Below, piece by piece: positions 1 through 64,000 of a DNA stretch of 64,000 nucleotides. The stretch covers positions 2,418,001 to 2,482,000 of the forward strand of contig JAFHKN010000002.1 of NCBI GenBank assembly GCA_016937575.1. Reading direction: 5' to 3'. This stretch comes from Roseomonas aeriglobus (GTDB lineage: Bacteria; Pseudomonadota; Alphaproteobacteria; Sphingomonadales; Sphingomonadaceae). A program made the translations under genes and the position numbers. Each line of letters begins with the position of its first letter. Position 1 is the stretch's first letter. The notes under the pieces were generated by a model. That model was not told where the DNA came from. It saw nothing but the letters and a program-made list of their open reading frames with translations, and searched no databases.

Positions 1-1156
1 GATCTTCGAGGCCAACGTTCAGGCGAAGCATGCCTTCGGTCACGCCCATTTCGATGCGCTTGTCCTCGGCGACGCCCGAATGGGTGGTCGAGGCCGGATG
101 CGTCATCAGCGAACGCGAATCGCCGATGTTGTTCGAGATATCGATCAACTGGAGCGCGTCGAGCAGCGCATGGGCCTGGGCGCGCCCGCCATCCAGTTTG
201 ATCGCGAAGATGCAGCCGGCCATCGCCATCTGGGACATGGCGAGATCATGCTGGGGGTGGCTCGGCAGCCCGGGGAAGAGGACCTGCGGTACGCGCCCTT
301 CCAAGAACGCCGCGACCTTGAGCGCGGATTCGCTCTGACGACGGATGCGCAGGTCGAGCGTCTCCAGCCCCTTCAGCACCACCCAGGCATTGAAGGCGCT
401 GAGCGTCGGGCCGGTGTTGCGGGTGAAGGGCAACAGCGTGTTGGTGATAAAATCCTCGGTCCCGCAGACCGCGCCTGCCAGCACGCGGCCCTGCCCGTCC
501 ATCATCTTGGTCGCGGAATAGGCGGTAACGTCGGCACCGAACGCCATCGGGCGCTGGAGCGCGGGCGTCGCAAACGCATTGTCGACGACCGTGGTGATGC
601 CGCGATCACGCGCCAGGCCGCAGACGGCCGCCAAATCGACGACGTCCATCGTCGGGTTGGCCGGCGTTTCGAAGAACCAGACCTTGGTGTTGGGCTTGCT
701 CGCGTCGACGAAGGCCTGTGTGTCGCGGGCGTCGACGATCGTCGTTTCGATCCCGAACTTCGGCAGCAGCGTATCGGTCAGCCAGCGGCACGATCCGAAC
801 GCCGCGCGCCCGCCGACCAGATGATCGCCCGCCGACAGCTGGCAGAGCAGCGCCGCGGTCATCGCCGCCATGCCGCTGGCCATCGTCCGGCACGCCTCGG
901 CCCCCTCCAGCAGGGCGATGCGGTGTTCGAGCATTTCGACCGTCGGGTTCTGCAACCGCGAATAGGTCATACCCGCCTGCTCGCCGGCAAAGCGCGCCGC
1001 GGCGTCGCCCGCACAATCGTAAGCATAGCCCGACGTGAGGAACAGCGCCTCGCTCGTCTCGCCGAATTCGCTGCGCGCGGTGCCGCCGCGAACGGCCTGA
1101 GTCGCGGGGCGCCAGTGGCGCGTGATGCTGGGGTCCTGTCCGGTTCGCCGCTTCAT
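1..1156 (-). CDS. metZ: O-succinylhomoserine sulfhydrylase, 3' end cut by window edge
   Basis: PLP enzyme of the Cys/Met metabolism family that makes homocysteine from O-succinylhomoserine and sulfide in methionine synthesis. The reading frame from ATG 1156 (MKRRTGQDPS) is open to base 1 and ends in RLNVGLED, so only a short C-terminal tail is missing. Visible family signatures are the LTSGYAYDCAGDAAARF segment near residue 40, the METP-type stretch FFETPANPTMD, and the PLP-lysine loop SATKMMDGQGR. Length and sequence match sphingomonad MetZ better than cystathionine gamma-synthase, though the two subfamilies are hard to separate by eye. It is transcribed divergently from the glycosyltransferase that starts at 1254, so the roughly 100 bases between them hold its promoter. 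Confidence 0.93.
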   Translation of the reverse strand, partial: MKRRTGQDPSITRHWRPATQAVRGGTARSEFGETSEALFLTSGYAYDCAGDAAARFAGEQAGMTYSRLQNPTVEMLEHRIALLEGAEACRTMASGMAAMTAALLCQLSAGDHLVGGRAAFGSCRWLTDTLLPKFGIETTIVDARDTQAFVDASKPNTKVWFFETPANPTMDVVDLAAVCGLARDRGITTVVDNAFATPALQRPMAFGADVTAYSATKMMDGQGRVLAGAVCGTEDFITNTLLPFTRNTGPTLSAFNAWVVLKGLETLDLRIRRQSESALKVAAFLEGRVPQVLFPGLPSHPQHDLAMSQMAMAGCIFAIKLDGGRAQAHALLDALQLIDISNNIGDSRSLMTHPASTTHSGVAEDKRIEMGVTEGMLRLNVGLED

Positions 1157-1253
1157 GAAACCCGCTTTGGAGGCACAGACGCCCGAGCGTCAACACCGAG
1201 GGTTGTTCGGACCGGCGCGGTCGGGCAAGCCGGGGGCAGGCCGGGGGACCGAC

Positions 1254-2489
1254 ATGGATGTGAAGACACGCGCTCAACAGCCGATAATGGCTGCGCTGCT
1301 GATCGGAATCGCGGCGCAGCTGCTCTTCTCGATCGGCGTGACCCGTCCGTCCACTTTAGTGTTCGACGAGGTCCATTATGTCCCCGCCGCACGCGTACTG
1401 GCCGCCCGCGAGCGGCCGACGAACACCGAACACCCGCTGCTCGGCAAGACGATCATCGCGACCGGGATGGATCTGTTCGGCGACACGTCGCTTGGCTGGC
1501 GGGCGATGTCGACGGTCGCAGGCACGGCAACCGTCCTCGGCGTCTTCGCGATCCTGTTCCTGCTGTTCGGGTCGGTCGCAACGGCAAGCTATGGCGCCCT
1601 GTTCGCGGGGGTGAACATGACGCTGTTCGTCCACGCGCGGATCGCGATGCTGGAGCCGTTTCTGGGCGCGTTCGTCACCTTGGGAATCGCGGCGCTGCTG
1701 TGGGCGATGCGGGCTCCGCGCGAGACGGTGACGCGTCGATGGATACTCGGCGCCGTGCTGCTCGGTCTCGCGACCGGAGTAAAATGGACTGCTGCGCCCT
1801 ACATCGCCTTCGCCGCCGTCGCCTTCCTCGCCGTCCGCGAAAAGATGCCGGCGGCGTGGCCGGGGCTCGGGCGGGTGCGGGCGCTCGCGCTGCTCGGCGG
1901 GGCGAGTGTCGCCGCCTATTTCGCGATCTTCTGGCCAGCCTTCCAGTATCGCGAGGGCGCGGTGACGCTGGCGCGGCTGATCCCGCTGCAGCGCGAGATG
2001 TACGCGCAGCAGACGCAGGTGCTGAGCCCCCATCCCTACCAATCGAGCTGGGTCAGCTGGCCGTTCGAGGTGCGGCCGATCTGGTATCTCTACGAACCGG
2101 TCGACGGGGCGGTGCGCGGCATCCTGTATCTTGGCAATCCGGCGATCATGTGGGGCGGGCTGGTCGCGGTGGCGTGGCTGGCGGTGCACTGGTTCCGCAC
2201 CGGCACTCGCGCGGCGGCGGGCGTTGCACTGCTGTGGACCGCCAGCCTGGGCATTTGGGCGGTCATCCCCAAAAGCCTCGGCTTCTATTATTACTACCAC
2301 CTCAGCGGCATCTTCGTCTGCTTGGCCCTGGCGGCGGCGTTCCACCTTGCGGGGCGACCGCGCGCGCGCTGGTGGTTCGCCGTGATCGCATGCACCCTGT
2401 TCATCTATTTCTATCCGATCATCGCCGCCTTGCCGCTGCCCGACGCCCAGGCATTCACCCGCTGGATGTGGTTCGACAGCTGGCGCTGA
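1254..2489 (+). CDS. GT39/PMT-family membrane glycosyltransferase
   Basis: Polytopic membrane protein of 411 aa resembling dolichyl-phosphate-mannose protein mannosyltransferases, which transfer sugar from a polyprenyl-phosphate carrier onto secreted substrates. The diagnostic first periplasmic loop is present: FDEVHYVPAAR with the acidic pair, followed by EHPLLGK. About ten hydrophobic segments follow, with a late aromatic stretch FYYYYHLSGIF. The frame is open further upstream to 1122, but that would run into the start of metZ; ATG 1254 (MDVKTRAQQP) just before the first membrane helix is the more natural start. The acceptor is unknown. The GT2-GtrA protein at 5510-6613 could supply the lipid-linked sugar, which is inference. 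Confidence 0.82.
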   Translation: MDVKTRAQQPIMAALLIGIAAQLLFSIGVTRPSTLVFDEVHYVPAARVLAARERPTNTEHPLLGKTIIATGMDLFGDTSLGWRAMSTVAGTATVLGVFAILFLLFGSVATASYGALFAGVNMTLFVHARIAMLEPFLGAFVTLGIAALLWAMRAPRETVTRRWILGAVLLGLATGVKWTAAPYIAFAAVAFLAVREKMPAAWPGLGRVRALALLGGASVAAYFAIFWPAFQYREGAVTLARLIPLQREMYAQQTQVLSPHPYQSSWVSWPFEVRPIWYLYEPVDGAVRGILYLGNPAIMWGGLVAVAWLAVHWFRTGTRAAAGVALLWTASLGIWAVIPKSLGFYYYYHLSGIFVCLALAAAFHLAGRPRARWWFAVIACTLFIYFYPIIAALPLPDAQAFTRWMWFDSWR

Positions 2490-2642
2490 CCCGGGTTGGC
2501 AAAGTCCCGATATCTGGGAATGAAATTCACAATGCGATATTTTCTGGACCTCTCCGCCGGAACCCTCTAATCGGATCGATAGAGGGGTAACGGTTATTCG
2601 CCCGCGAACGGGGACTTTCGCGTGGCTTGAGAGGATGTTGTG

Positions 2643-5393
2643 ATGAAGGCGAGCGTAGCTGTCGTGGCGCGGGCAACCGTGTCGAGCGTGGCCCTGTCGA
2701 TGATGCTGACTGCGGGGGCCGCGCTGGCCCAGACCCAGCCGGCGCCGGGCCAGCTGCCCGCGCCTGTCCAGGCCGACCGACCGCCGGCACAGACTCCGGT
2801 CACCAATCCCAGCCCGGCCGAGGCGACCGACGATACCGGCGCGAACGAAATCGTCGTCACCGGCATCCGCAATTCGTTGCAGAATGCGCTGAGCGCCAAG
2901 CGGGACGCGGCGCAGGTGCTCGATGCGATCTCGGCCGAGGACATCGGCCGCTTCCCCGACAAGAACATCGGCGAGGCGCTGCAGCGTGTCACCGGCGTCC
3001 AGCTGACCCGCACCAACGGCGAAGGCTCGGGCATCACCATCCGCGGCGCGGATGCCAATCTGAACCGCGTCGAAGTCAACGGCATCACCGCGCTGTCGAC
3101 CACCGCCGGCCAGCGCGACGTCGATTTCCGCGACTTGCCGGTCGAGTTCGTCAACCGGCTGGAAGTCGTGAAGTCGGTGACGCCGGACATGACCGAAGGG
3201 GGTCTGGGCGGCACCGTGCGCGTCATCACGCGACGCCCGTTCGACAGCAAGGACAACAGCTTCCTCGCAGGGTCCGCGCAGGGCATCTACACCGAACTCG
3301 GCAAGACGCTGGACCCGAAGTTCGCGCTGATCGGATCGAAGAAGTTCTTCAACGACACGCTGGGCGTGCTGCTGTCGGGCACCTACGAACGGCGCCGCGT
3401 GGAAAGCCATGAGGCCCGCACCACCGGCTGGCGTCAGATCGACGGCAATCCGGCGCTTGCGGGGCTTCAGGCGCTCGACCTCGACAACAACGGGCGCGGC
3501 GACTTCTTCCCCGACATCCCGCGCTATATCGTCAATCGCCTCGACACGAAGCGCTACGCCTTCAACGGCGTCGTCGAATGGGGACCGCAGGATGGGCTGA
3601 AGGCGTTCGTCCAGGGCAACTACGCGCGCGGCGACCAGGACGTGAACTCGCAATTCCTGCAGGTCACCACCGCGGGCGCAACGCTCGACCGTGCCAATAC
3701 ACGGATCGGGCCGGACGACACGGTCAGCCACGTCGAGTTCGTCGACAATCCGGCCGCCACCCGGGCCAACCGCCTGCAGGTCGCGCACCGCAACATCCTG
3801 GGCCAGATCGATCGCACCCAGTGGAATGCCGCGGTCGGCGTCGATTACGAAGTCGGCGACTGGAAGATCAACACGCTGACGTCCTATACCCGCGCGAAGA
3901 TCGACAATAATTACATCAACGCCACGGCCGACGCGATCGGCATCGGCCGCGTGATCGTCGATTATACCAACGGCCAGCAGGCGCCGAACATCACGCTGCC
4001 GATGGACCCGACGACGACCGTCGGCATCAACAGCGTGACCGCGCAATATCGCCCCGTCATCAACGTCCAGACCGAACTCGCGACGAAGGGCGATGTCGAA
4101 TATCGCAACGCCACGCCCTGGCTGACATCGCTGAAGGCGGGCTACCAGGTCCGCAACGGCACCGCCGACAGCCGCGAGTTCAATGCGACCACGACGATCG
4201 ACGCGTTCACCACCCCGTCGCTGCTCGGCCGGGTGCAGCAGGTCGCCGGGCTGATGACGCTGGACGACACGCCGTTCTTCAAGACCGGGACGCTCGGCTA
4301 CGACGGCGGCATCCGCGGCTGGCTGCAGCCGGGCTACGCCTTCGTCGACGCGATCGGCCTGCCCAATCCGTTCGGTACGCCGACCCTGCTCAACACCTGG
4401 AAGGTCACCGAGCGGAATATCGCCGGATATGTCCAGGGATCGTTCAAGTTCGACCTGGGTGTGCCCGTCAGCGGCACGATCGGCGCGCGCGTCGTCAACA
4501 CGCGTACCATCGCCGACGGCTATCGCACCCAGACGGGCGTGACCGCGCCGGTGCAGTTCCGCGGCGAAGGCACCGAATTCCTGCCATCGCTGAACGTCCG
4601 CGCCGACCTGATCCGCGACACGCTGCTGTTCCGCGGATCGGCGACCGAAGTCATCGCGCGCCCGACCCCGCAGCAGCTGGCACCGCGTTTCTCGATCGAC
4701 GTCGTCGGCCTGACCGGTTCGCGCGGCAACCCGGAACTGCAGCCGTTCCGTGCACGCCAGTATGACGCCGGCTTCGAATATTACATCAACCGCACCAGCT
4801 TCCTGTCGGCCACCTATTTCCGCAAGGAAATCAGCTCGTTCATCGAAAACCGGACGCAGCCCGAAGTGGTCGACGGCGTGACCTACGCCATCACCCTGCC
4901 GGTCAACGGCGCGCAGCGCGTGACGATCAACGGTGCCGAAGTCGGTGCGCAGGTCGCGTTCGATTTCGTCAACGTGCCGGTGCTCCGGCATATGGGCGTC
5001 ATCGCCAACTACACATATTCGAAGGACAGCGGATACGCCGGCCGCGATTTCTTCACCGGCGGGGCGCTGCCCTTCCCCGGCCTGTCGCGGCACAGCTACA
5101 ATCTGTCGGCCTATTATGAAGACAGCGTGTTCAGCCTGCGCGGGTCGTACAACTGGCGGTCGAACTATCTGATCACCGCGATCGGCCGCGGCAATAATCC
5201 GGAATTCGGCGAAGCGTTCGGCCAGCTCGACGCGTCGGCCAGCGTCAACCTGACCGACAAGGTCTCGATCTTCGCGGAGGGCGTGAACCTGACCGACGCG
5301 ACCCGCGCGGAGAATGCCAACAGCGTCTATCGCCGGACGTTGCTGGAGACGTATGGCCGGCGCTTCTACGGCGGCGTGCGGTTCCGGTTCTGA
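2643..5393 (+). CDS. TonB-dependent outer-membrane receptor
   Basis: Outer-membrane receptor of 916 aa. A signal peptide ends near ALAQ (about residue 29), then a Pro-rich linker leads to a TonB-box-like EIVVTGIRNSLQNAL and a plug domain with the phrase DIGRFPDKNIGEALQRVTGV, typical of proteobacterial sugar or oligomer receptors of the TonB-dependent 'TBDT' group. The beta-barrel ends in an aromatic C-terminus (YGGVRFRF) as expected for BamA recognition. ATG 2643 has a GAGAGG ribosome site 9 nt upstream; an in-frame GTG lies directly before it. The substrate cannot be told from sequence, and neither neighbour is a catabolic gene. Confidence 0.92.
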   Translation: MKASVAVVARATVSSVALSMMLTAGAALAQTQPAPGQLPAPVQADRPPAQTPVTNPSPAEATDDTGANEIVVTGIRNSLQNALSAKRDAAQVLDAISAEDIGRFPDKNIGEALQRVTGVQLTRTNGEGSGITIRGADANLNRVEVNGITALSTTAGQRDVDFRDLPVEFVNRLEVVKSVTPDMTEGGLGGTVRVITRRPFDSKDNSFLAGSAQGIYTELGKTLDPKFALIGSKKFFNDTLGVLLSGTYERRRVESHEARTTGWRQIDGNPALAGLQALDLDNNGRGDFFPDIPRYIVNRLDTKRYAFNGVVEWGPQDGLKAFVQGNYARGDQDVNSQFLQVTTAGATLDRANTRIGPDDTVSHVEFVDNPAATRANRLQVAHRNILGQIDRTQWNAAVGVDYEVGDWKINTLTSYTRAKIDNNYINATADAIGIGRVIVDYTNGQQAPNITLPMDPTTTVGINSVTAQYRPVINVQTELATKGDVEYRNATPWLTSLKAGYQVRNGTADSREFNATTTIDAFTTPSLLGRVQQVAGLMTLDDTPFFKTGTLGYDGGIRGWLQPGYAFVDAIGLPNPFGTPTLLNTWKVTERNIAGYVQGSFKFDLGVPVSGTIGARVVNTRTIADGYRTQTGVTAPVQFRGEGTEFLPSLNVRADLIRDTLLFRGSATEVIARPTPQQLAPRFSIDVVGLTGSRGNPELQPFRARQYDAGFEYYINRTSFLSATYFRKEISSFIENRTQPEVVDGVTYAITLPVNGAQRVTINGAEVGAQVAFDFVNVPVLRHMGVIANYTYSKDSGYAGRDFFTGGALPFPGLSRHSYNLSAYYEDSVFSLRGSYNWRSNYLITAIGRGNNPEFGEAFGQLDASASVNLTDKVSIFAEGVNLTDATRAENANSVYRRTLLETYGRRFYGGVRFRF

Positions 5394-5400
5394 TCTCTAT

Positions 5401-5500
5401 TTCGTCATTCCCGCGACGGCGGATATAAATTCTGGCTGATCCCTCGGCTCTTTTCGACAGGTCAGCCAGAATTGATCCCCGCCTTTGCGGGAATGACGAA
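5401..5500. repeat. Nested inverted-repeat intergenic element (CATTCCCGC family)
   Basis: The outer arms TTCGTCATTCCCGC (5401-5414) and GCGGGAATGACGAA (5487-5500) are exact inverted copies. Inside them AATTCTGGCTGA (5428-5439) and TCAGCCAGAATT (5462-5473) form a second perfect 12-bp inverted pair. The element lies between convergent genes (TonB receptor and GT2-GtrA) and could fold into a long hairpin acting as a two-way terminator. A related copy is at 57530-57622. Confidence 0.8.
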
Positions 5501-5509
5501 TTCGGGGAT

Positions 5510-6613
5510 TTACTTGTACCGTCCCCAGGTGAAGCGCGAACTGAGCGCGAAATTCCAGACCGCAGCGACGACGATGCCGGCGAGCGAAGATGCGGCCCAG
5601 CCGCCCTGCTGGACCTCGTGCAGGAACGACGCGACGCCGACGTTGGCGGCACCGCCGACCGAGCAGACGATACAGAAGCTGATCCAGCCGCCGAGCAGCG
5701 CCTTGGCCCCCGTCAGGCGACGGTCGCGGTAGGTCAGCGCATTGTTCAGGAAGAAGTTGAACGTCATCGCGACCAAGGTCGCCACGATCGTCGCTACGAC
5801 GAAATTCACGCCCAGCGCCTGGAAGAAGAGCCACACGGTCGCCAGGTGCACCGCAGCCCCCAGCGCGCCGATGCCGGAAAACATCGCGAAGCGCACCGGA
5901 ATGATCTTGCCGAACATCCGGTCGTAGAGCGCGATGAGATATTCCATCGCGACGACGTGATCGAGCTTGCTCTCGCCCGCCTCGCGCACGCGGAAGACGT
6001 AGGGAAGTTCGCGGAACCGCAGCGGCTGGGGGCTGGCGGTCATGATGTCGAGCAGGATCTTGAAGCCGATCCCCGACAGCTTCGGCGCGATCGCGCGCAG
6101 CCGATCGGCGCGAATCGCGAAGAAGCCCGACATCGGGTCGCTCAGATCCTGTGCCAGCACGCGGCGCGACAATTTGGTCGCCAGCGCCGACTTGGCCACG
6201 CGGTCGCTGTCCCAGTCGCCGGTCCCGCCGCCATCGACGAAACGCGATCCGACGACGACATCGAGGCTGGCGTCCTCGCCGAACGCCGCCAGCATCTTGG
6301 GCAACAGCGTCTCGTCATGCTGGAGGTCGCCGTCGATGACCGCGACGACCGGGGCGGCGGTCGCGCACATCCCCTCGATACAGGCCGACGACAGCCCGCG
6401 CCGGCCGATGCGCTGGATGACGCGCACCCGCGTGTCGAGCCGGGCGAGCTCGCGCGCGACGTCGGCCGTGCCGTCGGGCGAGTCATCGTCGACGAAGATC
6501 GCTTCCCAGCGATGGCCGACCAACGCCTGGTCGAGCCTGGCGACCAACGTCGCGACATTGTCGCGTTCGTTGAAAACCGGAACGACGACCGCGATTTCGA
6601 GCAGGTCGCTCAC
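5510..6613 (-). CDS. GT2 polyprenyl-phosphate glycosyltransferase fused to GtrA domain
   Basis: A 367-aa protein with two parts. Residues about 1-235 are a DPM1-like GT2 domain ([21 protein letters not shown], nucleotide-binding [15 protein letters not shown]). Residues about 240-367 are a GtrA-type domain with four hydrophobic helices ([28 protein letters not shown]). Such fusions make undecaprenyl-phosphate-linked sugar and help flip it for cell-surface or protein glycosylation. The GTG start at 6613 overlaps the leuB stop as GTGA, so the two are translationally coupled. A longer frame exists upstream but lies over leuB in another frame and is not credible. Confidence 0.9.
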
Positions 6614-7653
6614 AGCTGGGCGAGCACCGCGTCGCCCATGGCGGAGGTGGTCAACGTACCGCCAATATCCGGCGTGCGCGCGCCCGACACGAGCGCCGCG
6701 GTCACCGCCGCCTCGATCCGGTCGGCCGCGTCCGGCGCCTTCAGCGAGTGCCGGAGCAGCATCGCCGCCGACAGGATCGTCGCGCAGGGGTTCGCCTTGC
6801 CCTGGCCGGCGATGTCGGGGGCGGAGCCGTGGATCGGCTCGTACATTCCCTTGCCGCTGCCATCGAGCGAGGCCGACGGCAGCATGCCGATCGAGCCGGC
6901 GCACATGCTCGCCTGGTCGGACAGGATGTCGCCGAACAGATTGCCGGTGACGATCGTATCGAACTGGCCGGGATTGCGCACCAGCTGCATCGCGGCGTTG
7001 TCGACGTACATGTGCGTCAGGTCGACGTCGGGATACGCGTCCGCGACTTCGTTCACAACGTCGCGCCACAGTTGCGAGGTTTCCAGCACGTTCGCCTTGT
7101 CGACCGAGCAGAGCTTGCCGGTGCGGCCGCGCGCGGTCTGGAAGCCGACATGGGCGATGCGGCGCACCTGGTCCTCGTCATAGGACATGATGTCATAGCC
7201 TTCGCGCCGCCCTTCGGCAGTCGTGCGCTGGCCCTTCTCGCCGAAATAGACGTCGCCGTTCAGTTCGCGGACGATGACCAGGTCGATCGCGCCCGCCACA
7301 TCGGGTTTCAGCGCAGAGGCGTCCTCCAGCCCCGCGAACAGCTTCGCCGGGCGCAGATTGGCGAACAGGCCGAGCGCCTTGCGCAGCCCCAGGATCGCCT
7401 GTTCGGGACGGAACGCCCGTTCCAGGCTGTCGTAGCGGGCATCGCCGACCGCGCCGAACAACACTGCATCGGCCTGCTGCGCGAGATCGAGCGTCGAGAC
7501 CGGCAGCGGATGGCCGAGCGCTTCATAGGCCGCACCACCGACCGGCGCACTTTCGAACGACAGGCCAAGGTCGAGCGCCTCGAGCACACGCCGCGCCTCG
7601 GCAACGACTTCGGGTCCGATCCCGTCTCCGGGCAGCAGGGCGATCAGCGGCAT
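6610..7653 (-). CDS. leuB: 3-isopropylmalate dehydrogenase
   Basis: Oxidative decarboxylation of 3-isopropylmalate to 2-oxoisocaproate in leucine synthesis (NAD, Mg or Mn). At 347 aa it is the usual length. It shows the GDGIGPEV nucleotide loop at the N-terminus, the substrate region LRPAKL, the [11 protein letters not shown] segment, the metal-binding [10 protein letters not shown], and the NAD-binding [12 protein letters not shown]. It starts with ATG 7653. Its stop overlaps the start of the downstream GT2-GtrA gene, an odd partner that suggests co-transcription rather than shared function. Confidence 0.97.
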
Positions 7654-7705
7654 CAGTGTAAACCCTCGTTAAGCGGGCACGCCCTCCCTTCCGAGGCGCG
7701 CAGTG

Positions 7706-8437
7706 TCAAGAGAGAGCGCGTTTCATCCGCGCAACCAATCGCTCGCGCGCGGCCAGGGCTTCGGCAGCGCGGCCGTGGAGCAGGTCACGTTCGAGGAAGC
7801 GGCCGGTGAGCGCCAGCCCGTCGAGGATGTCGTTCCAATCGGCCGCACCGCCGCCCCGCAGGAACGGCGGACAGCGCAGCAGTCGCGCTTCGTACCCAAC
7901 CGCGGCCGCACGACTGACCGCGCCCCCGCTTTTTGGACTGACATAGGCCAGATCGTCGGTTGCGCCGGTCGCCACGCATTCGGACAGGTCGAGCCCGAAG
8001 CCCATCTCGGCGAGCAGCAACAGCTCGAAGCGCACCAGCGCAACCGCCCAGCCGCGCGCGCCGGGCGCGGCCTCCACGGCATGGATCACGCCCGACAGCG
8101 CGGCATGGACCTGGGGATAGGGTTGCGCTTCCGGCAACGCGGCGGCGGTCAGCGCGGTGACCCAGTCGAGCGCGGCGGCGGCGAGCGGCTCGGCATAGAG
8201 GGGCGCGCGGCTGGCGATCAGCTCGACGGTCAGGCTGGCGAGCGCCTCCTCCGTCCGTGCGCGCCATTCGCCGAGGATGGTGTTGGCGGGTTGCAGCACG
8301 GGCCGCAGCGTCCGGCCATGACCGCCGCGGACGTAGCCGGGCTGAACGCCGTCGTCGGGGGTCAGCGCGCGCACGATCGCACCATGCTCGCCGTGGGGGC
8401 GGACGGCGAGGACGATGGCGGCGCTGCGAAGGTGCAT
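7706..8437 (-). CDS. recO: DNA repair protein RecO
   Basis: Recombination mediator that with RecR loads RecA on SSB-coated DNA. At 243 aa it has the N-terminal OB-fold start ([20 protein letters not shown]) and a central [10 protein letters not shown] motif typical of alphaproteobacterial RecO. The zinc-binding cysteines of some RecO proteins are not conserved: only two Cys are visible (near SECVATG and LLRCPPF). It reads toward leuB with a gap of about 50 bases and may head a recO-leuB-GT2 transcription unit. Confidence 0.93.
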
Positions 8438-8448
8438 GGGCCCTCTTA

Positions 8449-8594
8449 CCCTTCTCCGGAGGGAGAAGGATACGGAGACTTGGCAGCGTGCTGCCTAGTC
8501 GAAGTTGGATGAGGCCGATGAACGCTCTCGTCCAGCCCTGCCCTCACCCTTCCGCCGACTGCGTCGGCTCCCTCCCTCTCCCACGGGGAGAGGG
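8449..8594. repeat. Imperfect inverted-repeat intergenic element
   Basis: The spacer between recO and the GNAT-like gene has CCCTTCTCCGGAGGGAGAAGG at its left end and CCCTCTCCCACGGGGAGAGGG at its right end. Each folds on itself, and the two arms resemble each other. No coding potential is visible. It looks like a diverged relative of the GGGGAGG-ended elements at 22382, 26409 and 59659. Function unknown. Confidence 0.6.
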
Positions 8595-8598
8595 AAGT

Positions 8599-9495
8599 TC
8601 AGCCGCGTCGTACGCGCTTCGCCAACGCCTCCAGCCCCGCCCGCGCCACCACGCGCTTCGCCAGCGCCACACTGCCGTCGAACGCGCCCAGCGCCGCGAC
8701 CGCCGCGCGGTTGGCCAGCGTGCGCCGGAGCAGCAGCAGGTCGACGCACGCCACGCCGCCGGTCGACAGCGTCCGCTTGTGCTGCCCTTCCCCTTCCGTG
8801 AAGTCGAACCGCGCGAAGCGACCTTCGGCCAGCAGGTCGCGGAGCGCCTCGACCTGGAGCAGGGTCCCGACCGACAGCGCACCGAACGCCGGGTCGTGCC
8901 CAACATATTCGTAGATCAGGTCGCGTCCGCGCGCCGGGCAGTAGAGATACGCCGCCGGCGCCCCGTCCACGTCGAGCGTCCACGCCCGGACGTCATCCGC
9001 CGCGGCCAGAGCGGTCATCGCCCTGACGAAGGCCGGCGTATCGGGCAGCGCGGCGCCGAGCAGGCGCTCCTGATAGGTCTTGGCTGCGATACCGCGCGCG
9101 ATCGCGTGGAAGGCCGCCATCTCATTGGGCGTGCGATAGCTGTGAACGGTCAGCGCGCCGGCCTTCTTCGCCTTGCGCTTGAGCGTCGAGCGGGTCGAGG
9201 CCGACAGGCCGGTCCACCAGCCCTCCCCCACCGACAGGTCGACATAATAGCGGGTGTAACGCTGGCGAAGAACCGCGATCATCCCCTGCCCGACCGCCGC
9301 GACCGCCGCCGCCTGGGGTTCGGGGAGCGACGTGACGAGATAGCCGTCGGCACCCGACAGCGGCGGCAGCGCCGGCCGGCGATCGGCCAGCGCATCGTCG
9401 AGCGACAATGGCACGCGCACCAACTGCCGGTCGAGGCTGAAGACCGTCCGCGCGCCGACCTGAAATTTGAGCGGTATCCGCGCTGCGACACTCAC
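8599..9495 (-). CDS. GNAT/FemAB-like acyltransferase
   Basis: A 298-aa protein resembling the Acetyltransf_6 (CelD/FemAB-like) group often found in exopolysaccharide loci. Supporting stretches are GLSASTRSTLKRKAKKAG, AFHAIARGIAAKTYQ, the core beta-strand region VDGAPAAYLYCPARGRDLIYEYVGHD, and FDFTEGEGQHKR near residue 225, a pattern recurrent in this family. Its ATG start overlaps the stop of the upstream polysaccharide deacetylase (ATGA), so the two are expressed together. I infer a role in modifying a surface glycan or lipid; the acyl donor and acceptor cannot be told. Confidence 0.72.
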   Translation of the reverse strand: MSVAARIPLKFQVGARTVFSLDRQLVRVPLSLDDALADRRPALPPLSGADGYLVTSLPEPQAAAVAAVGQGMIAVLRQRYTRYYVDLSVGEGWWTGLSASTRSTLKRKAKKAGALTVHSYRTPNEMAAFHAIARGIAAKTYQERLLGAALPDTPAFVRAMTALAAADDVRAWTLDVDGAPAAYLYCPARGRDLIYEYVGHDPAFGALSVGTLLQVEALRDLLAEGRFARFDFTEGEGQHKRTLSTGGVACVDLLLLRRTLANRAAVAALGAFDGSVALAKRVVARAGLEALAKRVRRG

Positions 9496-10442
9496 GCCGC
9501 GCGTTCCGATACCAGGTTCGACCAGAGCTGCTCCGCCTGTCGCCAGCGCGTGCGCCAGGCGTTGGGGCCGAGCGGCACGTCCTCAGCGGTCAGCCGCAGC
9601 GCCGGGCGGTCGGCGAAATGCGCGGTCGGCAACCGGTCCGCCCGCGCCTCCAGCAGCGCACACAGGGCATCGAAGCGGCGGACGTGGACGCCGTTGACGT
9701 GGGTGCCGGCGCGGTTGGCGAGTTCGAAGCCGTGGCTGACGATGGTCACCGCGGCATGGGTATGGGCGGCGGCATGGTCGAGCGCAGCGCGCATCTCCCC
9801 CACCGACAGGGCGCAGAGCTGGAAGTGGCGCAGGGCGCCCGCGCGATCCTCGATCACCGTTACCGGTACTTCGATCAGCCCGCCGCGCACGACCGGCGCG
9901 ATCTGGCGCACCGGCAGCTGGATCGCGCTGGGCCACGGATGATGCGCGCCGTTGTGGCTGCTGTCGTACGCGAAACCGAGCGAGGTCAGCGCCGCGAGCG
10001 TGTCGTCGTTCGCGGCATAGCTGCCCGCGCGGAACGCGATCGGCACCGGCGCGCCGGCAGCGACGAGCAGATCGCGCGCCTGTTCGAGCAGCGCGCGCTG
10101 TTCGGTCGGCGAATATTCGATCAGCTCGAACCGGGCGTGGGCGCTGCGGTCGGCGGCATCGGCGGCGGTCCAATTGGGGTGGAGGTGGAGCTGCACCTCT
10201 TGGCCACCGGCCAGGATCGCATCGACCACCCGCGCGACATGATCGCGGCCGTGGACCAGCGCGGGCATCGGATCGACGAAGAAAGTCGCCTTCAGCCCAT
10301 GACGCCGCAGCATTTCGAGCTGATAGGCGACGCCGACCCCGGCGGGTTCGAGCGAGCGGCGGACGATCTCCGCGGTCGGCAGCCCGGCGGCGTGGTGGCG
10401 CCACATGAGTTCGGTGTCGATGGTCAGGAAGACGGGGGTCAT
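9492..10442 (-). CDS. Polysaccharide deacetylase-like protein
   Basis: A 316-aa NodB/CE4-related protein. The first strand carries FLTIDTELMW, and an HLHPNW motif near residue 100 can supply the two metal histidines of the CE4 HxxxH/HxH class. FRAGSYAANDDTLAAL follows the family's RAGSY pattern, and a late TIVSHGFE supplies the usual final histidine. ATG 10442 is preferred over a TTG two codons upstream. No signal peptide is visible, so it probably works in the cytoplasm, like WalW-type deacetylases of capsule loci. It is coupled to the GNAT-like gene by a 4-nt overlap. Confidence 0.78.
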   Translation of the reverse strand: MTPVFLTIDTELMWRHHAAGLPTAEIVRRSLEPAGVGVAYQLEMLRRHGLKATFFVDPMPALVHGRDHVARVVDAILAGGQEVQLHLHPNWTAADAADRSAHARFELIEYSPTEQRALLEQARDLLVAAGAPVPIAFRAGSYAANDDTLAALTSLGFAYDSSHNGAHHPWPSAIQLPVRQIAPVVRGGLIEVPVTVIEDRAGALRHFQLCALSVGEMRAALDHAAAHTHAAVTIVSHGFELANRAGTHVNGVHVRRFDALCALLEARADRLPTAHFADRPALRLTAEDVPLGPNAWRTRWRQAEQLWSNLVSERAA

Positions 10443-10632
10443 GCGCAATAGCGTAGCGCGCAGGGCGTGAAGAAATGACGAAGCCAGCGCGCGTGCGCGC
10501 GGCGAAGGTCACGAAGTTCACGCCAAGACGCGGTTTTTCGCATCCGGAAGCCGTCGGGTTGGGAACCTGTCAAAGAGCGTGGCGGCAGGGCCGCGGCGAT
10601 GGCGCCAGCCGAGCAGACGAAATCTAACATTG

Positions 10633-10671
10633 CAAGCGGGTATACGCAAAGCGAACCCATCCCCGCTTGCC
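10633..10671. promoter_or_regulatory. Inverted repeat upstream of the restriction-modification gene
   Basis: GCAAGCGGG (10633-10641) and CCCGCTTGC (10663-10671) form a perfect 9-bp inverted repeat with a 21-nt spacer, about 50 bases before the GTG start of the type ISP gene. It could be an mRNA hairpin or an operator for the HTH protein encoded at 13789. There is no direct evidence for either. Confidence 0.35.
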
Positions 10672-10718
10672 GCCCCCGCGCGCTTCGCCCATCGTCGAGC
10701 GTGACGAAAGGACCCTGC

Positions 10719-13700
10719 GTGAGCCGCCAACTGATCAACGAATATCGTGCCGAGCTGGACCGGCTGCGCGCCATTTCGGGCAGCCAGCGCGAGAGCGTGC
10801 TGCGCGAAGCGTTCAAGGACCTGCTGAAGCGTTGGGGCAAGGCGCACGACCTGCAATTCGTCGCCGAACACGACCTGCTGACCAACCGGATGACGCGCAT
10901 CTATGTCGACGGCGCGCTGCTCCACAGTTTGCGCGTGCCCTTCGGCTATTGGGAAGCGAAGGACGCGGCCGACGACCTGGAGGCGGAAATTCAAGCCAAG
11001 TTCCGCAAGGGTTACCCGCGCGACAACATCGTCTTCACCGACGATCGCACCGCGGTGCTGTGGCAGGACGGTGCCGAAGTGCTGCGCGCCGGCATGCAGG
11101 CGGACGACGACAGCCTGCTGCTGCTGCTGACCCGCTTCTTCGCGCACGAACGCCGCGAGATCGCCGATTTCAACCGCGCGGTGAAGAAGTTCGCCGCCGA
11201 CCTGCCCCACATCCTGGTCGCGCTGCGCGAACGGATCGCGGAGAAGCATGCGGCGTCCCAGGACTTCGCCGATGCGGTCGCCGCGTTCCTGAAACACGCC
11301 CGCGACGCGATCAATCCGGCGGTCAGCGACGACAATGTGCGCGAGATGCTGATCCAGCACGTTCTGACCGAGGACATCTTCGCCAAGGTGTTCAACGACC
11401 CCGATTTTCACCGCAAGAACAATGTCGCCGCCGAGCTGTACAAGCTGGAGGACAAATTGTTCGACCGCGGGGAGAAACGCACCCTGCTCGGCGCGCTGGC
11501 GCCCTATTACGCCGGGATCGAGGCGACCGCCGCGCTGATCGAGAGCCATTCGGAAAAGCAGGGATTCCTGAAGGCGCTCTACGAGGATTTCTACAAGGCG
11601 TACAACCGCAAGGCCGCCGACCGGCTGGGCGTCGTCTATACCCCGGGCGAAATCGTGCGGTTCATGATCCGCAGCGCTGACTGGCTGTGCGAGAAGCATT
11701 TCGGCAAGAACCTGATCGACCGCGGCGTCGAGATCCTGGACCCCGCGACCGGCACCGGCACCTTCATCGTCGAACTGCTGGAGCATTTCCGCGGCAACCA
11801 CGACAAGCTGCGCCACAAATACAAGGAGGAACTGCACGCGAACGAGGTCGCGATCCTGCCGTACTACGTCGCCAACCTGAACATCGAGGCGACGTACCAG
11901 GCGATCACCGGGCAATTCGCGGAATATGAGAATCTGTGCTTCGTCGATACGCTGGACAACGTCGCGGCGCTGGGCATCTATTCAGGCCACCAGTTCGACC
12001 TGCTCGGTGGCCTGGCCGACGAGAATATGGAGCGGGTGAAGCGCCAGAACCGTCGCAAAATCAGCGTCATCATCGGCAACCCGCCCTACAATGCGTGGCA
12101 GGAAAACTATAACCAGAACAACGCCAACCGCCCCTACGAACGCGTCGACCAGCGCATCAAGCAGACGTACGTCAGGGAAGGCACGGCGCAGAACATGAAC
12201 AGCGTGTACGACATGTACACGCGCTTCGTTCGCTGGGCGTCCGACAGGATCGGCGACGAAGGCATCATCGCCTTCGTCATCGGGCGCAAGCCGATCGCCA
12301 AGGCGGCCTATGACGGGTTCCGCAAGGTCGCCGAGCGAGAGTTCAGCGACATCTGGCTGCTGGATCTGGGTGGCGACGTGCGCGACAATCCCAAGCTGTC
12401 GGGCACGACGCATAATGTGTTCGGTATCCAGACCGGCGTGATGGTGGCGCTGCTGGTCAAGCGGAAGGGCAAGGGCGGTGCGGTGATCCGCTACGCACGG
12501 CGGCCGGAGATGGAGACGGCGGCCGACAAGCTGGCGTGGGTCGGCAATGCGCGGTCGTTCGAAGGATTGCCGGTCGAGACGATCTTGCCGGACAAGCGGC
12601 ATGATTGGGTGGATCAGGCGACACACGGTTGGACGGCATTTCTGCCGTTGGTTGATCCCAAATCTAAGAATGATGCTCGATCAACAAGCACACGCGCTAT
12701 TTTTAAGTTAATTACCAATGGTGCCAAGACACAGCGTGATGAATGGGTTTATGATCGAAGCGCTGACGACCTCTCAGACAAAGTGCGTTTTCTTATAAAT
12801 GCATACGAAGAAACAAGAAGTGATTCTCAAAGCCAGCTTCGATCTGCTATCAAGTGGGATCGAGAGCTCGATAAATATCGACAAAAGGGCATTCAGAAAG
12901 ATTTCTAGCTCAACCTGATTCAAGTATCACAATTCCGGCCATTTTTTCGCCAGCATTTGTATTTTGACCAACATCTCATCGGGCAGCCTTACCGAACGGG
13001 TCAATTCTACGGGAAAAGCAGCCATAATTTGACGATCGCTTTTCGTAGCGTAGCATCGTCAAACCATCTTACTGCAATGGCGACTTCGGGCGTTTTCGAT
13101 TTAAACCTGCTTAAGACCGGGAACGCCGGTACGCAGGGCGTCGCCCGCTACCGCTACCTCAAATCCGGCGAGCGGGTCGACAACATCACCGACTGGGCGC
13201 TCAACAAGTTCGTCGCGCGCTACGGCAAGAAGGGCGTCAGCAAAGATACGATCTTCACCTATGTCTATGCCGTGCTCCACGATCCGGTCTATCGCGAAAC
13301 CTACGCGCTGAACCTGAAGCGCGAGTTTCCGCGCATCCCCCTGTATCCCGACTTCGCGCGCTGGTCGGCGTGGGGGCAGGCGCTGATGGACATGCACATC
13401 GGCTATGAGGACGTCGCCCCCTGGCCGGTCGAGCGGGTCGAGACGCCGAACCCGAAGCGCGCCGAAGTAACCAGTCCGAAGCCGATCCTGAAATCGGTGC
13501 CCGACCAGGGCATCGTGCGGGTCGACGAGGATACGCAGATCACCGGCATTCCGCCGGAGGCGTGGGACTATCGGCTGGGCAACCGGTCGGCAATCGACTG
13601 GGTGCTCGACCAGCACAAGGAAAAGACCCCGCGCGATCCCACGATCCGCGAGAAATTCAACACCTATCGCTTCGCCGATTACAAGGAGAGCATGATCGCG

Positions 13701-13796
13701 CTGCTGGCGAAGGTCGTGCGGGTGAGTGTCGATACGGTGGCAATCACGCAGGCGATGCGGGGGCTGGATCGGAGTGGGTGGGACGCGGATGCCTAA
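10719..13796 (+). pseudogene. Type ISP/IIG-like restriction-modification enzyme interrupted by in-frame TAG
   Basis: Single-chain nuclease-methyltransferase-specificity protein that would be 1025 aa. The N-terminal part holds a PD-(E)xK-like GYWEAKD near residue 73. The N6-adenine methyltransferase core has motif I DPATGTGTF (near residue 348) and motif IV NPPYNAW (near residue 457). The C-terminal specificity domain of the LlaBIII type follows. A TAG at 12906-12908 stops the frame after 729 aa, but the same frame continues without shift (FRPFFRQHLYFDQHL) through 13796, giving the expected YFD-containing domain. No helicase motifs are seen, unlike classic type ISP enzymes. GTG 10719 has AAAGGA 8 nt upstream. 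The interrupted product lacks most of its target-recognition domain and is probably inactive. Confidence 0.85.
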
Positions 13797-14145
13797 AACA
13801 AAACGCCCGCGAACGATCGAGCGCGATCATGCCTTTTGGTTTGCGCTGCCCTACGCCGCGAAGCTTCTGGCGATGGCGCCACGCAAGGTGGAAATGCTCG
13901 CAATCGCTGGGCGCCTCTCGGCTAGAGAAGAAAACGGCATTCTATGGATCGCCGAGGCCGATGTGACTGGCCTGCGGCGCGATCAAGCGGCCTTGGCAGC
14001 GGCGAAACAGTTCGTTCGCGAAGATCTTACCGACGTCAAACGCGCGACACCTGAAAAAATCGTACGGTATCATGCCCGCGGGCCGGATCAGGACGTCCTG
14101 CCAATCGCCGATTATCGGCACAAGATGCCGGGACGGGACTGCTGA
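13789..14145 (+). CDS. Small excisionase-like helix-turn-helix protein next to R-M gene
   Basis: A 118-aa protein whose ATG overlaps the last 8 bases of the restriction-modification frame. Residues about 20-62 (LPYAAKLLAMAPRKVEMLA, then GRLSAREENGILWIAEADV) fit the HTH_17/excisionase pattern: helix-turn-helix, then a short basic wing ending in an aspartate-containing strand. The rest is charged, with no recognised domain. Tight coupling suggests a controller or accessory protein of the R-M gene, which is inference. No homologue is recognised with certainty. Confidence 0.65.
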   Translation: MPKTKRPRTIERDHAFWFALPYAAKLLAMAPRKVEMLAIAGRLSAREENGILWIAEADVTGLRRDQAALAAAKQFVREDLTDVKRATPEKIVRYHARGPDQDVLPIADYRHKMPGRDC

Positions 14146-14168
14146 TCCTAAGGGTGGTGGCTAGAAGC

Positions 14169-14257
14169 GCGCCGCGGCAAAGCCGCGTCGTCGGACGGGG
14201 CCGGGGCGGCCCCGCCGGCCGCCCTTGCGCGAGGGGCGATTAGCTCGGGCTAATCGC
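14169..14257. repeat. GC-rich hairpin element plus perfect stem between convergent genes
   Basis: Bases 14169-14220 carry a GCCGCGGCAAAGCCGCG hairpin followed by CGTCGTCGGACGGGG and GGGGCGGCCCCGCC. Parts recur at 57440-57468 (reverse orientation) and 61426-61456. Next to it, GCGATTAGC (14236-14244) and GCTAATCGC (14249-14257) form a perfect 9-bp stem with a 4-nt loop, just past the uvrC stop. It probably ends transcription from both sides. There is no T-run, so Rho-independent activity is uncertain. Confidence 0.6.
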
Positions 14258-14265
14258 TGCCCGCG

Positions 14266-16182
14266 CTAGCGGGCGTGATAAAAATCATACACCTGCTGCG
14301 CCACTGCCGCACTCACCCCCGGCGCCTTCTGCAGATCCGCCAACGACGCGTTGCGCACCGCGCGCCCCGTGCCGAAGTGCATCAGCAATGCCTTCTTCCG
14401 CGCCGGACCGATGCCGGGGACTTCATCCAACGGACTCGCCCCGATCGCCTTCGCGCGCTTCGCCCGATGCGCGCCGATCGCGAAGCGGTGGACTTCGTCG
14501 CGCAGGCGCTGGAGGTAGAAGAGCAAGGGCGAGTTGACCGGCAGGGTCAGTTCGCGGCCGTCCATCAGGTGGAAGACCTCGCGCCCCTCGCGGCCGTGGT
14601 GCGGGCCCTTGGCGACACCGACGAGCACCACATCCTCGATCCCCAGATCCTCCAGCACCGCCTTCGCTGCATTCAGCTGGCCACGGCCGCCGTCGAGCAG
14701 CACCAGATCGGGCCATTCGCCGCTGTCGCGGTCGGGGTTTTCCTCCAGCGCGCGGGCGAAGCGGCGGGTCAGCACTTCGCGCATCATCGCGTAATCGTCG
14801 TCGGTCGCCGCCTGCTTGATGTTGAACTTGCGATACTGGCCCTTGCGGAAACCCTCCGGCCCCGCGACGACCATCGCACCCAGCGCATTGGTGCCCTGGA
14901 TGTGGCTGTTGTCGTAGACCTCGATCCGGTCGGGCGGCTCGGGCAGTTCGAACAGTTCGGCGAGCTCGCGGTTGAGCCGGGCCTGGGTGGTGCTTTCGGC
15001 CAGACGCCGTTCGAGCGCTTCGCGGGCGTTGCGCTGCGCCTGCTCCATCAGCCGCTTGCGCGTGCCGCGCTGGGGCACCGACAGCGCGACCTTGTAGCCC
15101 GCCGCCTCGCCCAGCGCCTGGGCGAGCAGCTCGCCCTCGGGCAACTCGCGGTCGAGCAGGATCGTTCGCGCCGGTGGCACGTCTTCGTAGAATTGGGCGA
15201 GGAACTGGGTCAGCACCTCGTCCTCCGCAACCTCGCCGGTGTGCGCGGGGAAGAAGCTGCGGTGGCCCCAATTCTGGCCGCCGCGGATGAAGAAGGCCTG
15301 GATGCCCATCACCCCTTCGTGGCAGGCGAGCGCGAAGATGTCGGCATCGCCGACGCCTTCGGCATTGATGAACTGCGTGCCCTGGATGAAGGTCAGCGCC
15401 TTCAGCCGGTCGCGCAGCACCGCGGCCAGTTCGAAGTCCATATTCTCCGCCGCAGCGGTCATCTGCGCGCCGAGCTTCGCCTGGACGTCGGTCGCCTTGC
15501 CGGCGAGGAATTTCTTCGAATCCTCGACGAGGTCGGCATAGCCCGCCTTGTCGATCCGCCCGACGCACGGCGCCGAGCAGCGCTTGATCTGATAAAGCAG
15601 GCACGGCCGGTCGCGGGTCTTGAAGAAGCCGTCGGTGCACGACCGCAGCAGGAACAGCTTCTGCAGCGCATTCAACGTGTTGTTGACACTGCCGGCACTG
15701 GCGAAGGGGCCGTAGTAATTGCCCTTCGCCCGCCGGGCGCCGCGATGCTTCTGGATGCGCGGGAAGTCGTGATCGGCGCGCAGCAGGATGAAGGGGAAGC
15801 TTTTGTCGTCGCGCAGCAGGACGTTGTAGGGCGGGCGATAGCGTTTGATCAGCTGCGCCTCGAGCAGCAGCGCCTCGGCCTCGTTGTTGGTGGTGACGAT
15901 CGTCATCGACCGCGTCTGCGCAACCATGCGCTGCAACCGCTTCGTCAGGCGGGTGACCTGGGTATAGTTGGTCACGCGGTTCTTCAGCGCACGCGCCTTC
16001 CCGACGTACAGCACATCGCCCTTGGCGTCGTGCATCCGGTACACGCCGGGGCGCACCGGCAGCGTCTGGACGACGTTGCGGATCGCCGCCACCCCCGCCT
16101 CCAGGTCGGGCGCGTCGCTGCCGCGGACGGTATAGGTGGCGGCTTCCTCGTTGAATCGGTTGGGGGAGGCGGGATCGATCAC
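14266..16182 (-). CDS. uvrC: UvrABC excinuclease subunit C
   Basis: Makes both incisions in nucleotide excision repair. At 638 aa the domains run in order: GIY-YIG nuclease (GVYRMHDAKGDVLYVGKA, residues about 45-62), Cys-rich region (CLLYQIKRCSAPCVGRI), UVR helix pair that binds UvrB (FELAAVLRDRLKAL), RNase H-like nuclease (EVYDNSHIQGTNALGAMVV, LVLLDGGRGQLNAA) and C-terminal HhH (LDEVPGIGPARKKALLMHFG). GTG 16182 (VIDPASPNRF) is chosen; the frame stays open to 16359, but the extra N-terminus is not family-like. No partner uvr genes are nearby. Confidence 0.96.
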   Translation of the reverse strand: MIDPASPNRFNEEAATYTVRGSDAPDLEAGVAAIRNVVQTLPVRPGVYRMHDAKGDVLYVGKARALKNRVTNYTQVTRLTKRLQRMVAQTRSMTIVTTNNEAEALLLEAQLIKRYRPPYNVLLRDDKSFPFILLRADHDFPRIQKHRGARRAKGNYYGPFASAGSVNNTLNALQKLFLLRSCTDGFFKTRDRPCLLYQIKRCSAPCVGRIDKAGYADLVEDSKKFLAGKATDVQAKLGAQMTAAAENMDFELAAVLRDRLKALTFIQGTQFINAEGVGDADIFALACHEGVMGIQAFFIRGGQNWGHRSFFPAHTGEVAEDEVLTQFLAQFYEDVPPARTILLDRELPEGELLAQALGEAAGYKVALSVPQRGTRKRLMEQAQRNAREALERRLAESTTQARLNRELAELFELPEPPDRIEVYDNSHIQGTNALGAMVVAGPEGFRKGQYRKFNIKQAATDDDYAMMREVLTRRFARALEENPDRDSGEWPDLVLLDGGRGQLNAAKAVLEDLGIEDVVLVGVAKGPHHGREGREVFHLMDGRELTLPVNSPLLFYLQRLRDEVHRFAIGAHRAKRAKAIGASPLDEVPGIGPARKKALLMHFGTGRAVRNASLADLQKAPGVSAAVAQQVYDFYHAR

Positions 16183-16448
16183 GCGTGCCGACTTAGGAAT
16201 CCGCAAGGGCGAGGGCAATGCGGCATGTTCGCGCACCGAATGGTACGCCCTTGCAGCCAATCGGTTGCCCAGCAGTTCGACCTGGACGAGGAACAGAACC
16301 GACTGGCGATCGACGAAGCATCGCTCCCGACTGGCTGACGGCGGCGACGGCTGGGACATATGCGCCGCGGCGCCGGTTCTTTTGTACCATATCGCATCGA
16401 CCGGCCGGCCCCTACCCTTCCGCTTCCTTCACGAGTCGGGAGACGGTC

Positions 16449-16601
16449 ATGGTCACGGCATCGGCAGACGAGCACGCCTATCTGCTCAAGCGGAGCGCCG
16501 ATCACCGCGCACTCGCCGACCGGGCGACACTGGCGGCATCGCGCGTCGCACATGAGCAGTTCGCCGCCGCTTATGCCCGGCGCGCCGCGGATTTGGGGTA
16601 G
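16449..16601 (+). CDS. Small conserved-type protein (50 aa)
   Basis: Short helical, charged, Ala-rich protein (MVTASADEHAYLLKRSADHR, then LASRVAHEQFAAAYARRAA). It has a GGGAGA ribosome site 6-11 nt before the ATG. The pattern of His/Arg/Ala heptads resembles small uncharacterised proteins seen in sphingomonads, but I cannot name a family. It precedes the stress-type cluster and is divergent from uvrC. Confidence 0.55.
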   Translation: MVTASADEHAYLLKRSADHRALADRATLAASRVAHEQFAAAYARRAADLG

Positions 16602-16633
16602 AAGAGGACTAATAGCTTACCCCAAAGATACCA

Positions 16634-16658
16634 GGAACACTCCAGCCTAACAAAAGTT
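16634..16658 (+). promoter_or_regulatory. Putative EcfG (general stress sigma) promoter
   Basis: GGAAC (16634-16638), a 16-nt spacer, then AGTT (16655-16658). The alphaproteobacterial EcfG consensus is GGAAC-N16/17-cGTT, so only the weakly conserved first base of the -10 differs. It sits about 50 bases before the lipoprotein gene that opens a CsbD/LuxR/entericidin cluster, the kind of genes found in EcfG regulons. Confidence 0.55.
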
Positions 16659-16707
16659 AATCCCGCCTGACCGGCCGCATGGTGCCGCCGGTCGACGGAG
16701 ATGTCGG

Positions 16708-17028
16708 GTGAGAACCATCGTAATCGCCTGTGTCGCCGGGCTAGCCGTTACTGCCTGTGCCGCCCCGTCGCGGCGGATCGCCACGGGCCTGGAACGCTAT
16801 GGCCTGGACGCGGAGCGGTCGGCTTGCGTCGGCACGCGGTTGGAAAGCGACCTGTCGCTCGGCCAGCTGCAACAGCTGGGACGCGCCGCGGCCGCCTATC
16901 GGAAGGGCGATACCGATCCGACCCGGCTGACCCCCAGCGATCTGGTGCGCGTCGCCGGCGAAATCCGCGATCCCGAAATCGCGATCGCGGTCGGCAAGGC
17001 GGCTGCCGCGTGCAGCGTCCTGCCCTGA
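16708..17028 (+). CDS. Small lipoprotein of unknown function
   Basis: A 106-aa protein with a short signal peptide ending in a lipobox-like VTACA (Cys 17). The mature part is mostly helical, with two more cysteines (SACVGTRLE, AAACSVLP) that could pair in the periplasm. GTG 16708 has GGAGAT about 6 nt upstream. No domain is recognised. A putative EcfG promoter lies immediately upstream and the CsbD-like gene follows 45 bases on, suggesting an envelope-stress role, which is inference. Confidence 0.75.
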   Translation: MRTIVIACVAGLAVTACAAPSRRIATGLERYGLDAERSACVGTRLESDLSLGQLQQLGRAAAAYRKGDTDPTRLTPSDLVRVAGEIRDPEIAIAVGKAAAACSVLP

Positions 17029-17073
17029 CGCGCGCCCAGCCTCTCCCGAAAATTCAGCAATTGGAGGTTCGTC

Positions 17074-17445
17074 ATGAACAAGCATGAAGTGCGCGGTGGC
17101 GCCCGCTATGTCGGTGGCAAGATCGAGAAAGCGGTCGGCGACGCGGTCGACCGCCGCGACTGGCAGGTGGCCGGGGTCGTCGACCAGGTCGCAGGCGCCG
17201 GCGAGAACATGTTCGGCCGCGCCCAGTCGGTCGCCGAAGACGTCGCCGACGCGACGCCAGGCCTGATCGACCATGCCCGCGAAAAGCTCGACGCCGCCGC
17301 CGACCGCGCGACCGACGCCGCGCGCCGCGGCGCCAGGTCGGCCGCCGACCTCGCCAGGCAGGGCGACGACCGCCTGTTGTGGGCGGCCGGCGCGCTGATC
17401 GGCGGCTATGCGCTGGGCTGGCTGGTTCACGGGCGTCGCGACTGA
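17074..17445 (+). CDS. CsbD-like stress protein with C-terminal membrane helix
   Basis: A 123-aa protein. The N-terminal half has CsbD-like repeats (GGARYVGGKIEKAVGDAVDR, WQVAGVVDQVAGAGENMFG), then an amphipathic Ala/Arg/Asp helix, and finally a hydrophobic segment (LLWAAGALIGGYALGWLVHG), resembling a CsbD-ElaB/YgaM hybrid that anchors to the membrane. GGAGG lies 7 nt before ATG 17074. CsbD proteins are general-stress markers with no known biochemical activity. It ends 11 bases before the PAS-LuxR regulator and is likely in the same transcript. Confidence 0.82.
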   Translation: MNKHEVRGGARYVGGKIEKAVGDAVDRRDWQVAGVVDQVAGAGENMFGRAQSVAEDVADATPGLIDHAREKLDAAADRATDAARRGARSAADLARQGDDRLLWAAGALIGGYALGWLVHGRRD

Positions 17446-17456
17446 GCCTTCCCTCC

Positions 17457-18983
17457 ATGTCGACCGCCCCTTCCTTGCCGTCGCTGAAGACCCTTCGCGA
17501 GACCACGGACCTGCGGCATCTGCAGCAGATCGTCGCCGGTCTGGACGAAGGCGTTGTGCTGATCGACCCGGACGAGAGCCTGCTCTGGGCCAATCCGGCC
17601 GCGCTCGCCATGCATGGCGTCGAGCGGCTGGAGCAGCTGGGGCAGACGGTCGACGATTATCGTGCGCGCTTCCAGCTGCGCTATCGCAACAATCACCGGC
17701 TGGACGCCGACGATTATCCGATCGGCCGCGTCGTGGCGGGCGAGGCGTTTTCCGAAGTCGTGGTCGAAGTGACCGTGGCGGGCGAAGACGCGCCGCGCTG
17801 GGTCCATCAGGTCCGCAGCCTGGTGCTGAACGACGAAGATGACGGCGATCCCGCCTGCGTCGTGATGATCGTCCAGGACGTCACCGCGCGCTACGAGGCG
17901 GAGGATCGGTTCGAACAATCGTTCAACGCCAATCCGGCACCCGCCGTCATCTGCCGCCTGTCCGACCTGCGTTTCGTGAAGGTCAACCAGGGGTTTCTGG
18001 ACATGACCGGTCACGCGCGCGACCAGGTGCTGTGCAAGACCGTCTACGACATCGACGTGTTGCGCAGCGCCGAGCAGCGCGACCTGGCGAAGGAGCGATT
18101 GGCCGAGGGCCGCACCATTCCGCAGATGGAGGCCGAGCTCGAGCTGCCGGGCGGCGGCACCAAGCTGGTCATCGTCGCAGGACAGCCGATCGACATGGGC
18201 GACGAGCCCTGCATCCTCTTCACCTTCGCCGATCTGGAGCCGCGGCGAAAGGCCGAGGCGGCGCTGCGCCATAGCGAGGAGCGGTTCACCCGCACCTTCC
18301 AGATGGCACCGATCCCGATGGCGATCGGGGCGCGCGACGGACATCTGCTGTGCGAAGTCAATGCCAGCTTCACCGAGCTGACCGGCTATGCCTCGCCCGA
18401 GATCATCGGCCGCTCGCTTGCCGACGTCGGCCTGTGGTCGAGCGACGCGACGCGCACCGAAATCGAAGCCGCGATTGAGGCCGGCCGCGACCTGCGCGGG
18501 CACGAGGCTGGCATCCTGGCCAGGGATGGCGGCCGGATCGAAAGCCTGGTGTCGACCGAGGTCATCCACCTGGGTGACGATGCCTGCGTGCTGTGGGCGT
18601 TCCAGGACATCACCCAGCGCAAGGCAACCGAGCTGGAGCTGGTCGAGGCGATCGAGGCGGTGATGAAGGACGCCAGCTGGTTCAGCCGATCGATCATGGA
18701 CAAGCTCGCCCGGCTGCGCGCGCCGCAGCCCGACGAAACGGGCGTCGGTTTGAACGACCTGACGGCGCGCGAACGCGAGGTGCTGGCGCTGATCTGCCGC
18801 GGGTTGGACGACAAGAGCATCGCGCGAACGCTGGGCGTGTCGGGCAACACCGTGCGCAATCACGTCGCCCGCATCTACGGCAAGATCGGCGTGCATCGCC
18901 GCACCGCCGCGGCCGCCTGGGCACGGGCGCGCGGGTTCGACAGCGACGCGGTCGCGATCGGCCAGCGGGAGCGCAGCGAATGA
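17457..18983 (+). CDS. PAS-domain LuxR-family transcriptional regulator
   Basis: A 508-aa soluble regulator. Three PAS-like modules are visible at about residues 18-140 (GLDEGVVLIDPDESLLWANP), 150-265 (SFNANPAPAVICRLSDLRFV) and 275-395 (TFQMAPIPMAIGARDG, ending in CVLWAFQDITQRK). The C-terminal GerE/LuxR HTH is at about 438-500 (LTAREREVLALICRGLDDKS, TLGVSGNTVRNHVARIYGKI). There is no receiver or kinase domain, so it probably binds a small ligand or cofactor directly. It overlaps the next gene by ATGA. Its position inside the stress cluster suggests it controls some of these genes. Confidence 0.88.
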   Translation: MSTAPSLPSLKTLRETTDLRHLQQIVAGLDEGVVLIDPDESLLWANPAALAMHGVERLEQLGQTVDDYRARFQLRYRNNHRLDADDYPIGRVVAGEAFSEVVVEVTVAGEDAPRWVHQVRSLVLNDEDDGDPACVVMIVQDVTARYEAEDRFEQSFNANPAPAVICRLSDLRFVKVNQGFLDMTGHARDQVLCKTVYDIDVLRSAEQRDLAKERLAEGRTIPQMEAELELPGGGTKLVIVAGQPIDMGDEPCILFTFADLEPRRKAEAALRHSEERFTRTFQMAPIPMAIGARDGHLLCEVNASFTELTGYASPEIIGRSLADVGLWSSDATRTEIEAAIEAGRDLRGHEAGILARDGGRIESLVSTEVIHLGDDACVLWAFQDITQRKATELELVEAIEAVMKDASWFSRSIMDKLARLRAPQPDETGVGLNDLTAREREVLALICRGLDDKSIARTLGVSGNTVRNHVARIYGKIGVHRRTAAAAWARARGFDSDAVAIGQRERSE

Positions 18984-19183
18984 CCGACGACGCCAAGCCT
19001 TCCAAGCCTTCCAAGACTTCCTCGCGATCGGGATCGCCGACGACGCGGCACGCCAAGGGCGCGGCCCGCGTAACGATCGGCAAGCTGATCGGCGACGATG
19101 CCGCGGTCCGCACGGGCCGCGCGGAACAACGCCGCGCCAGCTACACGCGGGGCGGCAAAACGAACCAACAGGAACAGGAGTAA
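18980..19183 (+). CDS. Small basic CsbD-related protein
   Basis: A 67-aa Lys/Ser/Thr-rich protein whose ATG overlaps the stop of the PAS-LuxR gene. The C-terminal stretch VTIGKLIGDDAAVRTGRAEQ echoes the CsbD repeat (GK.tGDd..v..G.AeQ). The N-terminal third is disordered (KPSKPSK). Function unknown; translational coupling argues it is a real gene. Confidence 0.62.
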   Translation: MTDDAKPSKPSKTSSRSGSPTTRHAKGAARVTIGKLIGDDAAVRTGRAEQRRASYTRGGKTNQQEQE

Positions 19184-19190
19184 AGCTAAA

Positions 19191-20069
19191 GTGGCAACTC
19201 AGCTAGCAGGCGGGGCTGTACCGTATGAAACGGCAGTCGCACGTCCCGGACGCCGCGTCTCGTGGGGCGCGATCTTCGCCGGCGTGGTGATCGCGGTGGC
19301 GGTGCAGCTGCTGCTCGGCATTCTGGGCACCGGCATCGGCCTGTCGATGGTCGACCCGACCGACGGCACAACGCCCGGCGCGACCGGATTCGGCATCGGC
19401 GCGGGGCTGTACTGGCTGGTAACGACGGTCGTGGCGCTGGGCGCGGGCGGCTATGCCGCGGCGCGCGTGTCGGGCGTGACCGAGAAGTTCGACGCGCTGG
19501 TACACGGCCTGGTCGTGTGGGGCGTCACGCTGATCCTGACGCTCTATCTGCTGACCTCCGCGGTCGGCGGGATCATCGGCGGCGCGTTCCGCACCGTCGG
19601 CACGGTCGCGACCGCAGCCGGCGCGACGGTGGGTGCCGCCGCACCCCAGGTCGCACAGGCATCGGGCGTGAGTGCGACCGATGTTCGCCAGGAAGCGGCC
19701 AAATATCTGTCGGACGCACCGTCCGACCCGGCGCAGATGTCGTCGGAACAGGCGCAGGCCGAAATCGCGCGTGAACTGCCGGCTCTCGCCCGTGGTGGTA
19801 CGGACGGCCAGCGTGCCGAGAGCCGCATCGTCGACATCGTCGCCGCCCAGCGCAAGATCAGCCGCCCGGAGGCTCAGGCGCAGGTCACCCGCGCCAAGGC
19901 CGACTTCGTCCAGACGAAGAACGAGACGATCGAGGGTGCGAAGAAAGCGACCGATGCGGTTGCCGGCGCGGCCGCCAGCACCTCGTTCCTTCTGGTCCTC
20001 GCGTTGCTCGCCGGCGCCGGTGCTGCCGCTTTCGGCGCAACGACGGCCGCACGCCGCCGCCTTTGCTGA
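19191..20069 (+). CDS. Membrane protein of the stress cluster
   Basis: A 292-aa protein. Three hydrophobic segments lie in the first half (about residues 25-47, 68-92 and 103-130), then a long soluble helical region (PSDPAQMSSEQAQAEIAREL, RKISRPEAQAQVTRAKADF), and a last membrane helix near 265-285 before a short Arg-rich tail. GTG 19191 has AGGAG 10 nt upstream. It resembles inner-membrane proteins often found with CsbD genes in rhizobia and sphingomonads, for which I know no function. Confidence 0.78.
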   Translation: MATQLAGGAVPYETAVARPGRRVSWGAIFAGVVIAVAVQLLLGILGTGIGLSMVDPTDGTTPGATGFGIGAGLYWLVTTVVALGAGGYAAARVSGVTEKFDALVHGLVVWGVTLILTLYLLTSAVGGIIGGAFRTVGTVATAAGATVGAAAPQVAQASGVSATDVRQEAAKYLSDAPSDPAQMSSEQAQAEIARELPALARGGTDGQRAESRIVDIVAAQRKISRPEAQAQVTRAKADFVQTKNETIEGAKKATDAVAGAAASTSFLLVLALLAGAGAAAFGATTAARRRLC

Positions 20070-20077
20070 GTGTTCGT

Positions 20078-20102
20078 GGCGGGCCGGCGTACCAGGCCCG
20101 CC
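20078..20102 (+). terminator. Hairpin between membrane-protein gene and entericidin gene
   Basis: GGCGGGCC (20078-20085) and GGCCCGCC (20095-20102) form a perfect 8-bp stem with a 9-nt loop directly after the stop at 20069. There is no T-run, so it may attenuate transcription or stabilise RNA rather than terminate fully. Confidence 0.5.
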
Positions 20103-20134
20103 GCACCCCGTTTTAACGACGAAGGAGATACGTC

Positions 20135-20275
20135 ATGACCCGCAAGATCGCCGTGGCGACCAGCCTGGCCATTCTGTTCGGCGTGAGCGCCTGCAACACC
20201 GTCAACGGCGCCGGTAAGGACCTAAAGTCCGCCGGCGACGCCATCTCGGGCGCGTCGGGCGAGAACGGGAAGTAA
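20135..20275 (+). CDS. Entericidin A/B-like small lipoprotein
   Basis: A 46-aa lipoprotein precursor. The signal peptide ends with lipobox VSAC (Cys 20), followed by NTVNGAGKDLKSAGDAISGA, the repeat-like core of the entericidin EcnA/EcnB family (envelope lipoproteins linked to stationary phase and osmotic stress). GAAGGAGA lies about 8 nt before ATG 20135. It closes the stress cluster. Confidence 0.88.
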   Translation: MTRKIAVATSLAILFGVSACNTVNGAGKDLKSAGDAISGASGENGK

Positions 20276-20378
20276 GCCGATCGGATGCGCTGGCTGGGGC
20301 GGGACTTCCGCCCCGGCCCCGGCGACGGCCGGGATGCAGCCGGGCTACGTTACGAGCTTCACCGAATTCGCTGATCCA

Positions 20379-20408
20379 ACTGGGCCCCGACCTCCGCCGG
20401 GGCCCAGT
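20379..20408. terminator. Strong bidirectional hairpin
   Basis: ACTGGGCCCCG (20379-20389) and CGGGGCCCAGT (20398-20408) form a perfect 11-bp stem with an 8-nt loop. It lies between the entericidin gene (+) and ligI (-), which converge here, so it can end transcripts from both sides. There is no T-tract. Confidence 0.6.
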
Positions 20409-20446
20409 GACGTTGGTGGCTCGGAGCCACGTCGGCGCCGGGTCGC

Positions 20447-22377
<1,931 letters not shown>

Positions 22378-22381
22378 GAGA

Positions 22382-22501
22382 TCCTCCCCTGCAAGGGGAG
22401 GTGGCAGCGCGAAGCGCTGACGGAGGGGTGTTGCCCTCTCGATAGCGGGACACCCCTCCACCACCGCTTCGCGGCGGTCCCCCTCCCCTTGCAGGGGAGG
22501 A
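22382..22501. repeat. GGGGAGG-ended palindromic intergenic element, copy 1
   Basis: The ends CCTCCCCTGCAAGGGGAGG and CCTCCCCTTGCAGGGGAGG are each near-perfect palindromes. Inside, GGAGGGGTGT and GGACACCCCTCC are inverted arms, with smaller GCGCGAAGCGC and CCGCTTCGCGG hairpins between. The same architecture is at 26409-26530 and, diverged, at 59659-59775. The ligU-proximal end places AGGGGAGG about 5 nt before the ligU GTG. Confidence 0.88.
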
Positions 22502-22509
22502 TTGCCGCC

Positions 22510-23181
22510 TTACACATATTTCAGCCCCATCGCTTCGAGCCGCGGTCGCATGTCGTAGATGTCGAGGCCCAGCTCCCCCGCCGCGAGCCGCTGGCGCTTG
22601 GCCTCTTCCGCCGCTTCGCGCGCCTGCGCCTTGGCCAGCACTGCCGCCGCGTCGGCGCGCTTGACCACGCACACGCCGTCGTCGTCGGCGACGATCACGT
22701 CCCCCGCCTCGATCGCGGCTCCGGCGCAGACGATCGGCACGTTGACCGATCCCAGCGTGTTCTTGACCGTTCCTTGCGCGAACACCGCCTTCGACCACAC
22801 CGGAAAGCCCATCTGGGTCAGGTCGCGCACGTCGCGTACGCCCGCATCGATCACCAGCCCGCGGCAGCCGCGCGCCATCGCGCTGGTCGCCAGCAGGTCG
22901 CCGAAATAGCCGTCGACACATGGGGACGTCGGCGCGAGGACCAACATGTCACCCGCCTTCAGCTGCTCGATCGCGACATGCACCATCCAGTTGTCGCCGG
23001 GCGCGGCAGAGATGGTCACCGCGCTGCCAGCGACGCGCGCGCCGGGGTAGATGGGTCGCATGTAATGGGCAAGCAGGCCGATCCGACCCTGCGCCTCGTG
23101 CACCGTCGCGACCCCGGCGGCGGCCAGGCCGTCGATGACGGCCGGATCGGCGCGATCGATATTCTGAACGACGACGGTCAT
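22510..23181 (-). CDS. ligK: 4-carboxy-4-hydroxy-2-oxoadipate aldolase / oxaloacetate decarboxylase
   Basis: Final step of the pathway: cleaves CHA to pyruvate and oxaloacetate, and decarboxylates oxaloacetate. It is a 223-aa RraA-like class II aldolase. Visible are [11 protein letters not shown] near the N-terminus, [19 protein letters not shown], and the metal and substrate motif [14 protein letters not shown] (conserved Arg-Asp), followed by [15 protein letters not shown] 23181 begins [12 protein letters not shown], the normal start; the longer open frame upstream runs over the ligR promoter and gene. First gene of the leftward ligK-U-I operon. Confidence 0.95.
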
Positions 23182-23255
23182 GGCGATCCTTTCGAATGTC
23201 GGCGGCGTCGTCCGCCCGGGCGCGCGGCTTGGCCAATCGATCTTGCGGCGCACCC

Positions 23256-23270
23256 ATAAGTTTTTGCTAT
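23256..23270. promoter_or_regulatory. Possible LysR operator between ligK and ligR
   Basis: ATAAG (23256-23260) and CTAT (23267-23270) make an imperfect dyad of the T-N11-A kind typical of LysR binding sites. It lies in the 98-base divergent spacer about 10 bases before the ligR start. An autoregulatory and ligK-controlling role would be usual for this layout. Confidence 0.4.
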
Positions 23271-23279
23271 AACCGATTC

Positions 23280-24476
23280 GTGAAACCGTTTGACCTGAAC
23301 CTGCGCCATCTCCGCGCGATCGGGCATATCGTCGCCCAGCGCAGCCTGAACCGTGCGGCGGAGGCCGCCGGGCTGTCGCAGCCGGCGCTGACGCAGGGGT
23401 TGGGCAAGATCGAGCGGCAGCTGGGCGTCCAGCTGTTCGATCGCAATCCCGACGGCATGACCCCGACCGCTGCGGGACAGGCGCTGGCCGAACGCGCCGA
23501 ACGCGCCTTCGCGCTGCTTGCCGGGGCGGGCCGACGTGGAGGCAAGCGTGGCTTCGCGCGGCCGGAAGCGTTGGTGACCGCGACTCAGGCGGAGGCGTTC
23601 CTGCATTTCGCCGACGCGGGCAGCTTCGCTGGCGCCGCCGCCGCGGGAGGACTGTCGCAACCGGCGATCCACCGCGCGGTACGCGAACTCGAACAGATCT
23701 GGGCGACGCCGCTCGCCGAACGGCGCGGGCGCGGCATGGTGCTGACCCCGGCCGGGCGCGCGCTCGCCCGGGGGGTCCGACTGGCGGCGCGGGAGATCGC
23801 GGCGGGAATCGCGGAGGCACGGGGCGACCCACAGGGCGGCGGGAGGATCGCGGTCGGCGCCATGCCACTCAGCCGGGCGCGACTGCTGCCCCACGCGCTT
23901 GCCCGCTTCCTGCCCGATGCGCCGGGCACGGTGGTCGATGTGGTCGAGGGGTCGTGGCGCGAGCTGGTCGATCCCCTGCTCGACGGCGTCATCGACCTGA
24001 TGATCGGCGCGCTGCGGCCCGACCCGCCGGCCGGGCTCGACCAGGTGCCGCTGTTCACCGACCGGCTGGCCATTTTCGGCCGCGCGGGCCATCCGCTGGC
24101 GGGACAGGCCATCACGCTCGACGCGGTGGCGGCGCAGCCCTGGATCGTCGGCCCGGTCGGCACGCCGCTTCGCACACATTGGGAGGCGCTGTTCGCCGGG
24201 CGGACGCTGCCGGCCGTGCCGGTCGAATGCGGATCGGTGATGGTCATTCGCGGGCTGCTGGCCGAAAGCGACCTGCTGACCCTGTTGTCCCCTGACCAGG
24301 TCGCGCTGGAGGTGGCGGCCGGGCTGCTCGTGCGGATCGGCCCGGAACTGCCCGATACGGTGAGGAAGATCGGCATCAGCACACGGACCGGCTGGCGCCC
24401 GACGAGCGCGCAGACCCGATTGATTGCCTTGCTGCAACGCGCGTCGGTTGAAACAAGACTTCAGGAAAACCGATAG
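23280..24476 (+). CDS. ligR: LysR-type regulator with duplicated HTH, likely lig pathway regulator
   Basis: At 398 aa it is about 100 longer than a normal LysR protein because the winged-HTH is present twice: residues about 9-68 ([20 protein letters not shown]) and about 100-160 ([20 protein letters not shown], wing [15 protein letters not shown]). The effector-binding domain starts near 188 ([18 protein letters not shown]). GTG 23280 is chosen because the residues that follow ([13 protein letters not shown]) are the standard LysR start. It is divergent from ligK and upstream of the ligJ operon, so it likely activates both with a pathway intermediate. The symbol is assigned from context; the double HTH should be checked against characterised LigR. 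Confidence 0.82.
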
Positions 24477-24530
24477 GCAGCAGCACTTTCCGATTGGCCG
24501 GTGTCCCGTGGCTCCGCCTAGCGGTGCGCC

Positions 24531-25379
24531 ATGGCACGACCGCTCGTCTTCATCGGGTTCGGAGAGGCCGGACAGGCGTTTGCCCGATCCGGCGCCCGTG
24601 CCTTTGATCGCAAGACCGCCGACCCCGCAACCGCCGCCGCCAAGCACGCCGACTATCACGCCGCGGGCGTCACCGGCTGCGCGACCGCGGCAGAGGCGCT
24701 GGACGGCACGGATGCCGCCGTCTCGCTCGTGACCGCCGACCAGGCCCTTGCTGCCGCGCGTACCGCCGCCGCGCTGCTCGCCCCCGGGGCGCTGTGGCTC
24801 GACATGAACAGTGTCGCGCCGGGCACCAAACGCGCTGCGGCCGAGGCGGTCGAGGCGGCCGGCGGACGCTATGTCGACGTTGCCGTCATGTCGCCGGTCC
24901 TGCCCGGCCGGCTGGGCGTCCCGCTGCTGGTCGCCGGCCCGCACGCGCAGGCGGCCGTCGCGGTGCTCGAGGCGCATGGCTTCACCGAGGTCGCCCTCGC
25001 CGGCCCGACAGTCGGCGATGCGTCGGCGATCAAGATGATCCGGTCGGTGATGGTGAAGGGGATCGAGGCGTTGAGCGCCGAATGCATCCTCGCCGCGCAT
25101 CGTGCGGGGGTCGCCGATGCGGTGCTCGCCTCGCTCGACGCCAGCTGGAAGCCGCAGGGGTGGAGCGCGCGGGTCGACTACAATCTCGACCGCATGATGG
25201 CCCATGGCCTGCGCCGCGCCGCCGAGATGGAGGAGGTCGCCGCGACGCTGGAGGCGCTGGGCGTCGAGCCCGCCATGACCCGCGGCACCATTCGCCGCCA
25301 GCGTGCGATCGGCGATCTCAGCCTGCCCGCGCCGGACGGGCTCGCCGCGAAACTCGCCGCCCTTGGAGACTGTGCATGA
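24531..25379 (+). CDS. 6-phosphogluconate-dehydrogenase-like NAD(P) oxidoreductase (DUF1932)
   Basis: A 282-aa protein with a Rossmann start FIGFGEAGQAFA, a beta-hydroxyacid-dehydrogenase-like middle (WLDMNSVAPGTKRAAAEAVE, YVDVAVMSPV) and a catalytic-lysine helix (TVGDASAIKMIRSVMVKG), followed by a helical DUF1932-type C-terminus. The ligJ ATG overlaps its stop (ATGA), so it is expressed with the pathway. No step of the accepted 4,5-cleavage route needs it. It may reduce a keto intermediate or side product; that is inference. Confidence 0.85.
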   Translation: MARPLVFIGFGEAGQAFARSGARAFDRKTADPATAAAKHADYHAAGVTGCATAAEALDGTDAAVSLVTADQALAAARTAAALLAPGALWLDMNSVAPGTKRAAAEAVEAAGGRYVDVAVMSPVLPGRLGVPLLVAGPHAQAAVAVLEAHGFTEVALAGPTVGDASAIKMIRSVMVKGIEALSAECILAAHRAGVADAVLASLDASWKPQGWSARVDYNLDRMMAHGLRRAAEMEEVAATLEALGVEPAMTRGTIRRQRAIGDLSLPAPDGLAAKLAALGDCA

Positions 25380-26395
25380 TCATCGACTGCCACGGCCATT
25401 ATACCGTGCTGCCCCAGGGGCACGACGCGTGGCGCGAACGCCAGGTCGCGGCGTACAAGGCCGGGGAGGCCGCCCCGCCCTATCCCGACATCACCGATGC
25501 CGAGATCCGCGAGACGATCGAAGCGAACCAGCTGCGCCTGATCAAGGAGCGCGGTGCCGACCTGACGATCTTTTCCCCGCGCGCCTCCGCCATGGCACCG
25601 CATGTCGGCGACGAAGGCGTCGCGATCGAATGGGCGCGCCGCTGCAACGACCTGATCGCGCGCGTCGTGGGGCTGTTCCCGGAGACCTTCGTCGGCGTCT
25701 GCATGCTGCCGCAGAGCCCCAAGGCGGACATGACCGCGAGCATCGCGGAGCTCGAGCGCTGCGTGCGCGACCTCGGCTTCATCGGTTGCAACCTGAACCC
25801 CGATCCCGGCGGCGGGCATTTCACCCACCCGCCGCTGACCGACCGCTACTGGTATCCCTTCTACGAGGCGATGGTCGCGCTCGACGTGCCGGCGATGATC
25901 CATGTGTCGGGCAGCTGCAACCCGGCGATGCACGCGACGGGCGGCTATTACATCGCCGCCGACACCGTCGCGTTCATGCAGCTGTTGCAGGGCGACCTGT
26001 TCGCCGACTTCCCTAAGCTGCGCTTCATCATCCCGCACGGCGGCGGCGCGGTCCCCTATCATTGGGGCCGCTACCGGGGGCTGGCCGACATGCTGAAGAA
26101 GCCCGCGCTCGACACGCATCTGATGAACAACGTCTTCTTCGATACCTGCGTGTATCATCAGCCGGGCATCGACCTGCTGGCCGATGTTATCGAGACCAAG
26201 AATATTCTGTTCGGCAGCGAAATGGTCGGCGCGGTCCGCGGGATCGACCCGACGACCGGTCAGTATTTCGATGACACCAAACGCTATGTCGACGCGCTCG
26301 ACATTTCGGACGCTGATCGCGCGGCGATCTTCGAGGGCAATGCGCGCCGCGTGTTTCCGCGGTTGGATGCCAAATTGAAGGAGCGTGGGTTATGA
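25376..26395 (+). CDS. ligJ: 4-oxalomesaconate hydratase
   Basis: Zn-dependent amidohydrolase-fold hydratase that adds water to give 4-carboxy-4-hydroxy-2-oxoadipate. At 339 aa it is near SYK-6 LigJ (341). Motifs: DCHGHYT (His 6, His 8), IHVSGSCNPAMH, the metal-ligand stretch RFIIPHGGGAVPYHWGRY, and FGSEMVGAVRG near residue 280. ATG 25376 overlaps the DUF1932 gene. A palindromic repeat separates it from ligAB, so ligJ and ligAB may still share a transcript. Confidence 0.96.
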   Translation: MIIDCHGHYTVLPQGHDAWRERQVAAYKAGEAAPPYPDITDAEIRETIEANQLRLIKERGADLTIFSPRASAMAPHVGDEGVAIEWARRCNDLIARVVGLFPETFVGVCMLPQSPKADMTASIAELERCVRDLGFIGCNLNPDPGGGHFTHPPLTDRYWYPFYEAMVALDVPAMIHVSGSCNPAMHATGGYYIAADTVAFMQLLQGDLFADFPKLRFIIPHGGGAVPYHWGRYRGLADMLKKPALDTHLMNNVFFDTCVYHQPGIDLLADVIETKNILFGSEMVGAVRGIDPTTGQYFDDTKRYVDALDISDADRAAIFEGNARRVFPRLDAKLKERGL

Positions 26396-26404
26396 GGACG
26401 ATGA

Positions 26405-27838
<1,434 letters not shown>

Positions 27839-27840
27839 GC

Positions 27841-28018
27841 CCTCCCCCCTTCAGGGGAGAGGGTCGGGAGAGGGGCAGTCCTCAAACCACAAGCGACAGG
27901 GCCGGAGACGAGAGACTGCCCCTCTCCCCGGCCAGTTTGAGGTGAACGTCACCCCGTGACGTTCAGATCATGCCCGGGGGCATGATCGACCACAAACTCC
28001 CCGCAAGCGGGGAGAGGG
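27841..28018. repeat. Repeat-rich spacer between ligB and ligC
   Basis: A left arm (CTCCCCCCTTCAGGGGAGAG), inverted pairs GAGAGGGGCAGT and ACTGCCCCTCTC (around 27869 and 27926), a TGAACGTCACCCCGTGACGTTCA hairpin (around 27942-27964), a GATCATGCCCGGGGGCATGATC hairpin (around 27967-27988) and a right CTCCCCGCAAGCGGGGAG hairpin. This is several palindromes in a row, not one clean copy of the 120-bp family. The last one puts GGGGAGAGGGAGA just before the ligC ATG. Confidence 0.75.
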
Positions 28019-28025
28019 AGATATC

Positions 28026-28973
28026 ATGAAAATCGCACTCGCAGGCGCTGGCGCATTCGGCGAAAAGCATCTCGACGGCCTGAGGAACATCGACGGGGTA
28101 GAGGTGATCTCGGTCGTCGGCCGCAACCTGGAACCGACCCAAGCCGCCGCCGCGAAATACGGCATAGCCCACGCGACGACTGACCTCGCCGAGACGCTGG
28201 CGCTTCCCGGGCTCGACGCGGTCATTCTCTGCACGCCGACCCAGATGCACGCCGCACAGGCGATCCAGTGCCTGGAGGCGGGCAAGCACGTCCAGGTCGA
28301 GATTCCGCTGTGCGACAGCCTGGCAGACGGCGAAGCGGTGCTGACCAAGGCACAGGAAACCGGCCTCGTCGCGATGTGCGGTCATACGCGCCGCTTCAAT
28401 CCCAGCCACCAGTTCGTGCACAACAAGATCACGGCGGGCGAGCTGAACATCCAGCAGATGGACGTCCAGACCTATTTCTTCCGGCGCAAGAACATCAATG
28501 CGAAGGGCGAGCCGCGGTCGTGGACCGATCATCTGCTGTGGCACCATGCCGCGCACACGGTCGACCTGTTCGCGTACCAGGCCGGGCCGATCGTCCAGGC
28601 CAATGCGATCGAGGGGCCGCACCACCCCGAACTCGGCATCGCGATGGACATGTCGATCCAGCTGAAGGCGGAAAGCGGCGCGATCTGCACGCTGTCGCTG
28701 TCGTTCAACAACGACGGCCCGCTCGGCACCTTCTTCCGCTACATCGGCGACACCGGCACCTATATCGCGCGCTACGACGATCTGGTGACCGGCAAGGAAG
28801 AACCGATCGATCTGTCGGGCGTCGCGGTGTCGTCGAACGGCATCGAGCTGCAGGACCGCGAATTCATCGCCGCGATCCGCGAAGGGCGCGAACCCAATGC
28901 CAGCGTGGCGCAGGTCATGCCCTGCTACCGTGTGCTCGACGCACTCGAAAAGCAGCTCGAAGCCGCGCGATGA
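28026..28973 (+). CDS. ligC: 4-carboxy-2-hydroxymuconate-6-semialdehyde dehydrogenase
   Basis: Oxidises the hemiacetal of CHMS to 2-pyrone-4,6-dicarboxylate with NADP. It is a Gfo/Idh/MocA-fold enzyme of 315 aa, the length of SYK-6 LigC. Motifs: nucleotide loop ALAGAGAFGEKHLDGL, CTPTQMHAAQAIQCLEAGKH, the EIPLCDS replacement of the usual EKP, GHTRRFNPSH, and LLWHHAAHTVDLF in the substrate domain. The stop overlaps the pobA ATG, forming a ligC-pobA-AKR coupled set. Confidence 0.97.
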   Translation: MKIALAGAGAFGEKHLDGLRNIDGVEVISVVGRNLEPTQAAAAKYGIAHATTDLAETLALPGLDAVILCTPTQMHAAQAIQCLEAGKHVQVEIPLCDSLADGEAVLTKAQETGLVAMCGHTRRFNPSHQFVHNKITAGELNIQQMDVQTYFFRRKNINAKGEPRSWTDHLLWHHAAHTVDLFAYQAGPIVQANAIEGPHHPELGIAMDMSIQLKAESGAICTLSLSFNNDGPLGTFFRYIGDTGTYIARYDDLVTGKEEPIDLSGVAVSSNGIELQDREFIAAIREGREPNASVAQVMPCYRVLDALEKQLEAAR

Positions 28974-30139
28974 AGACCGGGGTCGCCATCATCGGCGCCG
29001 GCCCGTCCGGGCTGCTGCTCGGGCACCTGCTGCGTGCGGCAGGGGTCGATTGCGTCGTCGTCGAGCGTCAGTCGCCGTCCTATGTCCTCGGCCGCATCCG
29101 CGCCGGCGTGCTGGAGACGGTCACGACCGACCTGATGGCACGGCTGGGGCTCGATGCGCGGTTGAAGGCGGAAGGGCTGATCGAGGACGGATTCAACCTC
29201 GCCACCGCCGATCACCTCATCCGCATCGATATCAAGGCGCTGACCGGTCGCCATGTCACCGTCTATGGGCAGACCGAAGTGACCCGCGACCTGATGGACG
29301 CGGCCGACGAACGCGGGCTGCGCGTGATCTACGAGGCGAAGGACCTCGCGCTTCACGATATCGACGGTGATGCGCCGTTCGTGACCTATAGCAAGGACGG
29401 CGCCGAACACCGCATCGACGCGCAGTTCATCGCGGGCTGCGACGGCTTCCATGGCCCTTCGCGCAAGGCGATTCCTGCCCCGGCGGTGCGCGAGTTCGAG
29501 CGCGAATATCCCTTCGGCTGGCTGGGGATCCTGGCCGACGTGCCGCCCTGCCATCCCGAATTGATCTACGCCGACACGACCAAGGGTTTCGCGCTCGCCT
29601 CGATGCGGTCGTCGACGCGCAGCCGCTATTACATCCAGGTGCCGCTGAGCGACCGGGTGGAGGACTGGAGCGAGGACCGGCTGTGGGACGAACTCGCCGA
29701 GCGGTTCGATCCGCTGAGCGATCACAAGGTCACCCGTGGCCCCGCACTCGAGATGTCGATCGCGCCGCTGCGCAGTTATGTCTTCGAGACGATGCGCCAC
29801 GGCCGCCTCTTCCTGGCCGGCGACAGCGCGCACATCGTGCCGCCGACGGGGGCGAAGGGGCTGAATCTGGCCGCTTCGGACGTCGCCTATCTGGCCGATG
29901 CGCTGACGGCGTTCTTCGCCCGGGGTGACGAGGCCGGGCTGGCCGGCTATCAGGCGCGTGCCCTGGCGCGCATCTGGAAAGCGGAACGCTTCAGCTGGTA
30001 TCTGACCAAGCTGATGCACCGTTTTCCGGAGGACGGCGCGTTCGAGCACCGGATGCAGACCGCCGAGCTCGACTATGTCGCGACGTCGCGCGCGATGCAG
30101 ACCGCGATCGCGGAGAATTACGTGGGACTGCCCCTTTGA
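28970..30139 (+). CDS. pobA: 4-hydroxybenzoate 3-monooxygenase
   Basis: FAD hydroxylase that converts 4-hydroxybenzoate to protocatechuate and so feeds ligAB. At 389 aa it is close to the usual 394. Motifs: GAGPSGLLLGHLL (FAD ADP-binding), the RIRAGVLE helix of PobA, DG-type QFIAGCDGFHGPSRKAI, substrate-loop YYIQVPLSDRVEDW and the second FAD motif GRLFLAGDSAHIVPPTGAKG. It lies within the lig operon, ATGA-coupled to ligC. No PobR-type regulator is adjacent. Confidence 0.97.
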   Translation: MKTGVAIIGAGPSGLLLGHLLRAAGVDCVVVERQSPSYVLGRIRAGVLETVTTDLMARLGLDARLKAEGLIEDGFNLATADHLIRIDIKALTGRHVTVYGQTEVTRDLMDAADERGLRVIYEAKDLALHDIDGDAPFVTYSKDGAEHRIDAQFIAGCDGFHGPSRKAIPAPAVREFEREYPFGWLGILADVPPCHPELIYADTTKGFALASMRSSTRSRYYIQVPLSDRVEDWSEDRLWDELAERFDPLSDHKVTRGPALEMSIAPLRSYVFETMRHGRLFLAGDSAHIVPPTGAKGLNLAASDVAYLADALTAFFARGDEAGLAGYQARALARIWKAERFSWYLTKLMHRFPEDGAFEHRMQTAELDYVATSRAMQTAIAENYVGLPL

Positions 30140-31146
30140 CGTCCATACCCAACCGTTCGATCGGTCCGTTTTCGGTTTCGGCGATCGGGCTCGGTTGCAT
30201 GAACCTCAGCCACGCCTATGGCACGCCGCCGACCGAGGAGGAGGGCGTGGCGCTGCTCGACCATGCGCTCGACCTGGGCGTGACCTTCCTCGATACCGCG
30301 GCGCTGTACGGCGGCGGGGCGAACGAGCGGCTGGTGGCAAAGGTCATGCACCGGCGCGCCGAATTCACGCTGGCGAGCAAGTGCGTGCTCGACATGCGGG
30401 GTGGGCAGCGCGTGCTCGACGGCTCTCCTGACGCCATTGCCGCGACGCTCGACGCCGCGCTGGACCGGCTCGGGACCGACCATATCGACCTCTATTACCT
30501 CCACCGGCTCGACCCCGCCGTGCCGATCGAAGAGTCGGTCGGCGCGTTGGTGCGGGCGAAGGAGGCGGGCAAGATCGGCGCGATCGGACTGAGCGAGATG
30601 TCCGCCGCGACCATCCGCCGCGCGCACGCCGTCCACCCGATCGCCGCGGTCCAGAGCGAATATTCCCCCGCCGTCCGCAATCCGGAAGTCGCCGTGCTCG
30701 ATGCGTGCACGGCGCTCGGCATCGGCTTCGTCGCCTTTTCGCCCGTCGCGCGCGGATTGCTCGCCGGCAGCGTCCGCGACGACGCCTATGTCACCGGCGA
30801 CATTCGGCGCAGCATGCCACGGTTCGTCGAACCTCAGCTGTCGCGCAACCTGAGCGTCATCGAGCGCTTCGACGTCCTGGCCCGCGATGCCGGGCTGACG
30901 CCTGCGCAGCTGTCGCTCGCCTGGCTGCTCGCCCAGGCGCCGCATATCGTCCCGATCCCCGGCACGCGGTCGATCGCGCATCTGGAAGAAAACGTCGCGG
31001 CGGCGACGGCGACCGTCGATGCCGAACTGCTGGCAGCGATCGACGCGCTCCTGCCGCCCAACCGCCTGGTTGGCGCGCGCTATCCGGCAGCCGCGCAGGC
31101 GCAGATCGACACCGAACTTCTACCCGACGAACCGCTGGACGCGTAA
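30136..31146 (+). CDS. Aldo/keto reductase
   Basis: A 336-aa (beta/alpha)8 NADPH reductase of the AKR11/12-like type. The catalytic tetrad is visible: Asp in FLDTAALYG, Tyr in the same stretch, Lys in FTLASKCVLD, His in LYYLHRLDP. The NADPH loop is IPGTRSIAHLEENV. The only sensible start is TTG 30136 (NRSIGPFSVSAIGLG is the canonical first strand), overlapping the pobA stop as TTGA. Its place at the end of the lig operon suggests reduction of an aromatic aldehyde or pathway side product; the substrate is unknown. Confidence 0.9.
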   Translation: MTSIPNRSIGPFSVSAIGLGCMNLSHAYGTPPTEEEGVALLDHALDLGVTFLDTAALYGGGANERLVAKVMHRRAEFTLASKCVLDMRGGQRVLDGSPDAIAATLDAALDRLGTDHIDLYYLHRLDPAVPIEESVGALVRAKEAGKIGAIGLSEMSAATIRRAHAVHPIAAVQSEYSPAVRNPEVAVLDACTALGIGFVAFSPVARGLLAGSVRDDAYVTGDIRRSMPRFVEPQLSRNLSVIERFDVLARDAGLTPAQLSLAWLLAQAPHIVPIPGTRSIAHLEENVAAATATVDAELLAAIDALLPPNRLVGARYPAAAQAQIDTELLPDEPLDA

Positions 31147-31154
31147 TACCAAAC

Positions 31155-31174
31155 GGCGTTCGATCGAAAACGCC
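31155..31174. terminator. Hairpin after the lig/pobA operon
   Basis: GGCGTT (31155-31160) and AACGCC (31169-31174) flank the perfect palindrome TTCGATCGAA. It lies 9 bases past the AKR stop and about 70 bases before the next gene. It is probably the 3' end of the catabolic transcript, and could also be an operator for the glycoside hydrolase genes. Confidence 0.45.
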
Positions 31175-31243
31175 TTCCAACCTCGCCCGCAGGCCGTATA
31201 AATACTCAGACAATATCGGTTCGTCTGGGAGGGGTAACAAATT

Positions 31244-32275
31244 ATGGACCGCGCGATCTGGCGCAAAGCGACGGCGATACTGGCCGCGTGTTTCGCGGCC
31301 GCCCCGGACCTGACCGTCCCCGCAGCGGCGCAAGCGCCACGGGCCCCGCGCGCCGTCGCCGCGCCGAGACCGCTCTACCGCGACCCGGTCCACGACGGGG
31401 CGGCCGATCCCGCGATCGTTCGCGACCCGGCCTCCGGCGACTGGGTGATGTTCTACACCAATCGCCGGGCCGATCTGGTGCCGGAGGATGCCAAGGACGT
31501 GCGCTGGGTCCACGGCACCGCGATCGGCGTCGCCCGGTCACGCGACGGCGCGCACTGGCGCTACGGCGGGACTGCGGCGATCCCGGCGCGCTGCACCGGC
31601 GAGACGTTATGGGCGCCCGACGTCCAGCGGTTCGGCGGGCTGTGGCATATGTGGGTCACCGTCGTGCCGGGCGTCTTCCGTGACTGGAACGCGCCGCGCT
31701 TCATCCAGCATCTGACCAGCCGCGACCTGAAGCGATGGACGTGCGCCGACCGCCTCGACCTCGGGTCCGACCGGGTGATCGACCCCAGCGTCATCGCCCT
31801 GCCCCGCGGCGGATATCGCATGTTCTTCAACGACGAGCGCATGGGCAAGGCGATCCGCACGGCCGACAGCCCCGACCTCGTCCGCTGGACGGTCGGCCCC
31901 CGCCTGACCGAAACGCCGGGCGAAGGGCCGAAGGCGTTCCGCTGGAAGGGCGCGTGGTGGCTGGTGTCGGACGCGTGGAAGGGCCTGCTGGTCATGCGAT
32001 CCGACGACGGCGAACGCTGGACCCGCCAGCCCGGCTATCTCCTGGCCGACCCCGGCCGCACCTCGACCGACCGTGCCAAGGGGCAGCATCCCGACGTGAT
32101 CGTCGCCGGCGACCGCGCCTATATCGTCTATTTCGTGCATCAGGGCGGCGAGGATCAGGCAAAAACAAATCCCCATTGGCACCAGCGATCGGTCCTGCAG
32201 GTCGCCGAACTGATCGAGAGCGGCGGCACCATCAGCGTCGATCGCAACACCCCTGCCATGTTGAGGCTTCGATAA
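31244..32275 (+). CDS. Secreted GH43-like five-bladed propeller protein
   Basis: A 343-aa protein with a signal peptide ending near AAAQA (residue 30). The rest shows GH43/GH117-style propeller repeats: DPVHDGAADPAIVRDPASGD with the catalytic-base Asp, LWAPDVQRFGGLWHMWVTVV, RVIDPSVIALPRGGYRMFF with the middle Asp, and the GEGPKAFRWKGAWWLVSDAW acid region. It probably acts on an arabinose- or galactose-containing plant glycan in the periplasm. The stop overlaps the next start (TAATG). GGGAGGGG is a strong ribosome site 8 nt upstream. Confidence 0.78.
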   Translation: MDRAIWRKATAILAACFAAAPDLTVPAAAQAPRAPRAVAAPRPLYRDPVHDGAADPAIVRDPASGDWVMFYTNRRADLVPEDAKDVRWVHGTAIGVARSRDGAHWRYGGTAAIPARCTGETLWAPDVQRFGGLWHMWVTVVPGVFRDWNAPRFIQHLTSRDLKRWTCADRLDLGSDRVIDPSVIALPRGGYRMFFNDERMGKAIRTADSPDLVRWTVGPRLTETPGEGPKAFRWKGAWWLVSDAWKGLLVMRSDDGERWTRQPGYLLADPGRTSTDRAKGQHPDVIVAGDRAYIVYFVHQGGEDQAKTNPHWHQRSVLQVAELIESGGTISVDRNTPAMLRLR

Positions 32276-33252
32276 TGCGGACAGACGATGTGATCGCCAC
32301 CGACCGCCGCGCCTTCCTGGCCGGGACCGGCGCGCTGCTCGCCGCCGGATGCGCGCCGCGCAGTCGATCCATTCCGCAGGGCCCACTGCTCTTCGCCTAT
32401 TTCACCGGAGGCAAGGGCGAGGTGCTGGGCCTGAAGCTCGCGGTCAGCGACGACGGCTTTGCCTTTCGTCCGCTGGGCGCCGGGCGCAGTTATCTGGTGC
32501 CGCAGGTCGGCGAGGCGCGGCTGATGCGCGATCCGTTCCTGTTCCGCGGGCCCGGTCGCGACGCCCCCTGGCATCTGCTGTGGACGACCGCCTGGGACGG
32601 TCAGACGATCGGTCATGCGACCAGCCGCAACCTGATCGACTGGTCGCCGCAGGCCGCATTGCCGGTGATGGCGGGCGTGACCGGTACCCGCAACTGCTGG
32701 GCGCCCGAGGCCTATGTCGACCCCGTGACCGGGCTGGTCACGCTGTTCTGGTCGAGCACGGTCACCGGTCGCTACGCGGAGACCGCCGGCACGTCGGAGA
32801 GCGGTTACAACCACCGGCTGTGGCGAACGACGACGCGCGACTTCATCCGCTTCACGCCGGCCGAGCCGATGTACGACCCCGGATTCAGCGTGATCGACGG
32901 AACGCTCGGCCGTGCGCCCGACGGCGGACTGTGGCTGATCGTGAAGGACGAGACGGTGACGCCGCCGCGCAAGTGGCTGCGCGCCGCGCGGGCGGACGGT
33001 CCGGCGGGCCCCTTCGGTCCGCTGTCGCCGCCGTTCACGCCGTCCTGGGTCGAGGGGCCGATGACCGCGATCGTCGAGGACCGGCTGATCTGTTACTACG
33101 ACGTCTATCGCGACGGCCGCTGGGGCGCGATGGCGACGCGCGACATGGTCCGCTGGGACGACGTCAGCGCCCGCCTGGCCATGCCGCCCGGCGCTCGCCA
33201 CGGATCGCTGGTGCGCGTCCCTCCTGCGCTGGTTGCCGGTCTGGAGGCCTGA
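32275..33252 (+). CDS. GH43-like lipoprotein/exported propeller enzyme
   Basis: A 325-aa protein. The N-terminus DRRAFLAGTGALLAAGCAPR combines a Tat-like RRAFL motif with a lipobox (Cys at about residue 26). Propeller motifs: LMRDPFLFRGPGR, WHLLWTTAWDGQTIGHATSR, NCWAPEAYVDPVTGLVTLFW, and VEGPMTAIVEDRLICYYDVY with the late Glu expected as acid. It is related in fold to its upstream neighbour but not a simple duplicate. The pair followed by GH27 suggests cooperative breakdown of a galactose- or arabinose-containing polysaccharide. Confidence 0.75.
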   Translation: MRTDDVIATDRRAFLAGTGALLAAGCAPRSRSIPQGPLLFAYFTGGKGEVLGLKLAVSDDGFAFRPLGAGRSYLVPQVGEARLMRDPFLFRGPGRDAPWHLLWTTAWDGQTIGHATSRNLIDWSPQAALPVMAGVTGTRNCWAPEAYVDPVTGLVTLFWSSTVTGRYAETAGTSESGYNHRLWRTTTRDFIRFTPAEPMYDPGFSVIDGTLGRAPDGGLWLIVKDETVTPPRKWLRAARADGPAGPFGPLSPPFTPSWVEGPMTAIVEDRLICYYDVYRDGRWGAMATRDMVRWDDVSARLAMPPGARHGSLVRVPPALVAGLEA

Positions 33253-33312
33253 GACGCCGCCCGATGTCGGCACCGCCGTCGTGCCGGCTCGACATCCCTG
33301 AACATCATGATA

Positions 33313-33323
33313 TTGTCTTACAA
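33313..33323. promoter_or_regulatory. Palindromic operator candidate before the alpha-galactosidase gene
   Basis: TTGTCTTACAA is a TTGT-N3-ACAA inverted repeat, similar to sites bound by FadR-subfamily GntR repressors (often TTGT..ACAA around 3 bases). It lies 33 bases before the GH27 ATG, where a bound repressor would block initiation or elongation. No GntR gene is in the window. Confidence 0.45.
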
Positions 33324-33355
33324 AATACCGTAGACGATTTTTCAGGGAGCCAGGG

Positions 33356-34738
33356 ATGTCCGATCAGTTCATCGCACAAAGCGACGCGCCGCGCGCGGGA
33401 GTGTCGCGGCGCGTTGTGTTGGGATCGGCGATCGGTGCCGCAGCGGTCGCGCCCGTGCTTGCCGCAGCCGCGCCCGTCGCCAAGCCAAAGGGGCAGCTGG
33501 CCCCGACCCCGCCAATGGGGTGGAACAGTTGGAACAGCTTCGCCACGACCATCACCGAAGCGCAGGCGATCGAACAGGCCGACATCATGGCGCGGGTGCT
33601 GAAGCCCGCCGGCTACGACATCTTCACGGTCGATATCCAATGGTATGAGCCGGGCGCATCGGGCTATGGCTATTCCGCCCGGCCGGTCCCGACGATGGAC
33701 GGCTATGGCCGCCTGCTGCCCGCGCCCAATCGCTTTCCCTCCAGCACCGGCGGCCGCGGGTTCGCGCCGCTGTCGGCGCGGGTGCGCGCGCTGGGCCTGC
33801 GCTTCGGCGTTCACCTGATGCGCGGCATTCCGCGGCTGGCGGTGCAGCGCGACCTGCCGGTGCTGGGCACGAGCGTCACCGCGCGCGCGATCGCGGATAC
33901 CGGCAGCATCTGTGCCTGGAACCCGGACATGTACGGCGTCGACATGACCAAGCCCGGCGCGCAGACCTATTACGACAGTGTCTTCCGCCTGCTGGCCGAC
34001 TGGGGCGTCGATTTCGTCAAGGTCGACGACCTCAGCCGCCCCTATGATTCGCACGCGCCGGAGATCGAGGCGATCCACCGCGCGATCGAACGCTGCGGGC
34101 GGCCGATGATCCTCAGCATGTCGCCGGGCGAAACGCCGGTGATCCGCGGCGACCATGCCCGGCGCCATGCCGAGATGTGGCGCATCTCCGACGACTTCTG
34201 GGACGACTGGGGCATGCTGGAGGCGCAGTTCACCCGGCTGGAGAACTGGAACCCCTATATGGGCGACGGGCATTGGCCCGATGCGGACATGCTGCCGCTC
34301 GGCAAGCTCGCAATGGGCGAGCGCAACACGCGCTTCACCCCCGACGAGCAGCGCACGTTGATGACGCTGTGGTCGATCGCGCGATCGCCGCTGATCATGG
34401 GCGGCGACCTGCGCCACCTCGACGCGGCGACCACCGCGCTGCTGACCAACCCGGAAGTCATCGCGGTCAACCAGGCTTCACGCGCCAACCGCCCGCATTT
34501 CGTCGCCGACGGCATGCGCATCTGGTCCGCCAAGGCCGCGAACGGCGACACCTATGTCGCGCTGTTCAATACCGCCGGCGACCCGCGCGATGTCGGCGTG
34601 CCGCTCACGATGCTGGGCCTGTCGGGCACTCCGAAGGTCCGCGACCTGTGGGCCCGCAAACCCGACGGCACCGCCACCAGCCACCTCACCCGCCGCCTGC
34701 CCCCACACGGCAGCGGCCTGTACCGGCTATCGGCCTGA
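33356..34738 (+). CDS. GH27-family alpha-galactosidase, Tat-exported
   Basis: A 460-aa protein. The Tat signal SRRVVLGSAIGAAAVAP is at about residues 17-33. The GH27 core begins LAPTPPMGWNSWNSFATTI, then YDIFTVDIQWYEP, GLRFGVHLMRG, and the nucleophile motif DFVKVDDLSRPY (first Asp of KVDD). The acid region WRISDDFWDDW is near residue 280, and a C-terminal beta domain follows. It removes terminal alpha-galactose from oligosaccharides. The neighbourhood with two GH43-like genes suggests a small glycan-use locus. Confidence 0.9.
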   Translation: MSDQFIAQSDAPRAGVSRRVVLGSAIGAAAVAPVLAAAAPVAKPKGQLAPTPPMGWNSWNSFATTITEAQAIEQADIMARVLKPAGYDIFTVDIQWYEPGASGYGYSARPVPTMDGYGRLLPAPNRFPSSTGGRGFAPLSARVRALGLRFGVHLMRGIPRLAVQRDLPVLGTSVTARAIADTGSICAWNPDMYGVDMTKPGAQTYYDSVFRLLADWGVDFVKVDDLSRPYDSHAPEIEAIHRAIERCGRPMILSMSPGETPVIRGDHARRHAEMWRISDDFWDDWGMLEAQFTRLENWNPYMGDGHWPDADMLPLGKLAMGERNTRFTPDEQRTLMTLWSIARSPLIMGGDLRHLDAATTALLTNPEVIAVNQASRANRPHFVADGMRIWSAKAANGDTYVALFNTAGDPRDVGVPLTMLGLSGTPKVRDLWARKPDGTATSHLTRRLPPHGSGLYRLSA

Positions 34739-34749
34739 GCCCCCGCACC

Positions 34750-34772
34750 GCCGGGCCGCACACCGGCCCGGC
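34750..34772 (+). terminator. Hairpin after GH27 gene
   Basis: GCCGGGCCG (34750-34758) and CGGCCCGGC (34764-34772) form a perfect 9-bp stem with a 5-nt loop, 12 bases past the stop. There is no T-run. Confidence 0.6.
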
Positions 34773-34820
34773 ATAGCGGTTGACGACGGGATCATGCCCG
34801 TGGCAAGGACCCGAGTGCAC

Positions 34821-34894
34821 GCGGGTGTAGCTCAATGGTAGAGCAGAAGCTTCCCAAGCTTACGACGAGGGTTCGATTCCCTTCACCCGCTCCA
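34821..34894 (+). tRNA. tRNA-Gly (anticodon CCC)
   Basis: A 74-nt cloverleaf with encoded CCA. The acceptor GCGGGTG pairs with CACCCGC; the D-arm is GCTCAATGGTAGAGC; the anticodon loop TTCCCAA gives anticodon CCC for GGG codons; the T-arm is GAGGGTTCGATTCCCTT. The end reads CTCCA. Confidence 0.95.
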
Positions 34895-34955
34895 CCTTGC
34901 CGTACGTAGCGAACTCTCTCTTCCCTTATGGCGCTTCGTCCTGCTGGGCTTCGCT

Positions 34956-34984
34956 AGGGGTTCGATCCCCCTCTCCCGCCCCAC
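34956..34984 (+). other. tRNA-like 3' remnant (T-arm plus acceptor-like end)
   Basis: AGGGGTTCGATCCCCCT forms a T-stem and loop with the invariant TTCGA, followed by CTCCCGC-C-CCA, an acceptor half with CCA. No matching 5' half lies upstream (the 60 bases after tRNA-Gly do not fold into one). It looks like a degenerate tRNA end, such as an old integration scar or decayed tRNA duplicate. Confidence 0.5.
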
Positions 34985-35017
34985 CTCCGCGCCGATCGGT
35001 TGGCGTTCGTGCCGTGA

Positions 35018-36934
35018 TCAAAAGTCCGCCGTCACGCTGAGGGTCGCGCGGCGGCCCGGCAGCAGCGTGTACCCCCCGCCCCCCGATACACGCCAGCCGA
35101 ACGTGTCGGCGACATTGCGGACCTGCGCGCGGATCAGGGTGGGGACGCGGGCGATGCGGGTGCGGTAGCGGGCACCGACATCGAGGATCGCACGCGCCGG
35201 CAACGCGGCGGTATTGGCGGCATTGGCGGTGCGCGCAGCCTCGAACGTGGCATGGGCGTCGATCGACAGCCGCGTCAGGCCGGGAATCTGATAATCGACG
35301 CTGGCATCGACGAACAGCGGCGTACGGCCGATCGGGCGCGCGCCGATCCGCCCATCGTCCACCGCCTGACCCGTGACCCGGGGGTGCAACCACACCGCAC
35401 CGGCAACGACGCTGAGACCGGTCAACGGGCTCCCCGACAGAGATGCCTCCGCCCCGCGATGGGTGACCGTGCCGAGCTGGCGATAGACGCCGTCGCGGCG
35501 GTCGAGGTCGAAATAGGGCTTGGCGATGTCGAACACCGCCGCCGTGGCGCGCCAGCCGCCGGGAAAAGCATAGCGCGCACCCGCTTCATATTGCCGCGTA
35601 CGCAGCGCCGGCAACGCCGCGCCCGGATTAGCGGCGTTGCCGGGCGCGATCCCACTTTCTTCCAACCCGCGTGTCGTCGCCGTATACAGCGTCAGCCGGT
35701 CAGTCGGCAGCAGCGCCAGTGCGGCATTCCACAGCCACGGTCGGTCGCGCTCCGTGACGACCGCCACCCCCGGCACCGCCACCGCCTTGCGACAATCGGT
35801 CCGCGTCAGCCCCAGGTTGAGCTCGAGCAGTTTCGCCCACCGCAGTTCATAAGCGACAGCATAGCTCGTCTGGCGCACGTCGTCGCGGGTGCGTTCGCCA
35901 ACCGCAAACGCGGGTCGGGGCCGCGGATCGGGCACCCCGATCGCGGCGAGGCCGAAATCGGCGGTCGCCAGCCCGCCATACTGCGCCGTCACGTCGCGCG
36001 CGCGGATCGACGCCAGCACGCGGTGACGCCGTGGGCCATCGGCGAACACCCGGCTCGCCCGCAATTCGCCCGATGACGACGCCGTCGTCTGATCTTCGCC
36101 TGCCAGTACGAAGGATCGTCCGATACCGCTGGCATCGACCGCGCGGTAGAAGGCGGTGTGATATTCGTCGCGCGAGAAGCGGCTGCGGAAGGCACCGGCG
36201 GCGATCTGCCAATTGCCGAGCGTCACTTTGGCCAGCCCGCCGGCATTATAGGCCTGTCCTGCCCAGTCCGCCCAGTCCTGGCCAAAATAGCGGCGCCGTG
36301 CGATCCGCTGGGGCACGCGGCCGTCGGTGGTGAAGATCACCGGCGCCTGTTCCTCATCGCCATAGCTGTAACCGCCGTAGAAGCCCGTCAATTCGACCCC
36401 GTCCGCCGGCCGCACGCGAACGATGCTGCCGTAGCTGACGAAGTGCGCGCCGGCGCCGCTGACATATTCGTCGTCGTACAGGGCGAAATCGAGGTTGAGC
36501 CCGACGCGATCGCCAAGCGGAATGGCGGCATCGACGATCAGGTCGGTGCCCAGATAGTCCCCACTGTTCACCTGGACGCTGACCACGGTTTCGGTCCCGG
36601 CGCGGCGCAGGTCGTAATCGATGATGCCGGTCGGCGCCGGCAGGGGATAGCCGAACGCACTGAGCCCGACGCGCGTGGTCGATCCGCGCGTGATGACGCT
36701 GCTCAGCGTCGCCACCCGGTCCCAATAGACGCCTTCGATCCGGTTGTTGCCCGCCTCCGTCGCACTGAAGCCGCGGACGTCGCCGTTCGAATAGATGCCG
36801 ATCGCTTCGCTGCCGACGCTCTTGCCGAAGCCGTCTTCAGCCTCCCGGACGGTATTCTCGGCGGTCCGCTGCGCGATCGCGGGCAGATGCCAACCGCCGG
36901 CGACGATCGCCAGCGCGATATGCCACCGCCTCAC
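35018..36934 (-). CDS. TonB-dependent receptor, smaller member of pair
   Basis: A 638-aa outer-membrane receptor. The signal peptide ends near PAIAQ (residue 21), and the plug starts immediately (VREAEDGFGKSVGSEAIGIY, DVRGFSATEAGNNRIEG). The C-terminal strand GRRATLSVTADF has a terminal Phe. It lacks the usual VVTG TonB-box linker and is short for the family. GTG 36934 overlaps the stop of the upstream receptor (GTGA), so the two are translated from one message. The sequence around VGLSAFGYPLPAPTGIIDYD resembles siderophore-type receptors of alphaproteobacteria, but the ligand is unknown. Confidence 0.85.
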   Translation of the reverse strand: MRRWHIALAIVAGGWHLPAIAQRTAENTVREAEDGFGKSVGSEAIGIYSNGDVRGFSATEAGNNRIEGVYWDRVATLSSVITRGSTTRVGLSAFGYPLPAPTGIIDYDLRRAGTETVVSVQVNSGDYLGTDLIVDAAIPLGDRVGLNLDFALYDDEYVSGAGAHFVSYGSIVRVRPADGVELTGFYGGYSYGDEEQAPVIFTTDGRVPQRIARRRYFGQDWADWAGQAYNAGGLAKVTLGNWQIAAGAFRSRFSRDEYHTAFYRAVDASGIGRSFVLAGEDQTTASSSGELRASRVFADGPRRHRVLASIRARDVTAQYGGLATADFGLAAIGVPDPRPRPAFAVGERTRDDVRQTSYAVAYELRWAKLLELNLGLTRTDCRKAVAVPGVAVVTERDRPWLWNAALALLPTDRLTLYTATTRGLEESGIAPGNAANPGAALPALRTRQYEAGARYAFPGGWRATAAVFDIAKPYFDLDRRDGVYRQLGTVTHRGAEASLSGSPLTGLSVVAGAVWLHPRVTGQAVDDGRIGARPIGRTPLFVDASVDYQIPGLTRLSIDAHATFEAARTANAANTAALPARAILDVGARYRTRIARVPTLIRAQVRNVADTFGWRVSGGGGYTLLPGRRATLSVTADF

Positions 36935-39039
36935 AGTGCAAATGCGATCCGGGCGCGAATCGTGCGCGGCGCGCCGGGCGTGATCCAGACGTTCGAATAG
37001 CTGCTCTCGAGATAATAGGCGTCGAACAGATTTTCGCCATCGAGGTGCGCAGTCAGCCCCCGGGTCAGCTGATACGACAGGTTGAGGCGTCCGGTGACAT
37101 AGCCCGGCAGACGAAAGCCGCTGGCGACGTCGTCGCCGGCGCGGCTGCCGACATAGGTGACGCCGGCGCCGATTCCGACCGATCCGACCTCGCGCCCGCG
37201 CGATTGCCAGAACCCATAGGCGGCGGCGCTGTGGTGCGGGATGTTCGACAGCGCCGTACCGCTCAACCCCGGTCGCGTATCGCGCGTGACCTTGGCGTCG
37301 GTATAGGCATAGACCGCCGTCAGCGTCAGGCGATCGTCCGCGCGATAGTTCACATCCGCCTCCACCCCGCGGCTGCGTGCTTCACCGGTCGCGATCGAAA
37401 AGCCAGGGTTGCCGGGGTCGTTGACCAGGATATTGCGCTTGGTGATCTCGAACAGCGACACGGTGCTCGTCAGGCGTTTGTCGAGCGCGGCGAGCTTGAT
37501 CCCGCCTTCCAGCGCCTCGCCGCGTTCGGGGGCGAAGGCGTTGGCGGTCGCATCGACACCCTGGTTGAACCGGAACGAGCGGCCCCAGCTGACATAGGCC
37601 GACACGGTGTCGGTCGGGGCGAAGGTGAAGGCGGCGCGGGGGCTCGTCGCCTGCGGGCGCTGTCGGTCGGTTCGCCCGGTGCGGAAATTGACGTTGTCCT
37701 GGCGGATCCAGTCATGCCGGATGCCCAGCAGCAGCGAAAAGCGGTCGTCGAGCGTCAGCAGGTCCTGCGCGTAGACGCTTTCGCCCCGCAGCTTTTCGAG
37801 AAGGTCCTGATTCAGCGTCGCGACCGGTTTGCGCTGACCATAGACGGGGTTGAAGATATCGATGTCGTACGGCTGTGCCGCGGTAGGGCTGAAGCGGTAG
37901 AAGACGCGTCGCTGGTCGAAGGTGAACGCGTCGGCGCCGACGCGCAGCTGGTGGCCGATGCCGAGCAACGTGCGGTTCGCGCTGAGTTCGACGCGGCCCG
38001 ACACATCCTGCCAGTCATAGTCGTGGATACGCAGCTGGCGCCGCAGCCGCGTGCCGACTAGCGACGCATTGTGAGTCGATTGGCCGCGCAGCGACCCGTC
38101 GCGATACTGGACGCCACCTTCCAGCGCGATGCCGGAGGCCAGATCGACATAGGCTGTCGCCTGGTGTTGCGAGGTGCGCTGGGTCATCTGTCCGTCGTTC
38201 GGCTCGCCCAGGAAGCGGTTGCGCGGCAGCGCGCGCCCGTCGCCGTTGACGGCGACCAGCCCGCGGTCATGCGTGAAATGGACGAGGTTGTATTCGAGCT
38301 GGTAGAGCAGCCGGATCCGGTCGCTGAGCTTCAACCCGAGCGAGGGCGCGAACAGCAGCCTGTCGTTGTGGACGAAATCGCGGAAGCTGTCGCCGGCCTG
38401 ATAGACGCCGATCACCCGCGTGCTCAGCCCGCCGCCGGCCGGTCCGCCGACGTCGAAGCTGCCGCGCCAGGTGTCGAAGCTGGCATAGCCGAGCTCGCCG
38501 CCGGCGTGGAACTGATCGAGCGGGGCCTTGGTCACGATGTTGATCGAGCCGCCGGGCTCGCCCTTGCCGGACAGCGCTGACGCAGGCCCTTTCAGCACCT
38601 GGAAGCTTTCGACCGTCGCCACGTCGCGTCGCGCATTGAACCCGCGGTTGGCGGTGAAGCGGTTGATAAGCAGATCAGGACCCTGGTTGATGTCCCCGGA
38701 AAAGCCGCGAATGGCATAGGCGTCCCACGCCCCGCCGAAGCTGTTCTGGCGGGCCATCCCGCCGGCCAGATCGAACAGCTGCGACAGATCCGTGAAGCCG
38801 GTCTGGATGATCAGCGCGTCGTCGAGCAGCCGGACGTTCTGCGGCAGCAGCAAGGGATCGACATCGAGGCCGTTGATACTCGCATTCGCCTGGCGGGAAC
38901 CGGTGATGACGACATCGCCCGTCTGATCGTCGCTCGTCGGCGACACAGCGACAATATCGTCGTTCGCCGAGGCCGTGCCCGCAAGCAGCAGCGGCGCAAG
39001 CATCAGTCCCGGTGCAAGCCGGCGCAGGCGCATGGTCAT
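36931..39039 (-). CDS. TonB-dependent siderophore-type receptor
   Basis: A 702-aa FhuA/FecA-like receptor. The signal peptide ends ASAND (about residue 27). It has a TonB-box region GDVVITGSRQ, a plug with YAIRGFSGDINQGPDLLINR, RDVATVESFQVLKGPASALSGKGEPGGSINIVTKAP (the classic siderophore-receptor plug phrase) and a C-terminal ...ARIAFAL. ATG 39039 follows TGGGGGACT. It shares a divergent promoter region with the ABC exporter genes. Co-translation with a second receptor hints at two ligand forms of one metallophore, which is inference. Confidence 0.9.
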   Translation of the reverse strand: MTMRLRRLAPGLMLAPLLLAGTASANDDIVAVSPTSDDQTGDVVITGSRQANASINGLDVDPLLLPQNVRLLDDALIIQTGFTDLSQLFDLAGGMARQNSFGGAWDAYAIRGFSGDINQGPDLLINRFTANRGFNARRDVATVESFQVLKGPASALSGKGEPGGSINIVTKAPLDQFHAGGELGYASFDTWRGSFDVGGPAGGGLSTRVIGVYQAGDSFRDFVHNDRLLFAPSLGLKLSDRIRLLYQLEYNLVHFTHDRGLVAVNGDGRALPRNRFLGEPNDGQMTQRTSQHQATAYVDLASGIALEGGVQYRDGSLRGQSTHNASLVGTRLRRQLRIHDYDWQDVSGRVELSANRTLLGIGHQLRVGADAFTFDQRRVFYRFSPTAAQPYDIDIFNPVYGQRKPVATLNQDLLEKLRGESVYAQDLLTLDDRFSLLLGIRHDWIRQDNVNFRTGRTDRQRPQATSPRAAFTFAPTDTVSAYVSWGRSFRFNQGVDATANAFAPERGEALEGGIKLAALDKRLTSTVSLFEITKRNILVNDPGNPGFSIATGEARSRGVEADVNYRADDRLTLTAVYAYTDAKVTRDTRPGLSGTALSNIPHHSAAAYGFWQSRGREVGSVGIGAGVTYVGSRAGDDVASGFRLPGYVTGRLNLSYQLTRGLTAHLDGENLFDAYYLESSYSNVWITPGAPRTIRARIAFAL

Positions 39040-39061
39040 GACAGTCCCCCAAATCGATGTG

Positions 39062-39128
39062 ATGATGTATCGACGTGTCCGCGCTAAAACGGCGCCCCGC
39101 GGCAAATGTCAATGCCATGATACATCAT
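39062..39128. promoter_or_regulatory. Paired operator-like palindromes in divergent receptor/ABC promoter
   Basis: ATGATGTATCGA (39062-39073) and ATGATACATCAT (39117-39128) both fit ATGAT-N2-ATC(A/G); the second is a perfect inverted repeat. Their centres are about 55 bp apart between the receptor start (39039, -) and the ABC ATPase start (39171, +). This placement suits one regulator controlling both transcripts. Confidence 0.5.
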
Positions 39129-39170
39129 TACACTTGACGACCGTTCCCGTCGCGGGCCACAGAGCGCGCC

Positions 39171-39917
39171 ATGCAGGATATGTCCCCACCACCCGCCGCG
39201 TCGCCGGAAATCGCCATCGACCATGTGACGCTGTCCTATGGCACACACCGCGTGCTCGACGGCCTGTCGCTGTCGGTAGCCGCAGGGGACGTCTACGCCC
39301 TGCTGGGCGGCAACGGTGCCGGCAAGTCGACGACGCTGTCCGCTCTGCTGGGCTTCGTACGCGCCGATGGCGGTAGCGTGACGGTCGGTGGGATCGATCC
39401 GGCGGCCGACCCCGATGCGGCGCGCCGGCGGATCGCCTATCTCCCCGAAAATGTCGCGCTGTACGAACATCTGAGCGCGGTCGAGAATGCCGATTATCTG
39501 CTGGCGCTGTCGGGCACGCCACGGACGCGGACCGAGATTACCGACGCGCTGATCGCGGCCGGGCTGCAGGAACGCGCCTTCGACCAGCGGCTCGGCGGCT
39601 TTTCCAAGGGCATGCGCCAGAAGGTCGCGATCGCCGTTGCGTTGCTGCGCGAAGTGCCGGTGCTGTTGCTCGACGAGCCGACATCGGGCCTCGATCCGCG
39701 CGCCACGGCGGACTTCAACGCGCTGCTCCACGCCGTTCGTGCCCGCGGCACCGCGGTGCTGATGGTCACCCATGACCTGCTGAGCGCCGCCGATGTCGCC
39801 GACCGCATCGGCTTCCTCGAACGCGGGCGAATAGTCGAGGAAGTAAAGGCCGAGGGCAGCCAGCGCTTCGATGTACGCGCGTTGCACGAACGCTTCGCGG
39901 GCGCGACGTCGGCATGA
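39171..39917 (+). CDS. ABC transporter ATP-binding protein
   Basis: A 248-aa ATPase of the NosF/CcmA-like export type. It has Walker A GGNGAGKST, Q-loop YLPENVALYEHL, signature FSKGMRQK, Walker B VLLLDEPTSGLD and switch His VTHDL. It overlaps the first permease by ATGA. The three-gene export unit (39171-42603) diverges from two TonB receptors. Confidence 0.95.
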   Translation: MQDMSPPPAASPEIAIDHVTLSYGTHRVLDGLSLSVAAGDVYALLGGNGAGKSTTLSALLGFVRADGGSVTVGGIDPAADPDAARRRIAYLPENVALYEHLSAVENADYLLALSGTPRTRTEITDALIAAGLQERAFDQRLGGFSKGMRQKVAIAVALLREVPVLLLDEPTSGLDPRATADFNALLHAVRARGTAVLMVTHDLLSAADVADRIGFLERGRIVEEVKAEGSQRFDVRALHERFAGATSA

Positions 39918-41350
39918 GCGCGATTTCCCTTATCGCGCGGGACGAACTGCGGCTGATGCGGCGCAATCGCGTCGCCGTGACCGCGGTCATCCTCTTGCTG
40001 GTGCTCACCCTGACCGCAGTCGTCACGTCGTGGACCCATCAACAGGGCATCGCCGAAACGCGCGCGCGCCATCAGGCGGAGGCGAACCATGCCTTCGAAG
40101 CGCAGCCCGACCGCCATCCGCACCGCGTCGTCCATTACGGCCACTTCATCTTCCGCCCGCTGGGGCCGCTCGCCGCCTTCGATCCCGGCGTCGATGCCTT
40201 CACCGGCAACAGCATGTTCCTGGAGGGACACCGCCAGAACACCGCCAATTTCGGTGACGTGCGGCAAAGCTCGCTGCTGGTCCGCTTCGGCCAGTTGACC
40301 CCGGCGTTCGTATTACAGGCGGTCGCGCCGTTGCTGCTGATCTTCCTGGGCTATGGCGTCGTCGCGCGCGAAACCGAACGCGGCACGCTGCGTCCGCTGA
40401 TGCTGCAAGGGGCGTCGGCCAAGGCGATCGTCCTCGGGAAACTCGGCGCGCTCGGCCTGGTCGCCGTTCTGGTCGGGTTGCCGGCGATGATCGGTTTCGT
40501 CCTGATCTCGGGCCAGCCGGGTGCCTATGCCGGACCGATGGCGGTTATCGCACTCGCCTATGCCGCCTATCTCGCGCTGTGGGTCGTCGCCATCACCCTG
40601 GTTTCGATCCTCGTCCGGCGTCGGCGCGACGCGCTGCTGGCGCTGCTGGCGATCTGGGCCGTGACGGTCGTGCTGCTGCCGCGTGTGGCCCCCGATATCG
40701 CGGGCCAGGCCCATCCGCTGGCGAACCGGCTCCAGACCGACGTCGCGATCGCCCGCGACCTGCGCCGCATGGGCGACAGCCATAACCCTGACGACCCGCA
40801 CTTCGCCGCGTTCAAGGCGAACGTCCTCAAACGCTACGGCGTGAGCCGGGTCGAGGACCTGCCCGTCAACTACAAGGGTCTGCTGGCGCTGGAAGGCGAA
40901 GCGATGACCAGCAAGCTGTTCGATCGCTATGCCGGCGACAGTTTCCGGGTCCAGGCGGCACAGAACGGCCTGGTCGCCGGCATCGGCCTGCTCAGCCCGA
41001 CGATCGCGCTGAAACAGGCGTCGATGGCCGCTGCCGGCACCGACTTCGCCGGACACCGCCGCTTCCTGGAGCAGGCGGAGGCGTATCGCTACGATCTGGT
41101 CCAGCGGCTCAATCGACTGCAGGCGGAGGCGGTCAGCTACGCCGACGACACCGCCAAGGATGCCGGTGCCGACCGCCGCAAGCGGATCGGCGCGGATAAC
41201 TGGCAACGGATGCCCGAGTTCGCCTTCGTCCAGCCCGATCCCGCGACGCTGGTACGCGCCAGCCTGCCGGGGCTGGGCATCATCCTTGGCTGGCTGGCGA
41301 TCGGCGCGCTTGCGCTGGCCGTCGCCACCCGCCGGTTGGGAGCGAAGTGA
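39914..41350 (+). CDS. ABC permease, DUF3526-type (first)
   Basis: A 478-aa membrane protein. There is one N-terminal helix (about residues 22-42), a large periplasmic loop (about 43-140, rich in His: QPDRHPHRVVHYGHF), then a block of four or five helices (about 145-270), a second long soluble domain (about 275-450) and a final helix. This matches NosY/DUF3526-type permeases with a big extracytoplasmic domain. The substrate is unknown. Coupled to the ATPase upstream and to the second permease downstream. Confidence 0.85.
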   Translation: MSAISLIARDELRLMRRNRVAVTAVILLLVLTLTAVVTSWTHQQGIAETRARHQAEANHAFEAQPDRHPHRVVHYGHFIFRPLGPLAAFDPGVDAFTGNSMFLEGHRQNTANFGDVRQSSLLVRFGQLTPAFVLQAVAPLLLIFLGYGVVARETERGTLRPLMLQGASAKAIVLGKLGALGLVAVLVGLPAMIGFVLISGQPGAYAGPMAVIALAYAAYLALWVVAITLVSILVRRRRDALLALLAIWAVTVVLLPRVAPDIAGQAHPLANRLQTDVAIARDLRRMGDSHNPDDPHFAAFKANVLKRYGVSRVEDLPVNYKGLLALEGEAMTSKLFDRYAGDSFRVQAAQNGLVAGIGLLSPTIALKQASMAAAGTDFAGHRRFLEQAEAYRYDLVQRLNRLQAEAVSYADDTAKDAGADRRKRIGADNWQRMPEFAFVQPDPATLVRASLPGLGIILGWLAIGALALAVATRRLGAK

Positions 41351-42603
41351 TGCCGATCTGGATCCACGAAACCCGGCTGCTGCTCCGGTCGCGCCTGGCG
41401 AGCATCGCGCTCGTCCTGCTGGCGGTGCTGAGCGCCGCTGCGGTCACCGCGGGCATGGCCGAGATTGCGCGTCAACGGGCAGCGATCGCCGCCATCCACC
41501 CGGCGCAGACCGAGGATATCACCGCGATCGCCAATTTCGTCGATCGCGACAAGGATGCCGGCACCGCCGCCTATTACAGTTTCTACCCGACGTGGGACGC
41601 CCCCGCCCCGCTCGCCTTCGCCGCGATCGGCATGCGGGACGTGGCGCCCTATATCCTGCGCGTCCGCGCGCTGGGGCTGGAGGCGCAGATCTATGACGGC
41701 GATACGTTCAATCCCGAACTCGCGCTGCCGGGGCGGTTCGATTTCGCCTTCGTCCTGGTTTTTCTGGCGCCGCTGTTCGCGATCGCGCTGTTCCACGATC
41801 TGAGATCGGGCGAGCGCGAGGCGGGACGCGCGCGGATGCTCGATGCGATGCCGGGCAGCGGGCGGCTATGGCTGCGACGCGGGCTCGTGCGGTTCGCGCT
41901 GCTGCTGGCGGCACTGATCTTACCGTTCGTGGTCGGGGCGATCCTGTCCGGCGTGAGTGCGGGCGCGATCGTAGCGATCGTCGCGGTCGCCGCGCTCTAC
42001 CTTCTGTTCTGGATCGGGCTGTCGGGGCTCGTCTCGCGGTTCGGGCGGGGCTCTACCGCCAATGCCGCGACGCTTGCGGGATTGTGGCTGGTGCTGGTGC
42101 TGGTCATCCCGACGCTTGCCAACGTGCTGGTCAATCGCGCCATCCCGGTCGACGAAGGCTCGCAGATCGCACTCGCCCAGCGCGAAAACGTCCATCACGC
42201 CTGGGAAATCCCGCGCGAGGAAACGATGCGCCGATTCTATGCGCGCAATCCGGAGTGGGCGGATTCGGCACCGCTTCCGGTCGCTTTCCACTATAAATGG
42301 TATTTCGCCTTTCATCAGAATGGCGACGACAGCGTCGCTGACCGAGTGAAGGCATATCGCGCCGGGCTGGAACGTCGCGCGGCGACCGCCAATGCGCTCG
42401 GCTGGGTCCTGCCCTCGGTCGGTGTGCAGGCACTTCTCACGCGAATGGCGCAAACCGACCTCGCCGCGCAGCTCGCCTACCAGGATCGCATCCGCGAATT
42501 CCATCGCCGGCTGCGGACCTTCTTCTACGGCTATATGTTCCGGGACCGTCCCTTCGCGAAAGCGGACTTCGATCGCGCGCCAAGGTTCGTCGACATCCGG
42601 TAA
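41350..42603 (+). CDS. ABC permease, DUF3526-type (second)
   Basis: A 417-aa membrane protein with the same plan as its neighbour: an N-terminal helix (LASIALVLLAVLSAAAVTAG), a periplasmic loop, FDFAFVLVFLAPLFAIALFHDLRSGEREAG beginning the core helices, and a long soluble C-terminal part (YKWYFAFHQNGDDSVADRVK) with no final helix apparent. ATG 41350 shares one base with the previous stop. The two permeases probably form a heterodimer with the ATPase. Confidence 0.85.
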   Translation: MPIWIHETRLLLRSRLASIALVLLAVLSAAAVTAGMAEIARQRAAIAAIHPAQTEDITAIANFVDRDKDAGTAAYYSFYPTWDAPAPLAFAAIGMRDVAPYILRVRALGLEAQIYDGDTFNPELALPGRFDFAFVLVFLAPLFAIALFHDLRSGEREAGRARMLDAMPGSGRLWLRRGLVRFALLLAALILPFVVGAILSGVSAGAIVAIVAVAALYLLFWIGLSGLVSRFGRGSTANAATLAGLWLVLVLVIPTLANVLVNRAIPVDEGSQIALAQRENVHHAWEIPREETMRRFYARNPEWADSAPLPVAFHYKWYFAFHQNGDDSVADRVKAYRAGLERRAATANALGWVLPSVGVQALLTRMAQTDLAAQLAYQDRIREFHRRLRTFFYGYMFRDRPFAKADFDRAPRFVDIR

Positions 42604-42644
42604 CCATTAGCCATCTTCGCCGGCGCCAGGAACGCGCCCGATTG

Positions 42645-42671
42645 CACCGCCCCCCGGCGCCGGGGGCGGTG
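42645..42671. terminator. Palindromic terminator-like hairpin after ABC operon
   Basis: CACCGCCCCCCGG and CCGGGGGCGGTG around GCG make a near-perfect long GC stem 42 bases past the permease stop. There is no T-tract. Ends the export operon before the AraC gene. Confidence 0.55.
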
Positions 42672-42812
42672 ACACGGCGTCGGCGAACTAGGCGCAATCA
42701 CACCAACCGTACAAAAACGCCGCTTTCCAGAACCTTACCCGGCATCAGTCGTTAACCACGCCAGCGACGAGCAGGCGTGAAGCGCCTTTTCGTATCTTCG
42801 GAGAGGCAATTG

Positions 42813-43736
42813 ATGCTGGGCGATCGACCCGAACTGCACACAGTCGCGGCCGCGCTCGAGTCCGGGGCGACGGCCTTCACCGTCTGCGAGCTGGCCGAAG
42901 GCGTCACGCTGGCCGGCCCGGCTTTCGAAGGCGTCGCGGCCTATCATGTCCTTGCCGGGACGATGCATGTCCGCCTGCAGTGCGGCGCGCATCATGTCGC
43001 CCCGGCCGATACCATGATGCTTGTGCCCGCCCGACAGGCACCGCGTCTGTCGATGGCCGCGGACGGAGACGACGACGTCGTAATGGACGGCCGTAGCTGC
43101 TTGGTCCGCGCCGGCGGCTGGATCGTCGCCGATGCGACCGGTGGCCGCCCACCCGGGCTGATCGTCGCAGCCGCGCGGATTACGGGCACGGATCAGGCTT
43201 CGCTGTCCGCGCCACAGATCATCCCGCTGAGTAACGACGCCGTCGGGCGGCGCCTGTCGGCGCTGCTGCGCGAAGAGGTCGCCAATCCGGGTGCAGCCAA
43301 TGGCGCGTTCGCGATCGCCATCATGACGTCGTGCATCGTACTCGCGCTGCGCAAGGCGATGGTCGACGATGGCGCCGGCGCTTCGACGACCGGACGGTCG
43401 GCGCCGTTCGTCAGCCGCGCGCTCGCCGCGGTGCGGTCGGAACCCGGTGCCCCGCATACCCCCGACACGCTGGCGACAGCAGCGGGCATGAGTCGGGCGA
43501 CGTTCGTCCGCCAGTTCGCGCGTGCGACGGGCAAATCGCCGATGCAGTTCGTCCAGGAACTGCGCCTGAGCGAGGCGGCCGGAATGCTGCGCACCGGCGC
43601 GTTGCCGGTGAAGACGGTCGCCGCACAGACCGGCTTTGCCAGCAGGAGCCATTTTTCGCGCGCGTTTCGAAAGGCCTATGGCTGCGATCCGACGAGTTTT
43701 CGCCAGCAAGCCCCGCTTGCGTCGTCGGTGGAATAA
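42813..43736 (+). CDS. AraC-family regulator with cupin-like sensor domain
   Basis: A 307-aa protein. The N-terminal cupin-like part (residues about 10-100: YHVLAGTMHVRLQCGAHHVA, DTMMLVPARQAPRL) resembles AraC_binding sensors. The C-terminal double HTH is at about 200-300 (DTLATAAGMSRATFVRQFAR, LPVKTVAAQTGFASRSHFSR, AFRKAYGCDPTSFR). ATG 42813 has GGAGAGG 7-13 nt upstream and is preferred over an in-frame GTG at 42777. Candidate regulator of the divergent receptor/ABC cluster just upstream; unproven. Confidence 0.88.
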   Translation: MLGDRPELHTVAAALESGATAFTVCELAEGVTLAGPAFEGVAAYHVLAGTMHVRLQCGAHHVAPADTMMLVPARQAPRLSMAADGDDDVVMDGRSCLVRAGGWIVADATGGRPPGLIVAAARITGTDQASLSAPQIIPLSNDAVGRRLSALLREEVANPGAANGAFAIAIMTSCIVLALRKAMVDDGAGASTTGRSAPFVSRALAAVRSEPGAPHTPDTLATAAGMSRATFVRQFARATGKSPMQFVQELRLSEAAGMLRTGALPVKTVAAQTGFASRSHFSRAFRKAYGCDPTSFRQQAPLASSVE

Positions 43737-43888
43737 GCGTGCTGCCGATGCCGCGGTGCTCACGCGTCTCAAAAGCGTGCTTCTTGCGCACCTATCGCGG
43801 ATGGCGACACCAAGCATTTTCCGCCGAAATCAGGGCATCGTTTCGACTTCAATACACTTCGATCATGGTATTTGGCAAATTCTGCCGA

Positions 43889-43913
43889 GGAACGCCCTAA
43901 AACTCCACCCGTT
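43889..43913 (+). promoter_or_regulatory. EcfG-type promoter of the small-protein/T1SS operon
   Basis: GGAAC (43889-43893), exactly 16 bases, then CGTT (43910-43913): a full match to the alphaproteobacterial general-stress sigma factor EcfG consensus GGAAC-N16/17-CGTT. Transcription would start near 43920, leaving a leader of about 60 nt with AGGATAGGA as ribosome site before ATG 43982. Confidence 0.75.
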
Positions 43914-43981
43914 CTTTCACCACGACCAACGACCCGCAGGTCGGTTCAAGGTCTTTTACGGACGAGGATAGGAGTTTCATC

Positions 43982-44245
43982 ATGGCTGGTCTTACGAACA
44001 TTTTTGGCGGCAACGACGATAGCTCGAGCAGCAACGATTCGAACTTTGCGACGGACACCGTCGCCGATGCGTCGAGCATGGTTGGTCTCGACGTCAACTC
44101 GTCGCAGTCGAACTACAGCGAAGACGAAGACGGCAACATCTCGTCGACGCAGAACGACAACAGCCTGGGCCTGGACGCCGATACCGACGGCCTGCTCGGC
44201 AACATGACCGACCTGGTGTCGAGCAGTGATCAGACCACCGAGTGA
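43982..44245 (+). CDS. Small acidic protein, putative T1SS substrate 1
   Basis: An 87-aa Ser/Asp/Asn-rich, strongly acidic protein beginning MAGLTNIFGG, with no Cys, no signal peptide and little hydrophobic content. The acidic polar body (SSQSNYSEDEDGNISSTQND, LGLDADTDGLLGNMTDL) resembles glycine/aspartate-rich T1SS cargo in composition, but it lacks RTX nonapeptides. A similar N-terminus (MPGLFSTIF) is found in the 89-aa protein that closes the operon. A consensus EcfG promoter lies upstream and a terminator immediately downstream, so this gene should be the most highly transcribed of the operon. No family recognised. Confidence 0.8.
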   Translation: MAGLTNIFGGNDDSSSSNDSNFATDTVADASSMVGLDVNSSQSNYSEDEDGNISSTQNDNSLGLDADTDGLLGNMTDLVSSSDQTTE

Positions 44246-44268
44246 TCGGCCTGACGTGATCTAACCAA

Positions 44269-44299
44269 GGGGCGGGCGGTCATTCGCCTGCCCCTTTTT
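44269..44299 (+). terminator. Rho-independent terminator inside the operon
   Basis: GGGGCGGGCG (44269-44278), a 6-nt loop, CGCCTGCCCC (44285-44294; one mismatch), then TTTTT (44295-44299). This is the clearest intrinsic terminator in this region. It lies between the first small protein gene and the rest of the secretion operon, so readthrough would set a high cargo-to-transporter ratio. Confidence 0.85.
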
Positions 44300-44312
44300 C
44301 GTGATGTCGCAC

Positions 44313-45419
44313 ATGATCGAGACGCTGCTCAATCCCGACAACCGTCTGCTCACGTGGTCGATCAACGACCTGGGGCTCTACGGCGCTGCGTTGACGCCGG
44401 CGACGGTGTCGGCTGCTGAGCAACGGCGCGAATATTTCCGCGACGACAGCGCGCGGCCAGCGACGTCGAGCGACACGTCGCTGCATCCGGGCGGCGCCGC
44501 CGGCGGGCCTCCGTTCGAACTCGCGACAGGATCCGATCGCACGACGGTCACGGACGATGGGCCGGACGGGCCGGTCGCCACCGCTGCCGTCCAGCCGACG
44601 ATGCTGCCCCTGCCGGCCCTCTCGGCCCCGGCGATCTCGACCTTGGCGACCAGCGCCCCGACCGATCTGAGCATGGGATCGACGACCGGGGTTTTCGTCC
44701 CCGCCCCCGTTCCGCCGCCGACGGCGCCGACCCTGGTGTCGACCAGTCCGATCGATCCCGCCACCACCCTGTCCGCACCGGTCCTTGCCACCGGATCGGT
44801 CGTCGACACCGCGACGCTGACCGTCCCCGGCCTCGTCGGACAGACGCAAACTCTCGCAACCGATACTGTCGAAGGCGTCGTACCGGCGGTCGCGCAGACC
44901 GCCCCGCCGCTCGTGGAAGCAGCCGCCGACACGGTGCAGGCCGCGACTGAGACGCTTGCCGATGCAGCAGCGACGACGGCGGCAACCCTGGACGCGGCGG
45001 TCGACGATATCGCGACGCGCGCCGAACAGGCCGCCGACGGCGCGCTGGATCCCGTGATGGCGACGGCGGATGGCATCATTGCTCCCGCGGTGGCCCCGGT
45101 CGTCGATGCTCTCGCTGCGACTGAAATTCCCGACACTGCGTCGGCGCTGATCGAGACCGCCGCGACCTCCACGACCGACCTGTTGTCCGGCGTCGGTGGA
45201 ACCGATCCCGCCGGCGGTGTCGCCACATTGGTCGATATCGTCGCCGCCGCCGATGAATTCGACCTGTCGCACGTCGATGCAGCGCCCGTCGCCGACACCG
45301 GGTCGATCGTCGACCTGCTGGCGGTCGACTTGGACGACGCGCCGTTGCTGGGCGCCGGCGACGACGATCACGGCCCCACCGACGACGAGTCGCATGGGCT
45401 GCTCGGATTGGGATTATGA
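44313..45419 (+). CDS. Ala/Thr/Pro-rich low-complexity protein of secretion operon
   Basis: A 368-aa protein. Residues about 1-40 (MIETLLNPDNRLLTWSINDL, then GAALTPATVSAAEQRREYF) look folded. The rest is low-complexity Ala/Thr/Val/Pro/Asp sequence with loose valine-alanine repeats and an acidic end (DDDHGPTDDESHGLLGLGL). It has no RTX repeats, Cys or signal peptide. ATG 44304 and GTG 44301 are alternative starts; none has a good ribosome site because the terminator hairpin lies directly before. AGGAG for the ABC gene overlaps its end. It may be a larger cargo, a tether or a periplasmic accessory. No family recognised. Confidence 0.68.
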   Translation: MIETLLNPDNRLLTWSINDLGLYGAALTPATVSAAEQRREYFRDDSARPATSSDTSLHPGGAAGGPPFELATGSDRTTVTDDGPDGPVATAAVQPTMLPLPALSAPAISTLATSAPTDLSMGSTTGVFVPAPVPPPTAPTLVSTSPIDPATTLSAPVLATGSVVDTATLTVPGLVGQTQTLATDTVEGVVPAVAQTAPPLVEAAADTVQAATETLADAAATTAATLDAAVDDIATRAEQAADGALDPVMATADGIIAPAVAPVVDALAATEIPDTASALIETAATSTTDLLSGVGGTDPAGGVATLVDIVAAADEFDLSHVDAAPVADTGSIVDLLAVDLDDAPLLGAGDDDHGPTDDESHGLLGLGL

Positions 45420-45432
45420 GGAGCGACACGCA

Positions 45433-47247
45433 GTGACGGCACCCCTGACCCCATCCGATATCCAGGAAGAGCAGAAGAAGGCCGACGTCGCCACGGCCGA
45501 GCTCGTCGCCCTCGACAGCGCCGCGCGCTCCGCCGAACTCGAACAAGGCGACGAGTTCGCCTCCGCGCTTCGGCAATGCAAGCGACTGATCTGGACCGCG
45601 GCGATCTTCAGCGGCGGGGTCAATCTGCTGTTCCTCGCCTCCCCGCTCTACCTGATCGAGGTCTATCAGCGCGTCATCCCCAGCGGCAGCATCCCGACGC
45701 TCGTTTCCTTGAGTATCGGCCTGGTCATGGCGCTCGCGACGCTGGCGGTGTTCGACGCGGTGCGCGCGCGGATCCTGGTGCGGGCCGCGGCGCGGCTCGA
45801 TCGCATCCTCGCCCACCGCGTTTTCCAGGCGATCGTCGACATCGCGCCGCGCACCGGCGCGACGGCACGCAACGCGCAGATGCTGCGCGACCTCGACCAG
45901 TTCCGCACCGCGCTCGCGGGACAGGGCGCGCAATTCTTCTTTGACGTGCCGTGGATGCCGCTGTTTCTGATCGCGCTGTTCATCATCCACCCGATCCTGG
46001 GACTGACCGGCCTGATCGGGGCCGCCATCCTGCTGGCGATCGCGGTCTACAACAACGCCTCCACCAAGGAGAGCGCGAAGGACGCGCAGGAGGCATCGGT
46101 GCGCAGTTACCAGTTCACCGACAGCGTCGCGCGCCATGCCGGCCCGGTCCGCGCGATGGGGATGGAGGATGCGCTGGCGGTCCACTGGCATATCGACCGT
46201 GAGACGATGATGCGCCGCCAGGCCGACGGCAGCGATCGCGGCGCGGACGTGACCGCCGCGTTCAAGTTCGTCCGCCTTGTCATGCAGAGCGCGATGATCG
46301 GCGTCGGTGGCTATCTGGCGGTGCAAGGCGCGCTGCTGCCCGCCGCGATCTTTGCCGCCAACCTGTTGCTGGGCCGGGCGCTGGCCCCGCTGGAGCTGGC
46401 CGTCACCGGCTGGCGCACGATCGGCAATGCGGTGACCGCCGGCCGTCGCGTCCAGCGCGCACTCATCCAGGCGCCGCCGCGCCCGACCAAGGTCAAGCTG
46501 CCCAACACCGATGTCGACATCGCCGTCGAAAACGCGATCTACATCCCGCCGGGCGGGCGACGCCCTATCCTGAAGAATATCTCGCTGCGTATTGCCGCGG
46601 GTGAAGCCGTCGGCATCGTCGGACCAAGCGGGGCGGGCAAGTCGAGCCTGGCGCAGATGCTGGTCTGCGTCACCGACCCCACCCAGGGGCGCGTGACGGT
46701 CGGTGGGGTGGAGGGCAAGCACTGGACCCCCGAAAGCCTGTCCGAACATGTCGGCTACCTGCCGCAGACGGTCGGGCTGTTTCCCGGCACGATCCGCGAG
46801 AACATCGCCCGCTTTACCAAGGCGACCGATGAAGAGGTCGTGCTGGCGGCCTGCCGCGCCAACGTCCACGACATGATCCTGAAATTGCCTGACGGCTATG
46901 AGACGCGCGTCGAGGAAGGCGGATCGGGGCTGTCCGGCGGGCAGCGCCAGCGGATCGGCCTGGCACGCGCGATGTTCGGATCGCCGCGCCTGCTGGTGCT
47001 CGACGAGCCCAACGCCCATCTCGACAGCGACGGCGAGGAGGCTCTTGCCGCGGCGCTCGCGACGCTGAAGTCCGAGGGGTCGACCATCGTCCTCATCGCG
47101 CATCGGCTCAATCCGATAGCGCATGTCGACCGGGTGATCGTGCTGAACGACGGCGAATTGCAGCTCGATGGACCCCGCGCGCGCGTGTTCCGCAAGGTGA
47201 AGACCGAACTGATCCGCTCGGTCGCCCGCCAGCCGGTGGAGGCATGA
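45433..47247 (+). CDS. Type I secretion ABC transporter (PrtD-like)
   Basis: A 604-aa fused membrane-ATPase half-transporter. After a charged N-terminal 50 residues come about six helices (residues about 55-310; no C39 peptidase domain), then the nucleotide-binding domain: Walker A GPSGAGKSS (397-405), YLPQTVGLFPGTIRENI, signature LSGGQRQR, Walker B LVLDEPNAHLD and H-loop IAHRL. The phrase VPWMPLFLIALFIIHPILG is typical of PrtD/HasD-type T1SS exporters. GTG 45433 has AGGAG about 10 nt upstream. It pairs with the HlyD-like gene 4 bases downstream. No TolC-like outer-membrane gene is present. Confidence 0.93.
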   Translation: MTAPLTPSDIQEEQKKADVATAELVALDSAARSAELEQGDEFASALRQCKRLIWTAAIFSGGVNLLFLASPLYLIEVYQRVIPSGSIPTLVSLSIGLVMALATLAVFDAVRARILVRAAARLDRILAHRVFQAIVDIAPRTGATARNAQMLRDLDQFRTALAGQGAQFFFDVPWMPLFLIALFIIHPILGLTGLIGAAILLAIAVYNNASTKESAKDAQEASVRSYQFTDSVARHAGPVRAMGMEDALAVHWHIDRETMMRRQADGSDRGADVTAAFKFVRLVMQSAMIGVGGYLAVQGALLPAAIFAANLLLGRALAPLELAVTGWRTIGNAVTAGRRVQRALIQAPPRPTKVKLPNTDVDIAVENAIYIPPGGRRPILKNISLRIAAGEAVGIVGPSGAGKSSLAQMLVCVTDPTQGRVTVGGVEGKHWTPESLSEHVGYLPQTVGLFPGTIRENIARFTKATDEEVVLAACRANVHDMILKLPDGYETRVEEGGSGLSGGQRQRIGLARAMFGSPRLLVLDEPNAHLDSDGEEALAAALATLKSEGSTIVLIAHRLNPIAHVDRVIVLNDGELQLDGPRARVFRKVKTELIRSVARQPVEA

Positions 47248-47251
47248 TGCC

Positions 47252-48589
47252 ATGAAGCTCGATTTCCTCTCCCTCGGCGGTGGTGGCGCTCCCGATGCCA
47301 GTGCGCCGCGCCGGACGATCGACCGGCGAATGCGGCTGCTCGACATGCAGCCGCTCGACAAGGCCGACAGGACCGTCCGCGTCGGCTTGATCGTCGGCTT
47401 CGGCTTCATCGCGCTCATCCTGTTGTTCGCGCTGGTCGCGCCGATCTCCAGCGCCGCCATCGCCAGCGGGGAAGTCACCGTCAGTGGCGACAAATACCAG
47501 ATCCAGCCGGTCACCGGCGGCATCGTCACGCAGGTGTTGGTGAAGGAGGGGCAATTGGTCCGCGCCGGTCAGCCGCTCGTCCGGCTGAACGGGGTGAAGT
47601 CCGGGGCGTCGCTGGCGCAGGCGCAGGCCGAACGCGATACGCTCCAGGCGCTCGAGGCACGGCTGGTCGCCGAACGCGACGGGGCGGAGCGGCTGGTCTT
47701 CCCTGCCGATCTCACGTCCCGCGCGTCCGATCCCGTCGTGGCGCGCGCCATGGCCGGGCAGCAGGCGCTGTTCGCCCGGCACATGGCCGTTCTGGCAGCC
47801 GACCGGGCAAACAGCGACCAGAGCCTGGCCGCGGCCACCGCGCAACAGGCCGCCGCACGCAAGCAGCTTGCGCTGATCGAGGACGAGCTGCGAGATTATC
47901 GGATGCTCTACGAGCGGGGCTTTGCCCGCAAGACGACGATCCGCTCGCTCGAACGCACGCAGGCGCAGCTGCAGGCGGATACCGCCGCAGGCCTGGCGAC
48001 CACAAATCAGGCGCGGATCGCCGCACAGAAGGTGCGCGACAGCCAGATGGTCGATCTTTCCACCGAACTTGCCGAAACCCAGGCCAAGCTCGCCCAGATC
48101 ACCCCGCAACTGGAAGTCAGCCGCTACGCCGCCGATCAGGACGTATTGCGCGCGCCGACGACAGGTCGCGTTTCGGGCATTCAGTCGATGGGGCCGGGAA
48201 TGGTCCTGTCGGGCGGAGCGACGATCATGGAACTGGTTCCCACCGGTCGTCCGCTGATCGTCGAGGTGCGCGTGAAGCCCGCCGACATCGACGATGTCCG
48301 CGTCGGGCAAAAGGCGACGGTGCGCTTCTCGACCGCCAACCCGCACGGACAGAACGCCTTCGACGGCACCTTGGTCACCCTGTCGCCCGCCAGCATGACC
48401 GTCGGCGAGCAGACCTTTTACAAGGCGCAGGTCACGATCGACGACCCGGCTGCGGTGCGCCGCGAGGGGCTCGGCCTGCAGCCCGGCGTCCCTGCCTCGG
48501 TCAACATCACCACCGCCGACCGAACCCTGTTCGAATATATCTTCGGCCCCCTGACCGCGGCCTTCAGCCGCAGCTTTCGAGAGGAGTGA
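47252..48589 (+). CDS. HlyD-family membrane fusion protein
   Basis: A 445-aa type I secretion adaptor. There is one membrane helix at about residues 43-65 (VGLIVGFGFIALILLFALVA), a lipoyl/barrel-sandwich hybrid (QPVTGGIVTQVLVKEGQLVR), a long coiled coil (about 115-290, heptads of Ala/Gln/Leu), and then the C-terminal beta-barrel (LRAPTTGRVSGIQSMGPGM, GLQPGVPASVNI). Links the ABC exporter to a TolC-type channel, which must be encoded elsewhere. GGAGG lies 12 nt before ATG 47252. Confidence 0.95.
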   Translation: MKLDFLSLGGGGAPDASAPRRTIDRRMRLLDMQPLDKADRTVRVGLIVGFGFIALILLFALVAPISSAAIASGEVTVSGDKYQIQPVTGGIVTQVLVKEGQLVRAGQPLVRLNGVKSGASLAQAQAERDTLQALEARLVAERDGAERLVFPADLTSRASDPVVARAMAGQQALFARHMAVLAADRANSDQSLAAATAQQAAARKQLALIEDELRDYRMLYERGFARKTTIRSLERTQAQLQADTAAGLATTNQARIAAQKVRDSQMVDLSTELAETQAKLAQITPQLEVSRYAADQDVLRAPTTGRVSGIQSMGPGMVLSGGATIMELVPTGRPLIVEVRVKPADIDDVRVGQKATVRFSTANPHGQNAFDGTLVTLSPASMTVGEQTFYKAQVTIDDPAAVRREGLGLQPGVPASVNITTADRTLFEYIFGPLTAAFSRSFREE

Positions 48590-48592
48590 CCC

Positions 48593-48862
48593 ATGCCCGG
48601 CCTGTTCAGCACGATCTTCGACGAAACGGACAGCGACGGTGGTCGCGAGACACAGACGAGCGACCACAGCGCCGATGCCGGCACCGACCTGCATCTCGAT
48701 CCATCGATCACCATCGAGAGCCACATGGGCGGGACGTATGAAACGCCCGACGGGACGACGCACAGCTGGGAACGCACCGATAGCGTCACGCTGGAAACCG
48801 ACACGCAGATCGTCACGCATGTCAGCGCGACGGTAAGCGACATGACCGTCGACGAAGGCTAG
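48593..48862 (+). CDS. Small acidic protein, putative T1SS substrate 2
   Basis: An 89-aa Asp/Thr/Ser-rich acidic protein beginning MPGLFSTIFDETDSDGGRET. The start MxGL..IF matches the first small protein of the operon (MAGLTNIF). The second half alternates Thr/Val/His in a beta-strand-like pattern (DSVTLETDTQIVTHVSATVS). It has no Cys and no signal peptide. GAGAGGAG lies before the ATG, 4 bases after the HlyD-like stop. I infer an exported cargo; no known family. Confidence 0.75.
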   Translation: MPGLFSTIFDETDSDGGRETQTSDHSADAGTDLHLDPSITIESHMGGTYETPDGTTHSWERTDSVTLETDTQIVTHVSATVSDMTVDEG

Positions 48863-49042
48863 CGCGTTCCCCGACCCGGCTGAACCACTGTCATCTCCCA
48901 GCAGACGACCGCTCGATCGCGGAGAGGTGCGCGCGACTGGCGTCGTTCGGAGCGCGCACCCGGGATCGCTCGCCGTCGTCGACGCGCCCTTCCCGCCAAC
49001 ATCGTCGACATATGCGCGCCGCCGCGGGAGAAGTGTGCCGGC

Positions 49043-50233
49043 TCAGACGATCTCGAACAGCCCCGCCGCGCCCATGCCACCGGCGGTGCACATGCTGACG
49101 ACGACATAGCGTACGCCGCGCCGCCGCCCTTCGAGCAGAGCCGCCCCGACCAGGCGGCTGCCCGTCATGCCGAACGGATGGCCAAGCGCAATGGCGCCGC
49201 CGTTGACGTTGTACGTCGCCGGGTCGATGCCCAGCGTGTCGCGACAATAGAGGCACTGGCTGGCGAAGGCCTCGTTCAACTCCCACAGGCCGATGTCGGC
49301 GACCGACAGCCCGGCGCGCTCCAACAGCTTGGGAACGGCGAAAACCGGACCGATACCCATTTCCTCCGGTGCGCACCCCGCCACCTGGAAGCCGCGGTAG
49401 AGCCCCAAAATCTCCTTGCCCTCCGCCTCCGCCATCGCGCGGTCCATCACGATCTGTGCAGCGGCGCCATCGGACAGCTGGCTGGCGTTGCCCGCGGTGA
49501 TCGCGCGGCCTTCGGGCACCAGCGTCCCACCCGACCAGACGGTGCGCAGGCCGGCGAGCGCTTCATAGGTCGTGCCGGCACGGACGCCTTCGTCGGCCGT
49601 GACGGTTACCGTCTCGGTGCCAGTGACGGTCCCATCCTTGTCGAGCAGCGCTCTTTCGACCGTGACGGGAACGATCTCCTCGGCGATGCGGGACGCAGCG
49701 GCAGCGGCGCGCTGCTGGCTCTCGGCGGCATAGCGATCCTGCGCCTCGCGGCTGATACCATAGCGCTCGGCGACGACCTCGGCCGTCTCGATCATCTGCA
49801 TCGTCGCATGGGGCACGCGTTCGGTGACCGAACGGGCCGCCATCCGCGGCGCCCCCTTCACGACGGTATGGCTGATCGATTCCATGCCGCCGGCCAGCGC
49901 CACATCGATGTCCCCGGCGATGATCGAGCGCGCCGCCAGCGCGACCGCGGTCAGGCCGGAGCCGCATTTGCGGTCCAGCGTGAAGGCCGGCACCGACTGT
50001 GGCAGGCCGGCGGCAAAGACCGCCATCCGGCCGGCGTTACCGCCCTGCTCGCCCCACTGGCTGCCCACGCCCCAGAAGATGTCGTCGATCCGCGCCGGAT
50101 CGATGCCTGCACGCTCGATCGCTCCGTTCATCGCGAACCCGGCGAGCGCGGGCGCCTCGGTCGCGTTGAAATAGCCGCGATAGGCCTTGCCGATACCGGT
50201 CCGGGCGGTGGCGATGATCGCGGCTTCACGCAT
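49043..50233 (-). CDS. Acetyl-CoA C-acyltransferase (thiolase)
   Basis: A 396-aa thiolase with all three catalytic elements: nucleophile Cys 90 (DRKCGSGL), His 352 ([14 protein letters not shown]) and Cys 382 (MCTAGGMG), plus NEAFA. It condenses or cleaves beta-ketoacyl-CoA. It lies in an 8-base overlap with the thioesterase upstream, so the pair is co-translated. Acetoacetyl-CoA thiolase and 3-ketoacyl-CoA thiolase cannot be separated from sequence alone. Confidence 0.94.
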
Positions 50234-50681
50234 GGGGGGTGTCCTGATCGAGGGTTATGCCGGCCAGCGCGACCCGCCACGCCTCGGCAAGCGGCTGGGG
50301 GCGGCGATTGGCGCGGTCGACATAGACATGAACGAACCGTGCCTCGGCCGCCGCCTCCGCGTCTCCTGCTGCGAAGGCGCCGAGGACATAAGTGACGCTC
50401 GATGTGCCCACCCGATCGACCGCCAGCCCGATCTCGATCGCCTGCGGGTAGGACAAGGGCCGGGCATAGCGGCAGCCGGTTTCGACGACGAGGCCGATCG
50501 TCTCGCCCGCCTCCACATCCAGCAAACCAACCGCGAACAGCCAGTTGTTCACCGCTGTGTCGAACCAATGATAGTAGATCGAATTATTGACGTGGCCATA
50601 CATGTCGTTGTCGCTCCACCGCGTCACGATGGGCTGCCACTGGCGATAGGCGGCACGCGGCCGGAACGGGAGCTTGGACAT
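50226..50681 (-). CDS. Acyl-CoA thioesterase (4-hydroxybenzoyl-CoA type hotdog)
   Basis: A 151-aa hotdog-fold thioesterase. The sequence WSDNDMYGHVNNSIYYHWFD carries the conserved Asp of 4HBT thioesterases (D.d..GHvnN..Y..w.d); GLVVETGCRYARPLSYPQAI follows the second strand pattern. Starts at ATG 50681. It hydrolyses an acyl- or aroyl-CoA; co-expression with thiolase suggests a CoA-ester degradation module. Confidence 0.88.
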   Translation of the reverse strand: MSKLPFRPRAAYRQWQPIVTRWSDNDMYGHVNNSIYYHWFDTAVNNWLFAVGLLDVEAGETIGLVVETGCRYARPLSYPQAIEIGLAVDRVGTSSVTYVLGAFAAGDAEAAAEARFVHVYVDRANRRPQPLAEAWRVALAGITLDQDTPHA

Positions 50682-50789
50682 CGCGAATCGATGTAGCGCC
50701 CGAGGCGACGCCGCTAAAGCGCTAATCGGGCTGGCGATTTGCCGTTCGTGCGCGCATCGTCGCGGACCCAATCGACGGAGCCGCCGAGA

Positions 50790-51914
50790 ATGCAGATCAC
50801 CGCCGCCGTCCTGCGCACCCGCGACGCGCCGCGCCCCTATGCCGACAGCCGCCCGCTCGCCATCGAGACTTTGGAGCTCCAGCCGCCGGCCCGCGACGAA
50901 GTGCTGGTGCGCATCGCCGCCGCAGGGCTGTGCCATTCGGACCTATCGGTCATCAATGGCCAGCGCCCGCGGCCGTTGCCGATGGCGCTGGGGCATGAGG
51001 CGGCGGGGGTTGTCGATAGCGTCGGACCGGGCGTCACCGACCTGGTGCCGGGCGATCCCGTCGTCATGGTGTTCGTCCCCAGCTGCGGCCACTGCGTGCC
51101 GTGCGCCGGGGGGCGGCCGGCGTTGTGCGAGCCCGGCGCCAAGGCGAACGGTGCGGGCACGTTGCTGACAGGCGATATCCGCTTGGCCGATGCCACGGGC
51201 CAGGCCGTCCATCATCATCTCGGCTGTTCGGCCTTCGCCAGCCACGCGGTCGTCTCGCGCCGGTCGCTGGTGAAGATCGACCGCGATCTGCCTTTGCACG
51301 AAGCCGCGCTGTTCGGCTGCGCGGTGCTGACCGGCGTCGGTGCCGTGGTGAACACGGCGGAGGTGAAGGCAGGCCAGAGTGTAGCGGTGATCGGACTGGG
51401 CGGGGTCGGTCTGGCCGCGGTGCTCGGGGCCTTGGCGGCGGGTGCGGCGCAGGTGATCGCGGTCGACCTCGACAGCGACAAGCTGGCGCTTGCCGAAAGT
51501 CTCGGCGCAACCGCAGTGGTCCAGGCGGGCCCGGACGCGGTGGCCGCGGTGCGCGCACTGACCGGCGGCGGTTGCGACGTGGTGCTGGAGATGGCCGGCT
51601 CGGTCCGCGCGCTCGAAAGCGCGGTGGCAATGACCGCGCGGGGCGGCACGACCGTTACTGCCGGCCTCCCGCCGCCTGATGCGGCGCTGCCGGTCAACAT
51701 CGTCTCGCTGGTCGCCGAAGAACGGACGCTGAAGGGCAGCTACATCGGCACCTGCGTACCGACCCGCGACATTCCGCGCTTCATTGCGCTGTATCGTGCT
51801 GGCAGGCTGCCGGTCGACCGGCTGGTGAGCGGTTACCTGACGCTCGACCAGATCAACGAAGGCTTCGACGCGCTCGATGCCGGGAAGGCTGTCCGGCAGA
51901 TCATTAGATTTTAG
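50790..51914 (+). CDS. Zinc-dependent alcohol dehydrogenase (MDR, class III-like)
   Basis: A 374-aa medium-chain dehydrogenase. The catalytic-zinc Cys is in AAGLCHSDLSVI, followed by GHEAAGVV; the four structural-zinc Cys lie in SCGHCVPCAGGRPALC; the NAD motif is VIGLGGVGLAAVLGA. The form is closest to benzyl-alcohol/class III-type enzymes. ATG 50790 (MQITAAVLRTRDA) has GGAG 10 nt upstream. The frame is open to 50739, but those residues are not family-like. Confidence 0.9.
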   Translation: MQITAAVLRTRDAPRPYADSRPLAIETLELQPPARDEVLVRIAAAGLCHSDLSVINGQRPRPLPMALGHEAAGVVDSVGPGVTDLVPGDPVVMVFVPSCGHCVPCAGGRPALCEPGAKANGAGTLLTGDIRLADATGQAVHHHLGCSAFASHAVVSRRSLVKIDRDLPLHEAALFGCAVLTGVGAVVNTAEVKAGQSVAVIGLGGVGLAAVLGALAAGAAQVIAVDLDSDKLALAESLGATAVVQAGPDAVAAVRALTGGGCDVVLEMAGSVRALESAVAMTARGGTTVTAGLPPPDAALPVNIVSLVAEERTLKGSYIGTCVPTRDIPRFIALYRAGRLPVDRLVSGYLTLDQINEGFDALDAGKAVRQIIRF

Positions 51915-51919
51915 GAGCT

Positions 51920-51993
51920 GTGCTTCGGCGAAGACCGGAGCGCTGGCGAGTGGCAGCCAGCGGAGACCAACGCTTCGGCCTTCGCCGGAGCAC
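51920..51993. repeat. CTTCGGCGAAG-type inverted repeat
   Basis: GTGCTTCGGCGAAG (51920-51933) and CTTCGCCGGAGCAC (51980-51993) are inverted arms with one mismatch, each also a small hairpin. Sits 6 bases past the alcohol dehydrogenase stop and may act as its terminator. Confidence 0.55.
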
Positions 51994-52060
51994 GAGATGA
52001 TTTGAGGAACCGCCCGCTCACTCCTGCGCTTGGGCTTCGAACCCCTTCAGGAGCGCACCC

Positions 52061-52390
52061 ATGGCCGACAACGGCATCACGATCGACCCGGCAAGCGTCA
52101 TCGACAACCCCACCGACCTGCAGGTCGAATTCCGCGGCGAAGTCGATGGCGAACGTTACGACTTCGCCGTCCGCCATAGCGTGATCGAGGCACTGACGGG
52201 CCGCGTGCCCGACGCGCCCGCGACGGACTTTGCGGCGGTGTCCGACCAGATCGCCAAGGCCGCCCTTGTCGCACTCGGCCGTGGCAGTGGCGACGATCTC
52301 GTCATCGTCAGCGAAAACGATCTCGATCAGCCGATCGAAACCGCCCCGCCCGCAGCGGATGTCGCGGAGGCCGAAGCCCACCCCAGCTAA
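52061..52390 (+). CDS. Small acidic protein, DUF1488-like
   Basis: A 109-aa protein. The core VEFRGEVDGERYDFAVRHSV, then DFAAVSDQIAKAALVALGRG, matches the general pattern of DUF1488 proteins (a short beta-sheet followed by a helix). Acidic Pro/Ala tail. AGGAG lies 8 nt before ATG 52061. A weak EcfG-like promoter (GGAAC at 52006, N16, CGCT at 52027) is upstream but has one key mismatch. Function unknown. Confidence 0.68.
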   Translation: MADNGITIDPASVIDNPTDLQVEFRGEVDGERYDFAVRHSVIEALTGRVPDAPATDFAAVSDQIAKAALVALGRGSGDDLVIVSENDLDQPIETAPPAADVAEAEAHPS

Positions 52391-52393
52391 GGT

Positions 52394-53164
52394 TCAAATC
52401 CCGTCGCGCGTCACCGGATGGCCGAGATCGGTCAGGCGCGCGGCGAGGTCAGTGACGCAGGCCTTCAACCGCGCAGGATCGGGGGAGCGGACGACGAAGT
52501 TCGCACCCACACGCCCTTCGCGAAAGAAGGGATAGCTGCCGATCGACACATCGCCGCCGTCCTCGCCGCGGTGGTCCTTCTCGACGCTGCGCAGCGTGTC
52601 GGCGACTTCGCTTTCGGCGACCCAGCAGCCGAGCGTGACCGACTGAACCGGACGCCCACCCTCCAGCGTGCCCGTCAGCGTGTCGAGCATGCCGGCGGTG
52701 ATGTGGGGCACGCCGGCCATGATGAAGATATTGCCGGTGCGGATGCCGGGTGCCCCCGAAATGCGGTTCTCGATCAGCGTCGCGCCCGCGGGCACCCGCG
52801 CCATCCTGAGCCGCGCGTCGGTCAGACCGCCGCGGGTTTCGTAGTATCGCTCCAGCGTCGCGCGCGCGTCCGGGTGCACCTCGACTCCGACGCCCAGCGC
52901 CTTGGCGATCGCATCGACGGTGATATCGTCATGCGTCGGACCGATGCCGCCGGTGGTGAACAGATAGTCGTTGCGGGCGCGAAGCGTGTTCACGGCCTCA
53001 ACGATCGCATCCTCGACATCCGCGACGATCCGTACCTCGGCCAGGCGGATTCCCTGGACGTTCAGCCAGCTCGCCAGTTGCGCGACATTCTTGTCCTGGG
53101 TGCGCCCGGAGAGGATTTCGTCCCCGATGACGATCAGGGCGGCGGTCCAGATGCGTTCGCTCAT
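52394..53164 (-). CDS. CinA-like molybdopterin-binding domain protein
   Basis: A 256-aa protein equal to the N-terminal COG1058 domain of CinA: AALIVIGDEILSGRTQDKN, FTTGGIGPTHDDITVDAIAK, GVEVHPDA, NIFIMAGVPHIT. The C-terminal nicotinamide-nucleotide deamidase domain of full CinA is absent. COG1058 domains hydrolyse ADP-ribose or bind pterin-like cofactors. ATG 53164 (MSERIWTAAL) is chosen over ATG 53176. Divergent from map. Confidence 0.9.
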   Translation of the reverse strand: MSERIWTAALIVIGDEILSGRTQDKNVAQLASWLNVQGIRLAEVRIVADVEDAIVEAVNTLRARNDYLFTTGGIGPTHDDITVDAIAKALGVGVEVHPDARATLERYYETRGGLTDARLRMARVPAGATLIENRISGAPGIRTGNIFIMAGVPHITAGMLDTLTGTLEGGRPVQSVTLGCWVAESEVADTLRSVEKDHRGEDGGDVSIGSYPFFREGRVGANFVVRSPDPARLKACVTDLAARLTDLGHPVTRDGI

Positions 53165-53211
53165 GGTCGCGGACATAGCGAAAGCGCGCGCGAGCCGCTA
53201 TATGCGCGCAC

Positions 53212-54033
53212 ATGACCGATTATGTGACCGCCGACGCCCCGCTGACCCGCACGGGCGCGATCCGCCTGCACGGCCCCCAGGGGTTCGAGGGCATGCGCAA
53301 GGCCGGGCGCGCGGCGGCCGAAGTGCTCGACGCCGTCGTGCCGCACGTGGTGCCGGGCGTAACGACGCAGGAACTCAACGACATCGTCCACCGCGAAATG
53401 CTCGCGCGGGGCGGCGTGCCGGCGACGCTCGGCTATCGTGGCTATACGCACAGCACCTGCATCTCGATCAACCACGTCGTCTGCCACGGCATTCCGAGCG
53501 AGCGGACGCTGAAGGACGGCGACATCGTCAACATCGACGTGACGCCGATCGTCGATGGCTGGCATGGCGATTCGAGCCGCATGTACCTTGTCGGCGACGC
53601 GGTTCCGATCAAGGCGAAGCGGCTGGTCGACGTGACCTATGAGTGCCTGATGCTGGGCATCGAACAGGCCAGGCCCGGCAACCACATGGGCGATGTCGCC
53701 CATGCCATCCAGGCGCATGCCGAAAAGCATCGCTATGGCGTCGTCCGCGACTTCTGCGGCCATGGCCTGGGCCAGCTGTTCCACGACGCGCCCGAAGTCG
53801 TCCACGTCGGCCGCCCCGGCACCGGCCCGGAACTGCGGCCGGGCATGTTCTTCACGATCGAACCGATGATCAACATCGGCCGCCCCGACGTGAAGCTGCT
53901 CGACGACGGCTGGACCGCGGTGACGCGCGACCGGTCGCTGTCGGCGCAGTTCGAACATTCAATCGGGATTACCGAGGACGGCTGCGAAATCTTCACGCTG
54001 AGCCCGGGCGGGTTCGACCGGCCGCCATATTGA
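53212..54033 (+). CDS. map: Methionine aminopeptidase, type I
   Basis: Removes N-terminal Met. A 273-aa pita-bread-fold enzyme with the five metal ligands in place: Asp in VNIDVTPIV, Asp in HGDSSRMY, His in GHGLGQLFHDAP, Glu in FFTIEPMI and Glu in SAQFEHSIGI; also THSTCISINHVVCHG. An N-terminal extension of about 20 residues is normal for alphaproteobacteria. The start at ATG 53212 leaves 47 bases to the divergent CinA-like gene. Confidence 0.97.
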   Translation: MTDYVTADAPLTRTGAIRLHGPQGFEGMRKAGRAAAEVLDAVVPHVVPGVTTQELNDIVHREMLARGGVPATLGYRGYTHSTCISINHVVCHGIPSERTLKDGDIVNIDVTPIVDGWHGDSSRMYLVGDAVPIKAKRLVDVTYECLMLGIEQARPGNHMGDVAHAIQAHAEKHRYGVVRDFCGHGLGQLFHDAPEVVHVGRPGTGPELRPGMFFTIEPMINIGRPDVKLLDDGWTAVTRDRSLSAQFEHSIGITEDGCEIFTLSPGGFDRPPY

Positions 54034-54056
54034 TGGCTTGAGAGAGAGTATTGAGC

Positions 54057-54257
54057 ATGGCGACGGCACCCGACATCGATGAGGCGCTTCTTCGTGATGC
54101 CCTGAACGCGACTGGCGCTCACACGGCGCGTGAGGTGATCGAGGAGGGCTTACGTACGTTGATCCGCCTCAAGAATCAGCGCGAACTGCTAAAGCTGCGC
54201 GGCAAGATTCGTTGGGAGGGTGATCTGGACGCAATGCGGACCGATATCGACGAATGA
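54057..54257 (+). CDS. vapB: VapB-family antitoxin
   Basis: A 66-aa DUF2191-type antitoxin. The N-terminal ribbon-helix-helix part (IDEALLRDALNATGAHTARE, VIEEGLRTLIRLKNQ) is followed by a toxin-binding tail (LRGKIRWEGDLDAMRTDID). ATG 54057 has GAGAG upstream; an in-frame TTG two codons earlier is possible. The stop overlaps the vapC start (ATGATG). Confidence 0.85.
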   Translation: MATAPDIDEALLRDALNATGAHTAREVIEEGLRTLIRLKNQRELLKLRGKIRWEGDLDAMRTDIDE

Positions 54258-54653
54258 TGATCGTCGATTCGAGCGTCTGGATCGACTTCCTGCGGCACCG
54301 CGACAGCGCAGGTCGAACTGCTCGCGATTGCTCTTCAGCGCCAAACAGTCCTCATCGGCGACCTGATCCTGACCGAAGTGCTGCAAGGCATCGATGATGA
54401 TCGCGAGCATCGTTGGACAAGGGAGTTGATGACGAAGCTGCCGGTCGTGACCATCGCTGGAAACGCAGTGGCGCGCGAAGCGGTCGATCATTACCGCGCC
54501 CTTCGCAAACGCGGCATCACCGTCCGCAAGACGATCGACACGCTCATCGCGACGCGCTGCATCCTCGATGGGCTCCCCCTGCTCTACTCCGATCGCGACT
54601 TCGATCCGTTCGTCGAGCATCTGGGGCTTCAGTCGGCCCTCGCACTTTCATAA
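54257..54653 (+). pseudogene. vapC: VapC-family PIN toxin, frameshifted
   Basis: It starts MIVDSSVWIDFLRHRDSA at 54257 with the first PIN Asp. After about base 54310 the PIN sequence continues in another frame: VELLAIALQRQTVLIGDLIL, TEVLQGI, then TIDTLIATRCILDGLPLLYS and DRDFDPF with the remaining acidic residues. The original frame stops after 46 aa. A single-base insertion or two-base deletion near 54307-54318 explains it. The toxin RNase is presumably dead while vapB is intact. Its 3' end overlaps endonuclease V by 25 bases. Confidence 0.85.
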
Positions 54654-55333
54654 TCCCGCCGCGCCGCGTTCGCGGCGTCATGTGCGAGGCGGATCGGGAG
54701 CGGCAGGCGGCGGCCATCGCTCAGCTTGAGGATCCAGTCGACCGCGCTGTCGAGCGACACGCGGTGCCCGCTGCCAATGTACACCGGCGCGGTCTTCGGC
54801 CGCGTGCGTAGCGCATAGCCGACCAGTTCGCCGCGATCGACCAGGGGCGCGCGGTCGCCGATATCGGGACCCAGTTCGCCCTCGACCGTGCCGCACAGGA
54901 TCGTCTTCGCGCAGCCGATGCTGGGGATGTCGAGCAGCACGCCGACGTGCACCGCGATGCCGCAGCGGCGGGGGTGCGGGCGGCCGTGGCCGTCGACGAT
55001 CAGCAGGTCCGGCCGGCGCTCCAGCGCTTCCACCGCGGTCACGATCGCCGGGGCTTCGCGAAAGCCGAGATAGCCGGGAACATAGGGGATCGGCGGGACG
55101 ACCGACACGGTTGCGGCCGGCATCGGCGTCCTATCGGGCCATCCGACCGGCGCTGCAGCGGCGTGGATCGGTCCACGGCTGTCGCGCCATTTCATCGAGC
55201 TATCGACACCCGCGATCGTCGCGACGGGTCCGAGTCGGTCGTCAGTTTCCGCAGCCTCCGCCATTTCGCGCTGGGCAACGCTGGCGGCGCGCAGATCGGA
55301 TGGCGCGCGCCAGTGGTCCGGACGATCGGTCAC
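54629..55333 (-). CDS. nfi: Endonuclease V
   Basis: Nicks DNA one base 3' of deoxyinosine. At 234 aa the catalytic acids are visible: Asp in IAGVDSSMKW, Glu in GYLGFREAPAIV, and Asp in LIVDGHGRPHPRRCGIAVHV, with the PYVPG wedge motif that inserts at the lesion. GTG 55333 has AAGGGG upstream and gives a normal-length N-terminus; ORF extension to 55414 would enter the glnB promoter region. Confidence 0.93.
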   Translation of the reverse strand: MTDRPDHWRAPSDLRAASVAQREMAEAAETDDRLGPVATIAGVDSSMKWRDSRGPIHAAAAPVGWPDRTPMPAATVSVVPPIPYVPGYLGFREAPAIVTAVEALERRPDLLIVDGHGRPHPRRCGIAVHVGVLLDIPSIGCAKTILCGTVEGELGPDIGDRAPLVDRGELVGYALRTRPKTAPVYIGSGHRVSLDSAVDWILKLSDGRRLPLPIRLAHDAANAARRDYESARAD

Positions 55334-55352
55334 GCGGAGCCCCTTCTGCCGC

Positions 55353-55386
55353 AAAACCGGGCATGTGCGACACCGATGCCCGTTTT
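55353..55386. promoter_or_regulatory. Long inverted repeat upstream of glnB (possible activator site)
   Basis: AAAAC(C)GGGCAT (55353-55364) and ATGCCCGTTTT (55376-55386) pair perfectly apart from one bulged C, with an 11-nt spacer. It lies in the divergent spacer of nfi and glnB, about 60-95 bp upstream of the sigma-54 promoter, a usual distance for an enhancer. The half-sites do not match the enterobacterial NtrC consensus TGCAC-N5-GTGCA, so the binding protein is open. Confidence 0.45.
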
Positions 55387-55421
55387 CAAGGCAGGCCTGC
55401 GCCATGTTAACCAATCGTTAG

Positions 55422-55856
<435 letters not shown>

Positions 55857-55951
55857 CCTCCCGCAATATTCAGTGAAGAGATTGCGCTGCGGCGCAACAT
55901 GATTCTGCCGTCCCGGGGGACGGCGTTCCAACCAGAACGAAGGGCATCACC

Positions 55952-57364
55952 ATGGCGAATACGGCCAGCGACGTACTGCAGAAGATCAAGGACGAAGAGA
56001 TCGAGTGGATCGATCTGCGCTTCACCGATCCCAAGGGCAAGTGGCAGCACCTGACCATGGTCGCGAGCGTGATGGGCGAGGACGAGTGGACCGACGGCCT
56101 GATGTTCGACGGCTCGTCGATCGAGGGTTGGAAGGCGATCAACGAATCGGACATGATCCTGAAGCCGGATCTGGACGCGGTCTACACTGATCCCTTCTCG
56201 GCCACCCCGATGCTGATCGTGTTCTGCGACATTCTGGAGCCGTCGACGGGCGAGGGCTACACCCGTGATCCGCGCACGACCGCCAAGCGCGCCGAAGCCT
56301 ATGTCAAGACGCTGGGCATCGGCGACACTGTGTATGTCGGGCCGGAAGCCGAATTCTTCATGTTCGACGATGTGCGGTTCGAGAACACCTATTCGTCCAG
56401 CTACTACAAGCTCGACGACATCGAACTGCCGGGCAATTCGGGCCGCGAATATGAAGGCGGCAACCTGGCGCACCGTCCGCGCGCCAAGGGCGGCTATTTC
56501 CCGGTCGCGCCGGTCGATAGCGCCGTCGACATCCGCGGCGAGATGGTGTCGACCATGCTCGAAATGGGCCTGCCCTGCGACAAGCACCACCACGAAGTCG
56601 CCGCCGCGCAGCACGAACTGGGCCTGACCTTCGGCACGCTGACCACGACCGCCGATCGCATGCAGATCTACAAGTACGTCGTCCATCAGGTCGCGCATGC
56701 CTATGGCAAGACGGCGACGTTCATGCCCAAGCCGATCAAGGAAGATAACGGCTCGGGCATGCACACCCACTTCTCGATCTGGGAAGGCAAGACCCCGCTG
56801 TTCGCCGGCAACGGCTATGCGGGTCTGAGCGACATGTGCCTCTACTTCATCGGCGGCATCATCAAGCACGCCAAGGCGGTCAACGCCTTCACCAACCCGA
56901 CGACCAACAGCTACAAGCGCCTGGTCCCGGGCTATGAAGCGCCGGTGCTGCTGGCCTATTCGAGCCGCAACCGCTCGGCCTCGTGCCGCATCCCGTACGG
57001 CTCGGGCGCCAAGGCCAAGCGCGTCGAAGTCCGCTTCCCCGATGCGCTCGCCAACCCGTATCTCGCCTATGCCGCGCTGCTGATGGCGGGCCTGGACGGC
57101 ATCCAGAACAAGATCCATCCGGGCGAGGCGATGGACAAGAACCTGTACGACCTGCCGCCGGCCGAACTCGCCGAAGTGCCGACCGTCGCCGGTTCGCTGC
57201 GCGAGGCGCTGGACAGCCTGGAAGCCGACATGGACTTCCTGCTGAAGGGCGACGTGTTCACCAAGGACCAGATCGAGGCCTATGTCGAACTCAAGCGTGC
57301 CGATGTGGCGCGTTGGGAAATGACGCCGAGCCCGGTCGAGTTTGATATGTACTACAGCGGCTGA
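55952..57364 (+). CDS. glnA: Glutamine synthetase type I
   Basis: A 470-aa dodecameric ATP-dependent ammonia assimilation enzyme. Motifs: [18 protein letters not shown] (beta-Grasp domain end), [12 protein letters not shown] metal site, the ATP loop [32 protein letters not shown] for glutamate binding, and the adenylylation loop [12 protein letters not shown] with its Tyr near residue 398, so it is subject to GlnE control. A 95-base gap after glnB contains a GCCGTCCCGGGGGACGGC hairpin that could attenuate or stabilise the message. Confidence 0.98.
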
Positions 57365-57439
57365 GCCGGCCGTGCCGGCAGGCGGTGCGAGCGGCAAAGC
57401 CAGCTCGCACAATCGCTGCCGGCCGGCGTCGCTCAGGCG

Positions 57440-57468
57440 ACGACCGACGACGCGGCTTTGCCGCGGCA
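57440..57468. repeat. GC-rich palindrome, copy of the 14169 element (reverse)
   Basis: GACCGACGACGCGGCTTTGCCGCGGC is a reverse complement of bases near 14171-14197 apart from small changes. It sits in the 340-base spacer after glnA, which otherwise holds GC-rich hairpins (57370-57435), a terminator (57476) and the CATTCCCGC element (57530). No coding potential seen in the spacer. Confidence 0.6.
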
Positions 57469-57475
57469 AAATCTG

Positions 57476-57513
57476 AAAGGGGCGTGCGGGAAACCGGGCG
57501 CCCTTTTCTTTTG
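57476..57513 (+). terminator. Terminator of glnBA
   Basis: AAAGGGGCG (57476-57484) and the later CGCCCTTTT pair with one bulged G around an 18-nt loop, followed by a T-rich run (TTTTCTTTT). Intrinsic terminator about 110 bases past glnA. Confidence 0.75.
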
Positions 57514-57529
57514 CCCGTCCGCATCCACC

Positions 57530-57622
57530 GTCATTCCCGCGCAGGCGGGAATCCATCGTCGCTGAACGACATGAGACCACGGCAACCAGCGTCAATTGAT
57601 CCCCGCCTTCGCAGGGATGACG
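57530..57622. repeat. CATTCCCGC-family inverted-repeat element, copy 2
   Basis: The left arm CGTCATTCCCGCGCAGGCGG and right arm CCCCGCCTTCGCAGGGATGACG are inverted with small differences. The right arm resembles that of the element at 5401-5500, including the ATTGATCCCCGCCTT segment. Lies between glnA and the M20 peptidase gene. Confidence 0.8.
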
Positions 57623-57704
57623 GAAAGTAATTCCGGCATCCTGACGCACTCCTGGGGACGGGCAATCGCTTGCCGCACCGGGAGCCCTCGACTAGCCTCG
57701 CCCC

Positions 57705-59006
57705 ATGATCCGCGCCCTCCCCCTCCTCGCTCTCGCTGCCACCCTCGCCACCCCGGCCATCGCGCAAACCCCGGCGCAGATCGCGACGATGCGCAAGACG
57801 ATCGCGGCCGAGGAGGCGCGCACCGTCGATCTGCTGACGGCTCTCGTGAACCAGAACTCCGGCTCGTTGAATCTCGACGGTGTCACCAAGGTCGCCGAGA
57901 TGATGCGGGCGGAGCTGGAGCCACTGGGTTTCAACGTCACCTGGGAGGACCAGAAGGCCGCCGGCCGCGCCGGGCATCTGGTTGCGACCAAGCCGGGCAA
58001 GGGCGCCAAACTGCTCCTTATCGGCCACCTCGACACGGTGTTCGAGCCCTCCTCCCCGTTCCAGAAGGCGGTGCGGGAGGGCAACAGGCTGACCGGCCCG
58101 GGGTCGGGCGACGACAAGGGCGGGCTGGTCGTGATCGTCGCGGCGCTGCGCGCGATGCAGGCGGCGGGGACGCTGCGGGATGCGGCGATCACCGTCTATC
58201 TGACTGGCGACGAGGAGAAGACCGGCACCCCGCTCGACGTCGCGCGCGGCGGCCTGATCGCGGCGGGCAAGGCCGCCGACTATGCGCTGGAATATGAGGG
58301 CCTGTACGTCGAGGATGGCAAGGAATGGGGCACGATCGCGCGGCGCAGCGCCGCGAGCTGGGAGCTCCGTACCAAGGGCAAGACCGGGCATTCGGCCGGC
58401 ATTTTCAACGAGAAGATGGGCTATGGTGCGATCTACGAGATGGTGCGCATCCTCGACGCCTTTCGTCGCGACCTGCCCGAACCCAATCTGACCTATAACG
58501 TCGGCGTGCTGGCGGGCGGCACCCCGGCGACGATCGACGCGGCAGGGGTCGACGTGGCTGCGACCGGCAAGACCAATGTCATCGCCGCCGACGCGATCGC
58601 GCGCGGCGACCTGCGCACGCTGACGCCCGAACAGGACGCGGGCGTACGCAAGAAAATGGCGGGTATCGTCGAACAGCATCTGCCCCTCACCTCGGCGACG
58701 CTCAGTTTTTCGGACAGCTATCCGCCGATGGCGCCGACCGACGCCAACGCCGCGCTGCTGGTCAAGCTGAACGCGGTCAACCGCGACCTGGGTCTGCCGG
58801 AGACGCCGCCACTCGATCCGCTGAAGCGGGGTGCGGCGGACTCAGGCTTCGTTGCTGCCAATGTCGCGACGATCGGCGGGCTGGGCGCGGCCGGCACCGG
58901 TGCGCATGCGGACGGCGAATGGGTCGACCTTGCCTCCATCCCGCGCCAGGCGCTGCGTTCGGCAGCGCTCCTTACCCGCTTGTCGAAGGAACGCTCGAAG
59001 CGGTGA
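57705..59006 (+). CDS. Secreted M20-family zinc carboxypeptidase (CPG2-like)
   Basis: A 433-aa protein. The signal peptide ends PAIAQ (residue 21). Zinc ligands: His and Asp in LLIGHLDTVFEP, Asp in GSGDDKGG, Glu pair in TGDEEKTG, and a late His in TGAHADGEWV. The dimerisation lid is about residues 215-330 (TKGKTGHSAGI with the catalytic His). Family members release C-terminal glutamate or split small peptides and conjugates. It is close to glutamate carboxypeptidase in length; exact substrate unknown. Confidence 0.9.
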   Translation: MIRALPLLALAATLATPAIAQTPAQIATMRKTIAAEEARTVDLLTALVNQNSGSLNLDGVTKVAEMMRAELEPLGFNVTWEDQKAAGRAGHLVATKPGKGAKLLLIGHLDTVFEPSSPFQKAVREGNRLTGPGSGDDKGGLVVIVAALRAMQAAGTLRDAAITVYLTGDEEKTGTPLDVARGGLIAAGKAADYALEYEGLYVEDGKEWGTIARRSAASWELRTKGKTGHSAGIFNEKMGYGAIYEMVRILDAFRRDLPEPNLTYNVGVLAGGTPATIDAAGVDVAATGKTNVIAADAIARGDLRTLTPEQDAGVRKKMAGIVEQHLPLTSATLSFSDSYPPMAPTDANAALLVKLNAVNRDLGLPETPPLDPLKRGAADSGFVAANVATIGGLGAAGTGAHADGEWVDLASIPRQALRSAALLTRLSKERSKR

Positions 59007-59041
59007 CGCGTCTGTCCGGGCAAACCTCCCGGAGAATAGCC

Positions 59042-59653
59042 ATGGCCAAGCTGAAAGCGATCGCGCTCAACTGTACCCTGAAGGCGAATGCCGCCGACAA
59101 AAGCTCGACCGATGCGATGATCGCGGTGCTCGAACAGGCGTTTGCCGAGCATGACGTCGAAGTCACCGAGACGATCCGCGTCGCGGCATGCGACGTCAAA
59201 CCCGGCGTCACCAGCGACGAGGGACCCGGTGACGACTGGCCGCTGATGCGCAAGAAGATCCTCGACCACGACATCCTGATCTTCGGCGGCCCGATCTGGA
59301 TGGGCCAGATCGGCAGCATCGCCAAGCGCGTGTTGGAGCGGATGGACGCCTTCATCAGCGAAACCGACGACCAGGGCCGGATGCCGTCCTACGGCAAGGT
59401 CGCGGTGGCGGCGATCGTCGGGAACGAGGACGGCGCGCATTTCAGCTCCGCCCAGCTGTTCCAGTCGCTGAACGACACCGGCTGGACCATCCCTGCAGTC
59501 GCCGCCTGCTACTGGGTCGGCGAAGCGATGGGGTCGACCGACTTCCAGGACCTGCCCGAAACGCCGGAAAAGGTAACGAAGACCGCGAAGATGGTCGCAT
59601 CGAATGCGGCGCATCTGGCGGGGTTGCTGAAGGGCGCGAATTATCCGGGGTGA
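59042..59653 (+). CDS. Flavodoxin-fold NAD(P)H:FMN reductase
   Basis: A 203-aa protein. The start LKAIALNCTLKANAADKSST supplies the FMN phosphate loop, IFGGPIWMGQIGSIAKRVLE the conserved central flavin loop, and VAVAAIVGNEDGAHFSSAQL the third. It belongs to the WrbA/NADPH-dependent FMN reductase group. ATG 59042 has CGGAGAA upstream. Located 35 bases after the M20 peptidase gene; probably co-transcribed, with no functional link known. Confidence 0.88.
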   Translation: MAKLKAIALNCTLKANAADKSSTDAMIAVLEQAFAEHDVEVTETIRVAACDVKPGVTSDEGPGDDWPLMRKKILDHDILIFGGPIWMGQIGSIAKRVLERMDAFISETDDQGRMPSYGKVAVAAIVGNEDGAHFSSAQLFQSLNDTGWTIPAVAACYWVGEAMGSTDFQDLPETPEKVTKTAKMVASNAAHLAGLLKGANYPG

Positions 59654-59658
59654 TCCGA

Positions 59659-59775
59659 TCCTCCCCTGAGAGGGGAGCAGGACCATCGGAAGGATGGTGG
59701 AGGGGTGTCCCGCTCAGGATAGGCCGACACCCCTCCGTCAGGCCTGCGGCCTGCCACCTCCCACTACAGGGGGGA
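59659..59775. repeat. GGGGAGG-type palindromic element, diverged copy
   Basis: CCTCCCCTGAGAGGGGAG at the left, GGTGGAGGGGTGTCC against GACACCCCTCCGTCA in the centre, a GGCCTGCGGCC hairpin and CACCTCCCACTACAGGGGGG at the right. Same central arms as the elements at 22382 and 26409, with more drift. It separates two convergent genes and may end transcription. Confidence 0.8.
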
Positions 59776-59780
59776 TGGGC

Positions 59781-60761
59781 TTATCCCGGAATCAGCAATG
59801 TGCTCCCCCGCGTCTCGCCTGCTTCCATCGCGCGGTGCGCTTCCGCGGCGTCCTCCAGCGCGAAGGTGCGGCCGATCTCGGGCCGGATGTGCCCGGCGCG
59901 GAGCATGCCGAACACCGCGTCGAAGCCCGCTGCGCGTTCCTCTGGCGTGACGTAGTAATCGAACATCGTCGGGCGCGTGACGAACACCGACCCGTGCGCG
60001 GACAATGTGCCGAGATTGACGCCCGTCACCGCGCCCGAGGCATTGCCGAAGCTGACGATCAGCCCCCGGCGCCTGACCGATGTGAGCGACGTCTCCCAGC
60101 TTGCCTTGCCGACGCCGTCGAACACGACGTCGGCACCCGCGCCGCCGGTGATCTCGCGTACCCGCGCGGCGATGTCGTCGCTGCGATGATCGAGCACATG
60201 GTCGGCCCCGGCGTGCCTGGCGTCCTTGCCCTTCTCCGCGCCCCCGGCGATGCCGATGACGGTGCTTCCCCGCGCCTTCAGCCAGCCGACGAGCAGATGC
60301 CCGACCCCGCCCGCCGCGGCCCAGACGAGCGCGGTCTGGCCCGGCTGCACCTTCGCACAGCGATCGACGAGAAATTCCGTCGTGCCGCCCTTCAGCAGCA
60401 CCGTCGCCGCGGTGCGATCATCGATGTCGTCCGGTAGCGGGATCAGCTCCTTCGCCGGCAGAACCCTCGCGGTCGCATAGGCGCCGCGGGTCGGGCCGAA
60501 AGTGCCGACGCGATCGCCGGGCTTCACCGTCGTCACGCCCGGCCCGACCGCCTCGACCACGCCGGCCGCTTCGCTGCCTAAGCCGGCGGGAAGCTCGACC
60601 GGATAGAGGCCGCTGCGGTGATAGGCGTCGATATAGTTCAGGCCCACCGCAGTGTTGCGCATCAGCACATCGCCCTCGCCAGGCGGATCCAGGTCGACAT
60701 CGACCCACTGGATCACCTCGGGTCCGCCGGTACGCTCGATCCGTGCAGTGCGTGCCTTCAT
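59781..60761 (-). CDS. NADPH:quinone oxidoreductase (zeta-crystallin-like)
   Basis: A 326-aa zinc-free medium-chain reductase. Motifs: VGLNYIDAYHRSGLYPVELP, GSEAAGVVEAVGPGVT, the NADPH motif VWAAAGGVGHLLVGWLKARG, and HRSDDIAARVREITGGAGAD. No zinc-binding cysteines. ATG 60761 (MKARTARIERTGG) is the family start; the longer frame upstream overlaps the membrane protein gene. It follows that gene with a gap of 4 bases. Confidence 0.93.
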   Translation of the reverse strand: MKARTARIERTGGPEVIQWVDVDLDPPGEGDVLMRNTAVGLNYIDAYHRSGLYPVELPAGLGSEAAGVVEAVGPGVTTVKPGDRVGTFGPTRGAYATARVLPAKELIPLPDDIDDRTAATVLLKGGTTEFLVDRCAKVQPGQTALVWAAAGGVGHLLVGWLKARGSTVIGIAGGAEKGKDARHAGADHVLDHRSDDIAARVREITGGAGADVVFDGVGKASWETSLTSVRRRGLIVSFGNASGAVTGVNLGTLSAHGSVFVTRPTMFDYYVTPEERAAGFDAVFGMLRAGHIRPEIGRTFALEDAAEAHRAMEAGETRGSTLLIPG

Positions 60762-60765
60762 CTCA

Positions 60766-61329
60766 TCAGTCTCCGTTTCGCGCGGCGATGGCAAAGGCGC
60801 CGGCGGCCGCCAGCCACAACGTCGTGACGACCAGAGTGGCTCCGATGATGTCCCGCGGATAGTTGCGGCTGCCCTCGCCCCAACCCATCGCGAGTGCAAG
60901 GATGCCGATCGCGACCTGCACCGCGGCGGCGACGGCGAAGGTCCAGGCCATTCCCCGGGCGCGGGCATGCGTCACGAAGGCCCCGCCAACCGCCACTGCA
61001 ATGACGAGTGCATAGAGCTGGTTAGCGGCGTTGTCCTCGCTGCCAATGATGCCGACCGCCAGATTCACCCAGACCAGGAAGAAGCCGGCGAATACCCCGA
61101 TCGCCGCACCGATCCGGTAAGGCCAACCGCCCGCCATTCGTGTCAGCCGATCGAACGCGAGTCCGGCGACGGCAAGCATGGTGCCGAAGACGAGGAAGTC
61201 GAACGCGGTCCAGTTGACCTCGCGCGTGAACTGCATCGCGACGAACGGCAGCGCGAGCAGGGCGACGGCGCCGCTCCAGGCGGCGATGCGCAGGCGGCGG
61301 CCAAGCGAGTCGTTGGTGGTGCTGGTCAT
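60766..61329 (-). CDS. Small integral membrane protein
   Basis: A 187-aa protein with five hydrophobic segments (about residues 15-35, 42-62, 70-95, 102-122, 150-180) and very few loops. It starts MTSTTNDSLGRRLRIAAW at ATG 61329 with AAGGA upstream. I recognise no family with certainty. Upstream partner of the quinone oxidoreductase, so it may work with a redox or detoxification function (inference). Confidence 0.75.
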   Translation of the reverse strand: MTSTTNDSLGRRLRIAAWSGAVALLALPFVAMQFTREVNWTAFDFLVFGTMLAVAGLAFDRLTRMAGGWPYRIGAAIGVFAGFFLVWVNLAVGIIGSEDNAANQLYALVIAVAVGGAFVTHARARGMAWTFAVAAAVQVAIGILALAMGWGEGSRNYPRDIIGATLVVTTLWLAAAGAFAIAARNGD

Positions 61330-61425
61330 GGGTGTCCTTCCGGTGAGCTTGGATGGACCGGATGTGGCAGGTCGGCGGGTGAGCGGCATGAGCGCGGTGT
61401 GAGGAAGCGGTGAAAAGCGCAATAC

Positions 61426-61456
61426 CGTCGGACGGGACCGCGGCGCGGCCCCGCCA
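61426..61456. repeat. GC-rich palindromic element, third copy
   Basis: ACCGTCGGACGGGACCGCGG then GCGGCCCCGCC resembles CGTCGGACGGGGCC...GGCCCCGCC at 14187-14218. It lies in the 178-base gap between the membrane protein gene and tamB; the rest of that gap shows no clear feature. Confidence 0.55.
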
Positions 61457-61507
61457 CCCGCCGTGGCGAGTCCGCGATGTGCTTTAAGCAAATCGCCGGC
61501 CGCCCGC

Positions 61508-64000
61508 TCAGTAATCCTTCGTCACGCGGACGTTCACGCTCTGTCGCCCGATCGTCGACACCGACGACAGCAGCGACAGCCAGCGCGTGACCTGAAACTC
61601 CAGGCGCGTTGCCGAATAGCCCTGACCGTCGGAGATGATTTCCGCATAGACCCGTCGAGTCAGGAATTTGCCGGCGGCGATCGAGGTGGCCGCCCCCGTC
61701 TGCGGGTCGGCGGGCAGGATGCGCAGGCGGTCGAGTCCGGCTGCACGACGCACCGCGTTGATCGGATTGAGCCCATTGCCGCCGTTCTGCAGCGCCGACA
61801 CCGCCGCGGCCAGCTGCAGCGCCTCGGGCGCCGACAGGCTGGTGATCGACGTCCCGAACAACAGTCGCGAAAGCAGCTCGTCTTCGGGCAGCGCGGGTAC
61901 GCTGGTGAAACCGATCTCGGGCCGTTCCGACGTCCCCGTCACGCGGATCGTCGCGTTCAGCCCTTGCGTGTTCGCATTCGCGGCGATGTCGAGCGCCGGG
62001 TTGGCGGGCACGCTGCCGTCGAACCGGATATTGCCGCGGTCGATCTCGAACTCGCGACCGGCGAATTCGTAATCGCCGCGAACCAGATCGAGACGGCCGG
62101 TGATCTTCGGATTGGTCGGCTCGCCGGCAATCTTGAGATTTCCCGACCACACGCTGTCGAGGCCAAGCCCCTGGACGACGAACCCTTCGCCGATCCGTGC
62201 ATCGAGATCGAGCTGCCAGGGCTCGGCGGGCTGGTCGTCTTCGTCTCCGCCGCCCGGCACATTGATCTCGCGGATGTTGAGCCGCGGGATGGGCACCGTC
62301 TGCGCAGCCTGGCCCAACCGGTAGCGTCCGCGGTTGACGGTAACCTGACCCGAGATGGTGCCGCCCACACCGTCCGAACGGAACCGCAAGGGGCCACTGA
62401 CCGTCGCCGAGATATCGTCGCGGCCGATCAGCCGGGCATTGTCGGCCTGAACCGACAGGTCGATGCCGAGCCCGCGCGCGGCGGCGAAATCGAAACTGCC
62501 GCTGCCCGATACGCGGCCGGCGCCGCTGTCCTGCGCGGTAAACTGATCGATGACCAGTCGCGACCCGCCGAAGCGCCCGCTCGCCGCCAGGTTGCGCAGC
62601 ACGGTGCCGGTGACGCTGCTCTCGATCCGCGCGGTCTGGGTGCGCAGCGAGCCGCGGATCTGCGGGCTTGCCAGCCGACCGGTCACGTCGGCGCCGATCG
62701 CGACGGGACCCGACAGGTCGAACAGCTCGACGCCCGTCAGTCGCCACAAGGTGTCGGCGGGACCCGAATACCGAATCTGCCCGAACAGCGGCGCATTCAT
62801 CAGCCGCGTCATCAGGTCGCCCCCGCCAAGCGGCGACAGCAGCATCTGCGCGCGGCCGATCGTCTGCCCGCCGCTCGCCATGACCGCGCGGACGCCCGCC
62901 TTGCCAGCGTCGAGCGTGCCGGCGATGCCGACATCGATCGGGCGGGAGGACAGGACGAGGCCCGATCGGGTGAGCCCGCGTATCGTCATGTCGATCGTAC
63001 CGGTCGGGGCCGCCCCGGTGCGATCGACGTAACGGAGGTTGCCCGTCGCGCTGCCGCCGAGGCCGAGGCCGGGATAGCCGATGTCGAGCACCGACAGCGG
63101 CATGCGGGTGAGACTTGCGTCGATCGCGGTCTCGACGCCTGAGAAACGCCCGCCGACCTGGGCTTCGCCGCCCGCGAACGTCAGTCGCGTCGGCTCCAGA
63201 CGCCAGCCATCGCCATCGCGGATGATCACCGCAGGCGCCTGAAGGGCGATCGGCCGGCGGTCGACGGTTCCTTGTGCCTGAACGGTGTAGCGGTCCGTTG
63301 CGACGCCGATGACCGATTGAATCGCGAACGCGCGCCCGCGGCTGCCGGCGATCGAGGCGCGGATCTCCCCGACGCCGCCGACCAGCTTCGCGTTCGCCGC
63401 GAGCCGGGCGAGCGATAGCGATCCGCGGCGCAGGCCTTGCGCGGTCACCGTCGCCTCGATCGAGGTGCCGGCAGGGTCGAGCAGCACGGCCGCCTCGACA
63501 TGCCCGCGGCGGATCCGCAGTCCGTTCAAATCGGCGGCCTGTGCGTCGAGCAGAATGTCGATCCGCTGGACGTCGCCCTGCGGCCGGAACGCGAGATTGC
63601 CGCTCAGCCCGCGCCCGGCGACGTCGAGCTTGCCGGCGAACCCACCGTCGACGACGTCGAGCACACCGGTCGATCGCGTGCCGGCCACGTCCAGCCGGGC
63701 GATCTGGATCCGCGCGTCGCTGCCCTGCGGTAGCAGGATCGCTCCTGCCGCCTGGAACGCGCCGAGCCGCGACCCGCCCGCAGCGGTGAAATCGAAGCCT
63801 TGCGCCGTGGGGTCGAGGTGGGCGCGCACGTCGCTCAGCCCCAATGCATCGGCAGGGCGGCGCAACAGCAGGTCGATCGTCGGCCGCTCGATCCGCCCGT
63901 CGAGGCGCAGCGTGAGCGGACCATAGCGCGCCTGGCTACCCGAACCTTCGAAGAAAAAGGTCCCGTCGCGGCGGCGATAGCCGTTGCCGCTCAGCTTCAG
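61508..64000 (-). CDS. tamB: TamB-like translocation and assembly module protein, 5' part outside window
   Basis: Inner-membrane-anchored periplasmic protein that bridges to TamA/Omp85 to move lipids or help barrel assembly. At least 830 codons are visible, open to the window edge. The sequence is a long series of beta-strand-rich repeats (VTIRGLTRSGLVLSSRPIDV, GDYEFAGREFEIDRGNIRFD) ending in the typical C-terminal DUF490 block: TVRVTGTSERPEIGF-like strand (TIRVTGTSERPEIGFTSVPA), LPEDELLSRLLFGTSITSLS, and a last strand SVNVRVTKDY with aromatic end. The missing N-terminus should hold the membrane anchor; tamA would be expected just upstream outside the window. Confidence 0.92.
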   Translation of the reverse strand: MKLSGNGYRRRDGTFFFEGSGSQARYGPLTLRLDGRIERPTIDLLLRRPADALGLSDVRAHLDPTAQGFDFTAAGGSRLGAFQAAGAILLPQGSDARIQIARLDVAGTRSTGVLDVVDGGFAGKLDVAGRGLSGNLAFRPQGDVQRIDILLDAQAADLNGLRIRRGHVEAAVLLDPAGTSIEATVTAQGLRRGSLSLARLAANAKLVGGVGEIRASIAGSRGRAFAIQSVIGVATDRYTVQAQGTVDRRPIALQAPAVIIRDGDGWRLEPTRLTFAGGEAQVGGRFSGVETAIDASLTRMPLSVLDIGYPGLGLGGSATGNLRYVDRTGAAPTGTIDMTIRGLTRSGLVLSSRPIDVGIAGTLDAGKAGVRAVMASGGQTIGRAQMLLSPLGGGDLMTRLMNAPLFGQIRYSGPADTLWRLTGVELFDLSGPVAIGADVTGRLASPQIRGSLRTQTARIESSVTGTVLRNLAASGRFGGSRLVIDQFTAQDSGAGRVSGSGSFDFAAARGLGIDLSVQADNARLIGRDDISATVSGPLRFRSDGVGGTISGQVTVNRGRYRLGQAAQTVPIPRLNIREINVPGGGDEDDQPAEPWQLDLDARIGEGFVVQGLGLDSVWSGNLKIAGEPTNPKITGRLDLVRGDYEFAGREFEIDRGNIRFDGSVPANPALDIAANANTQGLNATIRVTGTSERPEIGFTSVPALPEDELLSRLLFGTSITSLSAPEALQLAAAVSALQNGGNGLNPINAVRRAAGLDRLRILPADPQTGAATSIAAGKFLTRRVYAEIISDGQGYSATRLEFQVTRWLSLLSSVSTIGRQSVNVRVTKDY

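Follow-up and report, generated by a model that had tools for sequence, protein, structure and literature searches.

A candidate stress-linked type I secretion locus for lysine- and arginine-poor acidic proteins in Roseomonas aeriglobus

The window analysed here, a 64,000-nucleotide stretch of the Roseomonas aeriglobus genome, contains at positions 43889–48862 one co-directional cluster made up of a promoter, the gene for a small acidic protein (s87), a hairpin, the gene for a larger protein (p368), the genes for an ABC exporter and its adaptor, and the gene for a second small acidic protein (s89) (Table 1). We read this locus as a dedicated, stress-linked type I secretion system (T1SS) for mostly disordered acidic proteins that are poor in Lys and Arg, and as a variant of the PrtD type. 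From comparison across related loci, s87, p368 and s89 are probably the dedicated cargo of the adjoining exporter, with expression likely to be under the control of the general-stress sigma factor EcfG. Among the titles listed by searches of the open-licence literature, none names this locus.

Table 1. Features of the secretion cluster and its conserved neighbour (positions are those of the window).
Feature	Position	Strand	Details
AraC-family regulator, conserved neighbour	42777..43736	+	PF12833, 88.1 bits
EcfG-like promoter GGAAC-N16-CGTT	43889..43913	+	pattern match; 93 nt 5′ of s87 start; kept across loci
s87, 87-aa acidic protein, candidate main cargo	43982..44245	+	lacks Lys, Arg, His, Cys and Pro
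s87 N-terminal motif MAGLTNIFG, candidate export signal	43982..44008	+	M..L..[ILV][FL] form in aligned s87
Hairpin with T-run, terminator- or attenuator-like	44266..44298	+	-25.9 kcal/mol; scan match 44270-44293
p368, 368-aa Ala/Thr/Pro/Val-rich acidic protein, candidate large cargo	44313..45419	+	0 Lys, 7 Arg
PrtD-type type I secretion ABC exporter, GTG start, 604 aa, without C39	45433..47247	+	TIGR01842
HlyD-type periplasmic adaptor	47252..48589	+	TIGR01843
s89, 89-aa acidic protein, candidate second small cargo, N-terminus MPGLFSTIFD	48593..48862	+	four predicted beta strands

The initial annotation described this arrangement as one compact operon. All of the named parts were found on the + strand; however, the strong hairpin with its T-run splits s87 from p368, so that the compact operon may in practice mean read-through past a partial terminator. 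Across 16 of 16 s87 copies the best local hairpin after the gene was at or below -21.9 kcal/mol (median -29.9), compared with a median of -17.3 kcal/mol for 178 control genes, 36 of which reach -21.9 and five of which reach the s87 median. A T-run of at least four within 110 nt of the s87 stop codon is seen in part of the copies only. From these features we infer that s87 expression would be high and read-through partial. For p368, alternative in-frame starts are possible at 44301 and 44304.

The gene neighbourhood is also partly conserved. In seven loci, among them the window, L057, L060, L073 and L074, the cluster has an AraC-family gene as a neighbour, and the six homologues outside the window lie 5′ of s87 in five cases and 3′ of the s89-like gene in L055. 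A Crp/Fnr-type gene stands beside the cluster in the four divergent-branch loci scanned for it, and L058 and L059 look similar. Just upstream in the window, positions 39171-42603 hold an unrelated export cluster, consisting of three adjacent genes, one ABC ATPase-like and two resembling ABC-2/DUF3526 permeases.

The ABC protein scored 603.1 bits on TIGR01842, the PrtD family (cut-off 510.15), and the adaptor 286.8 bits on TIGR01843 (cut-off 208.65), which places them as a T1SS ABC exporter and an HlyD-type adaptor, respectively. The best match of the ABC protein among solved structures was PDB 5l22 (405.6 bits), the PrtD protein of Aquifex (PMC8277102). Three absences recorded at the outset were borne out: the ABC protein gave no C39 family match at E up to 1, no frame anywhere in the window has more than one RTX nonapeptide, and the window contains no TIGR01844 match that could represent an outer-membrane channel.

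Comparison with related genomes showed that the exporter clade is sharply bounded. Among 201 congeneric genomes, 11 gave matches of at least 819 bits to the ABC protein (65-100% identity), whereas the best ABC protein outside the clade reached 418 bits and 41% identity. In all 11 of these clade genomes a TolC family protein scores above the TIGR01844 cut-off elsewhere in the genome, and the unlinked one in the window's own genome is a candidate partner. An exporter tree with 83 members (79 from an 80-locus exporter set, three further genomes and the window), made by a quick search without bootstrap and midpoint-rooted, separates the 16 clade rows from all others at a branch with an SH-aLRT value of 100. 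The clade rows include Croceibacterium, Brevundimonas and Caulobacter, and the members from outside the genus come from the 80-locus set. Class-wide draws covering 376 genomes gave, outside the window's own genome, no s87 and no clade exporter at E ≤ 1e-140, the next best score being 527 bits. Frames with at least four RTX nonapeptides were found up to 6 kb from the exporter in 20 of the 54 loci outside this clade and its sister, compared with 0 of 15 clade loci, the window being counted separately. RTX cargo within about 6 kb was rejected for the clade, as none is present at its 16 loci.

In loci read directly, s87 adjoins the exporter in 14 of the 15 clade loci where it would be visible, namely 10 of 11 genus loci together with L064, L073, L074 and L075, so that the linkage is seen in Sphingomonas, Croceibacterium, Brevundimonas and Caulobacter. 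Sphingomonas strains that carry the locus include S. hankookensis KCTC 22579 and S. xinjiangensis DSM 26736. L056 is a clade locus without s87 beside the exporter, and L069 was left out of the count since its contig starts too near. The co-occurrence check proposed with the initial annotation agreed: a profile built from 27 s87 sequences matched 10 of the 201 genomes, comprising 9 of 11 with the exporter and 1 of 190 without it (Fisher 4e-13, a value overstated because congeneric genomes are not independent). Reading of the loci raises the former count to 10 of 11. The sole match in a genome without the exporter (G165) was set aside as weak, partial, interrupted by an internal TGA and adjacent to a Cas9-like gene; the region concerned, L063 568-5072, was judged by eye to hold the Cas9-like gene and its neighbours. 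In the protein search, most s87 homologues lay on short contigs that provide no context.

It had been proposed that small proteins occurring away from any ABC/HlyD neighbours would refute a dedicated system. Such copies do occur in the literal sense, as additional unlinked s87 genes in L061 and L062, but both genomes encode the exporter elsewhere. The picture of an exporter bracketed by small cargo of an unfamiliar class is partly supported, by the co-occurrence and linkage of s87, and is qualified by these unlinked copies and by the Cdz precedent discussed below. On the other flank, an s89-like protein is encoded 3′ of the adaptor in 6 of 16 clade loci. No match for s87, s89 or p368 was found in PHROGs.

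The stress link was first suggested by an apparent EcfG promoter upstream of s87. Taken singly, this site lacks significance (1.97 matches are expected in the window and 1 is found), but it is conserved across loci: GGAAC-N16/17-[CG]GTT lies 81-93 nt 5′ of 9 of 16 s87 copies, both unlinked copies included, compared with 3 of 166 other genes of those stretches that have it in the preceding 150 nt (Fisher 5e-9). When the motif was widened post hoc to admit GCAAC and TGAAC, the counts became 13 of 16 and 6 of 166, and the three copies still outside it are those of Croceibacterium, Brevundimonas and Caulobacter. Upstream of nepR, the same EcfG-like motif is found in 8 of the 11 clade genomes, and that of L153 agrees in every letter with the one given for Sphingomonas melonis Fr1 gene 1444, which appears in a table of EcfG-dependent genes (PMC6599016). 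In Sphingopyxis the commonest -35 boxes are given as GGAAC and GCAAC, with GGTT among the -10 boxes (PMC7083833). The s87 motif, and its position within about 100 bp of the gene, correspond to the motif and 100-bp enrichment described in PMC6599016. The word 'secretion' has 0 occurrences in the main texts of these two papers, and the s87 promoter sequences are absent from the printed S. melonis top-50 table (PMC6599016), although the strains studied may not carry the locus. Overall, the proposal of a stress promoter for s87 gains support from the cross-locus comparison.

The composition of the candidate cargo is distinctive. Lys and Arg are both absent from 26 of 27 s87 sequences, and Cys from 27 of 27. 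Across the 45 stretches read, 24 of 353 unique predicted proteins of at least 80 aa are free of Lys and Arg, and these comprise 15 s87 copies and 9 further frames that lie beside an exporter of the clade or its sister, where 'beside' was judged afterwards and some frames had been shortened by the simple gene caller. Both small proteins are hydrophilic, with GRAVY values of -0.64 for s87 and -0.65 for s89. The AlphaFold2 model of s87 has low confidence (mean pLDDT 55.9), which is in keeping with disorder, whereas that of s89 contains four strands with good confidence at residues 41-70. The family DUF6299 (PF19816) aligned with s89 at 23.4 bits (E 5.4e-5), below its gathering cut-off of 26.8, and a fold search with the s89 model returned nothing at E ≤ 0.001, the best rows being lysenin pore chains (E 0.0046, TM 0.36).

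A short N-terminal motif is common to s87 and s89. The form M..L..[ILV][FL] starts all 21 aligned s87 rows. When a matrix built from s87 only was used to rank 199 other proteins, five downstream small proteins took the 1st to 5th places (rank test p 1e-5, with six of the seven downstream proteins belonging to one family), while the window s89 ranked 10th and the L055 s89 43rd. A motif search of the window's own genome gave 5 matches, the gap allowed in it covering the s87 form only and leaving the s89 form outside; the search of 11 genomes gave 68, including the window s87 and s89. Seven others picked by eye from the 68 yielded no new cargo, none being a Lys/Arg-free, cargo-like protein. The IFGG of the window s87 resembles a double-glycine leader; the second glycine, and often the first, varies among relatives. 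A C39/double-glycine system was rejected on the peptidase, for which the search described above gave no family match.

In a profile comparison, s87 aligned with s89 along a DG-centred stretch (prob 83), and one s89-like protein was linked in this way at E 0.045, the sequences being compositionally biased. A relation between the two small proteins is accordingly suggestive only, and is offered as a lead. Two longer proteins encoded 3′ of the adaptor, in L053 (3890-5056, 388 aa) and L054 (4458-5531, 357 aa), have zero Lys and Arg and contain DG units resembling the s87 core. There are five such units in the former and four in the latter, numbers reached by 1 and 12 of 5000 shuffles, respectively, and the L053 protein has three consecutive 33-residue spacings between them. 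The periodicity as a whole is borderline (its value is reached in 43 and 60 of 1000 shuffles), single DG units score no better than 1 to 14 of 200 shuffles, and neither protein was among the matches of the s87-core profile. Tandem s87-like units in these proteins may be regarded as a lead. In L052, a 96-aa acidic protein (MIMAGLLTDMFGGG...) is encoded at 4627-4917, 3′ of the s89-like gene; it shares the N-terminal motif and matched nothing in Pfam.

The p368 protein, too, looks like cargo. Close to the C-terminus, it has a segment of the form G[STA][DN]PxxG[IVL]xTL in 14 of 16 loci, all but those of Brevundimonas and Caulobacter, and the N-terminal LLNPDNRLL is conserved in the closer loci only. 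Signals for type I secretion are classically C-terminal. This raises the alternative that the exporter carries p368 only, and that s87 and s89 are intracellular stress proteins co-transcribed with it for timing, as might also be suggested by the unlinked s87 copies in two genomes. We consider this unlikely, since s87 and s89 have an N-terminal motif in common, the depletion of Lys and Arg spans s87, s89 and p368, and s87 is missing from genomes without the exporter but for one doubtful match in 190.

The tree also revealed a sister clade of 13 loci from Phyllobacteriaceae, Labrys and Paracoccus (L076-L081, L084, L088-L090, L093, L099 and L106), which adjoins the present clade with joint support of 99. 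Again, no RTX frame (at least four nonapeptides) lies up to 6 kb from the exporter (0 of 13). In several loci read, small Lys/Arg-poor proteins are encoded upstream and long low-complexity proteins 3′ of the adaptor, and examples of sequence from the small upstream proteins are MLDFLFGG in L081 and L084 and MLSFLFGG in L093. However, the cargo sequences differ, having DGLLGG and GVTDVVG repeats and C-terminal ends such as GSLLHGLI, and no s87 match was obtained in the sister loci scanned.

Microcin exporters combine a C39 peptidase with double-glycine leaders, and HasA is a folded haem-binding protein. The initial annotation had assumed that known T1SS loci carry RTX or double-glycine cargo, but this is not always so, as the precedents of HasA (PMC8277102) and Cdz (PMC5380434) illustrate. 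With the Microcin V-type systems, the locus shares small proteins exported in one step (PMC10231218), as is predicted here; it differs in that C39, which is present in MchF (PMC8277102), is lacking and the s87 glycines are not conserved. The HasA/HasD system is similar in its non-RTX cargo, uncleaved as is proposed here, and in an exporter without C39 or CLD (PMC8277102), yet no HasA family match was found among the candidate cargo. The PrtD type is matched by ABC and adaptor families above cut-off and by the lack of C39; here the locus departs from it in having no RTX protein within about 6 kb, Lys/Arg-poor candidate cargo, the N-terminal motif and the EcfG-like promoter.

The closest resemblance is to the Cdz system of Caulobacter crescentus, in which proteins of 84-86 aa with an N-terminal signal are served by a T1SS pair without its own TolC (PMC5380434). 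Cdz is induced on entering stationary phase (PMC5380434), so that the notion of a stress-linked T1SS as unusual is weakened by this precedent, even as the promoter comparison supports the stress link itself. Could the locus be a Cdz-like bacteriocin system, placing small-protein toxins on the surface to act against neighbouring bacteria? Besides the shared architecture and induction, the beta-hairpin pore stems (lysenin) that head the weak fold matches of the s89 model and a glycine-rich stretch in small proteins from the Labrys and Mesorhizobium loci of the sister clade point in this direction. The cargo of Cdz, however, consists of hydrophobic toxins of the glycine-zipper type whose leader, which ends in G[G/A/S], is processed, and an immunity gene accompanies them (PMC5380434), whereas s87 is hydrophilic and acidic, with no glycine zipper by eye. 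Moreover, 14 of 16 clade loci showed no small membrane-like genes up to 3 kb from the ABC gene in a crude hydropathy scan; neither of its two matches (the borderline window 50226-50681 and one in L073) is a convincing immunity candidate. Membership of Cdz was rejected on this difference in cargo chemistry, zippers having been assessed by eye only, and a bacteriocin function ranks next after the p368-only alternative as an improbable explanation. We file the locus under PrtD-type T1SS rather than as Cdz-like, with Cdz as its nearest working analogue.

It is very improbable that the exporter's cargo is unrelated and comes from genes at other sites, such as those for RTX proteins, with the adjoining small proteins incidental. 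T1SS pairs can serve unlinked cargo, and in one clade genome an RTX protein lies about 5 kb off the cluster, but that protein, with 8 repeats, stands at L057 11825-17984 together with its own ABC/HlyD pair, and s87 both co-occurs with the clade exporter and is linked to it across four genera.

A dedicated, stress-linked exporter could work as follows. Stress would free EcfG from NepR, upon which transcription would be strongest for s87, with the exporter genes reached via read-through past the hairpin. The small cargo, unfolded and polyanionic, would be recognised through its short hydrophobic N-terminal motif, and p368 perhaps through its conserved C-terminal segment. The route out would lead through the PrtD channel and a TolC encoded at another site, with the chains threaded along it, and it is proposed that they remain uncleaved because the ABC protein has no C39 domain. 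In Aquifex PrtD, which is without C39 or CLD, the entry surface is highly basic (PMC8277102), and acidic chains free of Lys and Arg may suit such a channel, an inference drawn by analogy. Outside the cell the cargo might act as a polyanion at the surface or in a matrix and may form Ca2+-dependent DG hairpins; this is the least certain step, and a guess.

A broader proposal, which is possible but which we think has the balance of probability against it, is that the locus represents a new T1SS branch: a PrtD-type system with neither peptidase nor RTX, in which an uncleaved 'LSxIFG' signal would direct Lys/Arg-free DG-hairpin polyanions into a general-stress coat, with a further arm in Rhizobiales and Rhodobacterales. 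Such proteins may have escaped shotgun proteomics, since without Lys or Arg there is no internal tryptic cleavage and they would be missed in standard trypsin-based secretomes. If the reading of the locus is correct, a cargo class that is neither RTX nor bacteriocin would be added to type I secretion, and a protein exporter would be tied to the alphaproteobacterial general stress response. How PrtD-type exporters choose their cargo could also be studied here, in a naturally occurring system that lacks a peptidase and whose putative N-terminal signal is very short.
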